Below, piece after piece: positions 1 through 64,000 of a stretch of 64,000 bases of DNA (position 1 is the stretch's first letter; every line of letters starts with the position of its first letter). Made by a program: the position numbers and the translations under genes. Below the pieces are notes generated by a model. That model was not told the DNA's origin. It did not search any database and was given only the letters and a program-made list of their open reading frames with translations. This DNA comes from Mycobacterium senriense (lineage in GTDB: Bacteria > Actinomycetota > Actinomycetes > Mycobacteriales > Mycobacteriaceae), in assembly GCF_019668465.1 (NCBI RefSeq), contig NZ_AP024828.1, positions 2,108,001 through 2,172,000 of the forward strand, given 5' to 3'.

Positions 1-1
1 G

Positions 2-658
2 GGCAGCGGCAAATCGACGCTGCTGCGACTGATCGCCGGCCTGGACCTACCCACCGGTGGACGGATCGAGATCGATGGCGTATCCGTCCGGGGGATCGAC
101 CCGCGCTGCGCCGTGGTGTTCCAGGAACCCCGCCTACTGCCCTGGCGGTCGCTGTCGGCCAACGTCGAGTTCGGCCTGACACCGGGCAAAGTCCGGTCGA
201 AAGGCTCTGCGGCAGTGCAGCATTGGCCGGACGTCGTCGGCTTGACCAAATTTCGCGATCATTATCCGCGGCAAGTGTCCGGGGGTATGGCGCAACGTGC
301 GGGCCTGGCCCGGGCCCTGGCCCGGCGCCCCAGCGTTCTGCTGCTCGACGAGCCGCTGGCCGCCCTCGATGCGCTGACCCGCCTGCGCATGCAGGATCTG
401 CTCGACACGGTGCAGCAAGAGGCCGGTACCACGACGGTGCTGGTGACGCACGACGTGGACGAGGCGGTGATTCTCGCCGACCGGGTGCTGATCCTGCGCG
501 CCGAGGCGACCGGCGGCGCCCGCATCGTCGCGGAATTCGACATCCCGATTCCCAAGCCACGCGACCGCGGTGACCCGCGTGTATCACCGCGCTGCGCGAC
601 CAGCTGTTGGACGAACTCGGCGTCCCCCGACGCGGTGGTGCCACCGTGTCGTCCGTGA
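2..658 (+). CDS. ABC transporter ATPase, SsuB/TauB type, 5' partial and frameshifted near 3' end
   Basis: ATP-hydrolysing subunit of a nitrate/sulfonate/taurine-type importer. The window opens inside the Walker A motif (GSGKST), so the N-terminus is missing. The Q-loop (VFQEPRLLPW), signature VSGGM, Walker B LLLDEP and H-loop VTHD are all present. After DPRV at about base 575 the frame loses family similarity and stops at 658. The next frame instead reads ITALRDQLLDELGV and runs to a TGA at 681-683 that overlaps the next gene's GTG. A single-base indel near 575 is therefore likely. Whether this abolishes function is unclear, because only the C-terminal tail changes. The exact substrate cannot be told. 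Confidence 0.85.
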   Translation, partial: GSGKSTLLRLIAGLDLPTGGRIEIDGVSVRGIDPRCAVVFQEPRLLPWRSLSANVEFGLTPGKVRSKGSAAVQHWPDVVGLTKFRDHYPRQVSGGMAQRAGLARALARRPSVLLLDEPLAALDALTRLRMQDLLDTVQQEAGTTTVLVTHDVDEAVILADRVLILRAEATGGARIVAEFDIPIPKPRDRGDPRVSPRCATSCWTNSASPDAVVPPCRP

Positions 659-680
659 TCGATGAGGAGGCGAAAACCTC

Positions 681-1648
681 GTGAAACGGCGGTATCTGAC
701 GACAATGGCGATGACCGCCGCAGTGGTCATCGCGGCGTCCGCCTGCTGTTCGAGCAACGGCACGGCGACGGCGAAGGACCTCCACCTGGACTACGCCTAC
801 TACAACCCGCTGAGCCTGGTCATCCGCGATCAGCACCTGCTCGAAAAGCAGGGTTACAACGTCACTTGGGTGCTGTCGCAGGGCAGTAACAAGGCCAATG
901 AGGGACTACGGTCAAAGGCGCTGGACTTCGGCTCCACCGGCGGTTCCCCCGCCCTATTAGCGCGGGCCAACGGCACGCCGATCAAGACCGTCGACGTATA
1001 TGCCAGGGGGAGTGGACGGCGCTGGTTGTCGCCAAGAACTCACCCATCAACTCCGTGGCTGATCTGAAGGGCAAAAAGGTCGCGGTCACCAAGGGGACCG
1101 ACCCCTACTTCTTCCTGTTGCAATCGCTTGCGACAGCCGGGCTTTCGCCCGCTGACATCGAGATCGTCAACTTGCAGCACGCCGACGGCAAAACCGCACT
1201 GGAGCGCGGCGATGTCGACGCGTGGTCGGGGTTGGACCCGTTCATGGCCGAGACGATTCAGCAGCAGGGTTCCCGCATCATCTACCGCAACCCCGATTTC
1301 AATTCCGGCGGTGTCTTGAACGTGCGCGAGGACTTCATCACCGCCCATCCGGATTCCGTCCAGTTGGTGGCCAATACCTACGAGGAGGCCCGCAAGTGGG
1401 CAACGAAGCACCCGGCCGAGCTGGCGGCATTGCTGGCCTCGCAGGCGAAGGTACCGCTGAGCGTGGCGCAAGAGGAGTTGGGCCGAACGGCATTGGACAT
1501 CTCACCGGTGCCGGACGATTCGCTGCGCGCGGTGCTGACCAGGGTGGTGCCGCTGGCCGTGGCGGACGGCGATATCAAATCCGAGGACGCCGGCCGCAGC
1601 GCACTGAGCACACTGTTCGAGCCGAAATTCGCTCAGCAAGCACACTGA
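681..1648 (+). pseudogene. ABC transporter substrate-binding lipoprotein, sulfonate type, frameshifted
   Basis: Periplasmic-side binding protein of the same importer. From the GTG at 681 the product has a signal peptide ending in a lipobox-like ASAC (Cys22), then a SsuA-like N-lobe. The frame breaks near 1003-1008. The expected continuation (GEWTALVVAKNSPINS, then VADLKGKKVAVTKGTDPYF) is found one base back and stays open to 1648. A one-base deletion, or a sequencing error, would explain it. Both halves are otherwise well conserved, so the event is recent or artefactual. The next gene overlaps its stop. Confidence 0.75.
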
Positions 1649-2421
1649 CGCCCAAGACCGGGCGGCTGGCTAAGTTGCCGCTCGTGCTGGTCGGGCTGAT
1701 CGTCCCGGTACTGCTGCTGGTGATCTGGCAGCTTGCCACGGCGGTTACCGGTTTTTTCGCCGCCAGCCAGCTGCCGCCTCCCGCCGATGTGGTGTCCGCA
1801 CTAAGCGGCCTACTTCGGCACGGCGAACTGTGGACACACCTCGAGGCCAGTGGTTCGCGGGTGTTGGTCGGCTACCTGGCCGGCGCCGGCGTCGCCCTGG
1901 TGCTGGGTTCACTGGTCGGCCTCTCGGTCACGGTGCGCAGGCTGCTGGCTCCCACCCTGGGCGCCTTCCGGACCGTGCCGTCCTTGGCGTGGGTGCCGTT
2001 GCTGCTCTTATGGTTTGGCATCGATGAGACGCCGAAGATCCTCATGGTGGCCATCGGCGCGTTCTTCCCGATCTATACGACGACGGCGTCGGCGCTTTCC
2101 CATGTCGACCCCCGTTTGCTGGAGGTCGGACGGGCCTATGGGCGGCACGGCGCCTCGCTGTTGGCGACGGTGATGTTGCCGGCCGCGGCGCCCGAGTTGG
2201 TCAACGGGCTGCGGCTGGGCCTGGCGAACGCGTGGCTTTTCGTGGTCGCGGCCGAGCTGATCGCGTCCTCGAAGGGACTCGGGTTTCTTCTCATCGACAG
2301 TCAAAACAGCGGCCGCACCGACGTGATGCTGCTGGCCATCGTGCTGTTGGCCGGGTTGGGCAAGCTCACCGACGGGGCCCTGGGCGCCGTCGAGACCCGG
2401 ATCGTGCGGCGGCGCGGGTAG
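1645..2421 (+). CDS. ABC transporter permease, SsuC/TauC type
   Basis: Membrane channel subunit of the importer. It has about six hydrophobic segments and an EAA-like loop (EVGRAYGRHGASLLATVMLPAAAPELVNG is split here only by description: EVGRAYGRHGAS then LPAAAPELVNG). The expected start lies where TGA of the binding-protein gene is overlapped, but the codon there is CTG at 1645 rather than ATG or GTG. The next in-frame alternatives are TTG at 1675 and GTG at 1684. The 3' end overlaps the convergent DUF998 gene by 56 bp. With two frameshifts upstream, the operon may be decaying. Confidence 0.75.
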   Translation: MTPKTGRLAKLPLVLVGLIVPVLLLVIWQLATAVTGFFAASQLPPPADVVSALSGLLRHGELWTHLEASGSRVLVGYLAGAGVALVLGSLVGLSVTVRRLLAPTLGAFRTVPSLAWVPLLLLWFGIDETPKILMVAIGAFFPIYTTTASALSHVDPRLLEVGRAYGRHGASLLATVMLPAAAPELVNGLRLGLANAWLFVVAAELIASSKGLGFLLIDSQNSGRTDVMLLAIVLLAGLGKLTDGALGAVETRIVRRRG

Positions 2422-3061
2422 TTCCCACCAGCAGGCAAGCGGCGGTGAGCAACTGCCAGCCGGTGATCGAGTACACGCTGCCGCGTTCCCACGCGCCGTC
2501 GGGCAGCAGAAACGTCGTTGCCGTCGCCGATTTGATCATCAGCATGGCCAAGCACAACAGGCCAAGGGCCGCAATGGCTTTGGACAACCCGCGATACCGG
2601 CGCCAAGCGGCAAGCGGCCCGATGACGCCGGACCCCAGCAAGATCGCGGCGTTGCCCCCGGCAATGGCCAGCACAGCACCGGCAACGTGCACCGCGCCGC
2701 CGTGCACTGTCCCGATCACGATGTTGCCGACGGCGTTCGTGGCGACGGCGCCCAAAAACAGTCGGGCCCTTCGGTTGTCGGGAACCCCCACGATCAGCGA
2801 TGCCCCCAGAAGGAACAGGATGCCCTGCAGATAGAACGCCGCATGCATCAAGTAGGCGCGGGGCGAGTAGATCGGACGGCCGTGAACCAGCGTGCCGCCG
2901 GGAAGGCCGAGGTCGCTGATGTAGTCGCGTGCATAGCTGTAGGCCGGCTCGAACGCCCCGGCGGCGATCGCCTCCAGGACCAGGTAACTCACGGCGGCCA
3001 CCACCCACAGGGCTGCTCCCCGCGCGCTGGCCAGATTGTGTCGTTCCATTTTGGTGGACAT
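2366..3061 (-). CDS. DUF998 family membrane protein
   Basis: Predicted integral membrane protein of 231 residues. It has about six hydrophobic helices and the DUF998-type feature of a conserved extracellular loop after helix 1 (YARDYISDLG). The start is ATG at 3061, preceding MSTKMERHN. It is divergent from the lipoprotein hydrolase gene with only 38 bp between starts, so promoters overlap. The 3' end runs into the ABC permease gene on the other strand. Function is unknown; DUF998 members are uncharacterised membrane proteins. Confidence 0.75.
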   Translation of the reverse strand: MSTKMERHNLASARGAALWVVAAVSYLVLEAIAAGAFEPAYSYARDYISDLGLPGGTLVHGRPIYSPRAYLMHAAFYLQGILFLLGASLIVGVPDNRRARLFLGAVATNAVGNIVIGTVHGGAVHVAGAVLAIAGGNAAILLGSGVIGPLAAWRRYRGLSKAIAALGLLCLAMLMIKSATATTFLLPDGAWERGSVYSITGWQLLTAACLLVGTTRAAARSGSRRRPGPRR

Positions 3062-3099
3062 GCTTTCACGTGGGGCCCGGCTAGCCGCACAATAGCGCG

Positions 3100-4062
3100 A
3101 TGCGTGCAGTCCGGGAGATCCGAAGATTCGCGGCGGGTTCTCGTCGATGCCTGCTGGCCGCCACGCTGCTGGTTGCCCTCCTGGGATGCGGCGGCCCGGC
3201 ACACAACCACGGTGTGCCGTCGTCGGGCGGGGTGTTCGCGGGCCCGATCCAGATCGGCAACGGACGGCACCTGTACCTCGAATGCCACGGAAAGGGCGGG
3301 CCCACAGTCATTTTGGAGTCCGGTTACCACAACTCAGCGGATCCGTGGAGTCACTCCGATGCCGCCGCGCCGGCCACGGGGCCGGCCGTGCTGCCGGCCC
3401 TGGCCGCCGACCACCGCGTCTGCGCCTACGACCGGCCCGGCACCCTGCGCTATCCCGATCCGCCCAGCATCACCGACCGCAGTTCGCCGGTCGCGATGCC
3501 CCGCACCGCGCAGGACGTTGTCCAGGATCTGCATGCGTTACTCGCCGCCGCCCATCTTCCGGGCCCGTACGTCCTGGTCGGGCACTCGCTGGGCGGGCTG
3601 TTCATCCGGCTGTACGCGCAGACCTATCCCGATCAGGTGCGGGCGCTGGCGTTCGTCGACGCCTTTCCGGTTGAGATACCGGGCCTGCTGGGCGTGGACT
3701 GGCCGACCTATCGCCAGGCGTTGGACCAGCCGCTGCCCCAGTTCGCGAACTCGCCTGGGTTTGAGGAGATCGACATCGAGAAGAGTGTCGCCCAGGTCGG
3801 CGCTGCCCCGGCGTTCCCACCCGTTCCCACCGTCGTGCTGACCAGGACCGAACCTTTCGCGATCGCGGGCACCGTCTCACCCGAGCAGGGCGCCAAGCTC
3901 GAGCGGGCGTGGCGAGAGGCCTCGGCGGATCTGATCGCGCTGCGGCCGCAGACACCGCACCTGATCGCGACCGGCAGCGACCACTTCATCCAGATCCACC
4001 AGCCCGATTTGGTGGCGGCCGGCGTGCGTCTGGCGACGCAACGGTCCGCCCCAACCCGGTGA
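3100..4062 (+). CDS. alpha/beta-hydrolase, putative lipoprotein
   Basis: Serine hydrolase of 320 residues. A basic N-terminus and hydrophobic stretch lead to the lipobox LLGC with Cys30, suggesting export and lipid anchoring. The nucleophile elbow is GHSLGG with Ser163, the oxyanion region is LESGYHNSA, and a C-terminal SDHFIQIHQP supplies the likely catalytic His. The substrate is unknown; an ester or lipid is plausible from the fold and location. The ATG at 3100 lies 38 bp from the divergent DUF998 start, with no clear Shine-Dalgarno sequence. Confidence 0.8.
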   Translation: MRAVREIRRFAAGSRRCLLAATLLVALLGCGGPAHNHGVPSSGGVFAGPIQIGNGRHLYLECHGKGGPTVILESGYHNSADPWSHSDAAAPATGPAVLPALAADHRVCAYDRPGTLRYPDPPSITDRSSPVAMPRTAQDVVQDLHALLAAAHLPGPYVLVGHSLGGLFIRLYAQTYPDQVRALAFVDAFPVEIPGLLGVDWPTYRQALDQPLPQFANSPGFEEIDIEKSVAQVGAAPAFPPVPTVVLTRTEPFAIAGTVSPEQGAKLERAWREASADLIALRPQTPHLIATGSDHFIQIHQPDLVAAGVRLATQRSAPTR

Positions 4063-4107
4063 TTCGTAGCTGCGGCATACTCGGCCAATGACCGAAGCTA
4101 ACGACGA

Positions 4108-4917
4108 ATGAGCGTGACCATACTGCTGGCCGCGCTCGCTTCGGCCGAATTCGCCGGCCTCGTCGCCCTCGGAGTCCTGTTGATCGTGTCGCGACGGCAG
4201 CTCAATGGAGCACGCGCCGCGCTGGAGCGCAGCCGCCGTAGCAGTGGCCGGCGCCGACGGCGCCGCGGCGTCGCGCCCGTCGCGATCAGGACCGCATTCA
4301 AGACGGCCGATTCGCTACTGACGAAAGGCGTTGGCGCCACGGTTCGCAACTCGGTCGAAGACCTCGCCGGCTGGGCGCAGGTTGAACGGCCCGATCTCGC
4401 CCGCATCGCCGCCGACGGCGATGTCGTCATCGCCTTCTCCGACATCGAGAATTCGACCGCCAACAACGAGGCCCTGGGCGACCAAGGATGGGTGAAGGTG
4501 CTGGACAGGCACAACAAACTCATCCACAAATTCGTCGACAACCACAACGGCCACGTGGTGAAGAATCAAGGCGATGGATTCATGATGGCCTTCGCCGATC
4601 CTCGCCAAGCCGTGCTGTGCGGCATCGGCGTGCAACGCGCCCTCCTCGACAACCCGGACCGCTGGGAAGGCATCCGCGTCCGAATCGGCGTTCATGTCGG
4701 CCCGTCGGTCAGGCGCGGCGACGACTTGTTCGGGCGCCATGTCGCGATGGCGGCTCGCGTTGCCGGACAAGCCGAAGGCGGTGAGATTCTCGTCAGTGAG
4801 CCGGTGCGCGACGCGGTCGACGGCACACCCGATATCGAGCTGTGCGAACCGTACGAGGCCGAACTCAAAGGCCTACAGGGGACGCATAATCTCTATCCGG
4901 TCAAGGTGTCCGACTGA
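4108..4917 (+). CDS. membrane-anchored class III adenylate/guanylate cyclase
   Basis: 269 residues. One N-terminal membrane helix (about residues 4-27), a basic linker, then a class III cyclase homology domain from about residue 105. The two metal-binding aspartates are visible as Asp112 in FSDIENST and Asp156 in NQGDGF, and the dimer/substrate region reads [15 protein letters not shown]. It should make cAMP or cGMP as a dimer; base specificity was not determined. Mycobacteria carry many such cyclases. It stands alone, followed by a convergent acetyltransferase gene. Confidence 0.85.
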
Positions 4918-4933
4918 CCGGACGTCGCTGCGC

Positions 4934-6151
4934 CTAGAAGAAGGTCCCGGCGTGCGGCGCTTCGGGCACCGCGAACAGTTGATCGGCCACGTCCAGCGTG
5001 GCCGTATCGTCAGCCCGGGCCAGCCCGGCGGCGGCGAGACTGCGCCAGCGCGTGCCGCCGAGCAGGGCGGCGCCCAGCCCCTCGATCCCGACGTGGACGT
5101 CGGCGCGGCGGGTCGTCGGTTCGGCGCCGTCGCCGGTGATGGTGAAGCTCGCTGAATTGCTGGGCAGCACTGGGTCATTCACCGCGATCGTGACGGTCCC
5201 GCCGCCGACGTAGGAGCGCGCCGCCAGTGCACGCTGGGCATCGATGACCCGCAGCCACGTTTCGTCGTGCACCGCGGTGACCTTCGCCGCCCGGCGATCA
5301 ACGAACAGCCAGGGCAGCGCGTCGTCGATGGGTAGCATCCAAAACATCACTCGGTGAACGAGATCCAGGCCGAGCAGGAATCGCAGCAACCCGAGATAGG
5401 CCTCGGCGGTGGGCGCGAAGAAATCCTCGACCACGACGGTGCGCTGGTCGCTGACGAACCAATTCTCGGTGCCGACGGGCCGGTACCGGGCGAACCCCGA
5501 CTCGGCGCCGGGTTCGCCATGAACGGCGACATACCAAGCTCCCGGCGAGGATTCGGTGCGACGCCGTGCGCTCCGCCACCACGTCCGCGGGCGGTCGATG
5601 GTCCCGGGACGGGACGGACGATTGGTGTCATAGACGCGGGGCAAGGTGTCCCAGACCTCGTCGGCGCCGAGCAACCGCACCGGACCACCCAACCCGACCT
5701 CGGGCCGCAACGCTGCCCGCGCGCTCGTAATCTCCACGCTCTGAAAGGAACTCGCCACCCCGTAGCCGTATCGCTCATAGATGGTGGCCTCCGACGCCCG
5801 CAATGACGCGACCACCTCACCGCGCTCGGCGATGTCGTGCAGCTGGTGCCGGATCAGCGTGGTGGCGACGCCCCTTCGGGTGTGCGACGGCAGCACCCCG
5901 ATATGAGTCACGGCGGCGTGGCTGACGGCGGCTCCGCCGGGAAGGGTCAGGGTGCTCGTCACGGCGTCCGCGGTGCCGGCGAGTTCTCCGTCGACGAATG
6001 CGCCGATGGTGCGGCCGGGGTCGAGCAGCTTGGTGATCTGGTCGGGCGGCAGGTTCGAGATGGGCGGCAGGCCCACCATCGCGGTGCGAAACAATCTCGC
6101 CGCGGCGACGAGGTCGTCCTCGGTGTCGAGAACCCGGATCTCGGTGGTCAT
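4934..6151 (-). CDS. Eis-like GNAT N-acetyltransferase
   Basis: 405 residues, close to the roughly 408 of Eis (enhanced intracellular survival), a hexameric acetyl-CoA-dependent lysine/aminoglycoside acetyltransferase. The acetyl-CoA loop is GVLPSHTRRGVATTL (about 85-99). The catalytic-acid tyrosine region is IYERYGYG (Tyr125 in the position of Eis Tyr126), and the chain ends in Phe, whose C-terminal carboxylate acts as base in Eis. It has a two-GNAT plus sterol-carrier-like C-terminal layout. In M. tuberculosis eis (Rv2416c) lies elsewhere, so this may be a paralogue. Confidence 0.85.
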   Translation of the reverse strand: MTTEIRVLDTEDDLVAAARLFRTAMVGLPPISNLPPDQITKLLDPGRTIGAFVDGELAGTADAVTSTLTLPGGAAVSHAAVTHIGVLPSHTRRGVATTLIRHQLHDIAERGEVVASLRASEATIYERYGYGVASSFQSVEITSARAALRPEVGLGGPVRLLGADEVWDTLPRVYDTNRPSRPGTIDRPRTWWRSARRRTESSPGAWYVAVHGEPGAESGFARYRPVGTENWFVSDQRTVVVEDFFAPTAEAYLGLLRFLLGLDLVHRVMFWMLPIDDALPWLFVDRRAAKVTAVHDETWLRVIDAQRALAARSYVGGGTVTIAVNDPVLPSNSASFTITGDGAEPTTRRADVHVGIEGLGAALLGGTRWRSLAAAGLARADDTATLDVADQLFAVPEAPHAGTFF

Positions 6152-6181
6152 CCGGTCATCATGTCGCGCCCGCGCACGGCC

Positions 6182-6595
6182 TCACCCGATGGGTGTGATG
6201 CCCGCGTTCGAAATCGTGAACCCATGGCCCGAGGGCACGGTGCAGGTGACGCCGTCGGCCTTGGACGCACAGCTGAACGGACCGACCGCGGCGGTCTGGC
6301 CGTAGGCCAGGACCGGCGTGCCGATTCCCGGGTTGCCGAGGCATGAAACACCCGTGCAGTTCGTGACCACGCCGGTCGTGGACAGGCGCACTGATGCGGG
6401 AGGCTCGTTGCTCTGGCAATAGGCCTCGTCGGGGATGCCCGCATCCCGCTGGTAGTCGACCTCGCAACTGATGTTGCGCGACGGCGACAAAAAGGCACAC
6501 ACCGACGCGGTGCACACCGGGTTGTCCGCGACCGCCCGGGGCGCCCCCACCCAGCAGACGACGACCCCGAGTGCCGCGATGACCGCACGCTTCAT
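6182..6595 (-). CDS. secreted cysteine-rich protein of unknown function
   Basis: 137 residues with a clear Sec signal peptide (MKRAVIAALGVVVCWVGAPRAVA, cleavage near ADN; described in two parts MKRAVIAALG and VVVCWVGAPRAVA). The mature part has eight cysteines, compatible with four disulfides. It resembles small mycobacterial secreted proteins with a DUF6636-like layout, but the family name is tentative. It is transcribed away from the acyl-CoA dehydrogenase gene's 3' end with a short gap. Nothing in the sequence points to a ligand or enzyme activity. Confidence 0.7.
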   Translation of the reverse strand: MKRAVIAALGVVVCWVGAPRAVADNPVCTASVCAFLSPSRNISCEVDYQRDAGIPDEAYCQSNEPPASVRLSTTGVVTNCTGVSCLGNPGIGTPVLAYGQTAAVGPFSCASKADGVTCTVPSGHGFTISNAGITPIG

Positions 6596-6656
6596 GTCAG
6601 CCCCTTACGGTTGGTGTGCCGCAGAAGCTATCAGACGCCAGGCACTTCTACGCCTG

Positions 6657-7868
6657 CTAACGGATGGGCAGGCCGGTCACCGCCCGCGATATCACCAACC
6701 GCTGGATCTCGCTCGTGCCCTCGAAGATCGTGAAGATCTTTGCGTCACGGTGCATGCGCTCCACCGGGTAGTCGCGGGTGTAGCCGTTGCCGCCCAGGAT
6801 CTGGATAGCCTCGTCGGTGACGTAGACCGCGGCCTCGCTCGCGACCAGCTTGGCCATCGACCCCTCGGCCGAGTCGAAGTTCTGGTTGTTGCGGGCCATC
6901 CAGCCGGCCCGCCACACCAGCAGGCGGGCCGCGTCGATACGGCTCTTCATATCCGCGAGCTTGAACGCCACCGCCTGGAATTCACCGATCTTGCGGCCGA
7001 ATTGCTCACGCTGGCAGGCGTATTCGAGCGCGTACTCGTAGGCGGCCCGCGCGACGCCGACGGCCATCGCTCCGACCGTGGGCCGGGTGCGCTCGAAGGT
7101 CTTCATCGCCGCCTGGCCACCCGTGGAGGCACCGGACTTCACGCGGGCGATCCGGGCCTCGAATTTCTCCCGACCGCCGAGGATGGCGTCCTCGGGCAGG
7201 CGGACGTTGTCGAGCACCACCTCGGCGGTGTGCGACGCGCGGATGCCGTGCTTCTTGAACTTCTGGCCCTGCGCCAGACCTTTGGTGTCCGGTCCGATGA
7301 CAAAGCTGGCCTGGCCGCGGGTACCAAGCTCGGGATAGACCGAGGCCACCACGATGTGCACGTTGGCGATGCCGCCGTTGGTGGCCCAGGTCTTGGTGCC
7401 GTTGAGCACCCACTCACCGGCCGCCTCGTCGTAGCGCGCCCGGGTGCGGATGCCGCCGACGTCAGAACCCGCGTCGGGCTCCGATGAGCAGAAGGCACCC
7501 AGCTTGGGTTCGTCGGAGGTACCGAACATCTCGGGAAGCCAGCGTCCCAGTTGTTCGGGAGTCCCGTTGCCCGCCAACGCCGCTGCGGCCAGGCCGGTGC
7601 CCATGATGGACAGCGCGATGCCGGCGTCACCCCAGAACATCTCCTCGAACGCGGTCAGTATCCCCAGCCCGGTCTCCTCGGCGGCCTGCTGTGCGAAGAA
7701 GTCGGGGGAGTACAGGCCGACCTTTGCCGCCTCCTGAATCACCGGCCACGGGGTTTCCTCCCGTTCGTCCCATTCGGCCGCGGCCGGTCGGATGACGTCG
7801 GCCGCGAACTTGTGCACCCAATCGCGCACCTCGATCACGTCGTCAGACAGTTGCATGGAGAATGTCAC
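6657..7868 (-). CDS. acyl-CoA dehydrogenase
   Basis: FAD-dependent oxidation of an acyl-CoA to the enoyl-CoA. 403 residues, with the ACAD signature regions [21 protein letters not shown] and [22 protein letters not shown] (read in segments [13 protein letters not shown] and [17 protein letters not shown]). The catalytic glutamate lies in the [10 protein letters not shown] motif near the C-terminus. A TetR gene lies immediately upstream on the same strand, 27 bp away, and probably controls it. The exact acyl chain or branched substrate cannot be told. Confidence 0.9.
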
Positions 7869-7895
7869 AGCTGTGCTCCTGAAATAGGTTGCTAA

Positions 7896-8498
7896 TTAAC
7901 GGTTTCTGTACTGGTCGAGGACGCTGACCGTCTGGTTGACCCACGCCTCGAAGTACCGTTCTTCATCGGTGTTGCCGGGCAGGCGACCGGTCAGTGCTTG
8001 CAGCGTCGCCGCGTAGGACAGCGACCCGATCGCGACGGCCGCGGCCGCTTCGGGATCGGGAATGCTGGTGCGGCCGGACCGATTCGACGCGGCCAGTTCG
8101 TCGGCGAAGCGTTGGTAGGCGTTGTCGGTGATCACCTGCCACGTCTTCTCGTCGAGATCGCCGAGCTCGTCGGGCTCCCGCAGCATCACCTTGAGCAGAT
8201 CCTCGCTCTGTTTGAGGTTGCTCCAGATCAACTGGCCGGCGATGCGCACCGCCCGCTCGACGCTGCCCGGCTGCCCTGCGTCGTATTGCTCTCGCGCGGC
8301 CACGATGCTGTCGATCCGGTGTGCGACCGCCGCCTCGAGCAGCTCGCGCTTGGAGCCGAAGTGCTTGTAGAGCGCGCCCGAGCCGGGCGCCAGCCCGGAC
8401 TCCCGCTGGATGTCGGCCACTGACGTCGCCGCGTAGCCCTTGGCGGCGAAGAGCCGCAGGGCTGCGGAGAGCAGCCGGTCGCGTCCCGAGGCGAGCAT
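7896..8498 (-). CDS. TetR family transcriptional regulator
   Basis: 200 residues with an N-terminal helix-turn-helix (LFAAKGYAATSVADIQRES, then GALYKHFGSKRELL). The ATG at 8498 (MLASGRDRLL) is preferred over an upstream in-frame start at 8528, because it begins the conserved domain and a near-palindromic operator ends one base before it. No Shine-Dalgarno sequence precedes 8498, so a leaderless mRNA is possible. The acyl-CoA dehydrogenase gene 27 bp downstream is the likely regulated partner. The ligand is unknown, probably an acyl-CoA. Confidence 0.85.
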   Translation of the reverse strand: MLASGRDRLLSAALRLFAAKGYAATSVADIQRESGLAPGSGALYKHFGSKRELLEAAVAHRIDSIVAAREQYDAGQPGSVERAVRIAGQLIWSNLKQSEDLLKVMLREPDELGDLDEKTWQVITDNAYQRFADELAASNRSGRTSIPDPEAAAAVAIGSLSYAATLQALTGRLPGNTDEERYFEAWVNQTVSVLDQYRNR

Positions 8499-8520
8499 GG
8501 TGAGAGAGTACTCACTCACC
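8499..8520. promoter_or_regulatory. near-palindromic operator before the TetR/acyl-CoA dehydrogenase operon
   Basis: Arms GGTGAG and CTCACC enclose a central AGTACT; 20 of 22 positions are symmetric. It abuts the TetR start codon, as expected for an autoregulatory operator. A TTGACC on the minus strand at 8523-8528 could be a -35 element. Site use is inferred. Confidence 0.6.
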
Positions 8521-8724
8521 CTGGTCAAGCCAAAATCGACCCCGTTTGGGCACGTGGAGGAGGAGAGGGCGCGGTGGCTGGCGTTAAATTCTTGCGAAAC
8601 GCCACTGCGCTTGATCGCGCCGGACCGGTACTGCTGTGAGGGTGGTACTCAGGTTGGTTGATAAGGACCCGGCGATCGTCTGAAGGAGCCTGACATTCGC
8701 GTCCTACCGCGTGTACAGCTGCCG

Positions 8725-10053
8725 ATGCGGGTGCTGTCGCTGCGCACCATCGTCATCGTCGCCGCGATCTCGGTGATGACACTGGTCGTCCTGCTGGGCA
8801 CCTGGGTATGGGTGGGCGTTACCAACGATCAGTACAGCCAGCTCGATCGGCGGCTGGATTCGGTCAGCAGCCTCGGGGACATCAGCAGCCTGCTCAACAA
8901 CGCGGAGCACACCAGTCCGGACCGGCCCGCGCCCGACGGCAACCTGGTGCGCACCGCGCGCATCGGTGGGGTGACCGTGTCGGTGCCGAGCAGCATCGTG
9001 TTGCCCCAGCTTCCCGACGGCTATGCGAACACCACCATCAACGGGGTGCAGTACCGCGTCCGTACCTTCACCGCGGGCCCCGCCTCGATAGCGCTGGCCG
9101 CGCCATTGGCCGAAGCCCAGCATCGGATCAATGAACTGCACCTGCGGGTGTTATTGATCTGCGCCAGCGTGATCGGTGGCACCGTCGTGGTGGGCTGGGT
9201 GATCTCGCTGATCATGGTCAATCCATTCCTCTTGTTGGCGCAGCAGGCCCGGGCGATCAATGCGCAGTCCAGTCCCGACGAGGTCCAGGTGCGCGGCGTG
9301 CGTGAGGCCGTGGAGATCGCCGAAGCGGTCGAAGGAATGCTGGCTCGCATCGGTAAGGAGCAGCAGCGCACCAAGGCCGCGCTCGAGTCGGCGCGCGACT
9401 TCGCCGCGGTCGCCTCCCACGAGTTGCGCACGCCGTTGACCGCGATGCGCACCAACCTGGAGGTGTTGTCCACCCTGGACCTGCCGCCCGAGCAGCGCCA
9501 CGAGGTCATCGGTGACGTCATCCGCACCCAGAGCCGCATCGAGGCCACCCTGACCGCGCTGGAGCGGCTGGCCCAGGGCGAACTGACCACCGTCGACGAT
9601 TTCGTCCCGTTCGATATCACCGAGTTGTTGGATCGTGCCGCTCACGACGCGCTGCGCATCTACCCCGACGTGGAGGTGTCGCTGGTGCCTTCGCCCACGG
9701 TGCTGATGGTCGGGCTGCCCACGGGTCTGCGGCTGGTGATCGACAACGCCATCGCCAACGCCGTCAAGCACGGCAACGCCGGCAAGATCCTGCTGACCGT
9801 CGGCAGCTCCGGTGAGGGTGTGGAGATCGCGATCGACGACGACGGCTCCGGGGTCCCGGAATCCGAACGCGCCACGGTCTTCGAACGCTTCGCCCGCGGT
9901 TCGACGGCGTCGCGGTCGGGATCAGGACTGGGCCTGGCGCTGGTCGCCCAGCAGGCCGAACTGCACGGCGGCACAGCGGCGTTGCAGACCAGCCCGCTCG
10001 GCGGCACCCGGCTGCTGTTGCGGCTGGCTGGCGATGGGCGTGGTCCGGCGTAG
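8725..10053 (+). CDS. PrrB-like sensor histidine kinase, orphan
   Basis: 442 residues from ATG 8725. Two membrane helices flank an extracytoplasmic sensor region, followed by HAMP, a DHp box SHELRTPLTAM (His232) and a HATPase with N-box NAIANAVKHG and G-boxes DDDGSGVP and GSGLGLA. The kinase core closely matches PrrB (Rv0902c). No response regulator gene is adjacent, unlike prrA-prrB. The start is doubtful: AAGGAG at 8683-8688 stands before an in-frame ATT at 8695, and the ten extra residues (RVLPRV...) align with the PrrB N-terminus. Confidence 0.85.
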   Translation: MRVLSLRTIVIVAAISVMTLVVLLGTWVWVGVTNDQYSQLDRRLDSVSSLGDISSLLNNAEHTSPDRPAPDGNLVRTARIGGVTVSVPSSIVLPQLPDGYANTTINGVQYRVRTFTAGPASIALAAPLAEAQHRINELHLRVLLICASVIGGTVVVGWVISLIMVNPFLLLAQQARAINAQSSPDEVQVRGVREAVEIAEAVEGMLARIGKEQQRTKAALESARDFAAVASHELRTPLTAMRTNLEVLSTLDLPPEQRHEVIGDVIRTQSRIEATLTALERLAQGELTTVDDFVPFDITELLDRAAHDALRIYPDVEVSLVPSPTVLMVGLPTGLRLVIDNAIANAVKHGNAGKILLTVGSSGEGVEIAIDDDGSGVPESERATVFERFARGSTASRSGSGLGLALVAQQAELHGGTAALQTSPLGGTRLLLRLAGDGRGPA

Positions 10054-10112
10054 CTGTGGTTCGCCGGCGCCGGCGCCGTGCGCTCCACGCCCTCGATATC
10101 GGACAATGAGCC

Positions 10113-10511
10113 ATGCTCGGCCACCTCGGCATCAACGTGCCCGACCTGTCAGCCGCAAAGCGGTATTACGACGCGCTGATGCCCCTTGTCGACTTTGAGC
10201 CGTTCTTTCATGCCGACGACGAATTTTCCTATCGGCCCAGCGAAAACAGGCCGGGCACCTACTTATTCTTTTATCCGGCGGTTGAGCCGCACGAGTACTC
10301 GTCGCGGCAATCCGGACTGCAGCACCTTGCATTCATTGTGCGGCGGCGTTCGTCGGTGCGCGCGGTGCATGATCACGTCGTCCGGATCGGTGGCACCGTC
10401 ATCGACCCGCCGCGCCATTTTCCGCAATATCCCGGCCATTATTACGCCACCTTTTGGTACGACCCATTCGGCATCAAACTCGAAGCCGTATGTCATCACG
10501 ACCGCGACTAG
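10113..10511 (+). CDS. VOC (glyoxalase/dioxygenase superfamily) protein
   Basis: 132 residues forming a single vicinal-oxygen-chelate domain: LGHLGINVPDL at the start, GLQHLAFIVRRR in the middle and FWYDPFGIKLEAV at the end. Metal-ligand candidates are His4, His in LQHLAF and Glu in KLEAV. It could be a lyase, dioxygenase or binding protein; the sequence does not decide. It lies alone between the histidine kinase and the ESX-2 operon, at the place where eccC2/eccB2 would be expected. Confidence 0.75.
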   Translation: MLGHLGINVPDLSAAKRYYDALMPLVDFEPFFHADDEFSYRPSENRPGTYLFFYPAVEPHEYSSRQSGLQHLAFIVRRRSSVRAVHDHVVRIGGTVIDPPRHFPQYPGHYYATFWYDPFGIKLEAVCHHDRD

Positions 10512-10760
10512 ATAAAGGCCATGGAAGTGACGGACGCAAGGTAACTGCGGTGCATTTGTGACTGCTGAGTCTTGAGTGGCGATAGAGTTTCTGAACGACT
10601 CCTTCTGGGAATCCAGTGTTTTCGCGCTGACGCCAGCGTTACTTAACTGAATTCCGGACCCTGAGCCGGGCCAAAACTGCAGTGAATACAAGATCAACGA
10701 AACCGCATTACACTATGGCCTCAACCACGTGGATTTGGGTTGAGCGTTCGGAGGGCAATC

Positions 10761-11072
10761 ATGGGTTTTGTTACGTCGGTGCAGTCAGAGGCGGTTCTGG
10801 CATCGTCGGGCGCGGAGTCGGCGATCAGCGCGGAGACCGAGGCGGCGGCATCGGCGGCCGCGCCCGTCCTGCTGGGAGTCCTGCCGATGGGCGGCGACCC
10901 CGATTCGGCCATGTTCGCGGCGGCACTCAACGCCTGCGGCGGAAGCTACCTGGGCGTAGTGTCCGAACACGCCGCCCAGCGCGGCCTGTTCGCCGGCGCG
11001 CAGAGCATCGCGTCGAGCACATACGTCGTCACGGAGTTGATGCGCAGCTTGACGATGGCAATCGGGGCTTAG
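10761..11072 (+). CDS. PE family protein at the head of the ESX-2 operon (PE36-like)
   Basis: 103 residues, starting at ATG 10761 with GGAGGG 6 bases upstream. It is alanine-rich and helical as in PE domains and sits immediately before a PPE gene, with which PE proteins form secreted heterodimers. By position it matches PE36 (Rv3893c), first of the PE-PPE-Esx genes in M. tuberculosis ESX-2, though it is longer than the roughly 77 residues there. The literal Pro-Glu motif is not near the N-terminus, so assignment rests on context and composition. Confidence 0.7.
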   Translation: MGFVTSVQSEAVLASSGAESAISAETEAAASAAAPVLLGVLPMGGDPDSAMFAAALNACGGSYLGVVSEHAAQRGLFAGAQSIASSTYVVTELMRSLTMAIGA

Positions 11073-11103
11073 AACCTAGCGACGTAAAGAGGGGGACGTA
11101 CGC

Positions 11104-12285
11104 ATGGCGGATCCGGGGTGGGCTGCGCGTACGCCTGAGGAAAACGACCTGCTGCTCAAGGCGGGGGCCGGTGTCATCACGCACTTGGCCAACCAGGCCG
11201 CCTGGACCGCCTTGGCGGCCACCCATCACGGCTCCAGCATCGCGTCAACGATCAACACCGTCGCGACGTCGGCGAGCTGGGTGGGCTCGGGGTCGTTGGC
11301 CTCGGCGGCAAACGCGACCGCACTGAACGCGTCCCTGCACGGGCTGGCCGGCTGGGTCGACGTCAAGCCGGCGGTGGTGTCAACCGCGGTCTCTGCGTAT
11401 CAGATGGCTTATGGCTCAATGCGTCCCGCGCCCGAGTGCATCGGGAACCGCACCGAGACCGCCGCCGATTACGGCATCAACCCACTGGTCCTCGGCGCAC
11501 TGACGCCGCGCATCACGTCGCTGGAGCTCGAGTACTTCGGGTCGATGTGGCCGAACAACTCGGCGGTCGGGGCCAGCTATGGAACGATCCTGACGGCCCT
11601 GTCGCAAAGCCTCACCATTCCCCCGCCTATCGCTTCCATGGGTGCGTCGCCGGCCGCGCCCGCGCAGGCGGCAGCGGCGATCGGTGAGTCGGCGGCGGAC
11701 GAAGGGGCCGGCGATGGCATGCGCGCCGCCATGCAGGGCGCGCAGACGGGGACCCAGGGAGCCGGCCAGGCGGCCTCGGGCGGCCAGGACTTCATGAGTC
11801 AGGCCGGCTCGTTGATGCAGCCCGCACAGCAACTGATGGGGGCGGTCCCGCAGGTGATGCAGGCCCCCATGCAGATGATGCAGGCTCCGATGCAGATGAT
11901 GCAGCCGCTGATGGGCATGTTCGCCAATCCCGGCGCCATGGGCATGGGCGGGGCAACGCCGGCCGTCTCGGCGGTCTCGGCAACCACCGGGCTCTCCGCA
12001 GCGGAGGCCGGGGCGGGCGGGGGCGCATCGCTGGGCGGTGCGGGCATGCCCGCAACCAGTTTCACCCGTCCGGTCAGCGCCTTCGAGCCCGCCAGCAGTG
12101 GCCGGCCGGTGGGGCTGCGGCCGGCCGGGGCATTAGGCGCCGAGGCCATGCGACCGCAGACCACGACGATGGGTGGTGCTCCGATGGGCGGAATGCCGGT
12201 GGGGCACGGGGCGGGAGGCGACCGTGGCTCCCGTGACAAAGCCGACCAGCCCGCGACGGTGCGGGTCGTCGACGCTCGAGTGTGA
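11104..12285 (+). CDS. PPE family protein (PPE69-like), ESX-2 associated
   Basis: 393 residues versus about 399 in Rv3892c. The N-terminal helical PPE-like domain carries WVGSGS in the WxG position. It is followed by a C-terminal half rich in Ala, Gly, Met and Gln, including a repeat of MQAPMQM. EspG2, encoded downstream, is the expected chaperone and the PE protein upstream the expected partner. The literal PPE tripeptide is replaced by RTPEEN near residue 10. It is probably secreted through, or associated with, ESX-2. Confidence 0.8.
   Translation: MADPGWAARTPEENDLLLKAGAGVITHLANQAAWTALAATHHGSSIASTINTVATSASWVGSGSLASAANATALNASLHGLAGWVDVKPAVVSTAVSAYQMAYGSMRPAPECIGNRTETAADYGINPLVLGALTPRITSLELEYFGSMWPNNSAVGASYGTILTALSQSLTIPPPIASMGASPAAPAQAAAAIGESAADEGAGDGMRAAMQGAQTGTQGAGQAASGGQDFMSQAGSLMQPAQQLMGAVPQVMQAPMQMMQAPMQMMQPLMGMFANPGAMGMGGATPAVSAVSATTGLSAAEAGAGGGASLGGAGMPATSFTRPVSAFEPASSGRPVGLRPAGALGAEAMRPQTTTMGGAPMGGMPVGHGAGGDRGSRDKADQPATVRVVDARV
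11857..11898 (+). repeat. two tandem 21-bp units in the PPE gene
   Basis: Two near-identical 21-bp units, each encoding MQAPMQM, followed by a third partial unit starting ATGCAGCCG. This in-frame coding repeat could vary in copy number between strains. Confidence 0.75.
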
Positions 12286-12382
12286 AGCCACTGGTGAAAG
12301 GTGAATCGACAGGTCCAAATAGCCGCCATACACTTCGCTTCATGCCCTCACGGGGGGCGGCCCACCGGAGAAGGAGAATTCC

Positions 12383-12697
12383 GTGACAATCAAAGTAACA
12401 CCGCAAATGCTTCGCGACGCTTCCAACGCTATCCAGGCAAACATGGAGCACGCGATCGGGATTGGCCAGGGATACGTCGCGAATCAGGAAAACGTGATGA
12501 ATCCGTCCACCTGGTCTGGCTCGGCCGTGACCGCGTCGCACGCGACGGCGATCGAGGTTCAAAACGACTTGAACAAAGTGTTGACCGGCGGCACCCGGCT
12601 TGCCGAAGGCCTTACGAAGGCGGCGGCACTGATGGAAGGCCACGAGGCGGATTCTTCGCACGCGTTCACCGCGCTATTCGGCGGCCACGGCTCCTAA
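12383..12697 (+). CDS. esxD: ESAT-6-like protein EsxD
   Basis: 104-residue WXG100-type helical hairpin protein, start GTG 12383 with GGAGAA upstream. The turn motif reads TWSGSAV (WSG, a permitted variant of WXG). It sits directly before the EsxC gene, so the two should form a secreted heterodimer. Position and length match Rv3891c (107 residues). Export would need an EccC ATPase, and none is encoded in this cluster. Confidence 0.85.
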   Translation: MTIKVTPQMLRDASNAIQANMEHAIGIGQGYVANQENVMNPSTWSGSAVTASHATAIEVQNDLNKVLTGGTRLAEGLTKAAALMEGHEADSSHAFTALFGGHGS

Positions 12698-12748
12698 CCA
12701 CCCACTCACTTCGCAAATCCATTAATGGTCTTTTGAAAGGAATTTCAC

Positions 12749-13036
12749 ATGTCCGACCCGATCACTTATAACCCCGGGGCCGTAGCCGACTTCGCCACCG
12801 ACGTCGCCTCCCGCGCCGGCCAGTTGCAGTCGATTTTCGACGACACCTCCAATCGCACGCACGCCCTGCAGGAATTCTTCGCCGGCCACGGCGCATCGGG
12901 CTTCTTCGAGGCGCAGGCGCAGATGCTGTCCGGGCTGCAGGGTCTCATCGACACCATCCGTCAGCACGGGGTGACCACCTCCCACGTGCTGGACAACGCG
13001 CTCAGCACGGACCAGCACATCGCCGGTCTGTTCTGA
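12749..13036 (+). CDS. esxC: ESAT-6-like protein EsxC
   Basis: 95 residues, the same length as M. tuberculosis EsxC (Rv3890c), with the characteristic opening SDPITYNPGAVADFATDV. The turn region reads GHGASGFFEAQ and has no Trp, as in known EsxC. Likely partner of EsxD in a four-helix secreted dimer. A ribosome-binding site GAAAGGA lies 8-10 bases before ATG. Confidence 0.9.
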   Translation: MSDPITYNPGAVADFATDVASRAGQLQSIFDDTSNRTHALQEFFAGHGASGFFEAQAQMLSGLQGLIDTIRQHGVTTSHVLDNALSTDQHIAGLF

Positions 13037-13151
13037 GTCCGCTCAACCACACCAAGACAAGCGAGGGTGGGGCAGATGCGCCGAGCGTGTGTGCCCCACC
13101 TTTGGTCTCCCATCCACCGATCGAGGGCTCACCGAACGAGGTCGAGGCGAC

Positions 13152-13982
13152 ATGCTGACAACGACGGTCGATGGTTTATGGGTGTTGCAGGCGATCACCG
13201 GGGTGGAGCAAACTTGCCCCGAGCTGGGGTTGCGGCCGATGCTGCCGCGACTGGATACCCCGGAGCGCGCGAGGAGTCACCCCGCGGCCGTCGAGTTGGT
13301 GGCCGCCGGTGCGCTCGATGAGGCCGGCAACGTCGACCCGATGATCCGTGAGTGGCTGACGGTCCTGTTGCGGCGAGACCTCGGGCTGTTGGTGATGATC
13401 GGGGTGCCGGGCCGCGAGCCGACGCGCGCATCGATCTGCCGTTTCGCGACGTGGTGGGTGGTGTTGGAACGCCATGGCGACATGGTGCGGTTGTATCCCG
13501 CGGGCACGGCCGGCAACGAAGCATCGGCCAGTGACCTCCTGGTCGGTCAGATCGAGCGGCTGTGTGGCGTGGCCGAGGCGGCGCCGCTGCGGCCGGTCAC
13601 CCTTGATACCGAGCAGTTGCTGAGTTCGGTGCGCGACACCGCCAGCCTGCGCTCGTTCCTGCTCGACCAGCGCCTCGACGCCGACCAGCTGCAGATGGTC
13701 CTGACGGCCGCCGATCCCGCGCGGTCCGCACACGCGAACATCGTGGGGCTGCAGGCTGGTGTCGGGCCGGACGAATTGGCGCGGATCGCCGTCGGCGATT
13801 CGACGGTGTCCATCGTCGACACCCCCGCGGGCCGGATCTGCATCGAGAGCGTCACCTCGGGGCAGCGCCAGTATCAGATCCTCTCGCCCGGCTCCCGCAC
13901 GGACATCGGCGGAGCGATTCAACGGCTCATCCGCCGGCTGCCCGCGGGCGACGAGTGGCACTCGTATCGGCGAGTGGTATGA
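13152..13982 (+). CDS. espG2: ESX-2 secretion chaperone EspG2
   Basis: Cytosolic chaperone that binds the tips of cognate PPE proteins and keeps PE-PPE dimers soluble. The ATG at 13152 gives 276 residues, identical in length to Rv3889c. The EspG fold is recognisable from the N-terminal LTTTVDGLWVLQAITG and the central WWVVLERHGDMVRLYP. It lies between the Esx pair and the MinD-like gene, the standard ESX-2 order. An earlier in-frame start at 13089 is less likely. Confidence 0.85.
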   Translation: MLTTTVDGLWVLQAITGVEQTCPELGLRPMLPRLDTPERARSHPAAVELVAAGALDEAGNVDPMIREWLTVLLRRDLGLLVMIGVPGREPTRASICRFATWWVVLERHGDMVRLYPAGTAGNEASASDLLVGQIERLCGVAEAAPLRPVTLDTEQLLSSVRDTASLRSFLLDQRLDADQLQMVLTAADPARSAHANIVGLQAGVGPDELARIAVGDSTVSIVDTPAGRICIESVTSGQRQYQILSPGSRTDIGGAIQRLIRRLPAGDEWHSYRRVV

Positions 13983-14144
13983 GGTGTGCGCTCGGCTATC
14001 GAACGCCAAACGCACATGGTGCGCCGGAAAGCGAACCGAGAAACTAAGTTAGATAACCAAAGTCTTGGAATAGCAACGGCTGTCGTACTTGAAAGGTTTC
14101 TGAACGGGTAAACGCGGTATCGCCAAGCGTGTTAGCATCTCGTC

Positions 14145-15170
14145 GTGACGAGCCCTCGGAATGACCCGAATATGTCGGACGAAGGAGCGCTCAGACGGGG
14201 GGATCCGTCAGGGGGCAGCAACTTCCCGGATTCGGTATCCGACACGATGCGTATTACCGATCTGGCGGCGCCGCGGAAAATTCCACCGGGATCGGGCTGG
14301 CGGAAATTCATTTACTCCATCTCGTTTCACAAAATAAATCCCGGTGAGTCGCCCCGTGAGCGGCACTACCGGGATTTGCAGAATCGGATCCGCCGGCATA
14401 TTCGGCGGCAATACGTCATCACGGTCGTCTCTGGCAAGGGCGGCGTGGGCGTCACGACGCTCGTCGCCTGCCTCGGCGGTGTGTTCCGGGAATGCCGCCC
14501 GCAGAACGTGATTGCGATCGACGCCGTCCCCGGCTTCGGGACTCTGGCCGATCGTATCGACGAATCCCCGCCCGGTGACTACACCGCCATCATCAACGAC
14601 ACCGATGTCCAGGGATACGCGGACATCCGAGAACATCTGGGCCAGAACGTCATTGGTCTTGACGTCCTGGCCGGAAACCGGACCTCTGACCAGCCCAGGC
14701 CGTTGGTGCCCGCGATGTTTTCCGGGGTGCTGTCGCGGCTGCGGCGCACCCACACGGTGATGATCGTCGACACCTCTCCGGACCTCGAACACGAAGTGAT
14801 GAAGCCGGTGCTGGAGAACACCGACACCCTCGTGTTTGTCTCCGGCATCACCGCGGACCGGTCGCGTCCGGTGCTGCGGGCGGTGGATTACCTGCGCTCG
14901 CAGGGTTACCACGAATTGGTCTCGCGCAGCACCGTAATCGTCAACCACACCGACCAGATCACCGACAAGGACGCGTTGGCTTACCTGACCGAGCGGTTCA
15001 CCAAGGTCGGGGCGACGGTCGAAGTGCTGCCGTTTGATCCCCACCTCGCCAAAGGCGGCATCATCGATACGGTTCACGAGCTGAATAAGAAATCGCGATT
15101 GCGCCTCTTCGAAATCACCGCCGGGCTGGCGGACAAATACATTCCTGACGCCGAGCGGTCGGTGCCGTGA
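14145..15170 (+). CDS. MinD/ParA-like protein of ESX-2 (Rv3888c homologue) with altered P-loop
   Basis: 341 residues, the same length as Rv3888c. A disordered N-terminus precedes a MinD/ParA-type fold. The P-loop at 97-105 reads GKGGVGVTT: the MinD signature lysine (Lys98) is kept but the canonical Walker lysine is Val103, so ATP hydrolysis may be lost or changed. MinD-like acidic motifs are still seen ([22 protein letters not shown]). Its stop overlaps the eccD2 GTG by 4 bp, implying translational coupling. Its role in ESX-2 is unknown. Confidence 0.85.
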
Positions 15171-16696
15171 CAGCGCCGCATAAGGTCGCCTTCCCGGCGC
15201 GTTGTGCGGTCAATATTTCTTACGAGAAGCACCTGTGTTCGCAGGTATTCCCCGCCGGAATTCCGATGGAGGGATTCTTCGAGGGAATGGTCGAGCTGTA
15301 CGATGCCGACCTGAAGCGCAAAGGCTTTGACGGCATCGCATTACCCGCCGGCAGCTACGAACTCCACAAGATCAACGGCGTTCGGCTCGATATCAATAAA
15401 AGCCTCGACGAGTTGGGCGTCCAGGACGGCGACACCCTGGTGCTGGTGCCCCGGGTCGACGGCGAGTCGTTCGAACCGCAATACGAGTCGCTGTCCACCG
15501 GGTTGGCCGCCATGGGCAAGTGGCTGGGCCGCGACGGTGGCGATCGAATGTTTGCGCCGGTGACACCTTTGACGGCCGCGCACACCGCGGTCGCGGTGAT
15601 CGCGATGGCCGTCGGGGTCGTGGTGGCCCTGACCCTGCGGGCGCGGACCTTCACCGACGGTCCCATCCCGGCCGCGGTGTCGGGCGCCGTCGGCGCCCTG
15701 CTGCTGGTCGCGACGGTGGTGGTGCGCAGCGGGTGGCGGGAGCGCCGCGACCTGTTCAGCGGATTCGCCTGGCTGGCGGTGTTGTCGCTGGCCGCCGCCG
15801 GTGCCTGCGCGCCCCCCGGTGTGCTCGGTGCGGCCCATGGGCTCATCGGCGCCGTCGTGGTGATCCTGGGCGCCATCGCCATCGGGGTGACCGCGCGAAA
15901 CCGTTGGCAGACGGCGGTGGTCACCGCGGTGGTGACCGTTTGCGGGATCCTGGCCGCCGTCGCCGCCGTCCGCATGTTCCGGCCGGCCTCGGCCCAGGTG
16001 CTGGCGGTCTGCGTGTTGGTCGGATTGCTTGTCCTGGTCCGGATGGCGCCCCTGATCGCGTTGTGGGTGGCGCGGGTCAGACCGCCGCATTTCGGGTCGA
16101 TCACCGGTCGTGATCTGTTCGCGCGGCGCGAGGGAATGCCCGTCGACACGGTGTCTCCGGTCAGTGAGGACGAATCCGAGGACGAGGACAATGAATTGAC
16201 CGACATCACCGCCCGCGGCGCCGCGATCGCCGCTTCGGCGCGCTTGGTCAACGCGGTCCAGGTAGGCCTGTGCGTCGGGGTGTCGGTAGTGCTGCCCGCC
16301 GCGGTGTGGGGCGTGTTGACGCCGGGACGCCAGTGGGCGTGGTTGGCGCTGGTGGTCGCCGGGCTCGTGGTGGGCATCTTCCTCACGCAGGGACGGGGAT
16401 TCGCCGCCAAATATCAGGCCATCGCGCTGGTCTGCGGGGCGTCCGCCGCGGTGTGCGCGGGAGTGGTCAAATACGCCGTCGCCGCGCCGAATGACGCCAT
16501 GACCGGGCTGATGTGGCCCGTGGTGGCGGTGGCGACCTTCGCCGCGTTGGGTTTGGCCGCAGCGCTTTTGGTGCCCGCCATGAGGTTTCGGCCATTCATC
16601 CGGTTGACCGTGGAATGGGTGGAAGTGCTCGCGTTCATCGTCTTGTTGCCGGCGGCAGCGGCCTTGGGAGGGCTCTTCACGTGGATTCGCCACTGA
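15167..16696 (+). CDS. eccD2: ESX-2 type VII secretion membrane channel component EccD2
   Basis: 509 residues, identical in length to Rv3887c. An N-terminal ubiquitin-like cytosolic domain (about residues 1-100, opening [19 protein letters not shown]) is followed by about eleven membrane helices that form the bulk of the inner-membrane ring of an ESX system. An acidic linker ([11 protein letters not shown]) sits between helix groups. The GTG start overlaps the previous stop (GTGA), and the 3' end overlaps mycP2 by 16 bp. Confidence 0.9.
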
Positions 16697-18345
16697 AAAG
16701 GGCCGCGGCGGTGACCGCCGCCGTCGCCCTGGTCGCGTTATCAGCCAACATCCCTGCCGCACTTGCCATTACACCCCCCATGGTGGATCCGGGCATGGTG
16801 CCGCCGGACGGGCCGCCACGACCCGACCAGCCGATGCGCCGCGCCAACAGCTGCTCGACACCGATCACGGTGCGAAACCCGGATGTCGCGCAGATGGCGC
16901 CGGGCTTCAACCTGTTGAACATCACGAAGGCGTGGCAATACAGCACCGGCAACGGCGTGCCCGTGGCGGTCATCGACACCGGGGTGTCGCCGAACCCGCG
17001 GCTACCGGTGGTGCCCGGTGGCGACTACATCATGGGCGAGGACGGCCTGTCGGATTGCGACGCCCACGGCACCATCGTCAGTTCGATCATCGGCGCTGCG
17101 CCGCAAGGGATTCTGCCGATGCCGCGACCGATGCCCGCCACCCCGGCGTTCCCTCCGCCGGCGGGCCCGCCGCCGTCGGCCGGGGCGCCGCCCCCGCCGG
17201 TCGAAGTTCCACCCCCGGTGGCACCCCCGCCGCCGCCGCCGCCGGTGACGATCACCCAGGTCCTACCGCCACCGCCACCACCGCCCCCTCCTCCGCCGCC
17301 GGAGGGCGGGGGCGCCACGGCCGCGTCGAACGGGCCGGCCGATCCGCAGACCGAGGACGAACCCGCCGTGCCGCCGCTTCCCCCCGGAGCGCCCGACGGG
17401 GTGGTGGGGGTCGCCCCGCACGCGACCATCATCTCGATCCGGCAGTCGTCACGAGCCTTCGAGCCGGTCAACCCGCCGCCGGGGGATCCCTACTCCGATG
17501 AGAAGGTCAAGGCCGGGACGCTGAATTCGGTTGCGCGAGCGGTGGTTCACGCTGCGAACATGGGGGCGAAGGTGATCAACATCTCGGTCACCTCGTGCCT
17601 GCCGGCTTCGTCGCCGGCCGATCAGCGAGCGCTGGGGGCGGCCCTGTGGTACGCGTCCACCGCGAAGGACGCGGTGATCGTCGCGGCCGCGGGCAACGAT
17701 GGCGAGGCCGGTTGTAACAACAACCCGACGTATGACCCGCTGGACCCGTCGGATCCCCGGGACTGGCATCAGGTCAAGATCGTCTCGGCGCCCTCCTGGT
17801 TTTCCGATTACGTCCTGTCGGTGGGCGCCGTCGACGCCAGCGGCGCCCCGCTCGACAAGAGCATGTCGGGTCCCTGGGTCGGTGTGGCCGCACCGGGAAC
17901 CCACATCATGGGCCTGTCACCCCAGGGCGGCGGCCCGGTCAATGCCTACCCGCCGTCGCGGCCGGGCGAGAAGAACATGCCGTTCTGGGGAACCAGTTTC
18001 TCGGCGGCCTACGTCAGCGGCGTCGCGGCGCTGGTACGGGCGAAATTCCCGGAGCTCAGCGCCCATCAGGTGATCAACCGGATCGTGCAGTCGGCCCACA
18101 ATCCGCCTGCGGGAGTTGACAATAAAGTCGGGTACGGGTTGGTAGACCCGGTCGCCGCGCTGACGTTCAACATCCCGCCGGGCGACCGGATGCCCCCGGG
18201 CGCGCAGAGCCGGGTCATCACCCCGGCCCCGCCGCCCCCGCCGCCCGACCACCGGGCACGCAACATCGCCATCGGATTCCTGGGGATCGTGGCCGCCGGT
18301 GTGCTCGTGTCCGCGATCGCAGCGCGATTACGGAGGGCTCGATGA
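16681..18345 (+). CDS. mycP2: ESX-2 membrane-anchored subtilisin-like protease MycP2 (mycosin-2)
   Basis: 554 residues from GTG 16681. Signal peptide, subtilase domain with catalytic triad Asp99 (VIDTG), His129 (DAHGT) and Ser439 (GTSFSAA), then a C-terminal membrane helix (about 525-545) and a basic tail. A proline-rich insert lies at about residues 145-240 between His129 and the rest of the catalytic domain, with two uninterrupted proline runs. Mycosins stabilise the EccBCDE complex and cleave some substrates. The start overlaps eccD2 and the end overlaps eccE2. Confidence 0.92.
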
Positions 18346-19952
18346 GGCCCGACCTGACCGGGTTCACCCCCGGCAGCAACCGCCGGGTGGTCGGCGTCTG
18401 GGTCGTGTTCCTCCTCGCGCTCGTCAGCTGGCTCGTGGGTGGGTACATCGGCGCGGCTGTCGCCGTGGTGGTGGGGATAGCGCTGGTCTTCGTGCGCTGG
18501 TGGGGTCAGCCGGCGTGGTCGTGGGCCGTCTTGTGGCGGCGCGGCCGGCGCCCGATCGACTGGACCGCACCGATCACCGTGGCCAACAACCGATCGGGGG
18601 GCGGTGTCCGCGTGCAAGACGGCGTCGCCGTGGTCGCGGTGCAACTGCTCGGCCGGGGCCACCGGGCGACCATGGTGACCGGCTCGGTGACCGTCGAGAC
18701 CGAAAACGTGCTCGACATCGTGGAATTGGTGCCGGTGCTGCATCAGGCCCTGGGCCTGCAGCTCCATTCGATCAGCGTCGTCACCATCGGAGCACGGCAC
18801 GGCACCATCGGGGACTTTCCGCGGGTGTACGACTCGGAGATCGGAACGCCGCCCTACGCGGGCCGGCGTGAGACGTGGCTGATCATGCGGCTGGCGGTGA
18901 TCGACAACGCCCAAGCCCTGTTCTGGCGCACGACGGTCGGCGCGGCGGCCATTTCGGTCGCCCAGCGCATCGCGGGGTTGTTGCGCTGCCAAGGACTGCG
19001 GGCGAAGGTGGCCACCGCCACCGATCTTGTCGAGCTCGATCGCCGGCTCGGGTGGGACGCGGTGTCGGGCAACGCGCAGAGATGGAAAGCCATACGCGGC
19101 GAAGCGGGTTGGATGACCACCTACGCCTATCCGGCCGAGGCGATCACGTCGCGCAACCTCTCGCAGGCGTGGACGCTGCGCGCCGACGAGGTCATCCAGA
19201 ACGTGACGGTCTACCCGGACGGCGGATGCACCGCGACCATCACCGTGCGCACGCCCACGCCGGCACCGACCCCACCCAGCGTGATCCTGCGCCGGCTCAA
19301 CGGCGAGCAGGCGGCCGCGGCGGCCGCGAACATGTGCGGCCCGCTTCCGCACCTGCGGGGCATTCGGCGCAGCCCGCTGCCGCCACACCTGGTCACCGAG
19401 ATCGGGCCGTCGGGTGTGCTGATCGGCAAACTCAGCAACGGCGACCGGCTGCTGATGCCGGTCACCGACGCCGGCGAGTTGTCGCGGGTATTCGTCGCGG
19501 CGGATGACCCGATCGCCAAGCGGATCGTGATCCGCACCGCCGGTGCCGGGGAGCGGGTGTGCGTGCACACCCGCGACATGTCACGCTGGGTCAGCGTACG
19601 GATGCCGGAGATCAGCGTCGTGAGCAGCTCGCGTCCCGCACCACGGACCACCGTGAGCGTGGTCGAGTATGTTGCGCGACGGGGCAACAGCTTTGGCGCC
19701 GCCGAAAGCGGGGTTATCGAGGCCGCGATCTCGCCCACTCCGCGCCCGGCCACGGTGATCACCGTCGCGCCCGCGGAGGCCAGGCTCTCCGAGGGACAAC
19801 GACACGGCTTCGAGGTGATCATCGAGCAGATCGGCCCGTCGGTGGTGAATGTCACTGCAGCAGGAGAGAATTGGCTTGTCGAGATGGACATGTTCCGTGC
19901 CGAGAACCGCTACGTCAGTCTTGAGCCGGTAAGCATGTCGGTCGGCACGTAG
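18342..19952 (+). CDS. eccE2: ESX-2 type VII secretion component EccE2
   Basis: 536 residues versus 537 in Rv3885c. Two N-terminal membrane helices (about residues 18-60) precede a large domain placed at the periphery of the ESX membrane complex. The ATG at 18342 overlaps the mycP2 stop (ATGA), so translation is coupled. There is no sign of truncation. Outside its normal partner set (EccB, EccC) its function here is uncertain. Confidence 0.88.
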
Positions 19953-20064
19953 CGGGTCGGTAAAGCGAGTTTGAGGCACAGTGTGATGGACGCACGTAGC
20001 GGTTGCGGCGACAGCTCGAATCGGCCGAAGGCGGCCGCCCGCAACTCCGGCGACCATATCCACG

Positions 20065-21924
20065 GTGCTCGGAATGGGGGACGTGATGGGTGATTTACAA
20101 ACTGCCCGAAGGTATTTCGACCGTGCCATGGCGATCAAGAGCAGGCAGGGCCGGGCGGCGGCATTGCCCGAGTTCGCCGCAGCCACCGACGCCGACCAGT
20201 CGATGGCCGACGCGTGGCTGGGGCGCATCGCGTGCGGTGACAACGACCTGGCCTCGCTGCGACAGCTCTACGCCACCAGCGAATGGCTGCACCGCGAGAC
20301 CACGCGCATCGGCCAGACGCTGGCCGCCGAGATCCAACTGGGTCCCTACATCGGCATCACCGTCACCGACGCCTCGCAGGTCGGACTGGCGTCGGCCTCC
20401 GCGCTGACGATCGCCGGGGAGTACGCCGAGGCCGACAAGCTGCTGGCCAACCGTGACCTGCTGGACTCGTGGACCAACTATCAGTGGCACCAGTTGGCCC
20501 GGACGTTCTTGATGTACCGCACGCAGCGCTGGCCCGACGTGCTGTTGGCCGCGGCCGAGGAGCTGCCCGCGCACGCCATCGTCATGTCGGCTGTGACAGC
20601 GTCGATTTGCGCGCTGGCCGCGCACGCCGCCGCCCACCTCGGCCAGGGCCGGGTCGCCCTGGACTGGCTGGACCGCGTCGACGTGATCGGGCACACCCAG
20701 TCGTCGTCGCGCTTCGATGCAGACGTGTTGACGGCATCGATCGGTCCCGCCGACATTCCGCTCCTGGTCGCCGATCTGGCGTATGTGCGGGGGATGGTGC
20801 ACCGGCAGCTGCGCGAGGAGGACAAGGCCCAGGTCTGGCTCTCCAAGGCCACCATCAACGGGGTCCTGACCGAGGCGGCCAAGGAGGCCTTGGCCGACCC
20901 GAACCTGCACCTGGTCGTGACGGACGAGGAAACCATCGAGAGCCGCACCGACCGGTGGGATGCCTCCTCGGCCAAGAGCCGCGACGAACTCGATGACGAC
21001 GCCGCCGCCGATCGGCGCGCCGAGCTGCTGGCCGAGGGGCGCAAGCTGTTGGCCAAGCAGGTGGGACTGGCCGCCGTCAAAGAAGCGGTCGCGGCGCTGG
21101 AAGACCAGCTCGAAGTGCGAACGATGCGGCTCGAGCATGGCCTGCCGGTGGAGGGCCAGACCAACCACATGCTGCTGGTCGGCCCGCCCGGTACCGGTAA
21201 GACGACCACCGCCGAAGCGCTGGGCAAGATCTATGCCGGCATGGGAATCGTCCGGCACCCCGAGATCCGGGAGGTGCGCCGTTCGGATTTCTGCGGCCAC
21301 TTCATCGGCGAATCGGGACCCAAGACCAACGAGCTGATCGAAAAGTCGCTGGGGCGAATCATTTTCATGGATGAGTTCTATTCCCTGATCGAGCGCCATC
21401 AGGATGGCACACCCGACATGATCGGCATGGAGGCCGTCAACCAGCTCCTGGTTGCGTTGGAAGCCCACCGATTCGACTTCTGTTTCATCGGGGCGGGCTA
21501 CGAAGACCAAGTGGATGCATTCCTGACGGTGAACCCGGGTTTGGCCGGCCGATTCAACCGCAAGCTGCGCTTCGAGTCCTATTCGCCGGCCGAGATCGTC
21601 GAGATCGCGCACCGCTACGCGACGCCGCGCGCCAGCCTGCTCGACGATGGCGCCCGCGCAACGTTTCTGGATGCGGCGACGACCATCCGCAACTACACCA
21701 CTCCCGGCGGGCGCCACGGCATCGACGCCATGCAGAACGGCAGGTTCGCCCGCAACGTCGTCGAGCGCGCCGAGGGCTTTCGTGACACCCGGGTGGTCGC
21801 ACAGAAACGCGCGGGCCAGCCGGTGACCGTCGAGGATCTGCAGATCATCACCGCGGCCGACCTCGAGGCCGCCGTGCGCAGCGTGTGTTCGGACAACCGC
21901 GACATGGCGGCCATCGTCTGGTAG
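20065..21924 (+). CDS. eccA2: ESX-2 AAA+ ATPase EccA2
   Basis: 619 residues from GTG 20065, the length of Rv3884c. The N-terminal half is a TPR-like helical domain and the C-terminal half a CbxX/CfqX-type AAA+ ATPase with Walker A GPPGTGKT at 373-380 and Walker B IIFMDEF (Asp436, Glu437). It probably acts in the cytosol on PE-PPE/EspG complexes. An ATG at 20086 with GGGGGA upstream is an alternative start. It is the last ESX-2 gene, and the 112-bp gap before it breaks the overlapping run. Confidence 0.9.
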   Translation: MLGMGDVMGDLQTARRYFDRAMAIKSRQGRAAALPEFAAATDADQSMADAWLGRIACGDNDLASLRQLYATSEWLHRETTRIGQTLAAEIQLGPYIGITVTDASQVGLASASALTIAGEYAEADKLLANRDLLDSWTNYQWHQLARTFLMYRTQRWPDVLLAAAEELPAHAIVMSAVTASICALAAHAAAHLGQGRVALDWLDRVDVIGHTQSSSRFDADVLTASIGPADIPLLVADLAYVRGMVHRQLREEDKAQVWLSKATINGVLTEAAKEALADPNLHLVVTDEETIESRTDRWDASSAKSRDELDDDAAADRRAELLAEGRKLLAKQVGLAAVKEAVAALEDQLEVRTMRLEHGLPVEGQTNHMLLVGPPGTGKTTTAEALGKIYAGMGIVRHPEIREVRRSDFCGHFIGESGPKTNELIEKSLGRIIFMDEFYSLIERHQDGTPDMIGMEAVNQLLVALEAHRFDFCFIGAGYEDQVDAFLTVNPGLAGRFNRKLRFESYSPAEIVEIAHRYATPRASLLDDGARATFLDAATTIRNYTTPGGRHGIDAMQNGRFARNVVERAEGFRDTRVVAQKRAGQPVTVEDLQIITAADLEAAVRSVCSDNRDMAAIVW

Positions 21925-21927
21925 TCG

Positions 21928-22368
21928 CTACGCAGGATCGAAGCGGAAGACGGCGAGCCGCCCCGCCAGTGCCTCGAATTCATCAGCCGTTCCGTCGCGC
22001 ACCATCCCCGACCGCTTCGCGAACGCCACCCCGACCGGAACTTCGGTGGAGAACGCCCGCAGCACCGGCCTGGCCTCATTGGCGGCGAGTTCGACGATCC
22101 TCACCCGGCGTGACCGTCGGCCCCGGCTGAGGGTGCCGGTGCCCGCGGCCCGGGCATTGGCCGCCCAGTCGGCACCGGGATAGCCCGCCACCACATAGAG
22201 GCCGTCGCGGAAGCTGAATGGCGTCATCGGGGTGCTGCGTGGTTGACCCGACTTGCGGCCGGGCACGGTGAGCACCATGGCGGGACCGGTCGGAATGCCG
22301 AGTCGTTGGACCGCCATCATGAACTTGTTCATCGGCTTGAGGTAGCGCGGGGGACGCGGATCGGTCAT
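21928..22368 (-). CDS. deazaflavin-dependent nitroreductase-family protein (DUF385, Ddn-like)
   Basis: 146 residues of the split-barrel F420-binding family related to Ddn (Rv3547). Typical features are the N-terminal MNKFMMAVQRLG, the TVPGRKSGQPRSTPM loop that contacts the F420 phosphate tail, and GLYVVAGYPGADW. It may reduce quinones or other acceptors with F420H2. It begins one base after the NmrA-family stop, so both form an operon under the divergent promoter at about 23261-23287. Confidence 0.85.
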   Translation of the reverse strand: MTDPRPPRYLKPMNKFMMAVQRLGIPTGPAMVLTVPGRKSGQPRSTPMTPFSFRDGLYVVAGYPGADWAANARAAGTGTLSRGRRSRRVRIVELAANEARPVLRAFSTEVPVGVAFAKRSGMVRDGTADEFEALAGRLAVFRFDPA

Positions 22369-22369
22369 C

Positions 22370-23221
22370 TCAGATTCCTACTTTCTCGTTGTCGAACATG
22401 CTGCGGTGTTCGGAAACCCAGTGCGCGAACGGAACCGGCGGGCGGCCGAGGATCTTCTCCACGTCGTGGGTCACCAGGGCGGGGGCGTCGAGCGTCTCGG
22501 CCAGCATGGCGATGTAGGCGTCGGCGAAGCCACTGCCGAAACCCAAACCGATGAAGCGTTGTCGCACGGCTTCGGCTGGAATCTCGCGATACTGCAGCGC
22601 CCGGCCCAGGACGCCGCCGATGACCTCGACCAGCTCCGAGTTGGTGAACGACCGGGGGCCGGTCAGCGGGACCCGCTGTCCGACAAGGTCATCGGTGAGC
22701 AATGCGTGGGCCGCGACGCCCGAGATGTCCGCCTCGACGATGGGCGCCGTCGATGCTGCGGCGTACGGCCCGGCGACCACGTCGCCGGCGCGGATCTGCG
22801 CGGACCACATGCCGGCGAAATTCGTCGCAAACACCGTGGGGCGCAGGCTCACCCAGGCCAGACCGGAGGCGATGGCGAGGCGTTCGACCTCCCGGTTGCG
22901 ATCCCCGCGAAACCGGGACGGTTGCCGCGCGACGTCATCGTCGGCATTGATCGCCGACAGCGCGACCAGTTTGGTCACTCCGCCCCGCGCGCATTGCGCC
23001 ACCACGTCTTCCAGTTGCCCACCCAGCGCTCGCGAGTTCAGGAACACCGCGGCGGCGCCGGGCAGCGCGTCGGTGGCCGAGCCGAACACCTCGACCTCCG
23101 GAGGAAAGCCGGCCGGTGCCGGTTGCCGGGTGACCGCCCGAACGTGGGCTCCCGCGGCCAGCAGTTCGGAGACGAGTGGGCGCCCGACGTTGCCGGTCGC
23201 GCCCGTGACGACGATGGTCAT
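22370..23221 (-). CDS. NmrA-family NAD(P)-binding reductase/epimerase
   Basis: 283 residues of an atypical short-chain dehydrogenase. The Rossmann nucleotide-binding motif is VTGATGNVGRP at residues 4-14, followed by PIVEADISGVAAHALL and HWVSEHR typical of NmrA/NAD-dependent epimerase-like proteins. The ATG at 23221 is chosen because GGAAGGAA lies 5-12 bases upstream. It is divergent from a SigI-type ECF sigma gene with a shared symmetric promoter, suggesting it is that factor's target. The substrate is unknown. Confidence 0.85.
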   Translation of the reverse strand: MTIVVTGATGNVGRPLVSELLAAGAHVRAVTRQPAPAGFPPEVEVFGSATDALPGAAAVFLNSRALGGQLEDVVAQCARGGVTKLVALSAINADDDVARQPSRFRGDRNREVERLAIASGLAWVSLRPTVFATNFAGMWSAQIRAGDVVAGPYAAASTAPIVEADISGVAAHALLTDDLVGQRVPLTGPRSFTNSELVEVIGGVLGRALQYREIPAEAVRQRFIGLGFGSGFADAYIAMLAETLDAPALVTHDVEKILGRPPVPFAHWVSEHRSMFDNEKVGI

Positions 23222-23260
23222 GATGGGGTTCCTTCCGTGAACTTCCTGCACTGCTGAAAC

Positions 23261-23324
23261 GACGGGGCAAAAGGTGGGAAAGTTACATCGCAAGAACGTG
23301 TAACTTTTTGCCCAGCGGATCGTC
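23261..23324. promoter_or_regulatory. symmetric divergent ECF sigma promoters
   Basis: An inverted repeat, AAAGTTACA at 23279-23287 and TGTAACTTT at 23299-23307, puts TGTAACT as a -35-like box on each strand. A CGTC follows 15 bases later on the plus strand (23321-23324) and 16 bases later on the minus strand (23261-23264). This resembles ECF promoters of the ECF41 type (TGTCACA, about 16 bp, CGTC). On the plus side the predicted start site falls at or just before the sigma ATG, so that mRNA may be leaderless. Confidence 0.6.
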
Positions 23325-23332
23325 GAAGAGTC

Positions 23333-24190
23333 ATGAACCAGTCGCCGTCAGCCAGCGATCAGGTCAATGAGGCCTGGCGTCGGCATCGTCCATACCTGGT
23401 CAACCTCGCCTACCAGATGCTGGGTGACATCGGCGAGGCGGAAGACATTGCGCAAGAGGCCTTTCTGCGACTCTCACGCGCCGACGTCAGCGAGATCGAG
23501 GACACCCGCGGCTGGCTGACGGTGGTGGCGAGCCGCCTCTGCCTCGACCAGGTGCGCTCGGCCCGCGCCCGATACGAGCGCCCGGGCGACGTCGAAGACC
23601 AACCCGCGCCGCGCCGCATCGACCCGGCCGACCGGGTCACCCTCGACGACGAGATCCGCACCGCGCTGCTCGAAGTCTTGCGCAGGCTCAGTCCCGGTGA
23701 ACGGGTCGCCTTCGTGCTGCACGACGTATTCGGCGTCCCTTTCGAGTCGATCTCGCAGACCGTGGGCCGCCCGGTCGGCACCTGCCGTCAGCTGGCGCGG
23801 CGGGCGCGATCCAAATTCGAAGCGGCGCAACCGAAGTTGGCCGACGTCACCACCGCCGAGCACCAGTTGGTGACTGAAAAGTTCATCGCCGCATGCGCCA
23901 ACGGTGACCTGCAGGAGCTGGCCGCAGTCCTGGATCCGACGGTGTGGGGCGTGGGCACGATCCTCGCGGATCCGGCCCCGCCACCGCAGATCAACCACGG
24001 GCCCGATGCGGTGGCCACCAACCTGTTGCGCTACCTGTGGCCGGACGTGACCCTGGTCAGCGGTCCGGCCGGGGGACCGGTGCTGCTGGCCTTCAGCGAG
24101 CGTCGCCTGTTCGCCGTCATCGTGCTGACGATCCGCGAATCCCGGGTGATGAAGATCGAGGCGATCGCCGACCCCTCGGCGCGCGCCTAG
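23333..24190 (+). CDS. SigI-type ECF RNA polymerase sigma factor with SnoaL-like C-terminal domain
   Basis: 285 residues. Region 2 (LVNLAYQMLGDIGEAEDIAQEAF, seen as LGDIGEAEDIAQ) and region 4 (ERVAFVLHDVFGVPFESIS) are clear. The C-terminal 110 residues form a SnoaL-like domain that in related sigma factors tunes activity in place of an anti-sigma factor. It is very close to M. tuberculosis SigI (Rv1189) in the sigma domains, but lies in a different neighbourhood, so orthology is not certain. Divergent from the NmrA-family gene. No anti-sigma gene is adjacent. Confidence 0.9.
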   Translation: MNQSPSASDQVNEAWRRHRPYLVNLAYQMLGDIGEAEDIAQEAFLRLSRADVSEIEDTRGWLTVVASRLCLDQVRSARARYERPGDVEDQPAPRRIDPADRVTLDDEIRTALLEVLRRLSPGERVAFVLHDVFGVPFESISQTVGRPVGTCRQLARRARSKFEAAQPKLADVTTAEHQLVTEKFIAACANGDLQELAAVLDPTVWGVGTILADPAPPPQINHGPDAVATNLLRYLWPDVTLVSGPAGGPVLLAFSERRLFAVIVLTIRESRVMKIEAIADPSARA

Positions 24191-24193
24191 ATC

Positions 24194-25450
24194 TCACTTG
24201 TCCGTCGGCCGCTGGTCTTTCGCGTCGTCGGGCTGCGCCGCGAAGTAGCCGGCGATGGTCGCGGTGACTTCGAGGAATTTGCGGCGCGTGGCCGCAGCCA
24301 TCTCCTGGCTCACGTCGATGACGCCGCCGGGCCGCAGGTGCGGGTCGTAGGGCACTTCGATCACCGGCCGGCCGTGATCGGTGAACTCGCGAGCCAGCAG
24401 CGCCCGGGTCCGTTTGTCGGCATGCCCGTCTGAATCATTGAGCACCACGATGGTGTGCCGCAGCAGCGTGTCCAAGCCCTGGTCGGCCAGCCACTCCATG
24501 GTGCGGGCGGCGGCGGACGCGCCGTCGGCCCAGGGCGAGGACACCACGATCAGCGCGTCCAGGTCGCGCAGGACTTCCTTGGTGAGCGGCGCATCCATCG
24601 ACGAGCCACAGTCGATGACCGAGATCGTGAAATGGCGGTCCAGCCGCAGCGCGGCCTCCCGGTAGATCGCCGGATCGAGCACCCGGCGCGGGCCCGACGC
24701 CGGTTCGCCGGCGAGCACGTGCAGACCCGCGGCATTACGCCCGAGCCGCGCCACCACGTCGTCGAACGACCGCAGGTTCTTGTCGGCGGTGAGCTCCCAG
24801 AACGAGCCCGTCGAGGCCGGATCGATGCGGCTGCTGAGCCGGCCGAAGGCGGTATCGGCGTCGATCGCCACGACGTGGTCCTGCTTGCGCAGTCCGGCGA
24901 ACAACGAGCCCACGCTCGCGGCCACCGACGTCTTTCCCACGCCACCCTTGCCCAGCACGCCGACCTTGCGGTTCCCGTACAGGCGGGTCCGGATGGCCGC
25001 CTCGAACTGGGCCTCCTGCTGCTGGGCGGGCGACGGGCCCAGCTTGATCAGGCCGAAGGTGAGCAGCCGCACGACGCGTCGCCAGCCGCGGTCGGGTAAC
25101 TCATCCCCCTTGGGAAGGCCGGTGGGGGGCGCCTGTGGCGGCGCCGCAGGCGGTGCGGGGTGGCTGGGCTGCCGGGGTGACGGGCGGAACGAAGGCGGGG
25201 CGGCCGGCACCGACCGAGTGGGCGGTGACCAGTTCGGCGGCGGCGCAGACGGACCGGCGGGTGGGACAGGCGGAGCCGACGGCGGACGCGGGGGAGCGGG
25301 CCGCTGGGCCGCGGGAGGCGCGGCGGCGGGGCGGGGCTCGTGGGGGGCGGGCTGGGGCTGTTGGGGGGCGGGGCCCGACGGGCGGGGCGCCGGGGTGCTG
25401 GGCCGCCCGGGCTGCAGACGGTCCCGCAGGAATTCGTCGCGCTCGTTCAT
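24194..25450 (-). CDS. MinD/ParA-like ATPase with proline-rich N-terminus (Rv3860 homologue)
   Basis: 418 residues. The first about 115 residues are Pro/Ala-rich and disordered. The C-terminal MinD/ParA domain has an intact deviant Walker A, GKGGVGKTS (167-175), and VVAIDADTAFG. The architecture resembles EspI of ESX-1, but divergent placement before gltB matches Rv3860. It may use ATP to position a membrane or secretion partner. The stop lies 3 bp from the convergent sigma-factor stop. Confidence 0.85.
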   Translation of the reverse strand: MNERDEFLRDRLQPGRPSTPAPRPSGPAPQQPQPAPHEPRPAAAPPAAQRPAPPRPPSAPPVPPAGPSAPPPNWSPPTRSVPAAPPSFRPSPRQPSHPAPPAAPPQAPPTGLPKGDELPDRGWRRVVRLLTFGLIKLGPSPAQQQEAQFEAAIRTRLYGNRKVGVLGKGGVGKTSVAASVGSLFAGLRKQDHVVAIDADTAFGRLSSRIDPASTGSFWELTADKNLRSFDDVVARLGRNAAGLHVLAGEPASGPRRVLDPAIYREAALRLDRHFTISVIDCGSSMDAPLTKEVLRDLDALIVVSSPWADGASAAARTMEWLADQGLDTLLRHTIVVLNDSDGHADKRTRALLAREFTDHGRPVIEVPYDPHLRPGGVIDVSQEMAAATRRKFLEVTATIAGYFAAQPDDAKDQRPTDK

Positions 25451-26083
25451 GGGCTCCTCGCGTGCCGGGCGGTCGTTCGTCGCGCCGATGGGCCGGCCGC
25501 GACGAACGTATTACGTGATAAGCGCCACGGTCCAACCTGCGGCGCCGGGTGTGATCACTCCCCGTCCAGTATCTCCCGAGGCGCCTCGTGCGCGAACCTG
25601 CAAACTCGGCGGCGCGTAGCGGCGATGCCCCTGGCTGGGCGCTGAGCACGTTCATGCCCGCACCCAGTAACCTCGGGAAGCCATCAAGGGCGCACGTCAG
25701 CAAACTCTTGGCGCGGGGCCGCGCCGGAACCGGAATCCCTGGAATACGCGCAGCTATGGAAAGAATTCCTGGCCCCGGACAACGGGCTGGCACAATGGAG
25801 GGTCAACGGGCGCAGCGAAATTTACGGCGCTGGCTACTGGCGGCTAGACTTGTCGAAGTTGGCATGTCAGGCGGGTATTGTCATATCGTTTTACGACTTG
25901 TCGAGACCGGTTCCAGGCCACCGTTCAGAGCTGCACGGACATCCGTAACAGGATCATCTCCGCCTGGGGCACAGCCCATCGAGACAAGACCGACGGGGTT
26001 CTAGCCCGCAACCTTCGGGTGCGACCTCGGTGGGGCCGCTGCTAACGGCCGCGCAGAACGTTCAGGTGAAGGGTCAGGTGCAT
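25451..26083. other. 633-bp intergenic region between the Rv3860-like gene and gltB
   Basis: Divergent promoter region. An open frame at 25588-26004 has no recognisable protein features and biased composition, so it is not called. No riboswitch, tRNA or strong hairpin was recognised. It presumably carries the gltBD promoter, which in other bacteria is nitrogen-regulated, but no GlnR-like box was identified with confidence. Confidence 0.4.
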
Positions 26084-29000
26084 ATGACGCCCAAGCGCGT
26101 CGGGTTATACAACCCCGCGTTCGAGCACGACTCGTGCGGGGTTGCCATGGTCGTCGATATGCACGGCCGTCGTAGCCGCGACATCGTGGACAAGGCAATC
26201 ACTGCGCTGCTGAACCTCGAACACCGGGGTGCCCAGGGCGCCGAGCCGCGCAGTGGCGATGGCGCCGGCATCATGCTTCAGGTCCCGGACGCGTTCCTGC
26301 GCGAGGTCGTGGACTTCGAGCTGCCCCCGGAGGGCAGCTACGCCACCGGCATCGCCTTCCTGCCGCAGTCGTCCAAGGACGCGGCGACGGCGTGTGCCGC
26401 GGTGGAGAAGATCGCCGAAGCCGAGGGCCTGACCGTGCTGGGCTGGCGCAACGTGCCGATCGACGACTCGTCACTGGGCGCGTTGTCCCGTGACGCGATG
26501 CCGACCTTCCGCCAGGTATTCATGGCGGGCGCATCCGGTATGACGCTGGAGCGCCGCGCCTACGTGGTGCGTAAGCGCGCCGAGCACGAACTGGGCACCA
26601 AGGGCCCGGGCCAGGACGGCCCCGGCCGCGAAACCGTGTATTTCCCAAGCCTTTCCGGTCAGACGTTCGTCTACAAGGGCATGCTGACCACCCCGCAGCT
26701 CAAGGCGTTTTACCTTGACCTGCAAGACGATCGGTTGACCAGCGCGCTGGGCATCGTGCACTCGCGGTTCTCCACCAACACCTTCCCGTCGTGGCCGCTG
26801 GCGCATCCGTTCCGCCGCGTCGCACACAACGGCGAGATCAACACCGTCACAGGCAACGAGAACTGGATGCGGGCCCGCGAGGCGCTGATCAAGACCGACG
26901 TTTTCGGAACGGAAGCCGACGTCGAGAAGTTGTTCCCGATCTGTACACCTGGGGCATCCGACACTGCCCGCTTCGATGAGGCGCTCGAGCTGCTCCACCT
27001 GGGCGGGCGCAGCCTGGCCCACGCGGTGTTGATGATGATCCCCGAGGCCTGGGAACGCAACGAGTCGATGGACCCCGCGCGGCGGGCGTTCTACCAGTAC
27101 CACGCCTCGTTGATCGAGCCGTGGGACGGCCCCGCGTCGATCACATTCTCCGACGGCACCATCATCGGCGCCGTGCTCGACCGAAATGGCTTGCGCCCCT
27201 CGCGGATTTGGGTCACCGAAGACGGCCTGGTGGTCATGGCGTCCGAGGCCGGTGTGCTGGACCTGGACCCGGCCAAGGTGGTTCGCCGGATGCGGTTGCA
27301 GCCCGGCCGGATGTTCCTGGTGGACACCGCGCAGGGCCGCATCGTCGCCGACGAGGAGATCAAGGCGGAGCTGGCCGCCGAGCACCCCTACCAGGAGTGG
27401 CTGGACAGGAACCTGGTGCCGCTCGACGACCTGCCGCAGGGCAACTACAAGCGGATGCCTCACGACCGACTGGTCAAGCGTCAGCAGACATTCGGCTACA
27501 CCTACGAGGAACTCAACCTCTTGGTCGCGCCGATGGTGCGCAGCGGCGCCGAGCCGATCGGGTCGATGGGCACCGACACTCCGGTCGCGGTGCTCTCGCA
27601 GCGGCCCCGGATGCTCTACGACTACTTCCAGCAGCTCTTCGCGCAGGTGACCAACCCGCCGCTGGACGCCATCCGCGAGGAGGTGGTGACCAGCCTGCAG
27701 GGCACCACCGGCGGCGAGCGCGACCTGCTCACGCCGACCGAGCGCTCGTGTCACCAGATTGCGCTGTCGCAGCCGATTCTGCGTAACCGGGAGCTGGCGA
27801 AGCTGGTCAACCTCGACCCGGAGGACGAGGTCAACGGTCGCCCGCATGGCATGCGCTCCAAGGTGATTCGCTGCCTGTACCCGGTCGCCGAGGGCGGCGC
27901 CGGGCTGGCCGCCGCGCTCGAGGAGGTGCGCGCGCAGGCGTCGGCGGCGATCGCTGACGGCGCGCGCGTGATCATCCTGTCCGACCGCGAATCCGACGAG
28001 AAGATGGCACCCATCCCGTCGCTGCTCGCGGTCGCGGGGGTGCACCACCACCTGGTGCGCGACCGGACCCGGACCCATGTCGGGCTGGTGGTGGAAACCG
28101 GTGACGCCCGCGAGGTGCACCACATGGCCGCGCTGGTCGGCTTCGGTGCGGCGGCCATCAACCCGTACATGGCGTTCGAGTCCATCGAGGACATGCTTGA
28201 CCGCGGCGTCATCGAAGGCATCGACCGCAAGACGGCGCTGAGCAACTACATCAAGGCGGCCGGCAAGGGCGTGCTGAAAGTCATGTCCAAGATGGGCATT
28301 TCGACGGTGGCGTCCTACACCGGTGCCCAGTTGTTCCAGGCGGTTGGCATTTCCGAGGACGTGCTCAGCGAGTACTTCACCGGCTTGAGCTGCCCCATCG
28401 GCGGCATCACCCTGGACGATATCGCCGCCGACGTCGCCGCGCGGCACGCGCTGGCCTACCTGGATCGGCCGGACGAGCGGGCCCACCGCGAGCTAGAGGT
28501 CGGCGGGGAATACCAGTGGCGTCGCGAGGGCGAGTACCACCTGTTCAACCCCGAGACCGTCTTCAAGCTGCAGCACGCCACGCGCACCGGCCAATACAAG
28601 GTGTTCAAGGATTACACCCGCCTGGTCGACGACCAGAGCGAGCGGATGGCATCCCTGCGTGGCCTGCTCAAGTTCCGGGCCGGGATCAACCCCCCGATCC
28701 CGCTGGACGAAGTCGAGCCCGCCAGCGAGATCGTCAAGCGCTTCTCGACCGGCGCGATGAGCTACGGCTCGATCTCCGCCGAGGCGCACGAGACGCTGGC
28801 GATCGCGATGAACCGGCTGGGCGGCCGGTCCAACAGCGGTGAGGGTGGCGAAGACGTCAAGCGATTCGACCGCGATCCCAACGGGGATTGGCGGCGCAGC
28901 TCGATCAAGCAGGTCGCCTCCGGGCGGTTCGGCGTCACGTCGCACTACCTGGCGAACTGCACCGACATCCAGATCAAGATGGCCCAAGGTGCGAAACCCG

Positions 29001-30667
29001 GTGAGGGCGGCCAGCTTCCGGGGCACAAGGTGTACCCGTGGGTCGCCGAGGTTCGCCACTCCACCCCGGGCGTCGGCCTGATCTCGCCGCCGCCGCACCA
29101 CGACATCTATTCCATCGAGGATCTGGCGCAGCTGATCCACGACCTGAAGAACGCCAACCCGGCTGCGCGCGTGCACGTGAAGCTGGTATCCGAGAACGGC
29201 GTCGGCACGGTGGCCGCGGGGGTATCCAAGGCCCACGCCGACGTGGTGCTGATCTCCGGGCACGACGGCGGCACCGGTGCGACGCCGCTGACTTCGATGA
29301 AGCACGCCGGGGCTCCGTGGGAGCTGGGGCTGGCCGAGACTCAGCAGACGTTGCTGCTGAACGGATTACGCGACCGGATCGTGGTCCAGGTCGATGGTCA
29401 GCTCAAGACGGGGCGCGACGTGATGATCGCGGCGTTGCTGGGCGCCGAGGAATTCGGTTTCGCCACCGCGCCTCTGGTGGTCTCCGGCTGCATCATGATG
29501 CGGGTCTGCCACCTGGACACCTGCCCCGTCGGGGTGGCCACCCAGAACCCGGTGCTGCGCGAACGCTTCACCGGCAAGCCCGAGTTCGTGGAGAACTTCT
29601 TCATGTTCATCGCCGAAGAGGTCCGCGAATACATGGCGCAGCTGGGATTCCGGACGCTCAACGAGGCCGTCGGCCAGGTGAAGTCGTTGGACATGACGCT
29701 GGCGCGGGCCCATTGGAAGGCGCACCGGCTGGATCTGGGCCCGGTGCTGCACGAGCCGGAGTCGGCGTTCATGAACCAGGACCTGTACTGCAGCTCGCGT
29801 CAGGACCACGGCCTGGACAAGGCGCTGGACCAGCAGTTGATCGTGATGAGCCGTGAGGCGCTGGACTCCGGAAAGCCGGTGCGGTTCTCCACGACCATCA
29901 GCAACGTCAACCGCACGGTGGGCACCATGCTCGGCCACGAGGTCACCAAAGCCTATGGCGGACAAGGTTTGCCGGACGGAACCATCGACATCACCTTCGA
30001 CGGGTCGGCGGGCAACAGCTTCGGCGCGTTCGTGCCGCGGGGCATCACGCTGCGCGTCTACGGCGACGCCAACGACTACGTCGGTAAGGGCCTGTCGGGT
30101 GGCCGGATCGTGGTCCGGCCGTCGGACGACGCGCCCCAGGACTACGTTGCCGAGGACAACATCATCGGCGGCAACGTGATCCTGTTCGGCGCGACCAGCG
30201 GCGAGGCGTACCTGCGCGGCGTCGTCGGCGAGCGGTTCGCGGTCCGTAACTCCGGGGCGCACGCCGTCGTCGAGGGCGTCGGCGACCACGGTTGCGAGTA
30301 CATGACCGGCGGCAAGGTTGTCGTCCTCGGTCGCACCGGCCGTAACTTCGCGGCGGGCATGTCCGGCGGCGTGGCCTACATCTACGACCCGCAAGGCGAA
30401 TTCCCCGGCAATCTCAACGCGGAGATGGTCGAGCTCGAGAGCTTGGATGAAGATGACTACGAGTGGTTGCACGGCATGATTCAGGCACACGTTGATGCCA
30501 CCGATTCCGCTGTCGGCCAGCGCATTCTGGGTGACTGGCCGCAACACCAGCGGCACTTCGCCAAGGTGATGCCGCGGGACTACAAGCGGGTGTTGCAGGC
30601 CATCGCCGAAGCGGAACGCGACGGCGTGGATGTCGACAAGGCGATCATGGCGGCGGCGCATGGCTGA
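26084..30667 (+). CDS. gltB: glutamate synthase (NADPH) large subunit
   Basis: Makes two glutamates from glutamine and 2-oxoglutarate. The ATG at 26084 gives 1527 residues, the length of Rv3859c. Cys18 in HDSCGVAM is the glutamine-amidotransferase nucleophile exposed after propeptide removal. A central domain, the FMN-binding synthase domain and a C-terminal beta-helix ([21 protein letters not shown] region) follow. The CHLDTCPVG cluster supplies 3Fe-4S ligands. gltD overlaps its end by 8 bp, so both subunits are co-translated. Confidence 0.97.
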
Positions 30668-32126
30668 TCCGAGCGGCTTCCTGAAATACACGCATCGGGA
30701 ACTGCCGAAGCGTCGGCCTGTCCCGATTAGGTTGCGCGACTGGCATGAAGTCTACGAAGAGTTCGACAACGAGACCTTGCGCGAGCAGGCGACCCGCTGC
30801 ATGGACTGCGGTATTCCCTTCTGCCACAACGGTTGCCCGCTGGGAAACCTGATTCCGGAGTGGAACGACCTGGTGCGCAGGGACCGGTGGCGCGACGCCA
30901 TCGAGCGACTGCACGCCACCAACAACTTCCCGGACTTCACCGGGCGCCTGTGCCCCGCTCCCTGCGAGCCGGCCTGTGTGCTGGGTATCAACCAGGATCC
31001 GGTGACGATCAAGCAGATCGAGCTGGAGATCATCGACAAGGCCTTCGACGAGGGCTGGGTGCGGCCGTTGCCGCCGGATACGAAGACCGGAAAAAAGGTC
31101 GCCGTGGTCGGTTCCGGTCCGGCGGGTCTGGCCGCCGCCCAGCAGCTGACTCGCGCCGGCCACACCGTCACCGTGTTCGAGCGGGCCGATCGCATCGGTG
31201 GACTGCTGCGCTACGGCATCCCGGAATTCAAGATGGAAAAGCGCGTCCTCGACCGCCGGCTGGACCAAATGCGGGCCGAGGGAACCGAATTCCGGACCGG
31301 GGTCAACGTCGGAGTCGACATCACCGCCGAGCAACTGCGCGCCGACTTCGAGGCCGTGGTGCTGGCCGGCGGCGCCACCGACGCGCGTGATCTGCCGATC
31401 CCCGGCCGTGAGCTGGACGGGATCCACCAGGCGATGGAATACCTGCCGTGGGGTAACCGCGTGCAGGAGGGCGACGACGTGCTCGGGCCCGACGGGGAGC
31501 CGCCGATCACCGCCAAGGACAAGAACGTCGTCATCATCGGTGGCGGCGACACCGGGGCCGACTGCCTGGGCACCGCGCACCGCCAGGGTGCGACGATCAT
31601 TCACCAGTTCGAGATCATGCCGCGCCCGCCGGAGACGCGCGCACCGTCCACCCCGTGGCCGACCTACCCGCTGATGTACCGGGTGTCCTCGGCGCACGAA
31701 GAGGGCGGCGAGCGGGTGTTCTCGGTCAATACCGAGGAATTCGTCGGCGAAGACGGTCACGTGACGGGGCTCAAGGCCCACGAGGTGACCATGCAAGACG
31801 GCAAGTTCGTCAAGGTGGAGGGCTCCGAGTTCGAACTCGAGGTCGACCTGGTGTTGCTGGCGATGGGATTCGTCGGGCCCGAGAAGGAGGGGCTGCTCAG
31901 CGACCTCGAGGTGAAGCTCACCGAGCGTGGCAATGTCGCTCGCGGCGCCGATTTCGACACGTCGGTGCCGGGCGTCTTCGTCGCCGGTGACATGGGGCGT
32001 GGCCAGTCGCTGATCGTCTGGGCCATAGCTGAAGGCAGGGCCGCCGCCGCCGCGGCGGACCGATTCCTGATGGGGTCGACCGCGCTGCCGGCGCCGGTCA
32101 AACCCACGGCGGTGCCGCTTCAGTAG
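30660..32126 (+). CDS. gltD: glutamate synthase (NADPH) small subunit
   Basis: FAD subunit passing NADPH electrons to GltB. 488 residues from ATG 30660, the length of Rv3858c. N-terminal cysteine sets [17 protein letters not shown] and CPAPCEPAC bind 4Fe-4S clusters. FAD motif [14 protein letters not shown] and NADPH motif [13 protein letters not shown] follow, with the second FAD contact [12 protein letters not shown] near the end. It overlaps gltB. Confidence 0.97.
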
Positions 32127-32279
32127 TAACACCAGTCACACCAGGAACACGCCCGGCTTCGCCCGGCGAGTCTCCCACTGTTTGCCAGACGGTTGGTGTC
32201 TAATACTCCGTTGTGAGCCCGCTCACATGGGGGTCACACCGGTTTCTCGGTTGAACGGCCAATCGCAGGAGAGATTCTT

Positions 32280-32420
32280 GTGCATACTCACCCATTACCT
32301 CGTACACGGATGGGGCGAATCGCCTGGTCATGGTTGCGCCACCCGATGAAAAGCCGCGAATTTCCCGCCAAGCACGAGCGTCTGGTGACCGCTCAGGACT
32401 TGCTGCTCTTCGGCGCTTGA
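32280..32420 (+). CDS. small protein downstream of gltD (possible Rv3857c counterpart)
   Basis: 46 residues starting at GTG 32280 with AGGAGA nine bases upstream. The peptide opens HTHPLPRTRMGRIAWSW and ends RLVTAQDLLLFGA; it is basic with no long hydrophobic helix. M. tuberculosis has a small ORF, Rv3857c, at this place. Homology is suggested only by position. Support is the good ribosome-binding site and isolation from other frames. Confidence 0.5.
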   Translation: MHTHPLPRTRMGRIAWSWLRHPMKSREFPAKHERLVTAQDLLLFGA

Positions 32421-32520
32421 TCGCCCGGCCGACGCCTTTACCGGCGTGAGGCGGGTTTGCTCAGAGTGCGTCCGGTGGGTTTTGCGCCCGGACGACCGGG
32501 GATGCGCCCCGAAAGCGGCC

Positions 32521-33372
32521 TCACCGCTCCCATAGACCCGAGTCGCGGATCACCTCGGCGAGCGGCTCCAGCACGGCCGGGTCGTGCGGCGGCGGCAGGT
32601 AGACGATGCCCAGATCCAAGCCTTCGGCGGCCAGCCCGGCGGCGTCCGCGATGACCTTCCCGTAATCGAGATCCGGCTCCAGCCGCAGGTGGGCCGAGAG
32701 TGTGATCTCCTTGGGGTCGCGGCCGATGTCCGCGCAGTGCGAGGCCAGCACGTCACGCTTGTGGGCGAACACGTCGGGGGGGCCACCCACGAAATTCCAG
32801 TGCTGGGCGTAGCGGGCGGTGATCCGCAGGGTGCGCTTCTCCCCACTACCGCCGATGCAGATCGGCGGATGCGGCCGCTGCGGCCCCTTGGGCTCGTTGC
32901 GGGCACCCTTGAGCTGGTAGAACTTTCCGTCGAAATCAGTGGTCTCCTGGCTGAGCAGGCTGGTCAGCACCTCGCACGCCTCCTCGAAGCGGTCGAAGCG
33001 TTCCCTGATGCTGCCCAGCTCGATGCCGTAGGCCCCGGACTCCTCCTCGTTCCAGCCGGCGCCGATCCCCAGCTCGAGCCGCCCGTTCGAAATGATGTCG
33101 AGGGCGGCCGCCATGTTGGCCAGCACCGCGGGATGGCGGTAGTGGATCCCGGTCACCAGGGTGCCCACCCGCAGCCGCTTGGTGGCCTGCGCGAGCGCGG
33201 TCAACGTCGTCCAGCCCTCCAGGCAGGGCCCGCTGCTGTCGGAGAAGATCGGATAGAAGTGGTCGAAGGTCCACCCGGACTCGTAGACCTCGATGTCATC
33301 GGCCGCTTGCCAGACGGCCAGCATCTGTGCCCAGGTGGTGTTCTGCGGAGAAGTCTTGAACGCGAATCGCAT
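32521..33372 (-). CDS. LLM-class F420-dependent oxidoreductase
   Basis: 283 residues of the luciferase-like TIM-barrel family. Typical segments are GIHYRHPAVLANMAAALDIIS, then GRLELGIGAGWNEEE, and PPICIGGSGEKRTLR (each seen as a short block). The cofactor is inferred to be F420H2, as is usual for this subgroup in mycobacteria; the substrate is unknown. It is monocistronic, divergent from a small membrane protein gene, and has no direct counterpart between Rv3857c and Rv3856c in M. tuberculosis. Confidence 0.85.
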   Translation of the reverse strand: MRFAFKTSPQNTTWAQMLAVWQAADDIEVYESGWTFDHFYPIFSDSSGPCLEGWTTLTALAQATKRLRVGTLVTGIHYRHPAVLANMAAALDIISNGRLELGIGAGWNEEESGAYGIELGSIRERFDRFEEACEVLTSLLSQETTDFDGKFYQLKGARNEPKGPQRPHPPICIGGSGEKRTLRITARYAQHWNFVGGPPDVFAHKRDVLASHCADIGRDPKEITLSAHLRLEPDLDYGKVIADAAGLAAEGLDLGIVYLPPPHDPAVLEPLAEVIRDSGLWER

Positions 33373-33422
33373 GCCACCGACGTTAGTCGATGTTTATGAA
33401 GGGCAACTAAACTCGGGCGGCG

Positions 33423-33857
33423 ATGACTTCTGGCTCCCTCGGAATAGACACCAAGATCACCGTGCTGGCGGCCGGCCTGATCTTCCTGCTCGCGCTGATC
33501 CTGGGCGTGTGGAAATACCGCGAGATGATGACGGCCGAGAACCACCTTGCGCATCCCTACGTGGACATCGCCCACCGGGCGGCGCTGCTGTATTCGTTCG
33601 CGACGCTGCTGCTCGCAGTCTTCGTGCAACTGAGCGCCTGGCCGGTGTGGGTGAACCTGACGGCCGCCGGCGTGGTCGTCTTCTTTTTCGTGGCGGCCAT
33701 CCTGGCCTACATCTACCACGGGGCGCGACGCGACACCGTCAACCAGTTCGAAAACGCCGACCGGAGCATCGCGGTGGCGATGGCGTTGCTGATCGCCGGG
33801 GAGATCGGCGGGTTCGGTGTGCTGCTCGCCGGGTTCGTCGCCGGGCAGCTGTTGTGA
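33423..33857 (+). CDS. integral membrane protein of unknown function
   Basis: 144 residues with four predicted helices: about 12-28, 50-70, 75-98 and 118-140. The motif HPYVDIAHRAALLYSFATLL between helices 1 and 2 is distinctive but I cannot assign a family. Its stop is 22 bp before the PHP-domain gene, suggesting co-transcription. Start ATG 33423 follows a short gap from the divergent oxidoreductase gene. Confidence 0.7.
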   Translation: MTSGSLGIDTKITVLAAGLIFLLALILGVWKYREMMTAENHLAHPYVDIAHRAALLYSFATLLLAVFVQLSAWPVWVNLTAAGVVVFFFVAAILAYIYHGARRDTVNQFENADRSIAVAMALLIAGEIGGFGVLLAGFVAGQLL

Positions 33858-33879
33858 GCCGGGCGGGCACACTGGAGTC

Positions 33880-34887
33880 ATGGATCCGGTAGCGGCGTTA
33901 CGGCAGATCGCCTACTTCAAGGACCGGAGCCGCCACGACCCCAGGCGCGTGATGGCGTATCGCAACGCGGCCGACATCATCGAGGGACTTGACGAGGCGA
34001 GCCGGGAGCGGCACGGCCAGGCCAACAGCTGGCAGTCGTTGCCGGGCATCGGTCCCAAGACGGCCAAGGTCATCGACCAGGCGTGGTCCGGCCGCGAGCC
34101 CGATCTGCTGGTCGAACTCCGGTCCAGCGCCGAGGATCTCGGTGGCGGCGACATCCGCTCCGCGCTGCGCGGCGACCTGCATCTGCACTCCAACTGGTCC
34201 GACGGCTCGGCGCCGATCGACGAGATGATGGCGTCCGCCGCGGCGCTGGGGCACGAGTACTGCGCGCTGACCGACCATTCGCCGCGGCTGACCATCGCCA
34301 ACGGCCTCTCGCCGGAGCGGTTACGCAAACAGCTTGACGTGATCGACGGCCTGCGGGAGAAGTTCGCGCCGATGCGCATCCTGACCGGGATCGAGGTCGA
34401 CATCCTCGACGACGGCAGCCTCGATCAGGAACCCGAGCTGCTGGAGCGCCTCGACGTGGTGGTGGCCAGCGTGCATTCCAAGCTGTCGATGGACGCCCCG
34501 GCGATGACCCGGCGCATGCTGCGCGCGGTGGCGAATCCGCACGCCGACGTGCTGGGTCACTGCACCGGCCGGCTGGTCTCGGGAAATCGCGGCATCCGGC
34601 CGGAATCCAAGTTCGACGCCGAGGCGGTGTTCACCGCGTGCCGCGAGCACGGCACCGCGGTGGAGATCAACTCCCGGCCCGAGCGCCGCGATCCGCCGAC
34701 CCGGCTGTTGAACCTGGCGCTCGAGATCGGGTGCGTGTTCACCATCGATACCGACGCCCACGCGCCCGGCCAGCTGGATTTCCTGGGTTACGGCGCCCAG
34801 CGCGCGTTGGACGCGGGCGTCCCCGTCGACCGGATCGTGAACACCTGGCCGGCGGACAAGTTGCTGGAGTGGACGGGGACGAACTGA
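33880..34887 (+). CDS. PHP-domain phosphoesterase with N-terminal helix-hairpin-helix (Rv3856c homologue)
   Basis: 335 residues from ATG 33880. The N-terminal about 90 residues resemble the 8-kDa/HhH part of family X polymerases (LPGIGPKTAKVIDQ), without a polymerase palm. The PHP domain shows GDLHLHSNWSDGSAPIDEM, ALTDHSPR, GIEVDIL and DTDAHAPGQLD, which together provide the metal-binding His and Asp residues. DNA-repair phosphoesterase activity is plausible by analogy to PolX; no direct evidence. Confidence 0.85.
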   Translation: MDPVAALRQIAYFKDRSRHDPRRVMAYRNAADIIEGLDEASRERHGQANSWQSLPGIGPKTAKVIDQAWSGREPDLLVELRSSAEDLGGGDIRSALRGDLHLHSNWSDGSAPIDEMMASAAALGHEYCALTDHSPRLTIANGLSPERLRKQLDVIDGLREKFAPMRILTGIEVDILDDGSLDQEPELLERLDVVVASVHSKLSMDAPAMTRRMLRAVANPHADVLGHCTGRLVSGNRGIRPESKFDAEAVFTACREHGTAVEINSRPERRDPPTRLLNLALEIGCVFTIDTDAHAPGQLDFLGYGAQRALDAGVPVDRIVNTWPADKLLEWTGTN

Positions 34888-34930
34888 CCACGCTCGCGAG
34901 CCGGCTGGAATGCACGCTTGACGGCCGCGA

Positions 34931-35437
34931 TCAACGAGTCCCGTGGCGGCCGTTGTTGAGACCCGCAGAAATGGCAAGCCCCGCAAGGCCCCCGACCGCT
35001 GCGAAGGTTCCGCCGACAAAGGCCTTGGCCATGTCCCGCATCGACGCTTCAGCGGCCCCCGGAAGCGAGGTCAGCCAGACTGCGGCGTCGTCGCGTTCGT
35101 TGTTGCCATACACCCGCACCGGGCACGGCATCCATGCCCCGATGCCGCGTGCCGGCGCCCGAATCCAACCGATGTCGCTCACGACGGCGCAACCATCGAG
35201 CCGCCGCACGTAGTCCAGTCCAAGTCGCGTGTCCGCCCACAATGCACCCGGCGTGATCCGCTCGAAGCCTGGGCCGAATTGATACAACAGCCGCATCCGG
35301 GCTCCTGTGCGCCGCGCGCGATCTACCAGCGGCGCAAAGACCCGATCGTAATCTGCCGCCGTCACCGTGCCGACGGCCTCCAGTCCCTGGATGCCATCAG
35401 GCAAACTCGTAAGTTCTATCAGCACTACGGCCTTCAC
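34931..35437 (-). CDS. SpoIIAA/STAS-like domain protein
   Basis: 168 residues from GTG 35437. The first about 120 residues match the SpoIIAA-like (STAS-related) fold: IQGLEAVGTVTAADYDRVFAP, then RMRLLYQFGPGFERITPGALWAD. A glycine-rich hydrophobic C-terminal segment (AFVGGTFAAVGGLAGLAISAGL, in parts) may touch the membrane. Members are proposed lipid or small-ligand binders. No operon partner; function unknown. Confidence 0.65.
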   Translation of the reverse strand: MKAVVLIELTSLPDGIQGLEAVGTVTAADYDRVFAPLVDRARRTGARMRLLYQFGPGFERITPGALWADTRLGLDYVRRLDGCAVVSDIGWIRAPARGIGAWMPCPVRVYGNNERDDAAVWLTSLPGAAEASMRDMAKAFVGGTFAAVGGLAGLAISAGLNNGRHGTR

Positions 35438-35626
35438 TGTCGATCGCGAGATGCCGTACCGGTGATGGCGAGGGCGCCCAGGCACAAGCGACCGGCACGG
35501 ATCAATCTCCTAGTGCAACTATTGCCTAGTGCTACGGTAGCGTACGCGCTTCGGGCTGGATAGGTGCGCGCTACGCCGCGGGCCTGACCCGGCGGCGGGG
35601 AGCAGCGGCATGGCGGCTGGTGCCAA

Positions 35627-36841
35627 TTAGTCGGGCAGGTGCGGCACTTCGAAGCCCCCGTCGCGGCCCAGCAGCACCGCAGGTGTGAGCGCCGACTTGC
35701 CGTAGCGGCGGCGCACTCGGTCGATGGCCGCGTCGATGTCGTCGCCCGGCACGCGATGCTTCGGCTCGCCGAAGGGCAGCATCAGCTGCTGGGAGCCGCT
35801 GCGGTCGATGCCCGACACCGCGAACCCGACCAACGTCAGGCCGCGCTGCGCGATGAGCGGTGCCGCGTCCGCGACCAGCCGGCGCGCGGCGGCCAGCAGG
35901 GGTGCGGTGGACGACGTGGCCCACGGCAACGTGTGCGACCGGGTCACGCGGCCGAAGTCGGCGAAGCGCAGCCGCAGCACCACCGTGCGACCGGTGCGCC
36001 CGGCGGCGCGCATGCGGCCGGTGATGCGGTCGATCAGGTTGACCACTACGGCGTCGATCTCGTTGGGCGACATGGTGTTTCCGGCGCGGCCGAGCGCCCG
36101 CTGCGCGCCGACGGATCGGCGACGGACCCCGCTGGTCACCCGCCGGCGGTCGATATTGCGCGACAGCGCGTACAGCTGGCGTCCCATCGCACCGCCCACC
36201 ATGGAGCCCAGCGCGGACTCGCTGAGCTCGGCGACGTCGGCGACGGTCACGATGCCGTGCGCGCGCAGCTTCTCGGCGGTCACCGCGCCCACACCCCAGA
36301 GCCGGCGCACCGGCAGCGGCCGCAGGAAGGTCAACTCCCTATCGGGCGGCACCAGCAGCAGCCCGTCCGGCTTGGCCTCCTGGCTGGCGACCTTGGCGAG
36401 GAATTTGGTGCGGGCCACGCCGACGGTGATCGGCAGCCCGACGCGGTCGCGCACGTCCACCCGCAGCCGCTCGGCGATCGCGACCGGCGTGCCGCTGACC
36501 CGGCGCAACCCGCCGACATCGAGGAAGGCCTCGTCCACCGACAGCGCCTCGACGATCGGGGAGCAATCCCGGAACACGTCGAAGACGGCGTCACTGGCGT
36601 GCGAGTAGGCGCTCATCCGCGGGGGCACCACGACGGCCTGCGGGCACAACCGCCGGGCTTGGGATCCGCCCATGGCGGTGCGTACGCCGTAGGCCTTGGC
36701 CTCGTAGCTCGCGGCCAGCACTACACCGCCGCCCACGATCACCGGCCGGCCACGCAACGTCGGGTCGTCGCGCTGTTCGACGGACGCATAGAACGAGTCG
36801 AGGTCCGCGTGCAGGATGGACGCATCGCACCGCACGAACAT
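35627..36841 (-). CDS. dinB: Y-family DNA polymerase IV (DinB, DinB3-like)
   Basis: Error-prone translesion polymerase. 404 residues; palm acidic residues Asp13 (HADLDSFY) and Asp103/Glu104 (SVDEAFLD) are present, as are the thumb HhH (RLWGVGAVTAEKL) and the little finger. QLMLPF near residue 356 is a sliding-clamp-binding motif. M. smegmatis has a third DinB (DinB3) near ethA, so this is probably its orthologue. The ATG at 36841 lies inside a LexA box; GTG at 36835 would clear it and is a possible leaderless start. Confidence 0.88.
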   Translation of the reverse strand: MFVRCDASILHADLDSFYASVEQRDDPTLRGRPVIVGGGVVLAASYEAKAYGVRTAMGGSQARRLCPQAVVVPPRMSAYSHASDAVFDVFRDCSPIVEALSVDEAFLDVGGLRRVSGTPVAIAERLRVDVRDRVGLPITVGVARTKFLAKVASQEAKPDGLLLVPPDRELTFLRPLPVRRLWGVGAVTAEKLRAHGIVTVADVAELSESALGSMVGGAMGRQLYALSRNIDRRRVTSGVRRRSVGAQRALGRAGNTMSPNEIDAVVVNLIDRITGRMRAAGRTGRTVVLRLRFADFGRVTRSHTLPWATSSTAPLLAAARRLVADAAPLIAQRGLTLVGFAVSGIDRSGSQQLMLPFGEPKHRVPGDDIDAAIDRVRRRYGKSALTPAVLLGRDGGFEVPHLPD

Positions 36842-36848
36842 ATGTTCG
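36835..36848. promoter_or_regulatory. LexA SOS box overlapping the dinB start
   Basis: CGAACATATGTTCG is a perfect 14-bp palindrome matching the actinobacterial SOS box core CGAAC-N4-GTTCG. It covers the annotated dinB ATG, so LexA bound here would block initiation of transcription. DNA-damage induction is inferred. Confidence 0.75.
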
Positions 36849-36871
36849 CATAGGGCGCCGACAAGCGGCTG

Positions 36872-37516
36872 TCAGCATGCCTCGCCGTACACGCTGCTGA
36901 CCCAGATGTGCACCAGCGTGTCGAGCAGCTGCTCGCTGGGCACCGACGGTCGCCCGTCAGCGAACGCGCTGAGCATGACCTTTTCGTTGAGCAGGTTCAG
37001 CGCAGCGGACAGGTGGTGGGCCGGCAGCGTCACCGGCGCCGCGCCGCGGGCGCGTTCGGCTTCGATCACGGTGGTGATGTGGTCGACCCATTTCTGCATG
37101 AATCGCGACCACAGGTCGTCGACATCCTTGTTGCTGCGCGCGGCCTCGGCGGCCAGTGACACCGCGCGATGCGCCCCGAAGGTCTCGACGAAGACGTTGA
37201 TCCCGATGCGCCACAACGCTTTGAGGTCGGCGGGTGGGTTGGCGACCAGGGTCTCCAGCGCGGAGTCGGCCTCCATGATCACGCGCTCGAAGAGGGTGAG
37301 CAGCACCGCGTCCTTGGACGGGAAATAGAAGTAGAACGTCGGCCGGGAAAGGCCGGCGCCCTTGGCCAGGTCGTCGACGGAGATGTCGGCGAGCGGGCGT
37401 TCCCGCAGCAGCTGTTCGGCGGTGGACAGGATGGCCAGTTCGCGGTCGTCGCCGGACGGGCGCGCCGAACGCCTGCCCCGGTGGGTGCGGGCCGAACCGA
37501 CGCTAGTCACGGCCAC
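36872..37516 (-). CDS. ethR: TetR-family repressor EthR
   Basis: Repressor of ethA. About 214 residues from GTG 37516 (GTG 37510 is an alternative); M. tuberculosis EthR has 216. The segment RPSGDDRELAIL and the helix-turn-helix DISVDDLAKGAGLSRPTFYFYFPSK (in blocks) are nearly identical to EthR, and the C-terminal LDTLVHIWVSS-YGE is kept. Divergent from ethA across a palindromic operator. No Shine-Dalgarno sequence is visible, so the mRNA may be leaderless. Confidence 0.92.
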   Translation of the reverse strand: MAVTSVGSARTHRGRRSARPSGDDRELAILSTAEQLLRERPLADISVDDLAKGAGLSRPTFYFYFPSKDAVLLTLFERVIMEADSALETLVANPPADLKALWRIGINVFVETFGAHRAVSLAAEAARSNKDVDDLWSRFMQKWVDHITTVIEAERARGAAPVTLPAHHLSAALNLLNEKVMLSAFADGRPSVPSEQLLDTLVHIWVSSVYGEAC

Positions 37517-37544
37517 TACTTTACACGTTGTCGAAAGTTCCGAC

Positions 37545-37569
37545 ACCGTGTTGACTGGCTCAACACGGT
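37545..37569. promoter_or_regulatory. EthR operator
   Basis: Ten-base perfect arms ACCGTGTTGA and TCAACACGGT are separated by CTGGC. A further half-site GTGTTGATAGC follows toward ethA and a weaker TGTCG/CGACA repeat lies toward ethR. The M. tuberculosis ethR-ethA operator is likewise long and repeated. Cooperative binding of several EthR dimers is inferred. Confidence 0.75.
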
Positions 37570-37587
37570 GTTGATAGCGTTGCGGTC

Positions 37588-39057
37588 ATGACTGAGCATC
37601 TTGACGTCCTCATCGTGGGCGCCGGTATCTCTGGCGTGAGCGCGGCCTGGCACCTGCAGGAACGCTGCCCGACAAAGAGCTACGCCATCCTCGAACGCCG
37701 CGCCGACCTGGGCGGCACCTGGGACCTGTTCAAGTACCCGGGCATTCGGTCGGACTCGGACATGTTCACCCTGGGCTTCCGGTTCAAGCCCTGGCGCTCG
37801 GCGAAGTCGATCGCCGACGGGGCCTCGATCAAGGCCTACATCAGGGAGACCGCGGTCGAGAGCCAGATCGAGCCGAAAATCCGCTACCGGCACCGGGTGG
37901 TGGCCGCCGACTGGTCCGACACCGACAACCGCTGGACCGTGACCGTCGAGAGCGACGGCCAGCAGAGCGAGATCACGTGTTCGTTCCTGTTCGCCTGCAC
38001 CGGCTACTACAACTACGACGAGGGGTTCTCGCCGACCTTCCCGGGCTCGGACGACTTCGGCGGAACCATCGTCCACCCGCAACACTGGCCCGAGGACCTC
38101 GACTACGCGGGCAAGCGGATCGTCGTCATCGGATCCGGTGCCACCGCGATCACCCTGATTCCGGCCCTGGTGAATTCGGGCGCGGGTCATGTGACGATGC
38201 TGCAGCGCTCACCGACCTACATCGGATCGCTGCCCGGGGTCGATCCGTTCGCCGAGAAGGCCAACCGGCTGCTGCCCGAGCGCCTGGCGCACATGGCCAA
38301 CCGCTGGAAAGCCATCGCGTTCAGCACTTTCCAGTACCAGCTGTCCCGCAAGGCCCCGGGCTACATGCGCAAGACGTTGATGACGATGGCGCAGCGGCGG
38401 CTGCCGGAAGGCTACGACGTCGAAAAGCACTTCGGCCCGCGCTACAACGTCTGGGACGAGCGGCTGTGCCTGGCCCCCGACGGCGACTTCTTCCGGACCA
38501 TCCGGCACGGCAAGGCCGACGTCGTCACCGACACCATCGACCGGTTCACCAAGACCGGCATCAAGCTGGCCTCGGGCGAGGAATTGACCGCCGACATCAT
38601 CGTCACCGCAACGGGATTGAACATGCAGCTGCTGGGCGGCGTGAAGCCGACCCGCAACGGTGAGGTCGTCGACCTGACCTCACTGATGACCTACAAGGGC
38701 ATGATGTTCTCCGGCATGCCGAACTTCGCCATCACCTTCGGCTACACCAACGCGTCCTGGACGCTGAAGGCCGACCTGGTCTCCGAGTTCGTCTGCCGGT
38801 TGCTGAACTACATGGACGCCAACGGTTTTGACTTCGTGGAGCCGCAGCATCCGGGCAAGGACGTCGACGAGCTGCCCTTCATGGACTTCACCCCCGGCTA
38901 CTTCCGGCGTTCGATGCACTTGCTGCCCAAGTCGGGGTCGCGTGCACCGTGGCGGCTCAAGCAGAACTACTTCATCGACATGCGCACGATCCGGCGCGGC
39001 AGGGTCGACGACGAAGGCTTGAAGTTCGCGAAAAAACCTGCCCCGGTGGCGGTTTAA
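37588..39057 (+). CDS. ethA: FAD-containing Baeyer-Villiger monooxygenase EthA
   Basis: 489 residues, the same as M. tuberculosis EthA (Rv3854c), the enzyme that activates ethionamide and oxidises ketones and thioamides. FAD motif IVGAGISG near the N-terminus, NADPH motif VVIGSGATA, and between them the Baeyer-Villiger fingerprint FGGTIVHPQHWP. Repressed by the divergent EthR through the operator in the 70-bp gap. Its native mycobacterial substrate is probably a cell-wall-related ketone, which is inference. Confidence 0.95.
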   Translation: MTEHLDVLIVGAGISGVSAAWHLQERCPTKSYAILERRADLGGTWDLFKYPGIRSDSDMFTLGFRFKPWRSAKSIADGASIKAYIRETAVESQIEPKIRYRHRVVAADWSDTDNRWTVTVESDGQQSEITCSFLFACTGYYNYDEGFSPTFPGSDDFGGTIVHPQHWPEDLDYAGKRIVVIGSGATAITLIPALVNSGAGHVTMLQRSPTYIGSLPGVDPFAEKANRLLPERLAHMANRWKAIAFSTFQYQLSRKAPGYMRKTLMTMAQRRLPEGYDVEKHFGPRYNVWDERLCLAPDGDFFRTIRHGKADVVTDTIDRFTKTGIKLASGEELTADIIVTATGLNMQLLGGVKPTRNGEVVDLTSLMTYKGMMFSGMPNFAITFGYTNASWTLKADLVSEFVCRLLNYMDANGFDFVEPQHPGKDVDELPFMDFTPGYFRRSMHLLPKSGSRAPWRLKQNYFIDMRTIRRGRVDDEGLKFAKKPAPVAV

Positions 39058-39061
39058 CGGA

Positions 39062-39556
39062 TCACTCGGCCGCGGCGACGACGACGATCCCGTCGTCGTC
39101 GCTGTAGGCGATCTCGCCCGGCGCGAACGTCACCCCGCCCAGGGTGACCTCGACGTCGCGCTCGCCGGCACCGGTCTTGCTGCTCTTGCGGGGATTGGTG
39201 CCCAACGCCTTGACGCCGATGTCCATGCCGCGCAACGTGGCCGAGTCGCGCACGGCGCCGTTGACGATGAGCCCCGCCCAGCCGTTGGACCGGGCCAGCT
39301 CGGCGATGACGTCGCCGACCAGCGCGGTGTGCAGGGAGCCGTCGCCGTCGATGACCAGGACCCCGCCGCTGCCCGGTTCCGAGAGCACCGATTTCAGCAG
39401 CGCGTTGTCCTGAAAGCAACGTACGGTGCTGATCGGACCGGCGAATTCGGCCCGCCCGCCCAACTGGCGGAATTGCACGTCGCAGCTGCGTACGTCGGGA
39501 CCGATGCTGTCTACGAGGTCGGCCGTCGGCCGGAAAGACACCGTCACTTCTGACAC
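39062..39556 (-). CDS. rraA: RraA family protein
   Basis: 164 residues. The fold is that of the RraA/4-hydroxy-4-methyl-2-oxoglutarate aldolase family, with [18 protein letters not shown], then [26 protein letters not shown] (in blocks). In E. coli RraA inhibits RNase E; older annotation as MenG is wrong. The order rraA then H-NS-like gene on one strand matches Rv3853-Rv3852. It is convergent with ethA, with stops 5 bp apart. Confidence 0.92.
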
Positions 39557-39571
39557 GTTAACGCTTGCCGC

Positions 39572-40024
39572 TCAGCGGCGACGCAGCTGGCGGATCAGCA
39601 GGATGGCCAGCAGGCTGACGGCCAGGGCAACGATCAGCGGCACCGGAGATTGGCCCACCGCCGGACCCGGGACCGCGGGAGAGACCGGATTGTTGGCGGC
39701 CTCCACGGTGGACTTCGCCTGTGCGGCAGCATCTTTGGCGGCGGCGGTCAGGTCGCCGTTGCTTTCCGCCCGCTGCTGCACGTCGAGCGGTTGCGCGGCC
39801 GGTTGCCCGGGTGGTTTCGGGGGCGTGGGCTCGGCGTTCTTTACCGGCACCTTCTTGGCGGGTGCCTTCTTGGCCGGCGCCTTTTTGGCGGGCGCCTTTT
39901 TCGCAGGTGCCTTTTTGGCCGGCGCTTTCGCGGCCTTTTTCGCCGCGTGGGCGGGCGGCTTCTTCTCCGGCGGGGTGCCGGTGCCGTCGGGTGCGCTGTT
40001 CGTTGGGTCCTGCGGGTCTGCCAT
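39572..40024 (-). CDS. hns: H-NS-like AKKAP-repeat membrane-anchored protein (Rv3852 homologue)
   Basis: 150 residues. A highly basic N-terminal half contains tandem AKKAP pentapeptides as in histone H1-type and HupB tails, which bind DNA non-specifically. A Pro-rich linker and an Ala-rich helix follow, then one C-terminal membrane helix (LIVALAVSLLAILLI) and an RRR end. The membrane anchor suggests tethering nucleoid DNA. It lies 15 bp before rraA on the same strand. Rv3852 is about 134 residues; extra repeat units explain the length. Confidence 0.88.
   Translation of the reverse strand: MADPQDPTNSAPDGTGTPPEKKPPAHAAKKAAKAPAKKAPAKKAPAKKAPAKKAPAKKVPVKNAEPTPPKPPGQPAAQPLDVQQRAESNGDLTAAAKDAAAQAKSTVEAANNPVSPAVPGPAVGQSPVPLIVALAVSLLAILLIRQLRRR
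39852..39926 (-). repeat. five 15-bp tandem units encoding AKKAP
   Basis: Five consecutive 15-bp units with two to four differences between copies, each coding for the pentapeptide AKKAP on the minus strand, followed by a degenerate unit. Copy number may vary between strains. Confidence 0.85.
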
Positions 40025-40136
40025 GCGGCCGCTCCTCGAGCTTCCTCTGTCGTCTTTCCCCTAGCTCAGTGGGTTCAAGGTCCCATCATGCCAGGGCGCG
40101 TTGCGGCGCCTCCGTCACCGGTCGCCGGCTCCGCTC

Positions 40137-40637
40137 TTACCGCCTGCGCCGCGCCCCCCACCACGCGCCGCCGGCGACGACGGCCACCGCGACCACCACG
40201 AATGGCCAGATCGGGAGCGGGCCGCCGCCGTCCGGGCCGGCCGCGGGTGGACCGGGCGTGCCGGTGCCGGGCACCGTGAGCCGAAAGGACCAGGATCCGG
40301 ACACCACGTGGCCGTCCGCGGAGGTGACCCGGTAGTTCACCGTGTACGTCCCGGCCGGCCCGAGCGCACGCAGCGCGATGCCGACCACCGCGCCCTGCAC
40401 CGTCGGCTCTCCGGTGGACCACACGTTGCCGTCGGGCCCGACCACCGTCATGGCCGCGAACGTGGTTTGCAACTGCTCGTTGAATGTGGCGCTCACCCGC
40501 TGCGGGCCGGCCGCGAGCACCGCATCGGCCGCGGGATCGGTGGCGACGCGGGTGGCGTGCGCCCCCGCGACCGGCGCGGTCAGCGTGGCGATCACGAACA
40601 TGACGCCCACGCACGCGCCGAGCGCCAGCCGCCTCAT
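40137..40637 (-). CDS. CopC-domain exported protein with C-terminal membrane helix
   Basis: 166 residues. The signal peptide ends at ...APVAGA, leaving His as the mature N-terminal residue (HATRVATDP), which is the copper-binding brace position of CopC. The Ig-like domain shows the family block VNYRVTSADGHVVSGSWSFRL. A Pro-rich linker and membrane helix anchor it outside the cell. The ATG overlaps the YcnI-like gene's stop by 4 bp, so both are co-translated. Copper handling is inferred from both families. Confidence 0.85.
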   Translation of the reverse strand: MRRLALGACVGVMFVIATLTAPVAGAHATRVATDPAADAVLAAGPQRVSATFNEQLQTTFAAMTVVGPDGNVWSTGEPTVQGAVVGIALRALGPAGTYTVNYRVTSADGHVVSGSWSFRLTVPGTGTPGPPAAGPDGGGPLPIWPFVVVAVAVVAGGAWWGARRRR

Positions 40638-41296
40638 GTCCGTCGGCGGATCAGTGCGATCGCGACGCCGGCGGCGGCGACCACCAGGGCCGCGCCACCC
40701 AGCAGCCGGGCGGCGTTGTCGGCCGCATTCGACCGTGCGGCGGCCGGCGCGGGCGACCCGTGGTGTTGGTGGGGGCCCGAGGGGCCGGTGGCGAGGGCGA
40801 GCATGGGCACCGGGTGCTCCGGCTCGCTCCCGTCTGGCAGCGGCGGCTGGTCCCATTTCACGACGGTTCCGTCGGCGTAGGTCTGCGCGGCGGGGAAGCT
40901 GACGGTGTCGGCGTCGGGCAGCTTCACCGACAGCCGGAACAGCCCGAATTGATCTGGCCCGATCCCGCCGGTGAGGTTGGCGGTCCACGTCACCGAACGC
41001 ACGGTGCCGGCCGCGGCGTCCCGGTCGAGTTTGGCCGTCCAGCCCGGCAGGCTTTCGGTGCGCGCCGATGCGACGTTGGGAAGCGTGACGGTCAGCGCGG
41101 TGGTGAGCGCCCCGGTGTTCGATTCGTTGGGCACCTGGAATGTGACGATCGCCATGGCTCCGCGTATCGCGTTGTCGCTGCTGGCGTGCACGTGCGCCCA
41201 GGCGGCAGGGGTCTGGGCCGCCGATCCGAGATAGAGAGCGACGGCCGCGGTGAGTGCGATCAGGGTGCGCGAGAACCACCTGCTGTGGATTGCCAT
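40634..41296 (-). CDS. YcnI-like (DUF1775) copper-associated exported protein
   Basis: 220 residues. A signal peptide ending AWA leaves His at the mature N-terminus (HVHASSDNA), the ligand used by YcnI for copper. The DUF1775 body includes VTWTANLTGGIGPDQFGLF and FPAAQTYADGTVVKWDQPP (in blocks). A C-terminal membrane helix and RRR tail complete it. Encoded upstream of and overlapping the CopC-domain gene; no CopD fusion is present here. Confidence 0.85.
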   Translation of the reverse strand: MAIHSRWFSRTLIALTAAVALYLGSAAQTPAAWAHVHASSDNAIRGAMAIVTFQVPNESNTGALTTALTVTLPNVASARTESLPGWTAKLDRDAAAGTVRSVTWTANLTGGIGPDQFGLFRLSVKLPDADTVSFPAAQTYADGTVVKWDQPPLPDGSEPEHPVPMLALATGPSGPHQHHGSPAPAAARSNAADNAARLLGGAALVVAAAGVAIALIRRRT

Positions 41297-41324
41297 GCCG
41301 GGGCGCTGCCTTCCGTACGGGTGA

Positions 41325-41981
41325 TCAGCTCAGGCCGAGGCGGGCCATTAAATCCGCCTCGATCCCGTCCAGCTGCGACGAGATCGCGGCGTGGGCCGCG
41401 CGCCGCCGCGCGGCCGGCATGTTCTCCGCGGCGGTGATCGCCGCCGACAGATCGGTGAGCCGTTCGGCGATGGCGGAGACGAATTGCTTGGTCTCGGCGT
41501 CCTTGGGCTTCTTGTCCTGCACCATCCGCAGCGACTTCTCCGCCCCGGCGATGCGGGCCGACAGCTGGGCCCCGTGGCCGGAGAACTGGCCGATCTGGGC
41601 CAGCGGAATGCCCAGCTGGTCGGCACGACGCTGATCGATCAGCGCGCGGGCCGCGACGGCCGCCCGGTAGATGAGCGGGGTGAGGATCGGCGCGAGCAGC
41701 CGAGACACCGTCAACACCCGGCGGATTCGTGTCGGTGAGAAGATCTTGCCCTCCCGCGCGGCTTTGAGTTCGGCCTCAGCGACTTTCAGTGCGTTGCGGT
41801 CGCTGTCGCGTTGGGCCTTCATGTGCGCGCGCAGCGCCTTGCTCTCCGCCCGTTGGGCGGATTTGGCGCGGCGGACCTCGTTTTTCGCGGCCAGCTTGGC
41901 CTCGAGCTTCGCGCGGGCCTTGATCGCACGGGCTTCAGCGCGACGCGTCGCGCGGCTCTTTCGCTTGCGGAACAGGCCCAT
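41325..41981 (-). CDS. basic, coiled-coil-rich protein (Rv3850 homologue)
   Basis: 218 residues, the same length as Rv3850. The first about 70 residues are Lys/Arg/Ala-rich and predicted helical or coiled-coil, followed by a weakly hydrophobic segment (LLAPILTPLIYRAAVAARAL) and a helical C-terminus. No enzyme motif is visible. A conserved mycobacterial gene of unknown function; its place between the copper pair and espR follows H37Rv order. Confidence 0.8.
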   Translation of the reverse strand: MGLFRKRKSRATRRAEARAIKARAKLEAKLAAKNEVRRAKSAQRAESKALRAHMKAQRDSDRNALKVAEAELKAAREGKIFSPTRIRRVLTVSRLLAPILTPLIYRAAVAARALIDQRRADQLGIPLAQIGQFSGHGAQLSARIAGAEKSLRMVQDKKPKDAETKQFVSAIAERLTDLSAAITAAENMPAARRRAAHAAISSQLDGIEADLMARLGLS

Positions 41982-42113
41982 TCCCGGCCGCCTCCCGGTT
42001 ATCTCGTGGACTATCGCTCTCGCGGTTGCGCGATCCGCTGAGCCAACCCTAATCGGAAGGGGCGGGCGGCAGCCCTCCAGGGCAGACCCGGCGGCTGGTG
42101 TCGGGCGCGGACG

Positions 42114-42512
42114 TCAGGCGTCTAAGTGCTCGGCCCGACGCAACTCGTTGACCCGCTCCATGACCTCACGCTGCGCCTCGGGGGACAGCTCGGCCGCGCG
42201 CACCGCGATGCGGCGCACATTGTCGTCGCGCGTCGTGGCCAGCCACGACAATTCCTTGTCGAGCTTCTCGTAGTACTCGTCGTCGGTGAAGTAGGCCGAC
42301 TTGATCCGGAAGAAGTTGGCCAGAGCGGCCATAGTCGCCGTCGACGGGTTGGTGCGGTTGCCGGAACGCAGCTGGGAGAGGTAGGGAGCCGACATCGTTA
42401 TGCCCTCCGCCTTGAGCGCCGCGATCACTTCCGCGGAGGTGTGCGGCCCGCGTCCGGGCGGATACACCGTGTCGAACAGGCGGTTCAGGCGAGCAGCGAA
42501 CGTCGTGCTCAT
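42114..42512 (-). CDS. espR: nucleoid-associated regulator EspR
   Basis: 132 residues from ATG 42512, identical in length to Rv3849. The N-terminus STTFAARLNRLFDTVYPPGR and helix-turn-helix region (GITMSAPYLSQLRSGNRTNPS, in blocks) match EspR, with the C-terminal dimerisation helix present. In M. tuberculosis it binds many sites and activates espACD, which feeds ESX-1. Here ESX-1 is absent from its usual place, so its main role is probably nucleoid organisation. An upstream in-frame ATG at 42527 is less likely. Confidence 0.95.
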   Translation of the reverse strand: MSTTFAARLNRLFDTVYPPGRGPHTSAEVIAALKAEGITMSAPYLSQLRSGNRTNPSTATMAALANFFRIKSAYFTDDEYYEKLDKELSWLATTRDDNVRRIAVRAAELSPEAQREVMERVNELRRAEHLDA

Positions 42513-42926
42513 TGATATGACCTCCACTGGGCTGTAGAAGTGAACTATTACCTAGGTGTATTTGCTGATCATGGTAGCGAGGCTCGGTGACCGTAACCAG
42601 GTGCAAACCCCAGGGGATTCCCGACCGGCATAGCTGACGCACGCCACCTCCCCACTTGACGAGCGTCTAACTGATTCGCTGGGGTGTCCACTAAATCAAT
42701 GAAACTCACAGGTTATACGCAGAATTGGACGTGGTTTCCGAAGTGGCGGGCGGATGGCCGGCTGACGGGAACGATAATATGCCGCGCCGAACTGGGAAAG
42801 CGCACCGCAACGGGTCGGCGAGCCCAGCCGATTTAGCACCCCCTTTGCTGCCGAGTGCGAAAGTGGCGCAGTTGGCCGCCGCGCTGCCCGGCGGACGGCT
42901 CCCGGACACCAGCGGTCGAGGCGCGA
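42513..42926. other. 414-bp intergenic region upstream of espR
   Basis: Holds the espR promoter and 5' leader and the 3' flank of the UPF0016 gene. The part next to espR is AT-richer than the surroundings. No gene, riboswitch or clear palindrome was recognised. EspR autoregulatory sites may lie here but I could not place them. Confidence 0.4.
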
Positions 42927-43628
42927 TTAACTTAGCCGGTTCGCGGTGGTCCGGCGCCGATCGGCGGTGACGGTTCTGCGGCCCCGCCGCGTCTGGGTGA
43001 CCGCGATTGCGGCAACGGTCATCGCCACGGCGACGGTCGCGGCGACGGCCACCCAGCGCCAGCCCAAGGCGCTGTCGAACAGCATCCACAACCCGAACGT
43101 CAGGAACAGCAGGCTGGCGGCGACGTGCAGCAGTTTTTCGGGCAGGCGCCGATGCAGCAGTCGTCCCGCAGCGATCGCCAAACCGTCGGCCAGCACCATG
43201 CCCAGTGTCGAGCCGATCCACACCCCCACCCAGTCGTGGTGGCTGGCCAACGTCACCGTCGCCAGGGCGGTCTTGTCGCTCATCTCGGCGAGCGCGAAAG
43301 ACGACACCACGGTGAGGAAGGCGAATCGCGGTTCGCGCGGCTGCGACACCGTCTCGTCGGTGGCCGCGCCCTCCCGCCAGGCCCACACCGCGAACGCGAG
43401 GAAGGCGAGGGCGGACGCGAAGGCCAGCGGCCGGGCCGGCAGGGCGGCGCCCAGGAAGTGCCCGATCGTCACGGAAACCCCATGCACCGTGAACGCGGCG
43501 AGCGCCACCCCGGTCAGCACCACCCACCACCGGTAGCGCAGGGCGTAGGTCATGGTGATCAGCTGGGATCGGTCACCGAGTTCGGCGACGAACACCACTC
43601 CCAGGGTCAACAGGGTGGCGGCGAGCAT
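42927..43628 (-). CDS. UPF0016/GDT1 family manganese exporter
   Basis: 233 residues from ATG 43628 with about six membrane helices. Both copies of the family motif E-x-G-D-K/R-S/T are present: VAELGDRSQ in helix 1 and LAEMSDKTA in the second half. Relatives (V. cholerae MneA, yeast Gdt1, human TMEM165) transport Mn2+ or Ca2+. A yybP-ykoY riboswitch lies directly upstream, which makes Mn2+ efflux the best call. The position corresponds to Rv3848. Confidence 0.9.
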   Translation of the reverse strand: MLAATLLTLGVVFVAELGDRSQLITMTYALRYRWWVVLTGVALAAFTVHGVSVTIGHFLGAALPARPLAFASALAFLAFAVWAWREGAATDETVSQPREPRFAFLTVVSSFALAEMSDKTALATVTLASHHDWVGVWIGSTLGMVLADGLAIAAGRLLHRRLPEKLLHVAASLLFLTFGLWMLFDSALGWRWVAVAATVAVAMTVAAIAVTQTRRGRRTVTADRRRTTANRLS

Positions 43629-43679
43629 GTCGGGTGACCTTTCGACGCGTCGTCGACGACCGCGGAAGTCGTCGAACTC

Positions 43680-43776
43680 CGGCCGAAGGTCTCGCCCACC
43701 GGGTGAACCGGTTCGCCGGCCGGGCTGTGCGCCAGTATGTCGACTCGACGATTGGGGGCTACTCCCCTTCGCTAAC
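43680..43776 (-). promoter_or_regulatory. yybP-ykoY manganese riboswitch
   Basis: On the minus strand the leader carries the conserved loop GGGGAGTAGC and, about 70 bases later, GGGCGAGACCTTCGG, with GACATACTG between. The outer P1 stem is CGAAGG with CCTTCG. These are the diagnostic Mn2+-binding loops of the family. Downstream, TTCGACG and CGTCGAA form a hairpin whose 3' arm abuts the AAGG ribosome-binding site, so control at translation initiation is likely: Mn2+ binding should free expression of the exporter. Confidence 0.85.
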
Positions 43777-43880
43777 GGTCCCAGATTAATGGGCCCATTC
43801 GGCGTCCGCCAGCGCGGCAACGGAGTTCGGTCGGCCGCATTTCTGGGATTTGAGACCCGAACTGCGTTAGGGCATTTCAG

Positions 43881-44414
43881 TTATGCGGCGAGCAGCATTG
43901 CCAATATTGCCGTATCGGGGTGGCTGATCGGGTCGACACCGACCCGGCTCACCATCGAGGTAATGGTGCCGTCGGCTTCCGCTTCCACCCACGCCGCGCG
44001 ATGCTCGAGTCCGAGATAGGGCAATCCGGGCAGCAACACGCATCCCGATGCCGCCCCGTTGCATTCCGGCAGTGACGGCGTGGTTTCCGAGGGCGGGTGC
44101 AACATGAGTAATGCCGGCGGCTGGTGCTCTGCGAAATAGCCCGGCTGAATGGCTGATTCACCGAAAACCGTGCCCTCGGCGAGCACCAGTCCCACCGTGC
44201 CCGGCTCAGGCTCGTCCGGTAATTCCTCGCGGGCTCCGAAGACCGTTGTGGTGGAGAGCAATCCGGGCAAGGACGCGATCCGGACCGCGACCATGAGCAG
44301 CTGGGCCCATTCTTTGGTCGAATCGGGCCACCGGCCGGAGATCACGAATCCTTTCAAGACACCACGTGAATGGAACGGGGAAACCCCGATTGGCCGATCC
44401 GCCCCTGTTTCCAT
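43881..44414 (-). CDS. conserved hypothetical protein (Rv3847 homologue)
   Basis: From ATG 44414 the product has exactly 177 residues, the length of Rv3847. It opens ETGADRPIGVSPFHSRG and has no signal peptide, membrane helix or recognised motif. The composition is moderately acidic with several Pro-rich turns. It lies between the manganese exporter and sodA on the same strand, as in H37Rv. Function unknown. Confidence 0.8.
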   Translation of the reverse strand: METGADRPIGVSPFHSRGVLKGFVISGRWPDSTKEWAQLLMVAVRIASLPGLLSTTTVFGAREELPDEPEPGTVGLVLAEGTVFGESAIQPGYFAEHQPPALLMLHPPSETTPSLPECNGAASGCVLLPGLPYLGLEHRAAWVEAEADGTITSMVSRVGVDPISHPDTAILAMLLAA

Positions 44415-44564
44415 TACGACCTCCGCGCGACGCCTCCGCTTGGAATAACCACACTGGTAAGTCCGAATAATTAAGCATGCCTGCGGTTTAGGCGCCGTGC
44501 AACATCGACACGGTCGGTGGCGCAAACGTTGTAGCACGGTCGATCAAGGTTCAGACAAACGACG

Positions 44565-44593
44565 GGGGCGCCGCGCAACTCGCGCGACGCCCC
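44565..44593 (-). terminator. hairpin terminator downstream of sodA
   Basis: Twelve-position stem, GGGGCG and CGCGC pairing with GCGCG and CGCCCC with one C-A mismatch, and a five-base loop. It begins about 19 bases after the sodA stop. There is no U-tract, which is common for mycobacterial terminators. Confidence 0.65.
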
Positions 44594-44611
44594 TGCCGAT
44601 CGAAATGAAAG

Positions 44612-45235
44612 TCAGCCGAAAATCAGACCCTGGGTTTTCGAGGTCGCGGCCGCGTACCGCTTCTGCACGTCCGCCCAGTTGACGACGTTCCAGAACGCCT
44701 TGACGTAATCAGCCTTGACGTTCTTGTACTGCAGGTAGAACGCGTGCTCCCACATATCCACCTGCAGCAAGGGGATGATGCCGAGTGGAACGTTGGCCTG
44801 CTGGTCGTACAGCTGGAAGGTCAGCAGTCGGTTGCCGAGGGTGTCATAGCCCAGCACCGCCCAGCCCGAGCCCTGCAGCCCGTTGGCGGCCGCGCTGAAT
44901 TGCGCGCGGAATCGGTCGAAGGATCCGAATGCGTCGTCGATCGCCGCGGCCAATTCGCCGGTCGGCTTGTCGCCGCCGTCCGGCGACAGGTTCTTCCACC
45001 AGATCGAGTGGTTGACGTGGCCGCCCAGGTGGAAGGCGAGGTTCTTTTCGTTCAAGAAGATTGCAGCGTGGTCCTCGTTGGCGCGGGCCTCTTCGAGTTT
45101 GGACAGAGCGTCGTTCACGCCTTTGACGTAGGTGGCGTGGTGCTTGGTGTGGTGGATCTCGTTGATCTGCCCCGAGATGTGCGGTTCCAACGCTGCGTAG
45201 TCCCAGTCCAAGTCGGGCAGGGTGTATTCAGCCAC
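44612..45235 (-). CDS. sodA: superoxide dismutase SodA (Fe/Mn family, manganese-type residue)
   Basis: 207 residues, the length of Rv3846. Converts superoxide to peroxide and oxygen; in mycobacteria it is abundant extracellularly despite lacking a signal peptide. Metal ligands His28, His76, Asp160 and His164 are all present. Position 145 is Gln ([10 protein letters not shown]), whereas M. tuberculosis iron SodA has His145; Gln is associated with manganese use. It lies about 1 kb from the manganese-riboswitch exporter gene. Confidence 0.97.
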
Positions 45236-45383
45236 GGCATTCCTTTCTTCGATTATCGTCTTGACGCTCAGTCGCGCGGGGTCGCCTCACGGCGGCCAGC
45301 CGTTATCAACCCTGCTCCATGACTGCGCGCTCCGCAAGAACGACCCTTGCGAGCCGGACCGCGGATACCCGCTCAGCGGCGTT

Positions 45384-45539
45384 TCAAGACAAGACGATGA
45401 CCGCGAGCACCGCGAGCAACGCCAGGGCGATTAGCCCTGCGCGCAACGCGGCGATGCTGTAGCTGTGATTCCACGCCGGCGAGCCGCAGTACGACTTCGA
45501 CGGGCCCGGTGAACCCGGACCGAATGAATGCGTGGCCAT
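45384..45539 (-). CDS. small single-pass membrane protein
   Basis: 51 residues: ATHSFGPGSPGPSKSYCGSP then AWNHSYSIAALRAGLIALAL and LAVLAVIVLS. The C-terminal half is one membrane helix ending at the stop; the N-terminal half is Gly/Pro/Ser-rich. GGAAGG lies 6-11 bases before ATG 45539. It is upstream of sodA on the same strand, 148 bp away. I recognise no family. Confidence 0.55.
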   Translation of the reverse strand: MATHSFGPGSPGPSKSYCGSPAWNHSYSIAALRAGLIALALLAVLAVIVLS

Positions 45540-46017
45540 CAATCGCCTTCCACCCCCCGGTCACCTCGCGTCAGTGAGGTGTGTCACAAACAGCTTTCGC
45601 GAACGCGATCATAGCGCTTTGCGGCGAGGGTTGAGAAATAAGGCGCTGAACTGGGGGTTGGCGTTATGGCAGGGCTTGACGGCCGATGCAGCCGGGGTAG
45701 AGACCTGGACCGGAGGCGCGACCGGTGAGGTGGTTAGAGAGGCAATCCATTTCGCTCAATGGCCGGTTACGGGCTGTCGATGGCATGCCCGCAATCCCGG
45801 GGTGTTATCCACAGTCACACCACGGTCAGCTGCCAGAGGCTGTATTGATGCGTTCTGTACCCACTGGGTGCATGTGGATAAACCTGTGGAAACTGTGGAT
45901 AGTATTTGCCGCCCCCGCCGGTTGCCGAGCCCGCTCGAACGGTCGGCGATTTGCGGGTCCGCGCGGCCGGCGGCCCGTGCGCCTCGGCCCGCGTCGGGAC
46001 GGCGTTAGTCTGGTCCG
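45540..46017. other. 478-bp gene-free gap containing a DnaA-box-like cluster
   Basis: Between divergent genes. Four 9-mers resembling DnaA boxes lie within 98 bp: TTATCCACA at 45805-45813 and TGTGGATAA at 45873-45881 (both perfect, opposite orientations), TGTGGAAAC at 45885-45893 (7 of 9) and TGTGGATAG at 45894-45902 (8 of 9). Open frames here have no protein features. No dnaA, dnaN or rpmH gene is near, so it is not oriC itself. Confidence 0.6.
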
Positions 46018-47064
46018 GTGATCCAGGTGTGCTCCCAGTGCGGCACGCGCTGGAACGTGCGTGACCGACAACGAGAATGGTGCCCCCGCTGCCGCGGGGC
46101 CCTGATGGCGCCCGCGCCGGACGCCCCGCCGGCCGACCCGCGATGGGGTGCGCCCGGTGCTCCGACGCAGGTTCGCCGCTCGTCGACGCCGGGGTGGCAG
46201 CGCACCCCGCCGCGACTGCCGCCCGGTTACCGCTGGATTGCGGTACGGCCGGGCGCCGCGCCGCCGCCGCGGCGCGGACGCCGTCCCCTCGGGCCCACGC
46301 CGCGCTACTCCGTCATACCGCGGTGGGGCTTGGCCGACCGCGTCGAGCAGCCGCCCGCGGTCGCGGAAGCAGCCGCGCATCCGGGGCCGCCGGCGCAGCT
46401 CGTCCGCACCACGTCCTTCGTCAGCGTGCTGGTGCTCGCCATCGCCGCCCTGGTGTACGTCGTGCGGTATGTGCTGCTGGTGGTCAACCGGAACAGCCTG
46501 CTGAACACGTGGGTGGCCCTCGGAGCCGACTGGCTCGGCGTGCTCGCCAGCGTGGGCGCGGGGGCCGCGGTGATCGCCTCCGGCGTGGCGCTGATCCGCT
46601 GGATGATCGCCCGCCGCGCCGCCGTGTTCGCCCATCACGGCCTGCCCGAGCAACGCTCCACGCGCGCGCTGTGGGCCGGCTGCGTGGTGCCGCTGGCCAA
46701 CCTGCTGTGGACCCCGGTGTATGTGATCGAGCTGGCGCTGCTCGAAGAGCACTATGCCCGGCAGCGGGGCAGCATCCTGCAGTGGTGGGGCGCGTGGGTG
46801 TGCAGCTACGCCGTGTCCATCGCGGCCATCGCGACCAGCTTCGCCACCGACGCCCAGGGCATCGCCAACAACACCGTTTTGATGGTCTTCGCGTATCTGT
46901 TCGCGGCCGCCACGCTGGCCGCCGCCACCCGCGTCTTCGAGGGATTCCAGCGCAAACCCGTCGCCCGGCCCGCGCATCGCTGGGTCGCGCTTCCCGACGA
47001 CGGGCGCTTGGCCCCGGCGTCGGCCGCCCCAGTTGAGTTGAAGGGGCAGGACCCGGCAGCATAG
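46018..47064 (+). CDS. zinc-ribbon DUF4328 membrane protein (Rv3843c homologue)
   Basis: 348 residues from GTG 46018, versus about 342 in Rv3843c. An N-terminal zinc ribbon (CSQCGTRW, then WCPRCRG) is followed by a Pro-rich linker and about five to six membrane helices that correspond to DUF4328, including LWTPVYVIELALLEEHYARQ. It directly precedes glpQ1 with 4 bp between, so both share an operon. Function is unknown. Confidence 0.82.
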   Translation: MIQVCSQCGTRWNVRDRQREWCPRCRGALMAPAPDAPPADPRWGAPGAPTQVRRSSTPGWQRTPPRLPPGYRWIAVRPGAAPPPRRGRRPLGPTPRYSVIPRWGLADRVEQPPAVAEAAAHPGPPAQLVRTTSFVSVLVLAIAALVYVVRYVLLVVNRNSLLNTWVALGADWLGVLASVGAGAAVIASGVALIRWMIARRAAVFAHHGLPEQRSTRALWAGCVVPLANLLWTPVYVIELALLEEHYARQRGSILQWWGAWVCSYAVSIAAIATSFATDAQGIANNTVLMVFAYLFAAATLAAATRVFEGFQRKPVARPAHRWVALPDDGRLAPASAAPVELKGQDPAA

Positions 47065-47068
47065 GGGT

Positions 47069-47893
47069 ATGACGTGGGCCGACGAGGTGCTCGCCGGGCA
47101 TCCGTATGTCGTCGCCCATCGCGGCGCGTCGGCCGCGCGGCCCGAACACACGCTGGCCGCCTATGACCTTGCGCTGAAAGAAGGCGCCGACGGCGTGGAA
47201 TGCGATGTGCGGTTGACCCGTGACGGCCATCTGGTGTGCGTGCACGACCGCCGGCTGGACCGCACCTCGACCGGCGCCGGCCTGGTCAGCACGATGACCC
47301 TCGCCGAATTGCGCGAGCTCGAATACGGGGCGTGGCACGACAGCTGGCGAGAAGACGGCGCGCACGGCGACACCAGTTTGTTGACGCTGGACGCGCTGGT
47401 GTCGCTGGTGCTGGATTGGCATCGGCCGGTGAAGCTGTTCATCGAAACCAAGCACCCGGTCCGGTACGGCTCGCTGGTGGAAACCAAGCTGCTCGCGTCG
47501 CTGCATCGGTTCGGCATCGCCGCGCCGGCCTCGGCGGACCGGTCCCGCGCGGTGGTGATGTCGTTCTCGGCGTCCGCGGTCTGGCGGATCCGGCGAGCCG
47601 CGCCGCTGCTGCCGACGGTGCTGCTCGGCAAGACCGCGCGCTATCTGACCAGTGGTGCACCCACCGCCATCGGCGCCACCGCCGTCGGGCCCTCGCTCAC
47701 CACGCTCAAGGAATATCCCCAACTCGCCGACCGGGCCATCGCCCAGGGCAGGGCGGTCTACTGCTGGAATGTCGACGACTACCAAGACATCGATTTCTGC
47801 CGCGATGTCGGGGTGGCCTGGCTCGCCACCCACCACCCCGGCCGCACCAAGGCCTGGCTGCAGGACAACCGCGCGGGCGACGGCGGCGGTTAG
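47069..47893 (+). CDS. glpQ1: glycerophosphodiester phosphodiesterase GlpQ1
   Basis: 274 residues, the length of Rv3842c. Hydrolyses glycerophosphodiesters to glycerol-3-phosphate and alcohol. The GDPD signature is intact: VAHRGASAARPEHTLAAY, GVECDVRLTRDG and VHDRRLDRTS provide the catalytic His pair and Ca2+-binding Glu/Asp. No signal peptide, so cytosolic. It is convergent with the LCP gene, with stops 8 bp apart; bfrB, which follows in M. tuberculosis, is missing. Confidence 0.93.
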   Translation: MTWADEVLAGHPYVVAHRGASAARPEHTLAAYDLALKEGADGVECDVRLTRDGHLVCVHDRRLDRTSTGAGLVSTMTLAELRELEYGAWHDSWREDGAHGDTSLLTLDALVSLVLDWHRPVKLFIETKHPVRYGSLVETKLLASLHRFGIAAPASADRSRAVVMSFSASAVWRIRRAAPLLPTVLLGKTARYLTSGAPTAIGATAVGPSLTTLKEYPQLADRAIAQGRAVYCWNVDDYQDIDFCRDVGVAWLATHHPGRTKAWLQDNRAGDGGG

Positions 47894-47901
47894 GCCGACC
47901 G

Positions 47902-49110
47902 CTATTGCTGCTCGTCCGATGTGGCCGGGGGTATGGGAGCGTCGGACGCCAACGACTGGAACAACTGCGCGGCCTCGGTGTGATTCCACACCACCACCGA
48001 GCCGGCGTCACCGCTGGTGAACTGGCCGATCGGGACGGTCATGGTGGTTGTCGACCCGTGTAGGGCATAGCCGAGCCGGGCCAGATCCCAGACGTGGTCA
48101 CCCCGGTCGACGGTCAGGGCGTCGGCGGCCGCCCGCGGCACCGAAAACCAGCGCCACGGATTGAGCCAGACCGCCGGACTGGCGGCCCGATGCAGCAGTG
48201 CCGCCACGAACTGCCGTTGATTGACCATCCGGTCCAGGTCCGCCCGCGGCGTGTCGCGGGACCTGACGTAGCCGAGCGCGTTGCGGCCGTTGAGGGTTTG
48301 GCAGCCCGCCGGCAGCTCGATGCCGGCCAACGGGTCGTTGAACGCCGTCTTCGGGCACACCGTCACCCCGCCCAGCGCGTCCACCAGCGCGGCGAACCCG
48401 CCGAACCCGATCTCGGCGTAGTGGTCGAGGCGCAGCCCGGTGGCCTGTTCCACCGTCTGGACCAGCAATTGCGCGCCGCCGATCGCGAACGCGGCGTTAA
48501 TTTTGTCCTTGCCGTGCCCCGGGATCGGCACGTAGGAATCGCGCGGTATCGACACCATGGTCGTCGGCACCCCGGCGCCGACGCCTGACACGTGAACCAG
48601 CAGGATCGTGTCGGTACGGCCATTACCGACGTCGCCTCCGGTGGCCAGATCCTGCTGCTGCTCGACGCTTAGCCCCTGGCGGCTGTCCGACCCGACGATC
48701 AGCCAATTGGTGCCCTGGCCGGCTGCGGGGCGGTCGGGATAGTCGGCAAGCACCTGCTCGCGGTGCAGTTTGTTGTCGAACCAGACCGCCTCCGCGACGA
48801 TGCCCGCGCCGATCAGCAGGAGGCCCACCAGCAGGACCGACACCACCGTGCGGGCCCGGCGGAGCCCGCGCCGCCTGCGGGATGCGCGTGGCGCCTGCGG
48901 CCGGGGCGGCGGAATCCGGGACCCCGGGGCGACGGCTGCTGCGGGCGTTGGTTGGTGCAGCGGCCGGGTCTCCGCGGTCGGCGATACCGGCGGGCCCCCC
49001 GGGCGGCGGATCACCTGCGGCGGCTCGGGACGCGGTTGCCCGGGGCGCGGCGGTGCGGGCGGGCTCCCACCGGGAGGCCGCCGGCGTTGCGATGAGCGAT
49101 CGCCGTTCAC
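47902..49110 (-). CDS. LytR-CpsA-Psr (LCP) family cell-wall ligase
   Basis: 402 residues from GTG 49110. A cytosolic Pro/Arg-rich N-terminus, one membrane helix (about 88-108) and an extracytoplasmic LCP domain: NWLIVGSDSR, TDTILLVHVSG, TMVSIPRDSYVPIPGHGKDKINAAF (in blocks), and LGYVRSRDTPRADLDRM with catalytic Arg/Asp residues. LCP enzymes attach arabinogalactan to peptidoglycan. M. tuberculosis Rv3840 at this place is only about 137 residues, so this looks like the full-length ancestral form. Confidence 0.88.
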   Translation of the reverse strand: MNGDRSSQRRRPPGGSPPAPPRPGQPRPEPPQVIRRPGGPPVSPTAETRPLHQPTPAAAVAPGSRIPPPRPQAPRASRRRRGLRRARTVVSVLLVGLLLIGAGIVAEAVWFDNKLHREQVLADYPDRPAAGQGTNWLIVGSDSRQGLSVEQQQDLATGGDVGNGRTDTILLVHVSGVGAGVPTTMVSIPRDSYVPIPGHGKDKINAAFAIGGAQLLVQTVEQATGLRLDHYAEIGFGGFAALVDALGGVTVCPKTAFNDPLAGIELPAGCQTLNGRNALGYVRSRDTPRADLDRMVNQRQFVAALLHRAASPAVWLNPWRWFSVPRAAADALTVDRGDHVWDLARLGYALHGSTTTMTVPIGQFTSGDAGSVVVWNHTEAAQLFQSLASDAPIPPATSDEQQ

Positions 49111-49163
49111 CCGGCTAACGTACGTGCCCGGCGCTCCGCCGAGCCGGTACGGCGCGATCCGGG

Positions 49164-49958
49164 CTAGCCGCGCGCGCGAAGTCCGTTGATGAACGGGCAA
49201 CCCATCAGTACCCGGATGGCCTGGCTGAGGCCGGTCATGTCGTCGACCGGTTTGTGGAAGGGCAGCCGGACGTCGTGATCGCGGTCGTCGCCCTCGACGC
49301 GGAACCGGACGCCGTAGCGGTCCAGGCCGAGCGGTCGCACGAGGCCGCGTCGCAGCGGCGCCGGAAGCCTGGACACCAGCCGCGCCAGGACATCGCTGTG
49401 GGCGCTGTCCAGGTGCCACAGCAGGCTCGACTCGAGCGCGCAGAACGGGTCGGGCCGGGCATCCAGTAGGTCGCCCACGCTAACCGGCTCCGCGCCGGTG
49501 GCGTCGGTGACGACCACCGAGGCGATCTCGAGCCGCAGCAGCGTGTAGCGCGGTTCTTCGCCGTCGGCGGGCGCCCAGCGCGGGGTGTCGACGCCAAGCA
49601 GCGCCGGATTCGGGCATTCGGCGGCGATCAGGTCGAGCGTGTCAAGGATCTCGCTGCGGTGCACCTCCTCGAGCTGCCCGCGCACCCAGACCAGCGACCG
49701 GACCGGTTCGCGCAGCGGAAGCGGCGCGTAGTCGGTCAGCTCCAGCAGCGCCTGGGATCCCGAAATGGGCCGCGCGAGCTCACCTGCCCGTTCGACAGGA
49801 ACCGCCAGCGCGACGGATCCGTCGTCCATCAAATGATGCACCGGGGTGGCGACCGGGTCGTCATGCTCGATGGCCAGCAGCGCGCCACTGGCGCGGACAC
49901 AGGCGCTACGAATTCGTTCGGCGGTGGTCGGGGCCGGGCAATTCAGCGGTAACACCAT
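49164..49958 (-). CDS. DUF2470 protein, IdeR-box regulated (Rv3839 homologue)
   Basis: 264 residues from ATG 49958, preferred to ATG 49964 because GAAGG stands nine bases before it. The N-terminal half resembles a flavin-oxidase-like split barrel and the C-terminal part is DUF2470 (LLWHLDSAHSDVLARL, DHDVRLPFHKP), the domain pair of HugZ-type haem-degrading proteins. Haem handling is therefore plausible but unproven. An iron box lies 14 bp upstream. In M. tuberculosis the neighbour bfrB is also IdeR-controlled. Confidence 0.82.
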   Translation of the reverse strand: MVLPLNCPAPTTAERIRSACVRASGALLAIEHDDPVATPVHHLMDDGSVALAVPVERAGELARPISGSQALLELTDYAPLPLREPVRSLVWVRGQLEEVHRSEILDTLDLIAAECPNPALLGVDTPRWAPADGEEPRYTLLRLEIASVVVTDATGAEPVSVGDLLDARPDPFCALESSLLWHLDSAHSDVLARLVSRLPAPLRRGLVRPLGLDRYGVRFRVEGDDRDHDVRLPFHKPVDDMTGLSQAIRVLMGCPFINGLRARG

Positions 49959-49971
49959 TCTCATCCTTCGA

Positions 49972-49990
49972 TTAGGTAAGCCTAAGTTAA
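49972..49990. promoter_or_regulatory. IdeR iron box
   Basis: TTAGGTAAGCCTAAGTTAA; its reverse complement matches 16 of 19 bases of the IdeR consensus TTAGGTTAGGCTAACCTAA. It is centred in the 89-bp divergent gap, close to the DUF2470 gene start, and should respond to iron. Confidence 0.8.
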
Positions 49991-50047
49991 CTCGCGGGCG
50001 CCGGCGTCGCAAGCGTCTTCTGGACCGCACGCCGCTAGGGTTGGGAC

Positions 50048-50989
50048 GTGACCCGCATCGCTTACCTCGGTCCGGAGGGGACTTTCACGGAGGCGGCGCT
50101 GCGACAGATCACCGCCGCCGGCCTGGTACCCGGGCAAGGCGGCGCAGTGGAACCCTTGCCCGTCGACAGCACCTCCGCGGCCCTGGACGCCGTGCGCGAC
50201 GGCGCCGCCGACCACGCCTGCGTCCCGATCGAGAATTCGATCGACGGTTCGGTGACGCCCACCTTGGACAGCCTGGCCATCGGATCACCCCTGCAGGTTT
50301 TCGCCGAGACCACGCTGGACGTCATGTTCAGCATCGTCGTCAAACCGGGCCGCAGCGCGGCGGACGTGCGGACGCTGGCGGCCATCGGTGTGGCGGCGGC
50401 CCAGGTGCGACGGTGGGTGGCCGCCAATCTGGCCGACGCCAAGCTGCGGCCCGCGTACTCCAACGCCGACGCCGCCCAGCAGGTGGCCGAGGGACACGCC
50501 GACGCCGCGGTGACCTCGCCGCTGGCCGCCACCCGCTGGGGGCTGGACACCCTGGCCGAAGGTGTCGTCGACGAATCCAACGCCCGCACCCGCTTCCTTC
50601 TGGTCGGTCGGCCGGGGCCACCGCCGGCCCGCACCGGAGCCGACCGCACCTCGGTGGTGCTGCGCATCGACAACGCGCCCGGCGCGCTGCTGGCCGCGCT
50701 CGCCGAATTCGCCGTCCGTGGCATCGACCTGACGCGCATCGAATCCCGGCCGACCCGAACGGGACTCGGCACCTACCGGTTTTTCGCCGACTGTGTCGGC
50801 CACATCGACGACGATGCCGTCGCCGAGGCACTCAAGGCGCTGCACCGTCGTTGTGCTGATGTGCGATATCTGGGGTCGTGGCCCACCGGCTCACCCGCCG
50901 GGGCGTTGCCGCCGTCGGCCGACGAGGGCGCGCGCTGGCTGGCGCAGCTGCGGGACGGGCAGCCCGACGAGCGGGGGTCGCAGGGGTGA
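50048..50989 (+). CDS. pheA: prephenate dehydratase
   Basis: Converts prephenate to phenylpyruvate in phenylalanine synthesis. 313 residues: catalytic PDT domain (IAYLGPEGTFTE, VPIENSIDGSV, and the NARTRFLLVG catalytic Thr-Arg-Phe motif) plus a C-terminal ACT domain (DNAPGALLAAL, RIESRPTRTGLGTYRFF) that binds phenylalanine for feedback control. Rv3838c has about 321 residues. Its stop overlaps the next gene's GTG. Confidence 0.96.
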   Translation: MTRIAYLGPEGTFTEAALRQITAAGLVPGQGGAVEPLPVDSTSAALDAVRDGAADHACVPIENSIDGSVTPTLDSLAIGSPLQVFAETTLDVMFSIVVKPGRSAADVRTLAAIGVAAAQVRRWVAANLADAKLRPAYSNADAAQQVAEGHADAAVTSPLAATRWGLDTLAEGVVDESNARTRFLLVGRPGPPPARTGADRTSVVLRIDNAPGALLAALAEFAVRGIDLTRIESRPTRTGLGTYRFFADCVGHIDDDAVAEALKALHRRCADVRYLGSWPTGSPAGALPPSADEGARWLAQLRDGQPDERGSQG

Positions 50990-51672
50990 GCGGTCGGTTG
51001 ATCCTGGTGCGACACGGCCAGTCATTCGGAAACGTCGAGCGCCGGCTCGACACACTCCCGCCCGGGGCGGAGCTGACTCCGTTGGGCCGCGACCAGGCCC
51101 GCGCGTTCGCTCGCGGGTCGGGGCGGCCGGCGATGCTCGCGCACTCGGTGGCCACCCGGGCCCGGCAGACCGCCGCCGTGATCGGGGGCCAGGTCGAGAT
51201 GCCGCCCATCGAGGTGGCCGGCGTCCACGAGGTCCAGGTCGGGCGGCTGGAAAACCGCAACGACGACGACGCGGTCGCGGAGTTCAACGCGACCTACGAG
51301 CGTTGGCACCGCGGCGAACTCGACGTCGCGCTGCCCGCCGGCGAAACCGGCAACGACGTGCTGGACCGCTACGTCCCGGTGCTCACCGACCTGCGCCTGC
51401 GCTATCTGGACGACCACGACTTCCACGGCGACATCGTTCTCGTCAGCCACGGCGCGGCGATCCGGCTGGCCGCCGCCGTGCTGGCCGGCGTGGAGGCCGA
51501 CTTCGCGCTGGACCACCACCTGGACAACGCCCAATCGGTGGCGTTGACGCCGATCACCGACGGGCGGTGGAGCTGCGTGCGCTGGGGAACCTTGACGCCG
51601 CCGTTCTACCCGGAGGAAGAGGCGACCCCGGTGGCGGACGCGGTGCGGTCAAGCACCGACCCGATGGGCTGA
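50986..51672 (+). CDS. phosphoglycerate-mutase-like histidine phosphatase (Rv3837c homologue)
   Basis: 228 residues from GTG 50986, which overlaps the pheA stop (GTGA). Catalytic motif LILVRHGQSFGN with the phosphohistidine, and second His in VLVSHGAAIRLAAA. No motif shows true glycolytic mutase activity; a broad phosphatase is equally likely. Coupling to pheA is conserved in mycobacteria. Confidence 0.88.
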   Translation: MSGRLILVRHGQSFGNVERRLDTLPPGAELTPLGRDQARAFARGSGRPAMLAHSVATRARQTAAVIGGQVEMPPIEVAGVHEVQVGRLENRNDDDAVAEFNATYERWHRGELDVALPAGETGNDVLDRYVPVLTDLRLRYLDDHDFHGDIVLVSHGAAIRLAAAVLAGVEADFALDHHLDNAQSVALTPITDGRWSCVRWGTLTPPFYPEEEATPVADAVRSSTDPMG

Positions 51673-51680
51673 CCTCTCGG

Positions 51681-51872
51681 TCAGACGGCCAGCGCGATTA
51701 CCTCGGTGCATATGCAGCCGACGGCGTCGCAGTCGATGACGAAGGCGTGCGGCAACAACTCAGGGGTGAAGCAGTCCGGCTCCGTGCATTCCGACCGGTG
51801 CAGTGCGTGGCGAATAATGGTGCCGTGACAGTGATCTAAGCCTGCCCGGCAGTCGCGGCAGTCAATGCTCAT
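51681..51872 (-). CDS. small cysteine/histidine-rich protein, possible metal binder
   Basis: 63 residues from ATG 51872 (ATG 51884 is possible). Cysteines and histidines form spaced pairs: CRDCRAGLDHCHG, ECTEPDC and DCDAVGCICTE. It has no signal peptide or membrane helix, so it is probably cytosolic and may bind zinc or an iron-sulfur centre. It is convergent with the mutase-like gene, 8 bp apart. I recall similar ORFs in other mycobacteria but no named family. Confidence 0.55.
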   Translation of the reverse strand: MSIDCRDCRAGLDHCHGTIIRHALHRSECTEPDCFTPELLPHAFVIDCDAVGCICTEVIALAV

Positions 51873-51941
51873 AGGTGAGTTCATAGCACCCGGCGCGGAC
51901 AAATCCGGGATGCCGCGCCCGGAAATCCGGCGGCGTGGTCC

Positions 51942-52292
51942 TCAGGCCCAGCCCAGCTCGTGCAGCCGGTCGTCGTCGATGCCGAAGTGGTGGGCGATTT
52001 CGTGGATCACCGTGATGGCCACCTCCTGGACGACCTCGTCCTCCGATTCGCACACGTCCAGCAGCGCCTCGCGGTAGATGGTGATGGCATCCGGCAACGA
52101 GCCGGAGTAGTCGGAGTCGCGCTCGGTCAGCGCCACCCCCTCGTACAGCCCGAGCAATTCGGCGTCCTCGGGATGGCGGTCCTCGACCAGCACGACGACG
52201 TTGTCCATGGCGGCCGCGAGCTCGGGCGGGATCAGGTCGAGGGCGTCGGAGACCAGTTCGTCGAAGCGCTGCGGATCCATCCGCACGGACAC
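51942..52292 (-). CDS. zincin-like metallopeptidase family protein (Rv3836 homologue)
   Basis: 116 residues from GTG 52292 (ATG 52280 is an alternative). The zinc-protease motif HEIAHHFG is followed by GIDDDRLHELG, as in the possible_zincin/DUF1025 family. The central EGVALTERDSDYSGSLPDAITIY is strongly conserved (seen in blocks). The start region lies 5 bp from the stop of the septum-formation-like gene upstream, giving translational coupling. Rv3836 is annotated as 137 residues, so the start may lie further upstream. Substrate unknown. Confidence 0.8.
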   Translation of the reverse strand: MSVRMDPQRFDELVSDALDLIPPELAAAMDNVVVLVEDRHPEDAELLGLYEGVALTERDSDYSGSLPDAITIYREALLDVCESEDEVVQEVAITVIHEIAHHFGIDDDRLHELGWA

Positions 52293-52296
52293 CCGC

Positions 52297-53721
52297 CTAG
52301 CCTCCCGGCGGTGCCTCGGCGGGCGGTGCCTCCGGGGCAGGATTCGCCGGTGGCGGAGGCGGCGGCGGGGGCGGAGGCGCCGGCGCCTCGGGTGCCGGAT
52401 TGGCCGGCGGGGCGCCGTTATCCGCCGGCGGTGGCGCCTGCTGGGCGGGCGCCTGTTGCTGCGGCGCCTGCTGCTGCGGTGCCTGCTGGGGCTGCGGAGC
52501 CGGCTGCTGCCCGGGCAGGTGCTGGTTGTTCGGCGGGATCTCCGGGGCCGAACCCGTGGCGGCACCCGAGCCGGACTGGCTGGACGGCGACTGCGCCGGG
52601 GCTTGCAGCGGAATCGGCGGCATGGTGAGCCGCTCTTCCGGAATGTCGGGCGGCGCCACCGGCGGTTGACCGTTGATCAGCAGCTGTCCCTTGGCGCTGT
52701 TCAGCAGGGTGGCCCAGCCACCGTTGCCCAGTGTCGCGCCGATGCTGCACGCCACCTCGCGGCTGCCCGCCGTCCAACTGGCCAGCGGCACCGTCGGGTA
52801 GATCAGCGTCAGGGTGGTGGTGCGCAGCTTGACCGGCGCCAGGTACGCGTCGGTCATCTTGGTGCACGAGTCCTTGATGAAGCCGTCCTGGTCAGGCTCG
52901 GCGGGCAGGGCGCCGGGGAACTTCTCGGCCAGGTTCACCGTGCCGGTGACCTCCATCGCGTGCGGCGCCGCGCAGTCGACCGGCGCGTCGGTCGGCTGGT
53001 TGGTCGCCGAATCGATGCCCAGGCACGTGCCGGCCGGCCATACCTTGGACTGGTCGACGTCGGCGACCTTGCCCTTGAACGGCTGCTGCTGGTTGTTCAT
53101 GCCGGGTAGCTGCAGGCCGCACAGCATGCGCCGATCGCCGGATTGGCGCCAGGCCCGGTCACCGGGCCACAGCAGGCTGACGGTGAACCGGCTGTTCGGG
53201 TCGAACTTGGCGCCGAGGTAATTGCGGACGGCCGCCTCGCACTGCTCCTGGGTGATCTGCTGGATGCGCGCGGGCGTCGGGGGCGCGGCGCTGGGCCCGT
53301 ACTCAGACCCCGGGAACGTCCGCATGTCAATGGATTCGGCGACCTCGAACTTGTGGTCGTCGCCGCAGTTGACGATCCGCGCCGACTCGGGGGTGGTGTC
53401 CGGCCACATCAGGCACTCGCCGGGGGAGGCTCGGTTGAAGGCTGCGTCGCTCTTGGTACCGGTGCTGCGCACCGGGCTGCTGTCGAGGAACCGCCCCGGC
53501 CCGGTACCACCGACCGGGATCGCGGTGACCAGCCCGGCGATCAACAGGCCGCCGAGCGCGGTCAGCAGCAGCGCGCGCCGGGTCGCCCGGGCCTGCAGGC
53601 TGCGCGGCCACAGGAACGCGGACGGCTGTTGACCGGACGACTCTTCGGTCGAGGCGGCGGACGACTCGACCACCCGACCTTCCCGGGCTTCCGAAAGTTC
53701 CTTCTCGGGCGCTTGCGACAT
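52297..53721 (-). CDS. septum-formation-like membrane protein (Rv3835 homologue)
   Basis: 474 residues from ATG 53721, chosen for GGAG four bases upstream. A cytosolic Ser/Glu-rich N-terminus, one membrane helix (about 49-66), then a large extracytoplasmic region with two repeats of a cysteine-containing septum-formation-type domain (GECLMWPDT...IVNCGDDHKFEV, and GTCLGIDS...VDCAAPHAMEV). The C-terminus is Pro/Gln/Ala-rich. Function unproven. Confidence 0.8.
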   Translation of the reverse strand: MSQAPEKELSEAREGRVVESSAASTEESSGQQPSAFLWPRSLQARATRRALLLTALGGLLIAGLVTAIPVGGTGPGRFLDSSPVRSTGTKSDAAFNRASPGECLMWPDTTPESARIVNCGDDHKFEVAESIDMRTFPGSEYGPSAAPPTPARIQQITQEQCEAAVRNYLGAKFDPNSRFTVSLLWPGDRAWRQSGDRRMLCGLQLPGMNNQQQPFKGKVADVDQSKVWPAGTCLGIDSATNQPTDAPVDCAAPHAMEVTGTVNLAEKFPGALPAEPDQDGFIKDSCTKMTDAYLAPVKLRTTTLTLIYPTVPLASWTAGSREVACSIGATLGNGGWATLLNSAKGQLLINGQPPVAPPDIPEERLTMPPIPLQAPAQSPSSQSGSGAATGSAPEIPPNNQHLPGQQPAPQPQQAPQQQAPQQQAPAQQAPPPADNGAPPANPAPEAPAPPPPPPPPPPANPAPEAPPAEAPPGG

Positions 53722-53842
53722 CCGCTCCATTCTGACAGCAGCACCTGAGACGCGTGACAAAAGTTACTGATGTGAGTCCTGCGGTCAGCAGCGGTGGATG
53801 CGCCGCCAGCCGGCGGGGAGCGGTGAAAGTAGTCTCAGGGCC

Positions 53843-55102
53843 GTGATCGACCTGAAGCAGCTCCGGGAAGACCCCGACGTCGTGCGCCGCTCCCAACTCA
53901 GTCGTGGCGAGGACCCGTCGCTGGTGGACGCCCTGCTGACCGCCGACGCAGCCCGCCGGGCCGCGATTTCGTCGGCCGACTCCCTGCGGGCCGAGCAGAA
54001 GGCCGCCAGCAAGAGCGTGGGGGCGGCGTCCCCCGAGGAGCGCCCGGCCAAGCTGGCGCGCGCCAAGGAACTGGCCGAGCAGGTGAAGGCCGCCGAGGCC
54101 GCCCAGGTTGAAGCCGAGGCAAAGTTCACCGCGGCGCACATGGCGATCTCCAACGTCGTCATCGACGGCGTGCCCGCCGGTGGAGAGGACGACTACGCCG
54201 TCCTCGACGTGGTCGGCGAGCCCGCGGCGATCGCCAACCCGAAGGACCACCTGGAGCTCGGCGAATCGCTCGGGCTCATCGACATGCAGCGCGGGGCCAA
54301 GGTGTCCGGGTCGCGGTTCTACTTCCTGACCGGCAAGGGCGCACTACTCCAGCTGGGCCTGTTGCAGCTGGCGTTGCGGCTGGCCGTCGAGAACGGCTTC
54401 GTCCCGATGATCCCGCCGGTGCTGGTGCGGCCGGAGGTGATGGCCGGCACCGGATTCCTGGGTGCGCACGCCGAGGAGATCTACCGGGTCGAGGCCGACG
54501 ACCTGTACCTGGTGGGCACCTCGGAGGTGCCGCTCGCGGGCTATCACTCCGACGAGATCCTGGACCTGTCCGGCGGACCGCTGCGGTACGCGGGATGGTC
54601 GTCGTGCTTCCGCCGCGAGGCCGGCAGCTACGGCAAGGACACCCGCGGCATCATCCGGGTGCATCAGTTCGACAAGGTCGAGGGCTTCGTCTACTGCACA
54701 CCCGCCGACGCCGAGGCCGAACACCAGCGGCTGCTGGGCTGGCAGCGCGAGATGCTGGCCCGCATCGAGGTGCCGTACCGGGTGATCGACGTCGCCGCGG
54801 GCGATCTCGGCTCGTCGGCCGCGCGCAAATTCGATTGTGAGGCTTGGGTTCCCACGCAGGGCGCCTATCGCGAGCTGACGTCGACGTCGAACTGCACCAC
54901 ATTCCAGGCCCGCCGGCTGGCTACCCGGTATCGCGACGCGGCCGGCAAGCCGCAGACCGCCGCCACGCTCAACGGCACGCTGGGCACCACGCGGTGGCTG
55001 GTGGCGATCCTGGAGAACCACCAGCTGCCCGACGGCAGCGTGCGGGTGCCCGAGGCGCTGGTGCCGTTCGTCGGCGCCGAAGTGCTGGAGCCCAGCGGCT
55101 AG
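53843..55102 (+). CDS. serS: seryl-tRNA synthetase
   Basis: 419 residues from GTG 53843, the length of Rv3834c. An N-terminal coiled-coil arm (about 30-100) grips the tRNA-Ser long arm. The class II core has motif 2 ([22 protein letters not shown], in blocks) and motif 3 ([18 protein letters not shown]). A GTG start is chosen because the upstream frame lacks a ribosome site and homology begins at [11 protein letters not shown]. The stop overlaps the convergent AraC gene stop by 4 bp. Confidence 0.97.
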
Positions 55103-55848
55103 AACGCCTTGTCGGCCAGCCGGCCGGGTGTGTGCCCGAACGCTCGCCGGTAGCTGTCGATGAAGGCACTCGGTGTGGCCCAACCACATTCGGCCGCCAC
55201 CGACGTGACATCGCGCCGTTCGGCGAGCAGCACCAGGGCGTGTTGCAGCCGGACCTGGGTGCGCCACTGCGGGAACGTCATCGCCAGCTCGTCGCTGAAC
55301 AGGCGACTCAGCGTGCGCTCGCCGACGCCGACCCGGTTGCCAATCTGCCGCAGCGTCAACGACTCTCGCAGGTTATCGACGATCAACGCGCAGGCTTGAC
55401 GCAGCCTGCCGTCGACCGGGGTGGGAATCCACAACGGCTCGCCGACGCCGGTCTCCTGTAACTGATCGTGCAGCACGGCCAGCATCCGGTGATGCTCGTC
55501 GGTGTCGGTGCCATCGGTTTGCGAACACGCGATGATCAGTTCGCGCATCAAGGGATTGACCGCCAGCACGGCGGGCGCCGCGGGGCCGCGGCGATAGCGG
55601 CCGGGGTCCAGCGCGACGCCATGAAACTGCGTGGTGCCGTGGAACTTGTGTTCGTGCCAGCAACCCGCCGGTATCCAGATGGCACGATTCGCCGGCGTGA
55701 TCCACGTGCCCGCCGGGGTGGTCACCGAGACCGCGCCCGACGACGGGTAGACGATCTGGTGCAGGGGATGCCGGTGCCGGTCGATCTGCGCCCCCGGCGG
55801 CAACGTCCGCGACGACGTCGCCGGCCCGTGATGGCTGAATTCCGACAT
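55099..55848 (-). CDS. AraC family transcriptional regulator (Rv3833 homologue)
   Basis: 249 residues from ATG 55848. An N-terminal cupin-like sensor ([29 protein letters not shown]) and a C-terminal double helix-turn-helix ([22 protein letters not shown], then [25 protein letters not shown] in blocks). It is divergent from the methyltransferase gene across 78 bp and may regulate it. The ligand is unknown. Confidence 0.85.
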
Positions 55849-55926
55849 ATCTAGGCAGGATAGCGGAAGCCCGCAGTGCCGGGGCCGGATAGCGTTCTGG
55901 TTGACCCACGGAAAGGCGGGATCACC

Positions 55927-56499
55927 ATGGCGATGAATCTCCTGCACCGACGCCGGTGCAGCTCAGCGGGCTGGGAGAAGGCGGCGGCCGATCAGCTGGT
56001 GCCCTGGGCGCTGCGAGGCGTCGAATTAGGCACGCGCACCTTGGAAATCGGCGCCGGATACGGGGCGACACTGCGCGCCCTGCTCGAGCGCACCGCATCG
56101 CTGACCGCGGTCGAAGTGGACGCCGCGATGGCCGATCGCCTGCAGGGCCTGTATGGCGACCGGGCGCGCATCATCCATGGCGACGGCGGCGAAACCGGTT
56201 TGCCCGCAGACCATTTCACCTCCGTGGTGTGCTTCACGATGCTGCACCACGTTCCGCGCTCCGAGTTGCAGGACCGCCTGTTCGCCGAGGCGTTCCGGGT
56301 GCTGCAACCCGGAGGGGTGTTCGCCGGCAGCGACGGCGTCCCGTCGTGGGCATTCCGGCTGATTCACATCGCCGACACCTACAACCCGATCGCGCCGGGC
56401 GACCTCCCGGGGCGGCTTCGAGCCGCGGGATTCGACGACGTCCACACCGACGTCAGGGGCGGCAGGCAGAAGTGGCGTGCCATTAAGCCGCTCGGCTAG
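55927..56499 (+). CDS. class I SAM-dependent methyltransferase (Rv3832c homologue)
   Basis: 190 residues, matching Rv3832c in length. SAM-binding motif I is TLEIGAGYGATLRALLE, motif II VEVDAAMADRLQ, and then VVCFTMLHHVPR and FRVLQPGGVFAGSD. The methyl acceptor is unknown. The ATG at 55927 lies 7 bases after AAAGGCGGG. Its stop overlaps the convergent DUF2834-like gene by 4 bp. Confidence 0.85.
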   Translation: MAMNLLHRRRCSSAGWEKAAADQLVPWALRGVELGTRTLEIGAGYGATLRALLERTASLTAVEVDAAMADRLQGLYGDRARIIHGDGGETGLPADHFTSVVCFTMLHHVPRSELQDRLFAEAFRVLQPGGVFAGSDGVPSWAFRLIHIADTYNPIAPGDLPGRLRAAGFDDVHTDVRGGRQKWRAIKPLG

Positions 56500-56981
56500 G
56501 CGTTGACCGTCGCGCGGTCCCGTTCGTGCCGGCGTTGGCGTTCCATGGTCGCGAAGTAGAACGCGAACGCGAACGCGAAGCTGGTGAAAAGGCTGGACAC
56601 GAAGTACAGCCACGGGTGGCGCAGACCGCGGCGGTAGCCGTCCACGATCGTAAAGAGGGGTAGCAGAACAACATTGGCGATCGTGTAGTCCTGGCTGGCC
56701 GAGCTGGCGGCCGGGTTGGTGAACATCAGCTTGATGTACTCGACCCAGCTGCCGTGTTCGCCCCAGAGCGGGTTGCTGGATCCGTGGGCGTACTGCTGGA
56801 CGAAGGTGACGTTGAAATACCAGCCGAGGGCGACCGACGCGATGCCGACGACGTAGTACACGACTTCCATGGGCGAGAAGAGCGGGCCGTCGGCCGGCCG
56901 GGCGAAGACTCCTCTGTTGGCCATGACGATCCAGCCGATGACCGCCAGGCCGAGTACCGCGTGGGTGAGTAGCGAGACCAT
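56496..56981 (-). CDS. DUF2834-like membrane protein (Rv3831 homologue)
   Basis: 161 residues, close to the 160 of Rv3831. Four to five membrane helices, starting SLLTHAVLGLAVIGWIVMAN. A charged C-terminus (ERQRRHERDRATVNA) is cytosolic. The start at ATG 56981 lies 31 bp from a perfect palindrome that is the probable operator of the divergent TetR gene. Function unknown. Confidence 0.75.
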   Translation of the reverse strand: MVSLLTHAVLGLAVIGWIVMANRGVFARPADGPLFSPMEVVYYVVGIASVALGWYFNVTFVQQYAHGSSNPLWGEHGSWVEYIKLMFTNPAASSASQDYTIANVVLLPLFTIVDGYRRGLRHPWLYFVSSLFTSFAFAFAFYFATMERQRRHERDRATVNA

Positions 56982-57011
56982 GGGCGCAGTCTCACCCCCG
57001 GCACAAAGTTT

Positions 57012-57025
57012 TGTCAATATTGACA
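57012..57025. promoter_or_regulatory. TetR operator, copy 1
   Basis: TGTCAATATTGACA, a perfect 14-bp palindrome in the divergent gap between the DUF2834-like and TetR genes. Its flank CAAAGTTTTGTCAA recurs in inverse orientation at 57718-57731 after the TetR gene. Confidence 0.7.
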
Positions 57026-57069
57026 CAACAAGCGCAGTGGCAACCCCACCGGCTTGATACCTTCTTCCC

Positions 57070-57717
57070 ATGGTCAGGCCCGCGCAGACGGCGCGTAGCG
57101 AGCGCACTCGCGAAGCGTTGCGGCAGGCCGCCCTGGTGCGATTCCTGGCCCAGGGCGTGGAAGACACGTCGGCCGAGCAGATCGCCGCCGACGCCGGGGT
57201 GTCGCTGCGGACGTTCTACCGCCACTTCAGCTCCAAACACGATCTGCTGTTCGCCGACTACACCGGGCTGCACTGGTTTCGCTCCGCCCTGGATGCCAGG
57301 CCGGTCGACGAACCCATCATCGACTCGGTGCAGGCGGCCATCTTCTCGTTCCCGTATGACGTCGATGCCGTCACCAAGATCGCCGCCCTGCGGCAAGACG
57401 AGCTGGACCCCGGCCGCATCGTCCGCCACATCCGGGAGGTCCAGGCCGATTTCGCCGACGCCATTGGCGCGCAGCTGCAACGGCGCAGCCGCGGGGCCGA
57501 CGGCGCCGCGGCTGCGACGGCGGACCGACGGGTGCGCACGGCGGTCACCGCGAGATGCATTGCGGCCGCGGTGTTCGGCGCGATGGAGGTCTGGATGGAG
57601 AGCGACGAGCGGTCGCTGGGCGAGCTCGCGCGGCTGTGCCACGCGGCGCTGGAGTCGCTGCGGGCGGGGATCACCGACACCTGGGTCACGGCGACCGCAC
57701 CTGAAGTTTCGTCATAA
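57070..57717 (+). CDS. TetR family transcriptional regulator (Rv3830c homologue)
   Basis: 215 residues versus about 209 in Rv3830c. The N-terminal helix-turn-helix is EQIAADAGVSLRTFYRHFSSKHDLL (in blocks); the C-terminal ligand domain is helical. Start ATG 57070 is close to a palindromic operator, and a second copy follows its stop, before the FAD oxidoreductase gene. It therefore probably represses itself, the divergent membrane protein gene and the downstream oxidoreductase. Ligand unknown. Confidence 0.87.
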   Translation: MVRPAQTARSERTREALRQAALVRFLAQGVEDTSAEQIAADAGVSLRTFYRHFSSKHDLLFADYTGLHWFRSALDARPVDEPIIDSVQAAIFSFPYDVDAVTKIAALRQDELDPGRIVRHIREVQADFADAIGAQLQRRSRGADGAAAATADRRVRTAVTARCIAAAVFGAMEVWMESDERSLGELARLCHAALESLRAGITDTWVTATAPEVSS

Positions 57718-57731
57718 TTGACAAAACTTTG
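57711..57731. promoter_or_regulatory. TetR operator, copy 2
   Basis: GTCATAATTGACAAAACTTTG, read as GTCATAATTGACA plus AAACTTTG. Fourteen bases (TTGACAAAACTTTG) are identical to the reverse complement of the site at 57003-57025. It overlaps the tetR stop and lies 35-55 bp before the oxidoreductase start. Confidence 0.65.
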
Positions 57732-57765
57732 GCGTCGTGCGAGCCTCCATTCCGGAGGGCAGGAC

Positions 57766-59328
57766 ATGACTGATTACGACGCGATAGTCATCGGCGCGGG
57801 CCACAATGGGCTGACCGCGGCCGTGCTGCTGCAGAAGGCCGGGCTGCGGACCGTGTGCCTGGACCCCAAGCTCTACGCGGGCGGCATGGCCTCCACCGTC
57901 GAGCTTTTCGACGGGTACCAGTTCGAGATCGCCGGCTCGGTGCAATTCCCGACGTCTCAGGTGGTGGTGGACGAGCTGGGCCTGGACACCATTCCGACGA
58001 TCGACCTGGACGTGATGTCGGTGGCCGTGCGCGGTGTCGGCGACGATCCGCTGGTGCAGTACAGCGACCCGATCAAGCTGTTCACCCATCTCAACGAGGT
58101 GCACGGCGCGGACGCCGTCAACGGCATGGCCGGGCTGATGGCCTGGAGTCAGGGGCCGACCCGCGCGCTGGGCCGGTTCGAAGCCGGAACGCCACCCAAG
58201 AGCATCGACGAGATGTATGCCTGTGCGACAAACGAATTCGAGCGCTCGGCGATCGACGACATGTTGTTCGGGTCGGTCACCGACGTGTTGGACCGCTACC
58301 TGCCGGACCGCGAGAAGTTCGGCGCGATCCGCGGCTCGATGACGGTGCTGGCCGTCAACACGCTCTACCGGGGCCCGTCCACGCCCGGTAGCGCCGCTGC
58401 GCTCGCCTTCGGCCTCGGCGTGCCCGACGGCGACACCATGCAGATGAAGAAGCTGCGCGGTGGCATCGGCGCACTCACCTCGCACCTGTGCGAGGTGCTG
58501 CAAAGCCATGGCGGCGAACTCCGGTTGCGCACCAAGGTGACCGAGATCATGGTCGCCGACGGACGGGTGACCGGGGTGCGCACCGAGGCGGGCGAGACGT
58601 TGAACGCCCCGATCGTGGTCTCCGGCATCGCACCGGACATCACGCTCAACGAGCTGGTCGACCCCGCCGCGCTGCCCGCCGACATCCGGGAACGCTACGC
58701 GCGCATCGACCACCGCGGCAGCTACCTGCAGATGCACTTCGCGCTGCAGGAGGCGCCAGCTTTCGCCGCGCCCTACGAGGCCCTCAACGAGCCGGCCATG
58801 CAGGCCTCGATCGGCCTGTTCTGTACGCCGGAGGAAGTCCAGCAGCAATGGGAGGACGCGCGGCGCGGAATCGTCCCGGCCGACCCGACCGTCGTGTTGC
58901 AGATCCCGTCGCAGAACGACCCGGACCTGGCGCCGCAGGGAAAGCATGCCGCGTCGGCGTTCGCGCTGTTCTTCCCGATCGAGGGCGACGTGGATTACGG
59001 GCAGGCCAAGGTCGAAATGGGTCAGCGGGTGATCGACAAGATCACCAGGCTCGCCCCGAATTTCGAACGCAGCATCATCCGGCACACCACCTTCACGCCC
59101 AGGCACATGGGCGTGATGTTCGGCGCCCCCGGCGGGGACTACTGCCACGGCCTGCTGAACGCCAACCAGGTCGGGCCCAACCGGCCCGGCCCGCGGGGAT
59201 TCCTCGGCCAGCCGATCCCGATCGAGGGGCTGTATCTGGGCAGCGCGGGCTGTCACGGCGGCCCGGGGATCACCTTCATCCCCGGCTACAACGCGGCGCG
59301 CCAAGCGCTCACCGATCGGAGCCGCTGA
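57766..59328 (+). CDS. phytoene-desaturase-like FAD oxidoreductase (Rv3829c homologue)
   Basis: 520 residues from ATG 57766, preceded by CGGAGGG. FAD-binding motif AIVIGAGHNGLTAAVLLQKAG at the N-terminus and a C-terminal FAD contact GSAGCHGGPGITFIPGYNAA (both in blocks), as in CrtI/pyridine-nucleotide-disulfide desaturases. No carotenoid genes are nearby, so the substrate is probably another lipid or isoprenoid. Controlled by the upstream TetR pair of operators, by inference. Confidence 0.85.
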   Translation: MTDYDAIVIGAGHNGLTAAVLLQKAGLRTVCLDPKLYAGGMASTVELFDGYQFEIAGSVQFPTSQVVVDELGLDTIPTIDLDVMSVAVRGVGDDPLVQYSDPIKLFTHLNEVHGADAVNGMAGLMAWSQGPTRALGRFEAGTPPKSIDEMYACATNEFERSAIDDMLFGSVTDVLDRYLPDREKFGAIRGSMTVLAVNTLYRGPSTPGSAAALAFGLGVPDGDTMQMKKLRGGIGALTSHLCEVLQSHGGELRLRTKVTEIMVADGRVTGVRTEAGETLNAPIVVSGIAPDITLNELVDPAALPADIRERYARIDHRGSYLQMHFALQEAPAFAAPYEALNEPAMQASIGLFCTPEEVQQQWEDARRGIVPADPTVVLQIPSQNDPDLAPQGKHAASAFALFFPIEGDVDYGQAKVEMGQRVIDKITRLAPNFERSIIRHTTFTPRHMGVMFGAPGGDYCHGLLNANQVGPNRPGPRGFLGQPIPIEGLYLGSAGCHGGPGITFIPGYNAARQALTDRSR

Positions 59329-59336
59329 GAGGCGTC

Positions 59337-59669
59337 CTAGCCGCCCCGGCGGAGCAGTTCGTCCAACAGGGCGGTGAACTCGTCGGGGCGCGCCGGGGTG
59401 AATGCGGGGGCGGGCCGCGTGCCCGGCACGTCCAGCGTGATCAGCTTCGACTTGAAGGGCCTGCTGATGTCCAGCGGCAGCCAGCGGCGAAAATCCGAGC
59501 TGCCCCATATCCGGAACCGCTGGGTGAACAGCCCCAGGTCTTCGGCTTTGTACCCGCGGATCGCATCGAGTGCGATCACCTTCGCCGTGCCCGAAGGAAA
59601 GTGGTAGCGGCGCAACGTGATCGCCGCACGGTCCAGCTGGACCAGGCCGTCGTCGTAGGAGTCGCTCAC
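59337..59669 (-). CDS. conserved hypothetical protein, PH-like or small membrane-associated
   Basis: 110 residues from GTG 59669, which overlaps the upstream metallo-beta-lactamase/Rieske gene's stop (GTGA), so the pair is co-translated. Sequence blocks ITLRRYHFPSGTAKVIAL and DFRRWLPLDISRPFKSKLI suggest a beta-rich PH-like fold. No catalytic motif seen. It probably works with the upstream fusion enzyme. Confidence 0.65.
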   Translation of the reverse strand: MSDSYDDGLVQLDRAAITLRRYHFPSGTAKVIALDAIRGYKAEDLGLFTQRFRIWGSSDFRRWLPLDISRPFKSKLITLDVPGTRPAPAFTPARPDEFTALLDELLRRGG

Positions 59670-61216
59670 GCCCGCGAACTCCGCAGCTGGTGACCCTTCG
59701 CGGTCAGGCAGTGCCCGTCGTCCAGTCGCCATTGCCAGCCATGCAGGTTGCAGGTCAACGTGTTTCCCTCGACCACACCGAATTTCGACAGGTCGGCCTT
59801 GAGGTGCGGGCAGCGGCGCTGAACTTCCCAGCCGTCCAGTGTGACCGAGGCCGAGTCGTCGTGAGTCTCGGCGAACCAGCCGTCGGCGTAGGCGATCCGT
59901 TCATCGGTCAGGCACTTGAAGAACGTGTAGAGGTACTCGTTGTAGCCACCGACTCGCCAGGCCCTGAACCGGGTCGACAGGAAGATGGTGTTGACCCAGT
60001 CCGGCTCGCCGTCGCGCAGCACGGTGCGGACCAACTCCGGTGCTATCGCGAACCCGTAGCGAACCTTCTCATCCGGAATCCGTTCCCGCACAGCGCGTTT
60101 CGGGAAGTCCAGGATCACGGTCTCCGGTCCGAGCACCAGTTCGACGGGATAACCGATCCCGTCACAGATCTCGTCGCTTTGCGACATGATCGGCTCGAAC
60201 AGCGCGCGCAGCGGTTCCAGCAGCGGCTCCCCGGTGGCCGGGGCCCAGCCGGCCCGCTGCGCGGCGACGACCGGTGCCATCCGTTCGGCGTACTCGGCGA
60301 TGTAGTCGGCCTTGCCCGTGGTGAAGATGGCCTCGACCTCGTCCGTGGGCAGCGGATGGGTCAGCGAATTCAGCGTGGAGCCGGTGAAGTCGGCGGTCGA
60401 CCCGGGGATCATCAGCAGCCCGCCGTCGTTGCCGTGCCTGCGCATCTGGTCCAGGAAGACCATCTGGTCGGGGAAGATGTTGGCCGGATCCGCGTGGTCG
60501 TCGTTGAGGTCGCGCAGCTCCGGGTCCAGGAAGCAGGGCGGGCCCGCGGAGGGGACCACCCACGTCGCCCCCACCTGGGCGAGGTACTGGCGGGCGCGGT
60601 CCATCTGGCGTTGCCGCTTCTGGACACCGAAGGACTCCTTCGCGCGGGCCGGCATGTCATAGACCATCGGGTACCAGATGGCCCCCGAGTACTGCAGCAT
60701 GTGCACGTCGATATGCCCGAACTCGGACGCCAGCACGTCCAGGTCCACGGGCCGCGCGTCATTCATGTTGAAAACCGTTGTCGCGCCGTCGGAAACCAGC
60801 AGCGCGGAATCACCGATCGGGCCGTCGGCCGGCGCCCGCAGGGCGATGATCATGACGTCGAGGTCGCCCTTCGGACCGCCGATCCGGTGCTTGATCGAGT
60901 TGCTGGTCTCGAAGAACCGGTGAAAACCCAGCTTCTGCAACTCATCTCGCAGGTCGGGCACCGGGAAGTCCGGCAGCAACACCACCGCATCCTTGTTGAC
61001 GTGCTCGGCCAGGTTCTTCGCGTCGAAGTGGTCCTTGTGCAGGTGCGAGACATACAGGTAGTCGCAGTCACCCAGGTCGTCCCAGTCCAGCGTGCTGTTG
61101 TCCGGGAACGGGAACCACGACGCGAAGTAGGCGGGATTGACCCACGGGTCGCAAAGGATGCTGCCCGCTTGGGTCTGGATCAGAAATCCGGCGTGGCCGA
61201 CGCTGGTGACCTGCAC
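59666..61216 (-). CDS. metallo-beta-lactamase-fold hydrolase fused to a C-terminal Rieske domain
   Basis: 516 residues. The N-terminal about 280 form an UlaG-like metallo-beta-lactamase domain (VGHAGFLIQTQAGSILCDPW, metal motif SHLHKDHFDA). The C-terminal about 60 residues are a Rieske 2Fe-2S domain: CPHL with CNLHGWQW, giving the Cys-X-His pairs. CMP-Neu5Ac hydroxylase joins the same two domains, in the reverse order (Rieske first). An oxygenase or redox hydrolase role is inferred; substrate unknown. Confidence 0.85.
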   Translation of the reverse strand: MQVTSVGHAGFLIQTQAGSILCDPWVNPAYFASWFPFPDNSTLDWDDLGDCDYLYVSHLHKDHFDAKNLAEHVNKDAVVLLPDFPVPDLRDELQKLGFHRFFETSNSIKHRIGGPKGDLDVMIIALRAPADGPIGDSALLVSDGATTVFNMNDARPVDLDVLASEFGHIDVHMLQYSGAIWYPMVYDMPARAKESFGVQKRQRQMDRARQYLAQVGATWVVPSAGPPCFLDPELRDLNDDHADPANIFPDQMVFLDQMRRHGNDGGLLMIPGSTADFTGSTLNSLTHPLPTDEVEAIFTTGKADYIAEYAERMAPVVAAQRAGWAPATGEPLLEPLRALFEPIMSQSDEICDGIGYPVELVLGPETVILDFPKRAVRERIPDEKVRYGFAIAPELVRTVLRDGEPDWVNTIFLSTRFRAWRVGGYNEYLYTFFKCLTDERIAYADGWFAETHDDSASVTLDGWEVQRRCPHLKADLSKFGVVEGNTLTCNLHGWQWRLDDGHCLTAKGHQLRSSRA

Positions 61217-61414
61217 TGATACCTTCCTGGGGCCGGTTAAACGCTGCTGCTGCCTCGGCCGGGGGTGACGGCTTTTCAGCCCCCGAGCTTAGCGCGAGCC
61301 GGCACCATCGGCCCGGCACCGCCGTCCGGTGACGGTGTGCGGGGCCTGGGCCGTCCACCTGGGATTTCGGGCTGTTAGGGCGGCGCAGGGACGGGAGCAC
61401 TAGGCTGAAGTGCT

Positions 61415-62182
61415 GTGGAACCGGTTTACGGGACTGTCATTCAGCTCGCCCGCCTGGTGTGGCGTGTCCAGGGTCTGAAAATCACCATCGCGGGTGAAGA
61501 GAACCTGCCGAAAAGCGGCGGCGCGGTGATCGCGATCAACCACACCGGCTACCTGGACTTCACCTTCGCGGGACTGCCGGCCTACAAGCAGGGCCTGGGG
61601 CGCAAGGTGCGGTTCATGGCCAAGCAGGAGGTTTTCGACCACAAGTTCACCGGGCCGATCATGCGCAGCCTGCGGCACATCTCGGTGAATCGACAAGACG
61701 GCGCCGCCTCCTTCGAGGCCGCCGTCCGGCACTTGAAGGACGGCGAGCTGGTCGGCGTCTACCCCGAAGCCACGATCAGCCGCAGCTTCGAGATCAAGGA
61801 ATTCAAATCGGGGGCCGCGCGCATGGCCGTCGAGGCCGGGGTGCCGATCGTTCCGCACATCGTCTGGGGTGCCCAGCGGATCTGGACGAAGGACCACCCG
61901 AAGAAGCTGTGGCGTCCGAAGGTTCCGATCACGGTGCTGGTCGGCGAACCGATCGAGCCGACGCTGGGCATCGAGGAACTGAAGGGGCTGCTGCATTCGC
62001 GCATGCAGCATCTGCTGGAACGTGCTCAGGAGATGTACGGGCCGCACCCGGCCGGCGAGTTCTGGGTGCCCCACCGGCTGGGTGGGGGCGCTCCGTCGCT
62101 GGCGCAAGCGGCCCAGCTGGAGGCCGAGGAGGCGGCCGCCCGGGCGGCTCGCCGGGCCCGGTCCGCAGGGGCGTCGGAGTAG
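61415..62182 (+). CDS. 1-acyl-glycerol-3-phosphate acyltransferase family protein (Rv3816c homologue)
   Basis: 255 residues from GTG 61415. PlsC-type motif I NHTGYLD (His-x4-Asp) and motif III YPEATISRSFE are clear; the usual FPEGTRS is replaced by PEATISRS. It is the first of three tandem paralogues with 6 and 14 bp between. Likely transfers acyl groups in phospholipid or glycolipid synthesis. The C-terminus is Ala/Arg-rich. Confidence 0.88.
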   Translation: MEPVYGTVIQLARLVWRVQGLKITIAGEENLPKSGGAVIAINHTGYLDFTFAGLPAYKQGLGRKVRFMAKQEVFDHKFTGPIMRSLRHISVNRQDGAASFEAAVRHLKDGELVGVYPEATISRSFEIKEFKSGAARMAVEAGVPIVPHIVWGAQRIWTKDHPKKLWRPKVPITVLVGEPIEPTLGIEELKGLLHSRMQHLLERAQEMYGPHPAGEFWVPHRLGGGAPSLAQAAQLEAEEAAARAARRARSAGASE

Positions 62183-62188
62183 TGCTCG

Positions 62189-62944
62189 ATGGTGGAGCCG
62201 ACCTTCCGCGCTTTGGAGCTACTGGCTCAACTGGCGGTCAAGGCCACCGGCACCAAAATCACCCTCCAGGGTGAGGAGCAGATTCCCGAGCAGGGCGGCG
62301 CGGTGGTGGCGATCAACCACACCAGCTATGTCGACTTCCTGCCCGCCGCGCTGGCCGTACATCGGCGGGGACGTCGGCTGAGGTTCATGATCAAAGCGGA
62401 GATGCAGCAGGTCAAACCGGTCAATTTCCTGATCAAGCACACCAGGACCATCCCGGTGGACCGCGGCGCCGGGGCGGGTGCCTATGCGATCGCGGTGCAG
62501 CGGCTCCGCGAAGGTGAGCTGGTCGGGGTGTACCCGGAAGCCACGATCAGCCGCAGCTTCGAGCTCAAGGAGTTCAAGACCGGCGCGGCCCGGATGGCCA
62601 TCGAAGCCGAGGTCCCGATCGTGCCGGTGATCGTCTGGGGAGCGCAGCGAATCTGGACCAAGGATCACCCGCGGAATGTGGGCCGCGCCAAAATACCCAT
62701 TACTGTGCAGGTAGGCGCGCCGATAAGGGCGCACGAAGACATCGCGCAGACCAACGCTGCCCTGCGCGACTCGATGACCACCTTGCTGCACCGGGCGCAA
62801 CAGCACTATCCGGGCGAGCCCGGGGCGTACTGGATGCCGCACCGGCTGGGCGGCGGAGCGCCAACCCTGGCGGAAGCCGCCCGCGTGGAGGCCACCGAGG
62901 CGGCGGCCCGCTCGGCCAACAGGACCGAGCGCCCGTCGCAGTAG
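62189..62944 (+). CDS. acyltransferase family protein (Rv3815c homologue)
   Basis: 251 residues, the length of Rv3815c. Motif NHTSYVD and YPEATISRSFE are present; about half of residues match the upstream copy. ATG 62189 lies 6 bp after the upstream stop. It is probably co-transcribed. The acceptor may differ from its neighbours. Confidence 0.88.
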   Translation: MVEPTFRALELLAQLAVKATGTKITLQGEEQIPEQGGAVVAINHTSYVDFLPAALAVHRRGRRLRFMIKAEMQQVKPVNFLIKHTRTIPVDRGAGAGAYAIAVQRLREGELVGVYPEATISRSFELKEFKTGAARMAIEAEVPIVPVIVWGAQRIWTKDHPRNVGRAKIPITVQVGAPIRAHEDIAQTNAALRDSMTTLLHRAQQHYPGEPGAYWMPHRLGGGAPTLAEAARVEATEAAARSANRTERPSQ

Positions 62945-62958
62945 GCGAAGGAGAAGAC

Positions 62959-63744
62959 ATGCCCGAGGGGTTCTACCGGTTGGCGGAGTGGGTCGTCCCG
63001 CCGATGGTGGCGATGCAGGGGACCAAGTTCACCTATCACGGCCTGGAGAACATTCCGGCGCGCGGCGGCGCCCTGCTGGCCCAGAACCACACCAGCTACC
63101 TGGACTGGCTCCCGACGCTGATGGCCGTCCGTGAGCGCAAGCGGCGCGCGTACTTCATGATCAAGGCCGAGATGGCCGACGTGAAGGCGGTCAACTATGT
63201 CATCAATCACGCCCGGCTCATCCCGGTGGATCGCAGGTCGGGGCACGACGCCCTCGATGTGGCCGTGCAGCGCATGCGCGAGGGTGAGCTGATCGGGATG
63301 CACCCCGAGGCGACGATCAGCCGCAGTTTCGAGCTGCGCGAGTTCAAGACCGGTGCGGCGCGCATGGCGCTGGACGCCCGGGTGCCGATCGTTCCGATCG
63401 TCGTGTGGGGCGCTCACCGGATCTGGCCCAAAGATCATCCGAAGAAGGTGTTTCGCAACAAGGTTCCGATCACCGTGGCTGCCGGCCGGCCGTTGCCGCC
63501 GCGGGGCACGCCCGAGGAACTCAACCTGCTGTTGCGTTCGGCGATGAACGACCTGCTGTACCGGGTGCAGGAGGAGTATCCGCACCCGAAAGACGAATTC
63601 TGGGTACCGCGACGGCTGGGTGGCAGCGCGCCCACCCAGGAGGATTCCCGGGCTCTTCGGCTGTCGGAGTTGCAGGAGCGGTTGCAGAAGTACGGAACCG
63701 ACGGCGTGACGCGACCCGGGCAGAGCCAGAGCGGACGGCATTGA
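62959..63744 (+). CDS. acyltransferase family protein (Rv3814c homologue)
   Basis: 261 residues, the length of Rv3814c. Motifs NHTSYLD and HPEATISRSFE. GAAGGAGAAG lies upstream of ATG 62959. The C-terminus (RLQKYGTDGVTRPGQSQSG) diverges from the other two copies. The following HAD gene starts 34 bp later on the same strand. Confidence 0.88.
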   Translation: MPEGFYRLAEWVVPPMVAMQGTKFTYHGLENIPARGGALLAQNHTSYLDWLPTLMAVRERKRRAYFMIKAEMADVKAVNYVINHARLIPVDRRSGHDALDVAVQRMREGELIGMHPEATISRSFELREFKTGAARMALDARVPIVPIVVWGAHRIWPKDHPKKVFRNKVPITVAAGRPLPPRGTPEELNLLLRSAMNDLLYRVQEEYPHPKDEFWVPRRLGGSAPTQEDSRALRLSELQERLQKYGTDGVTRPGQSQSGRH

Positions 63745-63778
63745 GGGCCCCGGCCAGCCGCCGGGGCGGGCGGTTTCG

Positions 63779-64000
63779 ATGACCCTGCCGGCGCTCATCG
63801 CCTGCGACGTCGACGGCACCCTGTTCGACGACGACGAGAAGGTCTCACCGCGCACCCGCGACGCGATCCGCGCCGCGGTGGCCTCCGGCGCGCAGTTCGT
63901 GGTGGCGACCGGCCGTCCGCCGCGCTGGATCAGGCCCGTCGTCGACGCGCTGGGTTTCGCGCCAATCTCGGTGTGCGCCAACGGTGCCGTCATCTATGAC
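63779..64000 (+). CDS. HAD superfamily phosphatase, Cof type, 3' partial (Rv3813c homologue)
   Basis: The first 74 residues are visible before the window ends. Nucleophile motif ACDVDGTLFDDDE (DxDGT) at about 9-18, then FVVATGRPPRWI as motif II. Rv3813c, a 273-residue Cof-like hydrolase, occupies this position after the acyltransferases. Substrate unknown. Confidence 0.85.
   Translation, partial: MTLPALIACDVDGTLFDDDEKVSPRTRDAIRAAVASGAQFVVATGRPPRWIRPVVDALGFAPISVCANGAVIYD

Follow-up and report, generated by a model that had tools for sequence, protein, structure and literature searches.

Upstream of the GDT1-type cation antiporter gene of Mycobacterium senriense there is most likely a yybP-ykoY-class Mn2+ riboswitch, which would switch on translation of this antiporter, a likely Mn2+ exporter; the ligand, the direction of the switch and the export activity are what we infer. 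The aptamer, the covariation of its helices, its homology to the mntP and alx riboswitches of E. coli and a pair of mutually exclusive pairings are results of computation on a 64,000-nucleotide stretch of contig NZ_AP024828.1 (positions 2,108,001 to 2,172,000; hereafter the window) and on its relatives. The class, its ligand and its link to UPF0016 genes are already known, and the element in the window is real, was correctly classed by a first-pass annotation, and is ordinary in kind. Its mechanism is corrected here, and its distribution turns out to be under-annotated. The features of the locus, numbered by position in the window, are as follows.

44612-45235, minus strand: Fe/Mn superoxide dismutase gene, two ORFs upstream of the riboswitch-GDT1 unit
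44537-43881, minus strand: ORF without Pfam match, upstream of the GDT1 leader
43783..43788, minus strand: -10-like box TAATCT, of the TANNNT form conserved upstream of family aptamers
43683..43772, minus strand: yybP-ykoY-type Mn2+ aptamer, a three-way junction without P2 (model R2 and 71-sequence alignment)
43766..43771, minus strand: P1.1 5' strand CGAAGG, pairing with 43689-43684 (99.8% of alignment cells paired over 6 pairs, with little variation)
43760..43765, minus strand: 5' side of L1, GGAGUA, with the 3' side GAGA at 43693-43690 (invariant in alignment A1)
43756..43759, minus strand: P1.2 5' strand GCCC, pairing with GGGC at 43697-43694 (paired in 100% of cells, with two of its four pairs invariable)
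43752..43755, minus strand: CCAA linker at the place expected for P2, from the junction spacing in family aptamers
43714..43750, minus strand: P3 arm, with P3.1 formed by 43750-43741 and 43722-43714 (A43745 bulged) and P3.2, GGC/GCC, by 43733-43731 and 43725-43723
A43738, minus strand: equivalent in L3 of the Mn-contacting adenosine, aligned to A48 of the Xanthomonas oryzae aptamer (PMC6754395)
43698..43712, minus strand: P4 hairpin ACCGG-UUCAC-CCGGU (93.2% of cells paired)
43684..43689, minus strand: P1.1 3' strand CCUUCG, the switch strand, common to the aptamer and the sequestering hairpin
43636..43691, minus strand: expression platform, a sequestering hairpin of GACCUUCGGC (43691-43682) with GUCGAAAGGUC (43646-43636, A43642 bulged) and a variable apical stem between them
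43638..43642, minus strand: Shine-Dalgarno (SD) site AAAGG, 9 nt before the ATG, called by duplex energy with the 16S tail
42927..43628, minus strand: GDT1/UPF0016 cation antiporter gene, 233 aa, Rv3848-like, ATG at 43628
42527-42114, minus strand: ORF with a sub-cut-off HTH_3 match, downstream of GDT1 and presumably resembling EspR

The first-pass annotation had placed an Rv3848-type UPF0016 exporter gene downstream of the riboswitch, and the 233-aa ORF indeed matches the Pfam profile PF01169 with E 9e-41 (138.5 bits) over two repeats; in a whole-genome profile search, this locus is the only place with PF01169 matches. Proteins of the UPF0016 family carry the motif E-x-G-D-(R/K)-(S/T) in each repeat (PMC7380456), which repeat 1 fits with AELGDRS, while repeat 2 reads AEMSDKT with S at the position of the motif's G; relatives such as the protein at locus L281 read AELGDKT at this second motif. 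The first 29 residues are matched at 100% by a locus of Mycobacterium sp. 852002-51971 (L177). A PDB sequence search returned one match, to an unrelated protein at E 0.74, and an NCBIfam search gave one weak match below cut-off and nothing else. That the riboswitch marks this protein as a likely Mn2+ exporter, as had also been proposed, is guilt by association, yet the link as such is in print: of 333 screened strains with a UPF0016 gene, 328 have it under a yybP-ykoY riboswitch (PMC7380456).

For comparison, we read 115 regions upstream of GDT1 genes, composed of 30 loci from the GDT1 search and 85 that were fetched, with four partial GDT1 matches left out (two of genome G081 and one each of G108 and G064); GDT1 matches had been found in 114 of the 151 genomes of the family. 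The three aptamer motifs lie in order upstream of GDT1 at 72 of these 115 loci, including all 10 genomes sampled from the window's own genus. One of the 72 aptamers is an exact duplicate, leaving 71 distinct sequences that form alignment A1. In addition, a pattern scan of named genomes produced at least 117 stretches, of which 80 loci were listed.

In the window, the aptamer reads GCGAAGGGGAGUAGCCCCCAAUCGUCGAGUCGACAUACUGGCGCACAGCCCGGCCGGCGAACCGGUUCACCCGGUGGGCGAGACCUUCGG from 43772 to 43683 on the minus strand. All three loops that the first-pass annotation had named are present in the order it gave, as GGGGAGTAGC (43767-43758), GACATACTG (43741-43733) and GGGCGAGACC (43697-43688), and the P1 stem that it had mentioned is CGAAGG/CCTTCG at 43771-43766/43689-43684. 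L1 with its A-minor adenosine, GGGGAGUAG, is invariant in the 71 distinct aptamers, which had been retrieved with a motif that tolerated two mismatches there. L3 contains UCGACA in 72/72 family aptamers and GUCGACA in 80/80 of the named loci listed, although the pattern permitted A. The Mn-contacting adenosine is kept in all 72 family aptamers (in the 80 named loci it was fixed by the search pattern and hence is uninformative there), and the two bases 3' of it vary, with UA in 55, CA in 14 and UG in 3 of the 72. The register of P3.1 and P3.2 in the window was set by hand.

Solved yybP-ykoY structures are four-way junctions of P1 to P4 (PMC6754395, PMC11087558), whereas the spacing from AGUAGC to GUCGACA amounts to 13-14 nt without any hairpin in all 72 family aptamers, so that P2 is missing. 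The same spacing is 13-15 nt in 79 of the 80 named loci listed, where the pattern had allowed 7-20 and the 80th was extracted incompletely. We rejected the idea that the absence of P2 represents a new architecture: it is a known variation, since the alx leader has no room for P2 and a streptococcal member, the mgtA riboswitch, was reported as a three-way junction.

Alignment A1 folds into P1.1, P1.2, P3.1, P3.2 and P4 under RNAalifold with ribosum scoring, while the default settings return only 19 pairs (P1.1, P1.2, outer P3.1 and two pairs of P4) with a small covariation term. Over 31 pairs, the share of paired cells is 92.8%, compared to 86.0% in shuffled alignments and at most 48.4% after sliding, and 162 cells carry double changes, where shuffles have 68.2 and slid versions no more than 55. 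Double changes affect 11 of the pairs, a number not above shuffles, 77 of 500 of which reach it. These double changes concern 6/11 pairs of P3.1, 4/5 pairs of P3.2 and 1/5 pairs of P4; L1 and most of P1 add no covariation because they are invariant.

At the gathering thresholds of Rfam 15, the window has no family match. A permissive scan of 501 bases listed RF00080 as the sole family out of 4227 at E<=10, with 11.4 bits and E 0.57 over all families, and this match holds L1 and L3 in register but misses the gathering cut-off of 45 bits. When RF00080 is searched against the whole genome, the same match ranks second of four with E 1.63. The first-pass annotation had counted the lack of a covariance-model hit as a refutation. 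Taken literally, this would apply at the Rfam cut-off, but the rule is unsound since two verified riboswitches fail as well: the E. coli mntP leader scores 41.6 bits with RF00080, also below the cut-off, and the alx leader is unlisted at E<=1. A missing Rfam hit thus says little about membership in the Mn2+ riboswitch class, and for the same reason we rejected the notion of a novel class that Rfam misses. Similarly, none of 18 named actinobacterial loci carrying the motif (out of the 80 listed) has an Rfam match at gathering thresholds.

We therefore rely on two covariance models of our own: R1 is based on A1, and R2 on 44 aptamers from other genera (A2), for which the 71 rows were reduced by the 10 of the window's genus and by 17 further rows removed by hand. 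On its own genome, the held-out model R2 finds 43772-43683 at 91.3 bits and E 6.2e-23, while the next of six matches listed has 16.9 bits and E 0.945; the 92.4 bits of R1 on the window are circular, given that it was built from A1. R1 also recovers alx (32.0 bits, E 1.5e-7) and mntP (28.6 bits, E 1.4e-6) from 12 kb in two 6-kb stretches, and R2 recovers them from 76 kb (alx 22.2 bits, E 3.2e-4; mntP 22.8 bits, E 2.1e-4). As both models contain actinobacterial leaders only, the RNA in the window is homologous to verified Mn2+ riboswitches, and the original assignment to the yybP-ykoY class stands. The other weak matches of RF00080, R1 and R2 in the M. senriense genome led nowhere; two of them (L240 and L241), read in part, show no core.

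With the E. coli mntP leader, the window shares L1 GGGGAGUAGCC, ACAUACU in L3, GGCGAGACC, the P1-P3-P4 arrangement and, by prediction for the window, an Mn exporter as target, but the mntP leader is longer by 14 nt where P2 would lie, controls MntP, and reads GUCAACA in L3 where the window has GUCGACA. The alx leader resembles the window in having no room for P2 and in its L1 GGGGAGUA, but differs in L3 (GUCAUUACG) and in its target, the annotated Mn2+ exporter Alx, which we take to be a member of the TerC family. Likewise, the Xanthomonas oryzae aptamer (PDB 6N2V) has L3 ACA48UACU and an L1 with A10 but forms a four-way junction with P2 and controls yebN transcriptionally (PMC6754395). Corynebacterium glutamicum has actinobacterial yybP-ykoY leaders (e.g., before cg2157 terC), one of which is a 5' UTR by RNA-seq (PMC3890552); the likeness is by description, and these leaders differ in having a TerC target and 43.7-49.9 bits with an older Rfam. 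The Streptococcus mgtA Mn2+ riboswitch, reported to share the three-way junction, differs in its P-type ATPase target.

The stretch that begins with the P1.1 3' strand and ends at the start codon is predicted to fold into a long hairpin. Its minimum-energy fold has -32.5 kcal/mol (z -2.94, with 2 of 200 shuffles as stable), while the fold of the whole leader is unremarkable (z -1.05, 33/200 equally stable). In this platform, the pairings GACCUU/AAGGUC and CGGC/GUCG flank a single bulged A, and the AAAGG ribosome site is therefore bound by the closing strand of the aptamer. The same pairing of the ribosome site CGAAAGGUC with the P1.1 3' strand GACCUUCG is found in 21/21 folded mycobacterial leaders of the window's type, which were picked by a TCGAAAGG-like ribosome-site motif out of 27 that were read, the other six having another platform. 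Each folded leader has its own apical stem; two A stay unpaired in L009 and in L132, and L132 retains the sequestering helix through changed pairs, CGGCAAC/GUUGCCG. The aptamer and the sequestering hairpin are thus mutually exclusive because they have GACCUUCG in common.

The first-pass annotation had described a hairpin of TTCGACG with CGTCGAA as the switch. Both words are present (43676-43670 and 43647-43641), and the latter does enter AAGG (43641-43638), but they are not paired with each other in the predicted fold, where TTCGACG sits mostly in the apical stem. What holds of this proposal is that the ribosome site is sequestered, yet by the P1.1 3' strand instead of TTCGACG, as in all 21 leaders; we consequently rejected the proposed hairpin. 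Capture by the P1.1 strand is the more convincing mechanism, since sequestration then stands in direct competition with aptamer formation.

In other genera, the complement of the switch strand lies further upstream; an example is ACCUUCGGCCG with GGGCCGGAGGA, after which comes CCUCCG ahead of a CGGAGG site. When the 71 leaders were searched downstream for a complement of the P1.1 3' strand, it reached p<=0.05 against shuffles in 42, with a mean z of -2.4, and covered at least four bases of the ribosome site in 25; for the window p is 0.129, and none of seven leaders of its type reaches 0.05. Equilibrium modelling gave higher access to the SD site with the aptamer formed in 51/71 leaders, the gain exceeding 0.2 in 14, whereas one leader lost more than 0.2; in this modelling, the site of L112 was plainly mis-called. 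For the window, modelled access is 0.36 with the aptamer and 0.13 without it.

Mn2+-ON translational control of GDT1 is therefore the most likely mode of action. Transcription would begin at about the first aptamer base, as suggested by the -10-like box, and the aptamer would form first in the transcript. At high Mn2+, by homology to solved structures, L1 and L3 would dock around the conserved adenosine and keep P1.1 shut, leaving GACCUUCG occupied and the ribosome site CGAAAGGUC free such that GDT1 would be translated. At low Mn2+, P1.1 would open and its 3' strand would pair with the ribosome site in the long hairpin, turning translation off.

In wider sets of genomes, R1 matches (E<=0.01) occur in 155/198 genomes of the genus and 55/396 of the phylum, and R2 matches in 94/197 genomes of the class, some of which may not precede GDT1. 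By contrast, RF00080 produced a match at E<=10 in 39 of 151 family genomes and none above cut-off, under stricter filters that lose the window match, so that the manganese model of Rfam 15 misses the GDT1 leaders. All 80 named loci listed are actinobacterial by title, and in 72 of them a GDT1 match (E<=1e-3) follows downstream. Among the remaining eight, L163 is GDT1 by Pfam, L122 and L159 have too little sequence, and five resemble sodium/calcium exchangers (L153, L155 and L173 by Pfam PF01699; L131 and L133 by eye). The P2-less aptamer thus stands before PF01699-family proteins in Nocardioides, Kibdelosporangium and Prauserella and, by eye, in Streptomyces, which makes these proteins candidate Mn2+ exporters. 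Related elements that carry GGGGAGTATTCC and GTCGTCATCACG-type loops also lie before TerC-like genes (L274-L277, L279, L280, L286 and L290, with L275, L279 and L286 Pfam-confirmed) and P-type-ATPase-like genes (L282-L285, L287 and L289, with L282 and L287 Pfam-confirmed) in Mycobacterium and other actinobacterial genomes. These TerC and ATPase targets belong to second or lower-scoring copies in related genomes. In the M. senriense genome, one TerC-family gene was found (L293), and the 600 bases that precede and surround its start contain no GGGGAGTA-like word.

It is unlikely that the same aptamer with the same ligand acts mainly on transcription, through a Rho site or through folding that affects RNA polymerase, with translation being secondary. 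The mycobacterial M-box offers a precedent, as it was reported to combine a translational platform with Rho-dependent termination (PMC12810186), and many leaders with a remote platform show no SD switching by equilibrium folding. However, a scan of 43400-44000 found no terminator-like site, on which ground we rejected an intrinsic terminator, and the switch strand pairs with the ribosome site itself in all 21 folded leaders. The conserved adenosine bears on another reading that we consider quite unlikely, namely that the fold is tuned to a different divalent ion (e.g., Cd2+, Co2+, Fe2+ or Ca2+) that is moved by the protein: this adenosine, the source of the Mn2+-specific N7 contact, is present in 72/72 aptamers, and related copies target P-type ATPases and TerC, the latter (as alx) being a known Mn target in E. 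coli. Such retuning could nevertheless be accommodated by an L3 that is one base off mntP beside the metal site and variable 3' of the adenosine, by PF01169 being named a divalent cation/proton antiporter instead of an Mn-specific one, and by the targets of the Na+/Ca2+-exchanger family.

That there is no riboswitch at all and the leader is conserved for protein binding or a small ORF appears highly improbable in view of the held-out E value of R2, the homology to mntP and alx, and the covariation of the helices. What speaks for it is the Rfam score under cut-off and a ribosome-protected small ORF of M. abscessus, reported to have homology to the gap between Rv3847 and Rv3848 (PMC4974804). This gap is where the equivalent riboswitch would lie. 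A Mn2+-responsive translational switch thus remains our preferred reading. Under it, the mycobacterial Rv3848-like GDT1 gene, situated near genes for superoxide dismutase and an EspR-like protein, would gain a concrete regulator and a likely substrate. Our search of the open-access literature, in which most subscription papers are absent, found no report of a Mn riboswitch at a mycobacterial GDT1 gene.

On a broader scale, it is possible, if somewhat short of probable, that Actinobacteria (Actinomycetota) possess a distinct P2-less subtype of the Mn2+ riboswitch that Rfam 15 misses, with a fixed junction of 13-15 nt and GUCGACA in L3. Lineage-specific translational platforms would act on its P1.1 3' strand, sister genera would have exchanged it for leaderless GDT1 mRNAs, and it would also stand before Na+/Ca2+-exchanger proteins, which, if true, would make these unrecognised Mn2+ exporters. 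What the present analysis adds to the known class is an unannotated breadth in Actinomycetota, the apparent exchange for leaderless mRNAs, and the Na+/Ca2+-exchanger targets.

The exchange is suggested by the position of promoter elements. A TANNNT box lies 7-11 nt upstream of the aptamer in 72/72 family loci compared to 5.2% of 716 control windows, and the RNA therefore probably starts at about the first aptamer base; a sigma-70 scan detected no promoter-like pair at the window's leader. Of the 43 loci without an aptamer (e.g., L023, L025 and L032), three had no start codon by the rule used. Among the other 40, TANNNT occurs within 20 nt before the start codon in 33 (32 of them at 6-7 nt), compared to 0/72 of the loci with aptamer. 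Judged from this spacing, aptamer-less GDT1 genes probably have leaderless mRNAs, and in our sample GDT1 thus tends towards either a riboswitch leader or no leader. This split for one and the same gene is a natural experiment on the gain and loss of metal control. Four loci (L030, L273, L278 and L291) seem to carry the aptamer in a decayed form. At L291 the GDT1 frame is broken as well, and L278 has no GDT1 frame among the two ORFs listed and an EspR-like ORF downstream.

During infection of Rhodococcus erythropolis by phage WC1, a UPF0016 gene shows the largest negative fold change at all times except the last, where it ranks second, and metal importers rise (PMC10986025). A fall in cellular Mn that is read by a GDT1 riboswitch could explain this drop.
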